This document shows positions 1 through 20,792 of a DNA stretch of 20,792 bases, piece by piece. The stretch is from a virus, in the IMG/VR virus record IMGVR_UViG_3300022602_000398, positions 4,114-24,905 of that record. One strand, 5' to 3'. Below the pieces are notes generated by a model. It was not told the DNA's origin, did no database searches, and saw only the letters and a program-made list of their open reading frames with translations. Both the position numbers and the translations under genes were made by a program. Position 1 is the first letter of the stretch, and the number at the start of each line of letters is the position of its first letter.

Positions 1-1370
1 GCGTACTATGCCAACAAATGATTATTGGCAATCAGTAACCTATGGCAATGGAGTATTTGCTGCAGTAGCAAATGGATCAACCTCAGCAGCCTCATCCACC
101 GATGGCATAACATGGACGCTGCGTACTATGCCAACAGCAGATAGTTGGCAATCATTAACCTATGGCAACGGAATATTTGCTGCAGTATCAGGAAATGGAT
201 CATCTTCAGCAGCCACATCAACCGATGGTGTAACATGGATGCTGCGTACTATGCCAACAAATGATTATTGGCAATCAGTAACCTATGGCAATGGAGTATT
301 TGCTGCAGTAGCAAATGGATCAACCTCAGCAGCCTCATCCACCGATGGCATAACATGGACGCTGCGTACTTTGCCAGCAAGTGCAAGCTGGTATTCAATA
401 ACCTATGGCACTCCAACTCAACAAGCACCCAATTTAATATCAAATAATAATGGTGTAACTTCAAATATTCAAACACAATTAAATGGACTAGCAAGTACAA
501 CTGCTCCAACTATTACAAATGCTAATTTAATAACTCCTAATTTACAAAATGTTGTATTTGCTGCAGTATCAGGTTCAGCCTCAGCAGCCACATCAACCGA
601 TGGCATAACATGGACGCTGCGTACTTTACCAGTAAATGCATCATGGTCTTCAGTAACCTATGGCAACGGAGTATTTGCTGCAGTATCAGGTTCAACCTCA
701 GCTGCCACATCAACCGATGGCATAACATGGACGCTAAATACTATGCCACCAATTGCATTATGGAATTCAATAACCTATGGTAATGGAGTATTTGCTGCAG
801 TAGTAAATGGATCAACCTCATCAGCCACATCCACCGATGGTGTAACATGGACGCTGCGTACTATGCCATCAAGTGCAAACTGGCGATCAGTAACCTATGG
901 CAACGGAGTATTTGCTGCAGTAACATATAATTCAACCTCAGCAGCCTCATCTACTGATGGCATAACATGGACGCTGCGTACTTTGCCATCAAGTGCAAAA
1001 TGGTCTTCAGTAATCTATGGTAACGGAATCTTTGCTGCAGTAACATATGGATCAACCTCAGCAGCCTCATCTACTGATGGCATAACATGGACGCTAAATA
1101 CTTTGCCATCAAGTGCAAACTGGCAATCAGTAACCTATGGCAACGGAGTATTTGCTGCAGTAGCATATAATTCAACCTCAGCAGCTTCATCAACCGATGG
1201 TGTAACATGGACGCTACGTACTTTGCCAGCGAGTACATTCTGGGAATCAGTAACCTATGGCAACGGAGTATTTGCTGCAGTAGCAAATAGTTCAACCTCA
1301 GCAGCCTCATCCACCGATGGCATAACATGGACGCTGCGTACTTCACCATTAGGTACAAACTGGCAATCAG
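1..1370 (+). repeat. Coding tandem repeat array, about 120-bp units
   Basis: Ten in-frame units, mostly 117-123 bp, run through the fibre gene. Segments such as GGAGTATTTGCTGCAGTA and the ACATGGACGCT stretch are nearly invariant at DNA level, while two short spots per unit vary: the four codons before the Trp, and the two to four codons after FAAV. Positions 1-127 and 244-370 are identical. Unit length and coding nature exclude a CRISPR array. Confidence 0.95.
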
Positions 1371-1711
1371 TAACCTCAGCACCAATTCAATCCTCTACAA
1401 CAACACAATCTATACAAGGACAAATTACTAATATCATAACAGTTCCAACATATACTGTAGGTCCATATGATAAATATATAACTTTAAATACATCTGCAAC
1501 ACATACAATAACATTACCAAATGCAGGATCTTATCCAAATAGAGAAATAACAATAAAAAATTTATCTGCACAATCTGTTAATTCTGCATCTTCAAATGTT
1601 AAACCATTAAACTCAAATACAGCGGGAACTGCAATACTTGCAGCAACAGCAGGTAAATTTGCAAGATTAGTAAGTGACGGGTATAATTGGATAATTACCA
1701 TAGCAAATTAA
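2..1711 (+). CDS. Tail fibre / receptor-binding protein with Asp-box repeats (5' partial)
   Basis: The frame is open to the left edge: the codons before the first ATG (position 8) encode Arg-Thr, matching the same place in later repeats, so the true start lies upstream. The visible part has ten units of about 40 residues with the pattern MP/LP-xxxx-W-xSVTYGNGVFAAV-xxx-STSAAS-STDGITWTLRT. The S-T-D-G-I-T-W core resembles the Asp-box of BNR/sialidase-like beta-propellers. Unit 4 is split by a 48-residue insert at 410-553. After about residue 450 the repeats stop and a C-terminal domain follows, with THTITLPNAG, REITIKNLSA and a final SDGYNWIITIAN, a layout common at the ends of phage fibres. 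I infer a virion tail fibre or appendage that contacts the host surface. The fold and the receptor are not shown by the sequence. An extracellular adhesin is less likely given the phage context. Confidence 0.8.
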   Translation, partial: RTMPTNDYWQSVTYGNGVFAAVANGSTSAASSTDGITWTLRTMPTADSWQSLTYGNGIFAAVSGNGSSSAATSTDGVTWMLRTMPTNDYWQSVTYGNGVFAAVANGSTSAASSTDGITWTLRTLPASASWYSITYGTPTQQAPNLISNNNGVTSNIQTQLNGLASTTAPTITNANLITPNLQNVVFAAVSGSASAATSTDGITWTLRTLPVNASWSSVTYGNGVFAAVSGSTSAATSTDGITWTLNTMPPIALWNSITYGNGVFAAVVNGSTSSATSTDGVTWTLRTMPSSANWRSVTYGNGVFAAVTYNSTSAASSTDGITWTLRTLPSSAKWSSVIYGNGIFAAVTYGSTSAASSTDGITWTLNTLPSSANWQSVTYGNGVFAAVAYNSTSAASSTDGVTWTLRTLPASTFWESVTYGNGVFAAVANSSTSAASSTDGITWTLRTSPLGTNWQSVTSAPIQSSTTTQSIQGQITNIITVPTYTVGPYDKYITLNTSATHTITLPNAGSYPNREITIKNLSAQSVNSASSNVKPLNSNTAGTAILAATAGKFARLVSDGYNWIITIAN

Positions 1712-1714
1712 ATA

Positions 1715-1723
1715 TGTTATAAT
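1715..1723 (+). promoter_or_regulatory. Extended -10 promoter P1 (TGTTATAAT)
   Basis: A perfect TATAAT at 1718-1723 is preceded by the TG of an extended -10. A weak -35 match, TTACCA, lies at 1695-1700 with a 17-bp spacer. The expected start near 1730 gives a leader of about 18 bases holding the Shine-Dalgarno AAGGAG at 1736-1741. It would drive the 114-residue gene at 1748. Confidence 0.7.
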
Positions 1724-1747
1724 GTATAAACAAATAAGGAGAATAAA

Positions 1748-2092
1748 ATGTCAGTAAGATATGAAATAGAAGAAGGAACAAATGCCGTTAAGGTATTTTA
1801 TGATGACTCTACAGTCCCGTCCCTTTACCAACCAAATTGGCCTGGCGGAGATCAATGGGCAGATGCTGCAGAAGCAGAAACATGGGCAAATCTTTACATT
1901 GCATCATTTACAGATGATGCTGCTCCATATGCACCAAATCATCCAGGAGAGACTGGTGCTCCTAAGCCAACTGCAGAACAATTAAAGGCTATTGAAGATG
2001 CACAAAAAGCAATCCAAGATGCTACAACGCCAGAAGATCGTCAAGCTGCACAAGAAGCACTTGATGCAATCTTTAAATCAATGCATGCATAA
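1748..2092 (+). CDS. Small acidic phage protein of unknown function
   Basis: This 114-residue protein starts at ATG 1748, 6 bases after a good Shine-Dalgarno (AAGGAG). The N-terminal 70 residues are rich in Trp, Tyr, Asp and Glu (YQPNWPGGDQWADAAEAETW, then TDDAAPYAPN) and look like a small compact domain. The C-terminal 45 residues are Ala/Glu/Gln-rich and probably helical (PTAEQLKAIEDAQKAIQDA). Small proteins of this style sit beside tail-fibre genes in other phages, and a fibre-associated or virion role is my inference; I cannot assign a function. It is unusual in having its own promoter and a downstream terminator, making a single-gene unit. It has no membrane segment, signal peptide or catalytic motif that I can see. 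Confidence 0.8.
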   Translation: MSVRYEIEEGTNAVKVFYDDSTVPSLYQPNWPGGDQWADAAEAETWANLYIASFTDDAAPYAPNHPGETGAPKPTAEQLKAIEDAQKAIQDATTPEDRQAAQEALDAIFKSMHA

Positions 2093-2110
2093 TTAAACAA
2101 ATTAACTTAA

Positions 2111-2140
2111 AAATAGGGGTTGACATACCAACCCCTATTT
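2111..2140. terminator. Hairpin terminator after the small acidic protein gene
   Basis: A perfect 12-bp inverted repeat, AAATAGGGGTTG / CAACCCCTATTT, with a 6-base loop ACATAC. The A-run on one side and T-run on the other would make it bidirectional. It overlaps the -35 box of the next promoter. Confidence 0.8.
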
Positions 2141-2148
2141 GGTATTAT
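2120..2148 (+). promoter_or_regulatory. Promoter P2 (TTGACA, 17 bp, TATTAT with extended TG)
   Basis: The -35 TTGACA at 2120-2125 is a perfect consensus. A 17-bp spacer leads to TATTAT at 2143-2148, preceded by TG at 2140-2141. This is the strongest promoter match in the window. The -35 sits in the stem and loop of the preceding hairpin. A start near 2155 gives a leader of about 16 bases to the GTG at 2171, with AAAGGA at 2158-2163 as Shine-Dalgarno. Confidence 0.8.
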
Positions 2149-2170
2149 TGTATAAACAAAGGATTATTAA

Positions 2171-2884
2171 GTGGAACATTATGATGTTTTAATTGCAACA
2201 CCAGGTGCTATGTTAGAGGCACAATATGTAAAAAGTCTAGTCTTAACTTTAGCGGAATGCGATAAGCGTGGAATTACTTATAAATGGTTAAATGCTTACA
2301 CATCTTTAGTTCATCATGCAAGAGAATTGACTGCAAGCGGTTCTGATGATCTTAATTTAGATCCTAGTCAAATTAGTCCAGGCGGTAAGGATATTACTTA
2401 TAATAAAATATTTTGGATTGATTCAGATATTTCTTGGACAGTAGAACAATTTTTTAAATTATATGATTCAGAGTATGATGTAGCAACAGGATGTTATTTG
2501 CTTGCAGATGGTTTTACTACAACTGTACATGCATGGGGTGCTCCAGGAGGAATGGCTGCAACAGATATAATTAAATTAAAAGATCCTATAAGAGTACAAA
2601 GTCTTGGATTTGGATTTGTTTCTATGAAATCAGGTGTATTTGAAAAAATTCAAAGACCTTGGTTTTCACATGAATATGTAAAAGTTGGAGAAGATTCTAA
2701 TGGTAAAGATATTCTTGATGCTGTTGGAGAAGATATTTCTTGGTGTGTTAAAGCATACAGAGCGGGAATTGAATTGTATTTCCTCCCAGATGTTTTAGTA
2801 ACACATATGAAAAAACAACCTATTTCATGGGATCATATTAGACAAATGTCTATGCCTACTAACTTTAAACAGAAATTAAAATAA
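2171..2884 (+). CDS. GT-A-like glycosyltransferase (first of a pair)
   Basis: The 237-residue protein begins at GTG 2171 with AAAGGA 7 bases upstream. The N-terminus DVLIATPGAM followed by a helix (YVKSLVLTLAECDKRGI) fits a Rossmann-like nucleotide-sugar half. The key motif is DSD at residues 84-86 in FWIDSDISW, the metal and nucleotide-sugar binding DxD of GT-A enzymes. GED at 186-188 in VGEDISWC and a late His at 212 (THMK) match the acceptor-side acidic motif and the C-terminal metal-binding His of the same fold. It would move a sugar from a nucleotide donor to an unknown acceptor. Its stop overlaps the start of the next gene by one base, so the two are cotranslated. Virion protein glycosylation or host-surface modification are both possible; which is not shown here. 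Confidence 0.75.
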   Translation: MEHYDVLIATPGAMLEAQYVKSLVLTLAECDKRGITYKWLNAYTSLVHHARELTASGSDDLNLDPSQISPGGKDITYNKIFWIDSDISWTVEQFFKLYDSEYDVATGCYLLADGFTTTVHAWGAPGGMAATDIIKLKDPIRVQSLGFGFVSMKSGVFEKIQRPWFSHEYVKVGEDSNGKDILDAVGEDISWCVKAYRAGIELYFLPDVLVTHMKKQPISWDHIRQMSMPTNFKQKLK

Positions 2885-3621
2885 TGGCTAAAAAACCAAA
2901 ATCAGTATTTATTGCTACGCCTATGTATGGAGGTATGTGTCATGGTTCATACGCTAAAAGCGTATTTAATACCATGAAATTTCTCCTAGATAAAGGCATA
3001 GAAGTTCAATATAGGGATATGTATAATAATTCTATTATAACTGAAGCAAGAGATTTATTTACTCAAATGTTTCTTAATTCAGGATGTGATTATTTATTTT
3101 TTATAGATGCAGATCAATCATTTAAGCCAGAAGATGTTTTAAGAATGATTGAAGAGGGTAAAGATATTATTGGGGGAGTAGTTCCTAAAAAAAGAATAAA
3201 TTGGAATTCAGTATCTGAAGCTGTTAAACATGGAGTTCCAGCCGATATGCTTGCAAAATTTAGCGGGGAGTTTAATCTTGCATTATTGCCAGGACAAGAA
3301 CAGCCAGAAGATTTTACTAAGTCATTTGAAGTATCACATATCGGTACGGGAATGATGATAATTCATAGATCTGTATTTGAAAATTTAAAACCACTTGTTA
3401 GATCGTATACCTATACTGGTATTGGCGTATTTGGAATCAATAATGGGGATAAAATTTATGAGTTCTGGAATACAAATATAGATAAAGATGGCAATTGGAT
3501 GGGTGAAGATGTTAATTTTTGTTATATGTGGCGGGAATTAGGAAACAAAGTCTATGCTGCTCCATATGCAAAAACAACTCATGTAGGTTCATACGAATTT
3601 GTAGGTACATTAAATCCGTGA
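2884..3621 (+). CDS. GT-A-like glycosyltransferase (second of a pair)
   Basis: This 245-residue protein starts in a TAATG overlap with the previous gene. It repeats the same layout: VFIATPMYGG and a helix (YAKSVFNTMKFLLDKGI), DAD at residues 75-77 in FFIDADQSF, GED at 207-209 in MGEDVNFCYMW, and His 233 in TTHVG. The shared order and spacing suggest the two are diverged duplicates. HIGTGMMIIHRSVF at 152-165 is the acceptor-loop region typical of this type. No membrane segment is seen, so it should act in the cytoplasm on a nucleotide-activated sugar. Consecutive action on one glycan (first sugar, then extension) is a reasonable guess, not shown. The next gene has its own promoter, so this ends the glycosyltransferase unit; I see no clear terminator after it. 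Confidence 0.75.
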   Translation: MAKKPKSVFIATPMYGGMCHGSYAKSVFNTMKFLLDKGIEVQYRDMYNNSIITEARDLFTQMFLNSGCDYLFFIDADQSFKPEDVLRMIEEGKDIIGGVVPKKRINWNSVSEAVKHGVPADMLAKFSGEFNLALLPGQEQPEDFTKSFEVSHIGTGMMIIHRSVFENLKPLVRSYTYTGIGVFGINNGDKIYEFWNTNIDKDGNWMGEDVNFCYMWRELGNKVYAAPYAKTTHVGSYEFVGTLNP

Positions 3622-3666
3622 ATATTGCAGTCATATGTTCAAAAATTACGACTTAACATAGAATAA

Positions 3667-3675
3667 TGGTATGAT
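3667..3675 (+). promoter_or_regulatory. Extended -10 promoter P3 (TGGTATGAT), leaderless
   Basis: TG plus TATGAT at 3670-3675. The upstream word TTACGACTTA at 3646-3655 recurs as TTATGACTTA at the same distance before P4. Six bases after the -10 box the ATG of the next gene begins, so transcription should start on the A of that ATG. There is no Shine-Dalgarno. Confidence 0.65.
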
Positions 3676-3681
3676 GTTTGC

Positions 3682-4029
3682 ATGAAACCTACTAATCCAA
3701 TGAAAATAACGCCAATTGATGAAGTTAATTGGGGTATGTATATGTGGCAAATGCCAGATGGTTCTGTTGTAATGGATGAAGAGGGTGCCTATCTTAGCAT
3801 CCCGTCCATGAAGGGCGATATCCGTCAAATTAAAAAGCTTAAGGATGTTGCAAAGCATTATGGATTAGAAGAAGGAAAACCATTATTTATGTCTGGACAT
3901 AGAGTTGTTACAGATGAAGAACTTATAGAACAGAGACAAAGATTAGAATTAGGTCTTGTTCCAGATCATCAAGATCTTCCAGCAATGATGGAATATGTTA
4001 AAGAAATGAGGGACATGAAGATTGGCTAA
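3682..4029 (+). CDS. Conserved-type hypothetical protein before the portal, leaderless
   Basis: This 115-residue protein has an N-terminal segment with aromatic and acidic residues (NWGMYMWQMPDGSVVMDEEG), then a basic stretch (KGDIRQIKKLKDVAKHYGL) and a C-terminal helix with Met and Glu. I recognise no enzyme or DNA-binding motif. The ATG sits 6 bases after an extended -10 box with no ribosome-binding site, so the mRNA is probably leaderless. It overlaps the portal start by 8 bases (TTG 4022). Its place directly ahead of the portal suggests a role in packaging or head assembly, but this rests only on position. Confidence 0.75.
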   Translation: MKPTNPMKITPIDEVNWGMYMWQMPDGSVVMDEEGAYLSIPSMKGDIRQIKKLKDVAKHYGLEEGKPLFMSGHRVVTDEELIEQRQRLELGLVPDHQDLPAMMEYVKEMRDMKIG

Positions 4030-5602
4030 TTTAAGAGTTGATGACAGCATTGATGAAGATGAAAGCGGGATTACAGTTAAAATGGATAACCCTATCCATA
4101 CTGTAGAAAATGATTTTGATGACCCTTTTAATGCAACATGGGATCAGATTAGAAAAGCAGAAGGATTAAGTCCTAATTTTCGTCGTGCAGCAGCTAGATT
4201 AGAAAAATCATTTACTGGTATAGATGGAGCAAAATCTAAAAAGCTTGACCCTCTTGATTTAACTGGTTATTCATTATTTCAAATTGTTCAGCCACCGTAC
4301 AATGTTTTGTATTTAGCACAACTTTATGATGTTTCACCATATCATCACTCTGCAGTAAATGCTAAAGCTGCAAACGTAGTTGGTCTTGGATATAAATTTG
4401 AAAATACATGGGCAACAACAGCAAAAATTGAAGCTGTTATGGATAAGCCAAAATCTCTTGACAAATTGCGTTCAAAGCTTGAGGGTCTTAAAGAAGAGAT
4501 GCGGGAATTTGTAGAATCCCTTAATTCAGATGATTCATTTACAGAAACAGTAAAGAAAATATTTATTGATTTAGAATCAACTGGAAATGCTTATATGGAA
4601 GTTGGTCGTACAGCAACTGGCAAGATTGGTTATATTGGACATATTCCAACAACTACCATGAGAATTCGTCGTCACCGTGACGGATTTGTTCAAGTTGTTT
4701 ATAACCGCTATACATTTTTTAGAAATTTTGGAGATACAACAACTCCAGATCAAATTGGAACGGATCCACAACCAAATGAAGTTATTCACTTTAAAGTCTT
4801 TACTCCATCAAATACGTATTACGGAGTTCCAGATGTATTATCAGCTAAAAATGCTGTTGCTGGTGATGAGTTTGCTCAGCGTTTCAATTTAGATTATTTT
4901 GAAAACAAAGCTGTACCACGTTACATTATTACTGTAAAAGGTGCAAAGCTTACTGCTGATTCAGAGCGTAAGTTGCTTGAATTTTTTCAAACAGGTCTTA
5001 AGGGTAGAAACCATAGAACCCTTTATATCCCGCTTCCATCAGATGGTGAGCAGGGTCGTGTTGAATTTAATATGGAACCAATTGAAGCGGGAATTCAAGA
5101 TTCTTCATTTAGAAATTATGCAGTAGAAAACAGAGATCGTATTCTTCTTGCACACCGTGTACCAGTATCAAAGCTTGGAATGCCAGCAAATGTGTCGTTA
5201 GCAAATGCTAAAGATGCGGATAAGACATTTAAAGAGCAAGTCTGTCGTCCACGTCAAGAAGAGCTTGAATTTAAGATTAATCTTATTGTCAAAGAATTTA
5301 CTGATGCATTTGTTTTGAGATTTAATGAACTTGCACTTACAGATGAAGAGACACAATCTCGTATTGATGATCGTTATCTTAAAGATCAAGTTATTACTCC
5401 TAATGAAGTTCGTGCACGTCGTGGCATGGCTCCTCTTGAAGGTGGAGATGCAGTGCTTGTTCTTAATCCTAAAGTAGCACAAGATGCAGCATCAGATGCA
5501 AGTGGAAATAAAACACGTGATCAAAATAGAACTTTAAATGCACCAGACAAAATGGGCACAGGCCGTAATCCAAAAGGTGACGGACCACAAGAAGGAAATT
5601 AA
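4022..5602 (+). CDS. Portal protein
   Basis: At 526 residues this fits the HK97/PBSX-type portal, which forms the dodecameric ring at one vertex of the head through which DNA is packaged and ejected. Supporting segments are YDVSPYHHSAVNAKAANVVG near residue 102, the EVIHFKVFTPSNTYYGVP region near 250, VLSAKNAVAGDEFAQRFNLDYFENKAVPRYII near 270-305, and the late VRARRGMAPLEGGD that is typical near portal C-termini. The start is TTG at 4022 with GAGGG at 4008-4012, inside the end of the previous gene. The C-terminal tail is Asn/Gly/Asp-rich and looks disordered. The endolysin gene starts 3 bases after the stop. Confidence 0.92.
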   Translation: MANLRVDDSIDEDESGITVKMDNPIHTVENDFDDPFNATWDQIRKAEGLSPNFRRAAARLEKSFTGIDGAKSKKLDPLDLTGYSLFQIVQPPYNVLYLAQLYDVSPYHHSAVNAKAANVVGLGYKFENTWATTAKIEAVMDKPKSLDKLRSKLEGLKEEMREFVESLNSDDSFTETVKKIFIDLESTGNAYMEVGRTATGKIGYIGHIPTTTMRIRRHRDGFVQVVYNRYTFFRNFGDTTTPDQIGTDPQPNEVIHFKVFTPSNTYYGVPDVLSAKNAVAGDEFAQRFNLDYFENKAVPRYIITVKGAKLTADSERKLLEFFQTGLKGRNHRTLYIPLPSDGEQGRVEFNMEPIEAGIQDSSFRNYAVENRDRILLAHRVPVSKLGMPANVSLANAKDADKTFKEQVCRPRQEELEFKINLIVKEFTDAFVLRFNELALTDEETQSRIDDRYLKDQVITPNEVRARRGMAPLEGGDAVLVLNPKVAQDAASDASGNKTRDQNRTLNAPDKMGTGRNPKGDGPQEGN

Positions 5603-5605
5603 AAA

Positions 5606-6472
5606 ATGGCTACAGCGTTAGACGTTTTAAATGTTGCTCGTAGCCAAATAGGTTTTATTGAAGGACCTATGAATGAAAATCCATACGGAATTTGGTATGG
5701 TATTCCAAATGCTAGTTATTGTGCAATGGGGGTAAGCTGGTGCTTTGCACAAGTTGGCTCATCTTCTTTAGTAGCAGCACAAACTCCAAAAGGCTTTGCA
5801 TATTGTCCAGCAGGACTTGAATGGTTTCAACGTCAGGGTTTAGTTGTAAATAAATATCAAGCAAAACCAGGAGACCTTGTTTTCTTTTCATGGGGAACAG
5901 GAGTAGCAGAGCATGTAGAGATTGTGGAAGCAGCCAGTGCTGATGGATTAACTACAATTGGTTTTAATACTAATGATTCAACAGGAAAGTCTGCAGCAAA
6001 TGGTGGGGGATGTTATAGAGAGCATCGTCCATATCTTTTTGTAATGGCAATTGTAAGACCAAAATATCCAGTTCCGCTTGCCCCAGCATCTAAGGGCGTT
6101 ACAAGTAAAAAAGCAACAGCGGGAGTCGCTGCAACAGGCACAGCAGTGGCTGGAACGGCAGCAGCATTACATGGTATGCCAGCTACAACCTCAACCTCTA
6201 AAGTAGTTCCTACACCCACTCCAACGGCTTTTTATGCACCTCCATTTCCAACGACAGCAAATTCATTTGCATTAGGTCAATCAAATGATGCAGTTTTAAC
6301 TGTACAAAAAGCTCTTGTTAAAAAAGGCTTATTGTTAAGTAAATATGCAACTGGCACTATGAATACACAAACACAATCAGCTCTTGTTTTATTTGATAAA
6401 AAAGCGGGAATTATAGTAAAAGCAGGAGCAGTTCCTCAAATAGTCTATGATACTTTAAAGGGATCATTATGA
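5606..6472 (+). CDS. Endolysin: CHAP amidase/endopeptidase with C-terminal cell-wall binding domain
   Basis: The 288-residue protein has an N-terminal CHAP domain (about 1-155): Cys39 in ASYCAMGVSW as nucleophile, His103 in AEHVEIV and Asn121 in GFNTND as the other likely catalytic residues, with the usual PGDLVFFSWG before the His. A low-complexity Ala/Thr linker (about 158-215, TAGVAATGTAVAGTAAALHG) follows. The C-terminus (about 217-285, SNDAVLTVQKALVKKGLL and GTMNTQTQSALVLFDKK) resembles a peptidoglycan_binding_1 module. It would cut peptidoglycan peptide bonds at the end of infection. No signal peptide is seen, so release would depend on the holin-like protein that overlaps it by 4 bases. 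AAGGA at 5592-5596 is the ribosome site. A virion-borne lysin cannot be excluded. Confidence 0.85.
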   Translation: MATALDVLNVARSQIGFIEGPMNENPYGIWYGIPNASYCAMGVSWCFAQVGSSSLVAAQTPKGFAYCPAGLEWFQRQGLVVNKYQAKPGDLVFFSWGTGVAEHVEIVEAASADGLTTIGFNTNDSTGKSAANGGGCYREHRPYLFVMAIVRPKYPVPLAPASKGVTSKKATAGVAATGTAVAGTAAALHGMPATTSTSKVVPTPTPTAFYAPPFPTTANSFALGQSNDAVLTVQKALVKKGLLLSKYATGTMNTQTQSALVLFDKKAGIIVKAGAVPQIVYDTLKGSL

Positions 6473-6819
6473 GCCTAAAACATCATTTTAAGTTTAATAT
6501 TTTAGATGCTAAAACCCTTGGAATTGCTTTGACAAGTTCATTTTCAACATGGGCAGCAACGGGATTTCAGCATGATTTGTCACACTTATCTTATGTTGTA
6601 GTGGGCTTTGTAACTGGAGGTCTTGTGTCTCATAATTCTATGGCTAACCCAAATGTTACCCCAGATTCTCATATAGTAACTCCATATGTTGCAAATATAG
6701 ATGATAAAAGTTCTGGTGTTCCAGAGACACCAATAGTAAACCAAGAATACAAACCAGAGGGGGCGGATGTCAAAAAAGTCATAAAGATCAATTCTGGCAT
6801 CATAAAAAATATCAGTTAA
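6469..6819 (+). CDS. Holin-like small membrane protein
   Basis: This 116-residue protein overlaps the endolysin stop by four bases (ATGA), so its translation is coupled to it. A basic N-terminus (MSLKHHFKF) is followed by two apolar stretches, about residues 16-33 (TLGIALTSSFSTWAATGF) and 40-54 (LSYVVVGFVTGGLVS), then a polar tail of about 60 residues ending in Lys/Ile-rich sequence. Two short membrane segments next to an endolysin fit a holin, which would make the membrane lesion that releases the lysin. The first segment is only moderately hydrophobic, and no family-specific motif is visible, so the call rests on context and topology. It is the last gene before promoter P4. Confidence 0.6.
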   Translation: MSLKHHFKFNILDAKTLGIALTSSFSTWAATGFQHDLSHLSYVVVGFVTGGLVSHNSMANPNVTPDSHIVTPYVANIDDKSSGVPETPIVNQEYKPEGADVKKVIKINSGIIKNIS

Positions 6820-6841
6820 ATTATGACTTATTTATAAAACT

Positions 6842-6850
6842 TGGTATTAT
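6842..6850 (+). promoter_or_regulatory. Extended -10 promoter P4 (TGGTATTAT)
   Basis: TG plus TATTAT at 6845-6850, with TTATGACTTA at 6821-6830, the same upstream word and spacing (24 bases to the -10) as P3. The likely start near 6857 leaves about 4 bases before the ATG at 6861 and no Shine-Dalgarno, so this transcript is leaderless or nearly so. It would drive protease, scaffold and major capsid protein. Confidence 0.65.
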
Positions 6851-6860
6851 TTATTTACAT

Positions 6861-8285
6861 ATGGACATTCAAAAAACTTATTGGCAAAATAGCGAATCAT
6901 CAACATCTCTCCATTTCCCTATTACTAAGGTTGATAAAGAGAAGCGTCTTGTGTCAGGATTTGCTTCCCTAGACAATGTTGATCGTCATGGTGATGTAGT
7001 CACCGCAGAAGCAAACAAGAAAGCTTTTGAAAGATTTAGAGGTAATATCCGTGAGATGCACGGACCATCAGCAGTTGGCAAGATGGTTAAGTTTAAGCAT
7101 GATACATTTTTTGATCCAGAAACACAAAAGAAATATAACGGAGTTTATGTAACTGCATATATTTCAAAGGGTGCACAAGATGCATGGGAAAAGTGTTTAG
7201 ATGGAACATATTCAGGTTTTTCAATTGGTGGCAACATCAATGATGCAAAGATGGAAAAGGTGGACGGGGACGAACAAACTCGTAGAGTAATTCATGATTA
7301 CGATCTTCATGAACTATCGCTAGTGGATTCACCAGCAAATCAACTTGCAAACTTTTTTTCTATTGAAAAGAATACAGATGGAAGTACATTTGTAAAGGGT
7401 ATGGTTGAAGGAATAACATTGGAAAATGTATTCTGGTGCAAAAACGATGAAGTTGCATCAACATCAACAGCAACAACAAAAGATTGTGTTGTATGTGATA
7501 CACAAATGGAAAATATTGGTTGGGTTGAACAAACAGATTCTGAAAAGTTTGAAGCAATTGAAAAAGTAATTGATTCTTATTTTAAGAAAGATGATGCACC
7601 AACATCAGCACATGAAGCAACGGAGACAGCAGCTCCAGGTTTGGCAGGTAATGTAATTGATAGCAATGCTTCAATTAATCTTTATCCTGATCAAAATACA
7701 AAACAAAAGATCCAGTTTGCGGACGGGATTAAAAAGAGTGATGATATTTCACTCAACGAAGGAGGTAACAAAATGGCAGAAGATATAAATACAGAGATTG
7801 AGAAGTCAATTGATGTAGAGACTCCAGCCGAAGAGGTTTCAGCTGTTGAAACAACTACAGAAGATACCAGCATTGAAAAGGCTGTATCACTTTCTGAGGT
7901 TGAAGACGCACTTGATTTGACAAAGATGGTCTCTGACCTTAAGACCTTCTTTGGTGAGTCTATTGAAAAGAATTATGCTACTCATGCAGCAACAATTCAA
8001 GATATGTACAACATTGTTAACGAGACAAGAACTGAAATGGCACGTTTGTCAAAGGGATATGAGGATATCACAAAGGCAAATGAAGAACTCGTTGCAAAGT
8101 ATGAGACACTAAATAAGTCGGTAACTGACATGTTTGACAAGATCCAATATGTTGATCATCAGCTAAAAGGCTTTGAATCAGCTACCGCAGTTCAGAAGTC
8201 CTTTGGAGTGGAAGCTCCATCGGGTCAAACCAAAACAAAACAAAGTATATGGCAAGGTGCTTTCCTCAGTGCTTCAAGCATATAA
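6861..8285 (+). CDS. Prohead protease with C-terminal scaffold domain
   Basis: The first 170 of 474 residues are a prohead protease of the HK97 gp4 / peptidase S78 type. LVSGFASLDNVDRHGDVV is the typical N-terminal strand; His67 in REMHGP, a Ser in YSGFSIGG (118 or 121) and Glu151 in LHELSLVDSPAN are the likely catalytic set. Residues 170-300 are an acidic linker. From residue 305 the protein is a scaffold-like region: very acidic, then a long predicted coiled coil (about 345-450). The protease would cleave scaffold and capsid N-termini during head maturation. A perfect ribosome site inside the gene creates a separate scaffold product (see 7773). The ATG lies about 4 bases from the predicted transcription start. 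MCP follows 33 bases later in the same unit. Confidence 0.9.
   Translation: MDIQKTYWQNSESSTSLHFPITKVDKEKRLVSGFASLDNVDRHGDVVTAEANKKAFERFRGNIREMHGPSAVGKMVKFKHDTFFDPETQKKYNGVYVTAYISKGAQDAWEKCLDGTYSGFSIGGNINDAKMEKVDGDEQTRRVIHDYDLHELSLVDSPANQLANFFSIEKNTDGSTFVKGMVEGITLENVFWCKNDEVASTSTATTKDCVVCDTQMENIGWVEQTDSEKFEAIEKVIDSYFKKDDAPTSAHEATETAAPGLAGNVIDSNASINLYPDQNTKQKIQFADGIKKSDDISLNEGGNKMAEDINTEIEKSIDVETPAEEVSAVETTTEDTSIEKAVSLSEVEDALDLTKMVSDLKTFFGESIEKNYATHAATIQDMYNIVNETRTEMARLSKGYEDITKANEELVAKYETLNKSVTDMFDKIQYVDHQLKGFESATAVQKSFGVEAPSGQTKTKQSIWQGAFLSASSI
7759..7766 (+). promoter_or_regulatory. Internal ribosome-binding site for the nested scaffold
   Basis: AAGGAGGT is a full-length Shine-Dalgarno match, 6 bases before an in-frame ATG at 7773. 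It is better than the site of most whole genes in this window. It is translated as Glu-Gly-Gly in the long product. Confidence 0.85.
7773..8285 (+). CDS. Nested in-frame scaffolding protein (internal start)
   Basis: An internal ATG, codon 305 of the protease gene and in the same frame, follows a perfect AAGGAGGT by 6 bases. The product would be 170 residues, starting MAEDINTEIEKS, acidic at first and then a long coiled coil (VSDLKTFFGESIEKN, TRTEMARLSKGYEDITKANE, VDHQLKGFES). This size and composition match phage scaffolding proteins, which shape the head and then leave or are digested. The arrangement is the same as lambda C/Nu3, where the scaffold is made from an internal start of the protease gene. 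That both products are made here is inferred from the ribosome site. The full-length fusion would carry the protease into the assembling head. Confidence 0.75.
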   Translation: MAEDINTEIEKSIDVETPAEEVSAVETTTEDTSIEKAVSLSEVEDALDLTKMVSDLKTFFGESIEKNYATHAATIQDMYNIVNETRTEMARLSKGYEDITKANEELVAKYETLNKSVTDMFDKIQYVDHQLKGFESATAVQKSFGVEAPSGQTKTKQSIWQGAFLSASSI

Positions 8286-8299
8286 ATAATATAGAAAAA

Positions 8300-8315
8300 A
8301 TAAGGTGGTGAAATA
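8300..8315 (+). promoter_or_regulatory. Shared ribosome-binding segment before major capsid protein
   Basis: ATAAGGTGGTGAAATA is identical to 12707-12722 before the major tail protein. AAGGTGGTG differs from the ideal AAGGAGGTG by one base and lies 8 bases before the ATG at 8319. Confidence 0.75.
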
Positions 8316-8318
8316 TAA

Positions 8319-9482
8319 ATGAGTAATGAACTTCTACAAAAAGTAATTGATACTACAAATCTTGGAACATCAGGTTCTGATCTTTCAGGCGATGGCGTTA
8401 CACGTTCTGGTACAGGTCTCCTATATCCAGATCAAGCTAACCGCTTCCTAGATTACATGTGGGATGCTACGATCTTGGCTAAGGCTGCTCGTACAATTCG
8501 CATGCGTTCAAACACAACCGAGATTGATCGTGTTGCAGTTGGACAGCGTATCATGACAGTTGCACAAGAAGATAACCCACGTGATTACGTGGCAGCTAGT
8601 GGTACATACACAAATGCTGATGAAACAACATTCACAGCACAAGGTGCTCAGTTCCATAAGGTATCTCTTACAACTCGCAAGCTCCGTCTTGACTGGGAAC
8701 TTTCAGCAGAGTCTCTTGAAGACAATATTGAGGGTCCAGATCTAGAGGATCACATTGCACGTCTTATGGCTACCCAGGCTGGTAATGACATTGAGGATGT
8801 TTTAATCAATGGTACAGGATCAGGTTCTGGACTTATGTCAGCATTCCCAGGTTTCCGTACACTAGCATTGGCAAACGCACACGTTGTTGACGCTAATGGT
8901 TATGGCCTAGATAAGACAGTGTTTAACGAAGCTATTAAGGCGTTGCCACGTAAGTACAAGCAACGTCGTAACCAACTCCGATTCTTCACAGGATCTAACT
9001 TGGTTCAGGATTACCTATTCAACCAGACAGCAAACGCTGGCTCAGCAAACCCATTTGATATCGCTTCAGGTATCATCCGTGGTGATGTTGCAGCTAACGA
9101 TGGCGGTCCAGGCTCGGTAACTCCATTCGCATTTGGTATCCCAGTTATCAACGTTCCGTTGATGGATGAGACACGTTCAGGCGATTATTCTGATGCATCT
9201 GGCCTTCACGGTGAAGTGCATTTGACATTCCCTCAGAACTTTATCATTGGTATCAAGCGTGATGTAACAGTTTACCGTCTATTCCAACCAAAGAAAGATA
9301 CAATTGAATACACACTATTCATTCGTGTCGGTTGCGTAATGGAAAACTACGATGCACATGTTATCGTCAAGAATGTAAAGATCTCTGGTTCAACAATGAC
9401 CAGCCCTTCATTCGGTGATCGTATCAATGGTGCAGGTATCACAGGTGGATCTAACACAGCTCCATTCACAACAACATACTAA
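8319..9482 (+). CDS. Major capsid protein (HK97 fold)
   Basis: The 387-residue protein sits right after the protease/scaffold gene, the standard place for the major capsid protein. The N-terminal 40 residues (KVIDTTNLGTSGSDL, then GTGLLYPDQANRFLDYMWDAT) resemble the N-arm of HK97-like subunits; LEDHIARLMATQAGNDIEDVLINGTGS near residues 142-168 is the spine-helix and following loop, and PLMDE/FIIGIKRDVTVYRLFQPKKDTIEYTLFIRVGC near 290-345 is the usual A- to P-domain strand region. Arginine codons are mostly CGT/CGC and synonymous sites are more GC-rich than in neighbouring genes, a sign of high expression. The ribosome site is the shared ATAAGGTGGTG segment. A terminator follows. Whether the N-arm is cleaved is not visible. 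Confidence 0.9.
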   Translation: MSNELLQKVIDTTNLGTSGSDLSGDGVTRSGTGLLYPDQANRFLDYMWDATILAKAARTIRMRSNTTEIDRVAVGQRIMTVAQEDNPRDYVAASGTYTNADETTFTAQGAQFHKVSLTTRKLRLDWELSAESLEDNIEGPDLEDHIARLMATQAGNDIEDVLINGTGSGSGLMSAFPGFRTLALANAHVVDANGYGLDKTVFNEAIKALPRKYKQRRNQLRFFTGSNLVQDYLFNQTANAGSANPFDIASGIIRGDVAANDGGPGSVTPFAFGIPVINVPLMDETRSGDYSDASGLHGEVHLTFPQNFIIGIKRDVTVYRLFQPKKDTIEYTLFIRVGCVMENYDAHVIVKNVKISGSTMTSPSFGDRINGAGITGGSNTAPFTTTY

Positions 9483-9498
9483 TATTAATTAGTTGCAA

Positions 9499-9532
9499 GG
9501 CGGGGGACTGCAAATATGTAGTCCCCTTAGCC
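9499..9532 (+). terminator. Terminator after major capsid protein
   Basis: A 10-bp stem, GGGGACTGCA / TGTAGTCCCC with one G-T wobble and an AATA loop (9503-9526), flanked by a GGC/GCC clamp across a small internal loop. The T-run after it is weak (ATTTAAT), so efficiency is uncertain. It lies between the capsid gene and promoter P5. Confidence 0.7.
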
Positions 9533-9538
9533 ATTTAA

Positions 9539-9547
9539 TGATATAAT
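9539..9547 (+). promoter_or_regulatory. Extended -10 promoter P5 (TGATATAAT)
   Basis: Perfect TATAAT at 9542-9547 with the extended TG; no convincing -35, since that region is occupied by the terminator hairpin. An ATG at 9553 is 5 bases downstream and could be used leaderlessly; a Shine-Dalgarno-led ATG follows at 9571. Confidence 0.65.
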
Positions 9548-9570
9548 TAACAATGACGAGAGGAAGTCAA

Positions 9571-9969
9571 ATGTCATTTGCAGATTTAAAAATTACAGAG
9601 TTAAGAAAAGTAGCACAGTCTTTTGGAGTTGATACTTCAGGAATTAAGACAAAGCAAGAAGTAGTAGCACGTCTTGAAGAAGAAGGCGTAAGTTACCAAA
9701 TGTATAATCAGTTTGTTAATACTGAAAAAGCAGTTATTGAAATGCCAGAAGTTGAAAAGAAGAAAAGAGAGCAGAAGACAGTGAATAAAGCTAATCAAGT
9801 GCTTGTAAAAATGGAAAGAAAGAACTTTTCATATCAAGTTGGAAAGCATACATTTACAACTGATCACCCATTTTTGGCTATGTCAGAAGAAGAAGCACAA
9901 TCAATTTTTGATAGACATTCAGGATTCAGGTTGGCAACTCCAAGAGAAGCCCAAGAATTCTATTCATAA
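9571..9969 (+). CDS. Small head protein with SAP/HeH-like N-terminal domain
   Basis: The first 40 residues (FADLKITELRKVAQSFGVD, IKTKQEVVARLEEEG) look like a SAP or HeH helix-extended loop-helix module, a small nucleic-acid-binding fold often found in a gene just after the phage capsid gene. The middle is highly charged (VEKKKREQKTVNKANQ), and the end (HTFTTDHPFLAMSEEEAQSI) is of unknown role. I chose ATG 9571 (132 residues) because GAGAGGAAG lies 4 bases upstream; an in-frame ATG at 9553, close to the predicted transcription start, would add six residues (MTRGSQ) by leaderless translation. The position suggests a head-completion or DNA-associated function. This is inference from place and domain only. 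Confidence 0.75.
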   Translation: MSFADLKITELRKVAQSFGVDTSGIKTKQEVVARLEEEGVSYQMYNQFVNTEKAVIEMPEVEKKKREQKTVNKANQVLVKMERKNFSYQVGKHTFTTDHPFLAMSEEEAQSIFDRHSGFRLATPREAQEFYS

Positions 9970-9991
9970 AATAAAATAGGGGGTGCTTTGA

Positions 9992-10942
9992 TTGCAAACA
10001 ATCAACACTAACAGTCAGCAAAATATACAACTACAGGTTTATATTGATGGTATGCTTTCTCAAGCAGATAGCCTACCAACATTATCAATATATGATGCTA
10101 ATAATGACGCTAATCCAATAGCTGGTTTTTCTAATGTTTCAGCAGTTGATGAAGCACCCCCTGGAATCTATTCTTTTCTTTTAACCCCCGCAATAACCAA
10201 TATAAATCGGGTATTAGAGGTTAGATGGTATTACACAATCAATTCTGTGCCAGTTACACAAACAGATTTTTATGCAGTTGAAACTCCATACTCTACTGTT
10301 TCAGAGACTATGGACTTTTTGGGCTATAATTCAGTACCTTCAGAAATTAATTATATGGATCCAAAATCAGTTGTTAGTGCTGAAAAAGTAGCAAGAACAA
10401 TTATTGAAGGCTACACTGGAATCAAATTCTATACATATTATGGCTTTCAAGAAGTATATGGCATAGGTGCTAATTCAATTGAATTAACAGAAAAAATGTT
10501 AACCCTAGATCAAATATGGGAAAATCAAATTTTAGTTGCTGACTATACACAAAATCCAGTATACGATACTTTTGGTGTGGGTGTTGAGATTAGTCCTACA
10601 GGATATCAATTAAGAATATGGTACCCAGGCTGGGATAATGGTTGGAACAATGAAATGGACCCAACTATTCTTTATCCAGGAAGATTTAGAGATACATACT
10701 TGTATCGTTTTGTAGGACAAATTGGTTATAAATATGTTCCAGAAGACATTAAGCTTGCATCAATGCTTTTAATTCAAGATATACTTTCTAATGACTATAA
10801 CTGGAGGAACAAGTATTTGTCAAAGGTTAACCTTAGTGAAATTTCATTTGAAATGGCTAAAGGTGCTTTTAATGGTACAGGAAATATTGTTGTAGACAAT
10901 ATTCTTGATCAATACCGCAAGGCAAATATTGTTATAATTTAA
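9992..10942 (+). CDS. Head-tail adaptor (connector) protein
   Basis: This 316-residue protein starts at TTG 9992, with a strong AGGGGGTG at 9978-9985. It has two parts: an N-terminal beta-rich region (about 1-105; QLQVYIDGM, LEVRWYYTINSVPV) that looks like a small Ig-like domain, and a C-terminal part in which SAEKVARTIIEGYTGIKFYTYYGF and PEDIKLASMLLIQDILSNDYNWRNKYL resemble the helices of gp6-like head-tail adaptors that bind under the portal. It is larger than the usual 100-160-residue adaptor because of the extra N-terminal domain. It heads a chain of overlapping neck genes. The adaptor call relies on this gene order plus the helix pattern. Confidence 0.7.
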   Translation: MQTINTNSQQNIQLQVYIDGMLSQADSLPTLSIYDANNDANPIAGFSNVSAVDEAPPGIYSFLLTPAITNINRVLEVRWYYTINSVPVTQTDFYAVETPYSTVSETMDFLGYNSVPSEINYMDPKSVVSAEKVARTIIEGYTGIKFYTYYGFQEVYGIGANSIELTEKMLTLDQIWENQILVADYTQNPVYDTFGVGVEISPTGYQLRIWYPGWDNGWNNEMDPTILYPGRFRDTYLYRFVGQIGYKYVPEDIKLASMLLIQDILSNDYNWRNKYLSKVNLSEISFEMAKGAFNGTGNIVVDNILDQYRKANIVII

Positions 10943-11400
10943 TGTTTACTTCAAAAACTGGCGGATCATTTATGAGTTCATTATTCAATATGACTGCTGA
11001 TATCTATACACAACAAAATGTACAAGATAAAGACACAGGTGCTATTAAAAGACAATGGGTTTATTCAAAAACCGTTCAATGTAAAATAGATCCAGTTAAA
11101 ATGAAGGGTGCTTCAACAAGAAGCGACAACAAAGCATTTAACCAAGGTTCTGATGAAAATTATAATGAAAAAATGCAACTTAAAATGTATTGCTTTGAAT
11201 TATTAAGCAAGCGTTGGCGTGTTGAAAATATTAGAAGTAGTGATAACCAACAAATATTTATTGAGATAGATAAATATGATCAACCAGATACTATTTTTGA
11301 AGTTACTGCATCACACGCAGTAATGGATCCATTTGGTAAAATTGGTTATTATGAAGCCGTGCTTTTAAGAAGCGAAGTGCAAGATGACAGTCAAGCTTGA
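10942..11400 (+). CDS. Head-closure / stopper-like neck protein
   Basis: This 152-residue protein begins in a TAATG overlap with the adaptor gene and has no clear Shine-Dalgarno, so coupling is likely. A second in-frame ATG at 10972 (MSSLFNM), with GGCGGA a few bases upstream, is an alternative start. The sequence MTADIYTQQNVQDKDTGAIKRQW followed by strands (YSKTVQCKIDP, RWRVENIRS, IFEVTASH) fits the small beta-barrel head-closure proteins that plug the connector after packaging. The call is based on size, strand pattern and position between adaptor and gp10-like proteins. No catalytic motif is present. Confidence 0.65.
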   Translation: MFTSKTGGSFMSSLFNMTADIYTQQNVQDKDTGAIKRQWVYSKTVQCKIDPVKMKGASTRSDNKAFNQGSDENYNEKMQLKMYCFELLSKRWRVENIRSSDNQQIFIEIDKYDQPDTIFEVTASHAVMDPFGKIGYYEAVLLRSEVQDDSQA

Positions 11401-12103
11401 GGTTGACACGGCACAGCTAGTTAAAGATCTTGATGGATTAGTAACAGCTATTGAAGAATTAACAAAACCCGCAGTATTAGATCAAATATCTCGTGCAGTA
11501 TTTTCAATAACTGGCGAAAGATTTATGATTGATGCGGATAATTATGCAAGAATGAATCCTAAAAAAATGCATCACGTTTATGAGTGGGGCGGTGTAGGAA
11601 GATCTAATGCAAGATTATTTGAGCTAAAAAGAGAAACTATATTAGATGGCAGTTTAGTAATAACTTCAAATTTTTTGCCTTCAAGATTGCCAGTTCCAAT
11701 TTCTCCAGAATTATTAAATCCAGGAACTACTGGAAAATCCGTTTCAAGAAAAAGTGTTTTTGCAAATAAAGCACAAGTTATGGAATCAGGAAATCCAGTT
11801 TCATTTAATGCAAAAAGAGTTTTGGCATTTATGGGAAATAATGGCATCGCTTTTATAGCCCCTGGTACTCAAATAAATATATTACACCCAGGCGGAATCC
11901 AAACAAAAAATGCCTTTGCTAGCTATTTGTTGCAATGGTATACAGAAAAAGGAAATGAAATTATGGATTCATCTGGATTGTATGAGAGAATAGCTAATGA
12001 TGTATCTGTTGTTTTAAGTTCAGACAGGGCGGGAATTTCTCAGATTCAAACAGCAGTTACAAGAATTGCAGATCAGATAGATATGGGGGAGATTATTAAA
12101 TGA
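11384..12103 (+). CDS. Neck / tail-completion protein, HK97 gp10-like
   Basis: The 239-residue protein overlaps the previous gene by 17 bases. LEVDTAQLVKDLDGLVTAIEELTKPAVLDQISRAV is the N-terminal helical segment typical of gp10-like phage proteins; MHHVYEWGGVG near residue 63 and VFANKAQVMESGNPVSF near 142 are typical of the versions in actinobacterial phages. Its job would be joining the head connector and the tail during assembly. It is longer than the common 120-150-residue family members, with an extra C-terminal region (WYTEKGNEIMDSSGLYERI). Its stop overlaps the next start by four bases (ATGA). Confidence 0.7.
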   Translation: MTVKLEVDTAQLVKDLDGLVTAIEELTKPAVLDQISRAVFSITGERFMIDADNYARMNPKKMHHVYEWGGVGRSNARLFELKRETILDGSLVITSNFLPSRLPVPISPELLNPGTTGKSVSRKSVFANKAQVMESGNPVSFNAKRVLAFMGNNGIAFIAPGTQINILHPGGIQTKNAFASYLLQWYTEKGNEIMDSSGLYERIANDVSVVLSSDRAGISQIQTAVTRIADQIDMGEIIK

Positions 12104-12627
12104 CAGTAGATTATTCAAAGATAGCAGCATTTGATGTAAGAAATGCAATGTGGGCAGCATTACAAACAGTTGGTATATTAGACCCACAAGATTATTATGC
12201 AGATGGATTACCAGATCCCCTTGTTCCTATTATTCCTTCTCAACAAGTACCAGAATTTAATAACTTGCTTCCAGGCAAAACATACATTACCTATGATATT
12301 GTTCAAAAAAACTATGGAGTTCAATGGTGGATTTCTGAAGAGTCTATGGTTATGCAGGTGGTATCAAGAGATAATACAAAAATTATTACTGTGTCTAATT
12401 TTCTGACGGATCTTTTTAGAAGATATGAGCTTTCTGCAAAAGACATAAATGATGTTGCTTATTCTGCGGGAAGCCCTTTTAAGTTTCTTTATTTTAAGCT
12501 AGAATCAGCTAATCCAATCCAACCATTTATTGATGAAGGTGGATATATGAGCGGGGATATAACTATAAATTACACATATACTCGCCAAGTAGATGAGGGT
12601 GTCAATAATACGGGAAGATATATCTAA
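12100..12627 (+). CDS. Tail terminator-like protein
   Basis: This 175-residue protein overlaps the preceding gene by ATGA and is the last gene before the tail tube. Segments YSKIAAFDVRNAMWAALQTVGIL, TYITYDIVQKNYGVQWWIS, VMQVVSRDNTKIITVSNFLTDLF and DITINYTYTRQVDE give the alpha-beta pattern of tail terminators, which cap the tail tube and dock it to the head. The role is inferred from position and secondary-structure pattern rather than a signature motif. Promoter P6 lies just after it, and no hairpin separates the two. Confidence 0.6.
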   Translation: MTVDYSKIAAFDVRNAMWAALQTVGILDPQDYYADGLPDPLVPIIPSQQVPEFNNLLPGKTYITYDIVQKNYGVQWWISEESMVMQVVSRDNTKIITVSNFLTDLFRRYELSAKDINDVAYSAGSPFKFLYFKLESANPIQPFIDEGGYMSGDITINYTYTRQVDEGVNNTGRYI

Positions 12628-12630
12628 AGT

Positions 12631-12658
12631 TTGTTTTATTTGGCTTTAATGGTATGAT
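12631..12658 (+). promoter_or_regulatory. Promoter P6 (TTGTTT, 16 bp, TATGAT with extended TG)
   Basis: TG plus TATGAT at 12653-12658. TTTGTTT at 12630-12636 lies 23 bases before the -10, exactly as in P7. It should drive the major tail protein. The next ATG (12664) is 5 bases downstream and opens a short leader ORF. Confidence 0.65.
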
Positions 12659-12663
12659 TTTTT

Positions 12664-12723
12664 ATGAGGAAGCAAGTTGTCACTTTTTGTTTTAATTTTA
12701 AAATAAATAAGGTGGTGAAATAA
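12664..12723 (+). CDS. Putative leaderless leader peptide (19 codons)
   Basis: An ATG five bases after the P6 -10 box opens a 19-codon frame (MRKQVVTFCF... VVK) ending TAA at 12721-12723, 4 bases before the tail-protein ATG. It runs through the GGTGGTG ribosome site of that gene. If transcription starts at 12664 the peptide would be translated without a leader and could couple to, or regulate, the tail gene. It is short and unproven; chance is a real alternative. Confidence 0.35.
   Translation: MRKQVVTFCFNFKINKVVK
12707..12722 (+). promoter_or_regulatory. Shared ribosome-binding segment before major tail protein
   Basis: ATAAGGTGGTGAAATA, identical over 16 bases to 8300-8315. It places AAGGTGGTG 10 bases before the ATG at 12728. 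Confidence 0.75.
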
Positions 12724-12727
12724 ATAA

Positions 12728-13516
12728 ATGGCTACAAATACTAAAAACGTAATCGTAGGTGCAGCATCTCTTTTTACTAGCGTTGGAAACAGCTCTAACA
12801 ATGCAGGTCGCCCTACAACAAAAACAACGGACATCGCAACACTTTTGCCAACAAGCACATCAGCAAGATCTGGTCTTCTAGCATCTTCTGAATACCGTGA
12901 AGTTGGATACACAAACACAGGTCTTGAGATTTCATATGAACCAACATATGGTGAAGTTATGGTTGATCAGCTTTTGGACGCAGCTCGTATTTTCAAGCAA
13001 ACACTTAAAGTTATGCTTAAGACTGAGCTTACAGAAGCAACACTTGAGAACCTACAGTTCTCATGGGGTCAGATGGATTCCTATTATGTTCCAAACGATT
13101 CAGACAACGCTGTTGTTGACGTTCCAGCATTGTTAAACAATGATACTAACTTTAACAGCACAACAGACACACCTGCAGCATCATTGGCTATCGCAGCTGG
13201 TGCTCTTGGTGATGCACCAGTAGAGCGTGTTATCATCGCAGTTGGTCAAGCTCCAGCACAAATTGGTACATCAGTATCAGTTTCTAATGCAGGAAATGGT
13301 ACAACTGGAACAGGTGTAGTAACATCTGTTTCTCGTCAGAAAGAGCGTGTTTATATTGCTCGTCGTGTTGTTTCAATTGATACAACAATGCATGCACTTA
13401 AGCGTGATGCAGCAACTGTGTTCCCAGTGAACTTCCGTTGCTTGCCTGACTCAGATCTAGCTTATGCTGGTTCGGAGTACGGTGTTGTTATTGACCGTGT
13501 ATATGGTACATACTAA
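12728..13516 (+). CDS. Major tail (tube) protein
   Basis: This 262-residue protein lies between the tail terminator and the chaperone genes, the usual place of the tail-tube subunit. It begins MATNTKNVIVGAASLFTS, and a central TNTGLEISYEPTYGEVMVDQLLDAARIFKQTLKVMLKTEL is the typical tube pattern of a strand, loop and helix. A Gly/Thr/Ser-rich stretch (about residues 175-200, VSNAGNGTTGTGVVTS) may be a surface insertion. The end, YVIDRVYGTY-like, is again strand-rich. It would polymerise around the tape measure. Codon choice (CGT/CGC Arg, many C-ending codons) matches the capsid gene and differs from neighbours, as does the shared ribosome site, pointing to high output. A strong hairpin follows. 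Confidence 0.85.
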   Translation: MATNTKNVIVGAASLFTSVGNSSNNAGRPTTKTTDIATLLPTSTSARSGLLASSEYREVGYTNTGLEISYEPTYGEVMVDQLLDAARIFKQTLKVMLKTELTEATLENLQFSWGQMDSYYVPNDSDNAVVDVPALLNNDTNFNSTTDTPAASLAIAAGALGDAPVERVIIAVGQAPAQIGTSVSVSNAGNGTTGTGVVTSVSRQKERVYIARRVVSIDTTMHALKRDAATVFPVNFRCLPDSDLAYAGSEYGVVIDRVYGTY

Positions 13517-13551
13517 TACTTAAAACTTAATATACAACTTAATATAGATTT

Positions 13552-13580
13552 CAGACCCCCACCGAAAGGCGGGGGTTCTG
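13552..13580 (+). terminator. Terminator after major tail protein
   Basis: CAGACCCCC and GGGGGTTCTG pair around an inner CC-GAAA-GG GNRA loop with one A-C mismatch and one bulged T. It is followed by AGTTTGTTTA, a modest T-rich tail, and then by promoter P7. Confidence 0.75.
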
Positions 13581-13583
13581 AGT

Positions 13584-13611
13584 TTGTTTATACTTATTTT
13601 ATTGGTATAAT
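13584..13611 (+). promoter_or_regulatory. Promoter P7 (TTGTTT, 16 bp, TATAAT with extended TG)
   Basis: Perfect TATAAT at 13606-13611 with TG at 13603-13604; TTTGTTT at 13583-13589 is placed as in P6. A start near 13618 gives a leader of about 19 bases with AAAGGAG at 13623-13629 before TTG 13637. Confidence 0.75.
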
Positions 13612-13636
13612 TTAACTAACACAAAGGAGCTATAAA

Positions 13637-13972
13637 TTGGCAACAACAGTATATGATATTGTAGATATTGAATTAAGTGATGGAACATCTATCACACTAA
13701 AACCTCTGCCTATTAAGCAGTTAAGAAAATTCATGGAAGTAATTAATACCATGCAAGGAACAGACGATGCAAATCCAGACGCTGCTATGGACGTATTTAT
13801 TGAAGCAGCTATGATATGCCTAGAAAACATTAGACCAGATTTGTCGCAAGATAAAGATAAGTTTGAGGACGTTATTGAAGTACCTACAATGATGAAAATT
13901 CTTGAAGTAGTCGGAGGTCTGAAGCTAACAGACCCAAACCTTCTGGGAGCAGCTCTAGTTGGGACGAACTAG
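13637..13972 (+). CDS. Tail assembly chaperone, short product (gpG-like)
   Basis: The 111-residue protein starts at TTG 13637, 7 bases after AAAGGAG. Sequence DIELSDGTSITLKPLPIKQLRKFMEVI near the start is typical of the short chaperone before a tape measure gene in actinobacterial siphophages. The zero-frame stop is TAG at 13970-13972, but a minority of ribosomes is expected to slip before it into the -1 frame and make a longer product (13637-14250). These chaperones bind the tape measure and guide tube assembly and are not usually in the finished virion. The gene is first in the P7 transcript, directly before the tape measure. Confidence 0.85.
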   Translation: MATTVYDIVDIELSDGTSITLKPLPIKQLRKFMEVINTMQGTDDANPDAAMDVFIEAAMICLENIRPDLSQDKDKFEDVIEVPTMMKILEVVGGLKLTDPNLLGAALVGTN

Positions 13973-14250
13973 ATCTTCGCTCCCTAGAGTCTGAAGTTTT
14001 TCTTCTAGGTCATTGGAAAAATTTTGACGAGTTAGAGTCAAATCTTTCCCTTGAAGAGTTAACAGCAGTGCTGGACGCTTCAAGAAAAAAGGATTATGAA
14101 GATAAAAAATTTGCTGCATCACTTCAGGGTGTTGATCTTGAGGAGCAGAATAAAGAACCAGAAGATGTTTCTGTTCTTAATTCTACAAAGATTGCAGCAG
14201 AAGAAGGTTTTGGCCCAGGCGAAGGTCTAGGATTTATGACTCAAGAATAA
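13637..14250 (+). CDS. Tail assembly chaperone, -1 frameshift product (gpGT-like)
   Basis: Reading joins 13637-13939 to 13939-14250 by a -1 slip on C CCA AAC at 13933-13939, giving about 204 residues. Past the slip the product continues PSGSSSSWDELDLRSLESEV, FLLGHW, then an acidic helical region (LEELTAVLDASRKKDYEDKKF) and a tail ending GLGFMTQE. The -1 frame has no start codon of its own near the overlap that would make a sensible independent gene (the first ATG is at 14068), and the frame is open from 13906 to 14247. The WDELDLRSLESE motif just after the slip is typical of the T part of such chaperones. Its stop is 21 bases before the tape measure start. The shift direction is well supported by sequence; efficiency is unknown. 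Confidence 0.85.
13933..13984 (+). promoter_or_regulatory. Programmed -1 frameshift signal: slippery heptamer and stimulatory stems
   Basis: CCCAAAC (13933-13939) fits X XXY YYZ in the zero frame (gac CCA AAC). Five bases later an outer stem GGGAGC (13945-13950) / GCTCCC (13979-13984) encloses an inner perfect 7-bp stem TCTAGTT (13954-13960) / AACTAGA (13967-13973). The zero-frame TAG lies inside the inner stem. Confidence 0.85.
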
Positions 14251-14271
14251 AATGTGGGAGGTGCAAACTAA

Positions 14272-17200
14272 TTGGCTAATATAGAATTAAATATAGTTGC
14301 ACTAGGCGACTTTTCAGCTGTAAATGCTCAAATAAAAGCATTACAAGCACAAGTTGTTGCATTAAATTCAAGCCTTGGAATAGGTTCCATATCTCCACAA
14401 CTATCAAATAGTTTAAAGTCTGCAACAAATGATTTTAGCAATGTTTTGACTGCAAGTAATGCATTCACAAAGCAAACCGTTCAATTAACTTCTGAAACAA
14501 CAAAATTTGGACAAGCACTTGAAAGTGGCAAATTAAGTTTAGGCCAATACTATCAAATTGTTACAGGAAAATCTGGAGCAGCAACAAATTCTGTAAAACA
14601 ATTGGCATTAGAGCAAACCAAATTACAAAATTCTGTAATAATGGCGGACCCTACAAAACAGGGTTTTTATTCTGTATTTACTCCAACTACAATTGATGCT
14701 GCTGCAAATGCTACAAAAATTGCTGCAAATGAAGCAAATATTTATGCATTGGCAGTTCAAAAGGGTTCACAATCTTTAATTAATTTTGGTAAAAATACAC
14801 AATGGGCTGGTCGTCAATTAACTGTTGGTCTTGGAGTACCAATGGTTATATTTGGTAGTCAAGCAGTTAAAGCTTTTGAAGCTACCAATACAGCTTTAAC
14901 ACAACTTCAGAAAGTATATGGAGAAGGACTTACTCCTCCGAGCCAAAATGATGTTAATAAAATTTCTCAAGATGTTTTGAATCTAGGTAGAAGTCTAGCA
15001 CAAACCACGGGTATATCTCAAGAATTTACAGTTCAAGTAGCATCATCATTTGCTGCTATGGGCAAAATGGGTACACAGCTTACTACAGCAACAGAACAAA
15101 CAGTAAGACTTGCAAAGCTTGGAAATCTTGATCAACAAACTGCAACTAATGCTGTTATTGCTCTTCAAAATGTTTACAAGTTAAATACAAATCAACTAAG
15201 TGATGCTGTTAACTATTTTGCTTCTATTCAGAAGCAAACATCTCTTTCAATGAATGATTTAGTTTCTTCAGAATCAAGAGTTGGTCCAATTATTGATCAA
15301 TTGGGTGGAAGCTACAGAGATACAGCTGTTATGATTCTTGCTATGAAAGAAGCTGGCGTTCCAGCAGCACAATCTGCAAACGCATTAAAATCTGCTTTTG
15401 CATCTATTATTGCTCCAACAAAAGCAGCCACAACAGAGTTTGCACAATTTGGAATTAATTTAAGTGCAATTAAAAATGCGGGTAGTCCAGTTCAAATGAT
15501 TGAACAACTTCAAGCGGGACTTAAAAACTTAAGCCCACTTGTAAGAGAACAATTAATTGAAAAGTTATTTGGTAAATATCAATTCTCAAGAATTTCTGCA
15601 CTTTTAGAAAATTTTAATAAAGTCGGTTCTCAAACTGCAAATGCTATTAAAGTTGCGGGTGCTACATCTTCACAATTATCAGATCTTGCAAATCAAGAAA
15701 TGAAACAAGCAACATCTTCTCCATCAGCACAATGGCAAATTGCTCTTAATACATTTAAAGCAGATTTGTATCCAGTGGGTCAAATGATTATGAAGATTGG
15801 TGTAGATGTACTTAAATTTGCTAATGGAGTTGCTAAAGCTTTTGGTGGTTTGCCAGGACCAGTAAAATTAGTATTAGGAGTATTAGCAGGATTTGTTGCA
15901 ATATCTGGACCTATTATCATGTTGACTGGTTTGCTTGCAAACTTTGCGGGTAACGTGTTAAAGGGTGTATTTAATTTAAAACAGCTAGTGACTGGCGGGA
16001 AAACACTAGGGCAGCTATTAACACCAGAACTCGTTGCAGCACAAAATGCATCCGATTTGTTTAGTAAAGGCATTATGGGAGATGCTGATGCAATCAAACT
16101 TCTTAATGAACAAATTGTAATTCTTACAGATAATTTAAATAATCTTGTTGAAAAAATGGGAGCTGGTGCAGGATTACCAGAAATTACTGATAACTTAAAA
16201 ACAAATGTGGGTGCAGTATTAACTACAGAATCTACAATTGCTGAGCAATTAGCATTACCAGGATTTTCAAAAGGTGGCTTAGTTCCAGGTACTGGTGATT
16301 CAGATTCAGTGCCAGCAATGCTTACTCCAGGTGAATATGTTATTCCAAAAGATGATACAAGAAACTTGTTTACACAACTTGCTGGTAAAGAGAAATATGG
16401 AAAATTTGGTAAATCTAATTTTACTTTTGCACAACAATATAGAGCAAATGTTGCACACGAAGACTTTGGAATTGGTAGCATAGACTCTAAAGATATAGGT
16501 CAAGTTTCACATGCCTATGCACCACAAATTGCATCAGCAGCAGGCGTTAGCAAGAGTGCAATGAATAAAGAAATAATAGCTTGGCAACAAAAAAATAAAG
16601 ATTTATTAGCAAAAGCACAAGAACAACTTAAATCTGGCGTAGATGCAAATACTGCTTATGCACAGGCTTCAAAGAAATTTGCTTCTGATATGGAAACAGC
16701 AAATGGACCAGTGTCTAAGTTTTCTGCAAAAGCAAAAGAAATGTTCCCACAACTTTCAGCTGATTTGTCAGAAACACAATCTTATGTAAAAGAAAATAAT
16801 TTAAATCTTATGAAGTCCGCAGATGTTGCAAGATTAACTTCTGCATTGCCTAATAATATAGCTGGACAAATGATGTCAACTCCATCTTCTGATTTCCAGG
16901 ACTGGGCAAAAATAAGAAATGCTGCAACAATAATGTCTCCAGGACAAGATTATAATCTTACAGGAATTCCTAATGTCATAGGTGGTGGCGGTAATCTTGG
17001 AACAAGTCAAGGTCACGTAAGTAAAACGCTTTTGCAAGAACAAACAACAGGAATAATGAATGAAATAAGAAGTGTTGGTTTGCAAGCAGAAGCATCAGGA
17101 GTACAAATTCCCGAAGATTTTGCTAGAGGTGTATTAAATGGAGTAATAAGTGCTTCTCCACAAACAAGAAAAGCTGCACTAAAAATGCTTTCTGATTTTA

Positions 17201-19359
17201 AAGATACATATGGAATTCAAAGTCCTTCAGAAGTATTTAGCAATGAAGTAGGAAAGCCAATTGTTCAAGGAGTTCAAAAAGGCATACAAGATGCATTACC
17301 AGGACTTGAAGATTTTATTACAACATCAATGACTGATGTAGTATCAACGGCATCAGGATCAGATATTATTAATGCTTGGGCAACATCTGGACAAGAAATG
17401 TCTACTGCAATGGCAAGAGGAATTACTGAAAATTCAGGAGAAGTAATAGCAGCTGCAGATACGGTTGCTGAAGAAGCTTCAACATCAATGCTTACAAAAG
17501 TAAAAGGAATGATGGGCGGAGGAGTAGGAACAGCTGGAGGAATTGGTATAGCAATGATGCTACCAATGTTAACTGGAATGTTACCTAAAAATATTGGCGG
17601 TACTAACATATCTGGACTTACTAGCACAGCAACAACTGCAGCAAGTGTAGGAATAGGTGCTTCAATGATGGGCGGTACTATTGGTGCCCTAGCAATGCCA
17701 ATCGCAGGTGTTGTTGGAGCATTAGGTCTATTAAAAATTGGTATTGATAGTGTTAGTGCTGCAAATAGAGAAGCAAAAAATGTAATTGAAGAAACTTATG
17801 GAAAAAATTCTATAACTACATCATATTTTGGTCTTTCATCAAGTAATCTTAGTCAATTTGATTTTTCAGGATTAATTGCTGGTGTAAAAGAATCAACATC
17901 ATCAATTCAAGAAAATAAGGCTGCAGTAGATGCACTTACATCTGCATATCAAAATGCAACAGATCAAATGACTAAAGATTATATAAATCAAGTTAAAAAT
18001 TCAAATTATGGTGATCTTCAAAACATGATGAAGACAAGATATAATACAGATCTTGCTCAAGGAATGACATCAAAACAAAGTATTCAGGATTTGACATCAA
18101 TTATGAAAGCTGGCGGAAAAGACCAGTTAACAATAGGTGGAGTTCTTTCTTCTGTAGGTGCAAAGGCAACAGATAATGCAGCCCTCGGATTTGCTAATGC
18201 TTTAAAAAGTGCTTTAGCACCATATGAACAAAAAACTGAAGCAATTAAAAAAGGTGGTTATGGAGCAACATTAGTTCCAAAAGGTGGACAACCACAATCA
18301 ATGCAAGCTCAAACTCTTAAAGAAAATGCAATTAATGATATTGCAACAGAGCTTTTAAATGTAGCACAAACTACTCCAGCAAATCTTAAAACTATTGTTG
18401 ATGGTTTAAAATCTGCTGGAAATGAAACAGGTTTAGCACTTACAAATTCAGAAGCTGTTTTTAAATCATTAAGAAGTCAAGTTGCATCATCTAATCCAGA
18501 TCTAGCAACTTGGATGGATCAAATGCACAAAGCAAATATGCCAACCGTAGAAATGGCAAAAGCTATAGCATTATTAAATGCTGGAATTGTGCAGACTCCA
18601 GAAGCACTAGGAAATGCTACAGATAGTGTAACAACTTGGATTAACCATATTGAAGAAGCTTTTAACAATTTAAAAACTCAAAGCACTGGAGGAGGAGGAA
18701 CTAATCCAATCCCTACTCCACTTCCTACAAGTACAGGGGTATTTACAGGAACTACTGCAGAAAAGCAACTTGAAAAAACATTACAAGGTAACTTAGATGC
18801 ACAAAATGCACAACTTAAAATTGCAAAAGATGCATTAACTGTTCAAAATAAAATTTCTCAAGAAGCAAAGCAGCAACTTCAATATCAACAACAAATTACT
18901 GGCTTGCAGAATGATATGAAAACTGCTATGATAAGTGGTAACTATTTGCAAGCAGCAAGTTTAAAGCAACAAATAGCTGGTGCAGCTGTTGATTTTAATG
19001 CTACAAGTGTCCAACAAAAAATGCAAGATCAAGTTGATAATTTGCAAGCAAATGCTGATCAAATTAATCAAGCATTACAAGATCTAAAAGATGCTATTGG
19101 CAATGGAACAACAACTATTGATAAGACAATATTGGCTGCAAAAAATATTCCTTTGCTTAATGCACAAAGTATTGTGGCGGGAGTTGGAGTCGGTGCTCCT
19201 ACAGTAACAACTATTATTAATATTAATGGGTCAGCAGATCAAAAAGCTCTTGATGCTATAACTCATGCAGCAAATAAAGGCTATAGCTCGGCAGCTGGAA
19301 CAAAGGTTAACCCCCAAGCAACAAAAGTTTCTAATGTGAGGACGTTGAAAAAGAAATGA
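14272..19359 (+). CDS. Tape measure protein
   Basis: This 1695-residue protein starts at TTG 14272 with a strong GGGAGGTG 8 bases upstream. Residues about 220-400 (LGRSLAQTTGISQEFTVQVA, SVRxxDL-like SESRVGPIIDQLGG, AMKEAGVPAAQSANALKSA) match the PhageMin_Tail/TP901 tape measure domain. Apolar segments lie near 526-560, 1092-1105 and 1123-1158 and would help membrane passage at DNA delivery. GFSKGGLVPGTG...SVPAMLTPGEYVIP at 664 and GIQSPSEVFSNEVGKPIVQG near 981 are further tape-measure hallmarks. Residues about 1500-1620 form a coiled coil. It sets tail length by spanning the tube; by the common rule of about 0.15 nm per residue, a tail near 250 nm is possible if the whole chain is extended. 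Its stop overlaps the next start by four bases. Confidence 0.95.
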   Translation: MANIELNIVALGDFSAVNAQIKALQAQVVALNSSLGIGSISPQLSNSLKSATNDFSNVLTASNAFTKQTVQLTSETTKFGQALESGKLSLGQYYQIVTGKSGAATNSVKQLALEQTKLQNSVIMADPTKQGFYSVFTPTTIDAAANATKIAANEANIYALAVQKGSQSLINFGKNTQWAGRQLTVGLGVPMVIFGSQAVKAFEATNTALTQLQKVYGEGLTPPSQNDVNKISQDVLNLGRSLAQTTGISQEFTVQVASSFAAMGKMGTQLTTATEQTVRLAKLGNLDQQTATNAVIALQNVYKLNTNQLSDAVNYFASIQKQTSLSMNDLVSSESRVGPIIDQLGGSYRDTAVMILAMKEAGVPAAQSANALKSAFASIIAPTKAATTEFAQFGINLSAIKNAGSPVQMIEQLQAGLKNLSPLVREQLIEKLFGKYQFSRISALLENFNKVGSQTANAIKVAGATSSQLSDLANQEMKQATSSPSAQWQIALNTFKADLYPVGQMIMKIGVDVLKFANGVAKAFGGLPGPVKLVLGVLAGFVAISGPIIMLTGLLANFAGNVLKGVFNLKQLVTGGKTLGQLLTPELVAAQNASDLFSKGIMGDADAIKLLNEQIVILTDNLNNLVEKMGAGAGLPEITDNLKTNVGAVLTTESTIAEQLALPGFSKGGLVPGTGDSDSVPAMLTPGEYVIPKDDTRNLFTQLAGKEKYGKFGKSNFTFAQQYRANVAHEDFGIGSIDSKDIGQVSHAYAPQIASAAGVSKSAMNKEIIAWQQKNKDLLAKAQEQLKSGVDANTAYAQASKKFASDMETANGPVSKFSAKAKEMFPQLSADLSETQSYVKENNLNLMKSADVARLTSALPNNIAGQMMSTPSSDFQDWAKIRNAATIMSPGQDYNLTGIPNVIGGGGNLGTSQGHVSKTLLQEQTTGIMNEIRSVGLQAEASGVQIPEDFARGVLNGVISASPQTRKAALKMLSDFKDTYGIQSPSEVFSNEVGKPIVQGVQKGIQDALPGLEDFITTSMTDVVSTASGSDIINAWATSGQEMSTAMARGITENSGEVIAAADTVAEEASTSMLTKVKGMMGGGVGTAGGIGIAMMLPMLTGMLPKNIGGTNISGLTSTATTAASVGIGASMMGGTIGALAMPIAGVVGALGLLKIGIDSVSAANREAKNVIEETYGKNSITTSYFGLSSSNLSQFDFSGLIAGVKESTSSIQENKAAVDALTSAYQNATDQMTKDYINQVKNSNYGDLQNMMKTRYNTDLAQGMTSKQSIQDLTSIMKAGGKDQLTIGGVLSSVGAKATDNAALGFANALKSALAPYEQKTEAIKKGGYGATLVPKGGQPQSMQAQTLKENAINDIATELLNVAQTTPANLKTIVDGLKSAGNETGLALTNSEAVFKSLRSQVASSNPDLATWMDQMHKANMPTVEMAKAIALLNAGIVQTPEALGNATDSVTTWINHIEEAFNNLKTQSTGGGGTNPIPTPLPTSTGVFTGTTAEKQLEKTLQGNLDAQNAQLKIAKDALTVQNKISQEAKQQLQYQQQITGLQNDMKTAMISGNYLQAASLKQQIAGAAVDFNATSVQQKMQDQVDNLQANADQINQALQDLKDAIGNGTTTIDKTILAAKNIPLLNAQSIVAGVGVGAPTVTTIININGSADQKALDAITHAANKGYSSAAGTKVNPQATKVSNVRTLKKK

Positions 19360-19916
19360 CATATGCAATTGCTCAAGGAGTACAAGTATCGTTAGATAAT
19401 ACTAATTGGTATACTCTTACAGATCATAATCGTCAGCCAATCAGTATTAATTACACTCTTGTAGAACAAGCTGATAGAATGGCAAATGGAACCATGCGTA
19501 AATATGTTATTGCTAGAAAATTTGTCCATAAAATTGAATGGAAAAATGTTCCTTCTATTGATTCATATTTGGTTGATTATGTTAATCCTGTCCCAAATTC
19601 ATCGCCTTACGGACCCTTTGGTGCAGCTTGGATAAAAGCTTTTTATGAAGGAAATTATCAAAATCCAGTTTATGTAAGATTTATTTTTTCACAAACTGAG
19701 CCATCACAAAATAATGTACCTACATCTTCAAATTATACATCAGCCATGAACCAACCACTTGGAACAAATCCAGTCACTGGTAACCCATACAATGTTTATC
19801 AAGCATTTATGACAACTTTTACCTATGATATTCAAAAAAGAAGCCAAGGTAATTTTATAACTGGTGGAGTAGGTTACGATTTGGTTGATTTAACAATAGA
19901 ATTTACGGAGGTATAA
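19356..19916 (+). CDS. Distal tail-like / minor tail protein
   Basis: The 186-residue protein starts in an ATGA overlap with the tape measure gene. Beta-rich sequence (VQVSLDNTNWYTLTDHNRQP, INYTLVEQADRMANGTMRKYVIARKFVHKIEW) begins the protein; the basic RMANGTMRKYVIARKF stretch and the following WKNVPS resemble minor tail proteins that follow the tape measure in actinobacterial phages and may act like a distal tail (Dit) hub. A Pro/Asn-rich loop (SPYGPFGAAW) and a final VDLTIEF strand complete it. No catalytic motif. The next gene starts on the last base of its stop (TAATG). Confidence 0.7.
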   Translation: MTYAIAQGVQVSLDNTNWYTLTDHNRQPISINYTLVEQADRMANGTMRKYVIARKFVHKIEWKNVPSIDSYLVDYVNPVPNSSPYGPFGAAWIKAFYEGNYQNPVYVRFIFSQTEPSQNNVPTSSNYTSAMNQPLGTNPVTGNPYNVYQAFMTTFTYDIQKRSQGNFITGGVGYDLVDLTIEFTEV

Positions 19917-20792
19917 TGCTAAGCACGACTGGCGTAACAAACAGTATCTTTCAAAATTCTAGCTCTGTTGAAATGGTTCCAGTAGTTTCAGGGGAATGGA
20001 ATCAAAATTTATTTAATCAACCATATATTACTGTAGCAGGATTAGGAAATCAAGAAACATTTTCTTCACCATCCATTTCTGTTACAGATGTATCAAGTCA
20101 AGATGTAGCAATGGCGGGTGTTACAACAAATAACTTTACTATGTCTAGTACAAATATGCAGGTTGAATATACTGTTACTACGGCAAATAATTCTCCTGCA
20201 TATAAAATTATTACATATATGAAAACTGATTCTGATTTACCAATTCAGGTAAATGCATATGCAAAAGGATCAAATACTCAGTATGGTTCAACTACAGTTG
20301 ATATAAATGCTTTTGGATATATAAAAGTTTTAACATACATTGGATCTTCAGGAAATTCAGACGGTATAAGTTCTTTTACTTATACTATTAATTTAAGTAC
20401 TTATAATTCTACAACGCCGTCCCCCGAAATTAATATTTATTATACTCAACCAGAGGCATATGAAACAACGTATTGGGATTATCAACATAATTCTTTGTGG
20501 CCCACAGATAGCGTATTTGGATATTTTAGACCAGGCGAATCATATGTTCCTAGTGGAAATTCAGCTTTTACTTTTCCATCTAATTTTAGAAAAATAAACA
20601 CTTCAGTAATTGACGGGGTAAGTGGAACATACCCACCAGTAACACCTGTTATACAAAATCCATCTTTTAATCTTGCATCCCCGCCATTGCCTATGTATAA
20701 GAATGTGTTGCCTAGCGACATGGCTTTTTATAAATATTTTGTGTCCGATTGTGGTGACGGGTCTAGTTATAATGATTTAACTTATACTTATT
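19916..20792 (+). CDS. Tail-tip / minor tail protein (3' partial)
   Basis: ATG 19916 overlaps the previous TAA by one base, with ACGGAGGT at 19905-19912. The frame stays open for 292 codons to the right edge. It starts MLSTTGVTNSIFQNSSSVEM and is rich in Ser, Thr, Asn and Tyr, with beta-strand character (YTVTTANNSPAYKIITYM, GYIKVLTYIGSSGNSDGISS). Later it has YYTQPEAYETTYWDYQ, YFRPGESYVPSGNS, and CGDGSSYNDLTY near the edge. The composition fits a virion surface or baseplate protein at the tail tip. I do not recognise a specific family. The end and any C-terminal domain lie outside the window. Confidence 0.75.
   Translation, partial: MLSTTGVTNSIFQNSSSVEMVPVVSGEWNQNLFNQPYITVAGLGNQETFSSPSISVTDVSSQDVAMAGVTTNNFTMSSTNMQVEYTVTTANNSPAYKIITYMKTDSDLPIQVNAYAKGSNTQYGSTTVDINAFGYIKVLTYIGSSGNSDGISSFTYTINLSTYNSTTPSPEINIYYTQPEAYETTYWDYQHNSLWPTDSVFGYFRPGESYVPSGNSAFTFPSNFRKINTSVIDGVSGTYPPVTPVIQNPSFNLASPPLPMYKNVLPSDMAFYKYFVSDCGDGSSYNDLTYTY

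Follow-up and report, generated by a model that had tools for sequence, protein, structure and literature searches.

A predicted −1 frameshift signal with a covarying nested hairpin in a phage tail assembly chaperone gene

We analysed a 20,792-nucleotide stretch of viral DNA (the window), which is part of a 24,905-base IMG/VR virus record. Within the window, a short tail assembly chaperone gene is flanked by the genes for the major tail protein (upstream) and the tape measure protein (downstream). Its 3′ end overlaps a second open frame. We refer to the two overlapping frames as G and T. The genes and signals at the locus are as follows.

12728..13516, + strand: major tail protein gene, the upstream neighbour (Ig-domain phrog_2175; its counterparts in relatives are labelled major tail protein)
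13623..13629, + strand: Shine-Dalgarno-like AAAGGAG, 5′ of the chaperone TTG start (from the sequence)
13637..13972, + strand: G, the zero-frame, gpG-like tail assembly chaperone gene of 111 codons (111 amino acids), with a TTG start and a TAG stop (direct reading)
13933..13939, + strand: slippery heptamer C_CCA_AAC in X_XXY_YYZ register, near the end of the G gene
13933..14250, + strand: T, the gpT-like part in the −1 frame, 105 amino acids followed by TAA, predicted to be expressed only as a fusion
14272..19359, + strand: tape measure protein gene, the downstream neighbour (PF10145, E 8.4e-26; TIGR01760, E 3.4e-28)

The order of major tail protein, overlapping G and T frames and tape measure is observed directly in both the window and its relatives. 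TTG starts both the chaperone (13637) and the tape measure gene (14272), and the chaperone TTG is retained in 92% of 64 relatives. The AT-rich gap between the major tail protein gene and G holds a GC-rich inverted repeat at 13552-13580 (CAGACCCCCACCGAAAGGCGGGGGTTCTG), which a terminator scan did not call as a terminator. At the left end of the window, an open frame (2-1711) encodes a repetitive protein with many tandem repeats like TSTDGITWTLRTMP...SVTYGNGVFAAV.

Reading the frames directly places CCCAAAC in register, as a preliminary description of this DNA had stated, with CCA (13934) and AAC (13937) as the in-frame codons at the site. On translation, slipping into the −1 frame at the heptamer produces a G-T fusion of 204 amino acids that includes WDELDLRSLESE, in keeping with the earlier claim that joining the frames restores a chaperone segment. 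The predicted fusion peptide across the shift site reads ...LTDPNPSGSSSSWDELDLR.

We found that both the site and the frame relation are conserved well beyond the window. Among the nearest 64 distinct sequences (window included), the heptamer is CCCAAAC in 63 and CCCAAAT in one, always in register, and the zero-frame TAG lies exactly 37 nt from the heptamer start in all of them. Relative to G, T occupies the −1 frame in 452 of 452 loci, a count that includes near-copies and reduces to 149 distinct loci. In 138 of these 149, reaching as far as the Loccivirinae Streptomyces phages, CCCAAAC, CCCAAAT or CCCAAAA stands in register. A stop codon in the −1 frame directly abuts the 5′ end of the heptamer (offset 0) in 30 of the 138 distinct loci; there the heptamer is where the −1 frame first opens, and the shift is confined to the heptamer and the nucleotides that follow it as far as the zero-frame stop. 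One relative (L375) has lost CCCAAA (GAT CCA AAT TTG) and carries an in-register A_AAT_TTG one codon downstream, with a −1 frame that opens right after a stop just 5′ of A_AAT_TTG. Our search of an E. coli motif study (PMC4066793) turned up no measurement of CCCAAAC.

Immediately 3′ of the heptamer, the RNA is predicted to fold into two stems, one inside the other, made up of the following elements.

13940..13944, + strand: spacer CTTCT, 5 nt (direct reading)
13945..13950, + strand: outer stem 5′ arm GGGAGC (folding, covariation)
13955..13960, + strand: inner stem 5′ arm CTAGTT (folding, covariation)
13961..13966, + strand: apical loop GGGACG (sequence and folding)
13967..13972, + strand: inner stem 3′ arm AACTAG, its last triplet being the zero-frame stop TAG (13970-13972)
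13979..13984, + strand: outer stem 3′ arm GCTCCC, with frozen synonymous sites (folding, covariation)

The spacer agrees with the earlier reading of a structure that starts 5 bases after the heptamer. That reading also had two stacked stems around the stop codon: there are indeed two stems, and TAG does lie in the inner 3′ arm, but 'nested' is more exact than 'stacked' because an internal loop of about 3-4 nt on one side and 5-6 nt on the other parts the outer from the inner stem. The outer arms are complementary at 6 of 6 positions, and the inner stem can gain a further pair, T13954-A13973. RNAfold, applied to 13940-14000 as the preliminary description had suggested for this region, returned the nested structure at −22.9 kcal/mol with a z of −2.06 against dinucleotide shuffles, a value that is only moderate when taken alone. 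An Rfam scan of 13600-14300 gave no match up to E 1. A structure shortly 3′ of a slippery heptamer is common, though not obligatory, in G/GT cassettes.

Comparison with relatives made the case for the structure much clearer. A tree of G plus T separates three groups, namely the window's clade (g1), its sister clade (g2) and the Streptomyces phages, and a supported branch sets each of them apart. When each sequence was folded alone, the nested two-stem fold was the minimum free energy structure in all 63 distinct g1 sequences and in 24 of the 26 from g2, the other two not giving the two stems together. In the g1 and g2 folds, about 5 nt separate the heptamer from the outer stem, within which the inner stem lies. 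We compared these folds with a null in which only the codons 3′ of the zero-frame stop were replaced by synonymous ones; g1 proved far more stable than this null, with a mean z of −2.74 and a median P of 0.01 (63 distinct sequences), and the effect was weaker in g2 (mean z −1.03, median P 0.14).

The arms of g2 are built of other bases (outer AGCGGC/GCCGCT, inner GTTCTG/CAGAAC). Despite one extra codon in g2, the inner arms stand at identical distances from the heptamer in the two clades, so that the RNA register was kept while the protein register moved. An ungapped, heptamer-anchored comparison of g1 and g2 found 97.7% of inner-stem cells paired and both sides changed in 4 of 6 pairs. Slid versions of the inner stem were 17-49% paired, and dealt-out 3′ arms reached a mean of 73.1% and a maximum of 82.8%, the latter control keeping relatedness and much of the inner-stem signal being a single g1/g2 split. 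For the outer stem, the sequences' own arms averaged −11.6 kcal/mol compared with −9.4 kcal/mol for permuted arms, and 0 of 200 permutations did as well. One subclade of g1 (L187, L203/L206, L254, L440, L451) shows various rebuilt versions of the outer stem, examples being GGGGCGGC/GCCGCTCT and GGGGCAGC/GCTGCCCT. Covariation of both stems follows from the way g2 rebuilds the nested fold from different bases at the same distances; the alignment check proposed in the preliminary description therefore came out in favour of the structure, through g1 versus g2 and through the outer-arm permutation. Together, the synonymous null and the compensatory changes in both stems place the g1 structure clearly beyond chance. 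Dozens of distinct sequences carry natural compensatory changes that support the two-stem stimulator. This particular nested stem pair was not found in the more distant Stanwilliamsviridae (Loccivirinae and Boydwoodruffvirinae), and no compensatory pair emerged when 12 Loccivirinae-type sequences were run through RNAalifold.

The place of the stop codon within the fold varies more than the fold itself. A conserved Leu-Asp is encoded in the −1 frame as CTA-GAY, and the Asp forces the overlapping zero-frame triplet to be TAG; where Streptomyces phages have Leu-Asn instead, the zero-frame stop is TAA or TGA. The outer stem generally encloses the zero-frame stop in g1 and g2. In g2, however, the stop falls immediately downstream of the inner stem but within the outer one, and in L370 it lies 6 nt further on. 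A stop inside the inner stem is specific to g1 and is probably, for the most part, a by-product of dual coding. A more elaborate possibility is that these uncultivated phages maintain, through covariation, a separate cis-acting RNA family as stimulator, not in Rfam, in which the buried stop is itself put to use: termination would require opening of the inner stem, and the arrangement would tune slippage and termination, hence the G:GT ratio. We regard this as unlikely.

Another way to read the region accepts the frameshift and changes its stimulator, replacing the outer stem with an H-type pseudoknot between GGGA (13961-13964) and TCCC (13981-13984). All four pairs can form in 55 of 63 g1 sequences, although four pairs are too few for a test. 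The pseudoknot would also have to compete with the outer stem, which is rebuilt with other bases in L187, L203, L440, L451 and g2, and in g2, where the loop is GCTGGT, a fixed partner was not seen. We therefore consider the pseudoknot improbable and retain the nested hairpin as the candidate stimulator.

It is less probable still, and we give it very little weight, that conservation of the region reflects dual coding only, the stems being a by-product and the heptamer alone driving slippage. The inner arms would fit such an account, for they hardly vary in g1, and AACTAG is almost fully dictated by the peptides (Asn-stop in frame 0, Glu-Leu-Asp in frame −1). The outer 3′ arm does not fit, because it lies past the stop in single-coding sequence and yet its synonymous sites are frozen: past the overlap in g1, the Ser codon at 13981 is TCC in 64 of 64 sequences and the Arg codon at 13978 is CGC in 42 of 42, and neighbouring Ser, Leu and Asp codons vary. 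Where the outer 3′ arm does change, the changes go along with changes in the 5′ arm, and in g2 the stems stay at their distances from the heptamer even with the inserted codon, which shifts the protein register.

Separate production of T, by internal initiation or by reinitiation after the G stop and without frameshifting, is hardly credible even though many Stanwilliamsviridae records annotate T as an ORF of its own: the T frame of the window has no ATG, GTG or TTG upstream of GTG 14068, which lies inside the protein and 3′ of its most conserved segment, leaving the conserved WDELDLRSLESEVFLLGHW segment unreachable by internal initiation from any of these usual start codons, and the position of the first start codon differs widely between relatives. 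A sequencing error or pseudogene was rejected, the arrangement being kept in 149 distinct loci, and transcriptional slippage is not favoured at a site with no run longer than three. We also rejected a conserved upstream Shine-Dalgarno-like stimulator; the GGAGG that precedes the heptamer by about 14-15 nt in the window arises from a Gly-Gly pair, for which relatives make free use of different codons, and it is thus not conserved.

The reading that we hold with high confidence is that one gene gives rise to two tail assembly chaperones by predicted −1 slippage at C_CCA_AAC, stimulated by the nested hairpin. A −1 frameshift in a tail chaperone gene was the central proposal of the preliminary description, and it is supported by synteny, annotated homologues, an invariant site, an open −1 frame, the lack of a T start and covariation. 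That ribosomes slip here, how often they do so and what each product does we infer as follows. The majority of ribosomes would reach the TAG at 13970 and make the 111-amino-acid G, and a minority, stalled by the nested hairpin 5 nt downstream of the heptamer, would slip back one base and make the 204-amino-acid G-T fusion. In this tandem slip, the P-site tRNA would move from CCA to CCC and the A-site tRNA from AAC to AAA. By analogy with lambda, surplus G may coat the tape measure protein and the scarcer fusion may recruit the major tail protein.

Homology searches tied both halves of the predicted fusion to phage proteins. G matches phrog_10504 (E 1.6e-27) and T matches phrog_10474 (E 1.4e-17), PHROGs that are both listed as of unknown function and can now be linked as the zero-frame and −1-frame halves of one predicted tail assembly chaperone fusion. 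Pfam and NCBIfam searches gave nothing significant for G or T, and a PDB sequence search with profiles of both proteins likewise gave nothing significant. By tblastn, G was found in 127 phage records and T in 130, with 127 of each being Streptomyces phages; relatives sought in GTDB genome contigs were not found. The 20 homologue records that we opened were mostly Stanwilliamsviridae, and the pair was often annotated as tail assembly chaperone, an annotation that is the depositors' own; it is through sequence homology to these annotated proteins that we place the pair in the chaperone family. Four records (Yaboi, Stigma, Emma1919 and TunaTartare) enter the long product as a joined CDS, with lengths consistent with reading from the G start through a −1 join.

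AlphaFold2 models of the two proteins were of middling confidence (pLDDT 70 for G and 69 for T). The likeness of G to the HK97 tail assembly chaperone (PDB 2ob9) is one of fold only and is weak (Z 4.7 over 84 residues, rmsd 5.6, 6% sequence identity). In the structure search with G, 2ob9 ranked second to an unknown-function protein of a Vibrio PICI-like element (Z 4.8), and the rows below it were at Z 3.0 or less. Against viral models, the G model matched several proteins that bear the name tail assembly chaperone, with an E of 6.5e-6 for one of them.

The Stanwilliamsviridae Streptomyces phages (among them Moab, Circinus, Annadreamy, Yaboi and Stigma) encode homologous G (~42-49% identity) and T (~52-64%), and they share with the window the gene order, the −1 relation and a site at the same Asp-Pro-Asn/Glu codons. 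We found no paper on frameshifting in Stanwilliamsviridae in a literature search. The Loccivirinae differ in having CCCAAAT, with a stop 43 nt on that is TAG, TAA or TGA. The Boydwoodruffvirinae keep the same two frames with neither CCCAAAC nor the stem pair, the combination that the preliminary description had named as evidence against the signal; they have, however, a variant site of their own, CCCGGAA, at the homologous place, which suggests divergence of the signal rather than an absence of frameshifting. CCCGGAA, which is not of the form X_XXY_YYZ, occurs in Boydwoodruffvirinae and close relatives (L282, L283, L286, L287, L288, L292, L293, L294, L297 and L371) and in the alignment stands opposite CCCAAAT, the canonical site in the sister subfamily. 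In PRFect, CCCGGAA is the commonest form of a hypothetical 'threetwotwo' motif explained by G:U pairing (PMC10274946); the Boydwoodruffvirinae site is the same, whereas the window has the canonical 'threethree' form. The variant sites among relatives (CCCAAAT, CCCGGAA and one A_AAT_TTG) amount to a natural experiment on how a phage holds its frameshift ratio while the site and the RNA fold change.

Programmed −1 frameshifting in tailed phages is known from lambda G/GT (PMC5009743). The window resembles lambda gpG/gpGT in placing the gene between the major tail protein and the tape measure, in specifying a short G and a long G-T, and in the predicted −1 slip near the end of G (PMC5009743). It differs in its protein families (phrog_10504 and phrog_10474, with no Pfam match), in its CCCAAAC heptamer and in its covarying two-stem hairpin. 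Like other G/GT cassettes, it combines the gene order with an in-register heptamer in the overlap, a downstream structure and a T frame without its own start. We conclude that the signal is a well-supported new example of −1 frameshifting of the lambda G/GT type, a kind that is itself textbook rather than new.
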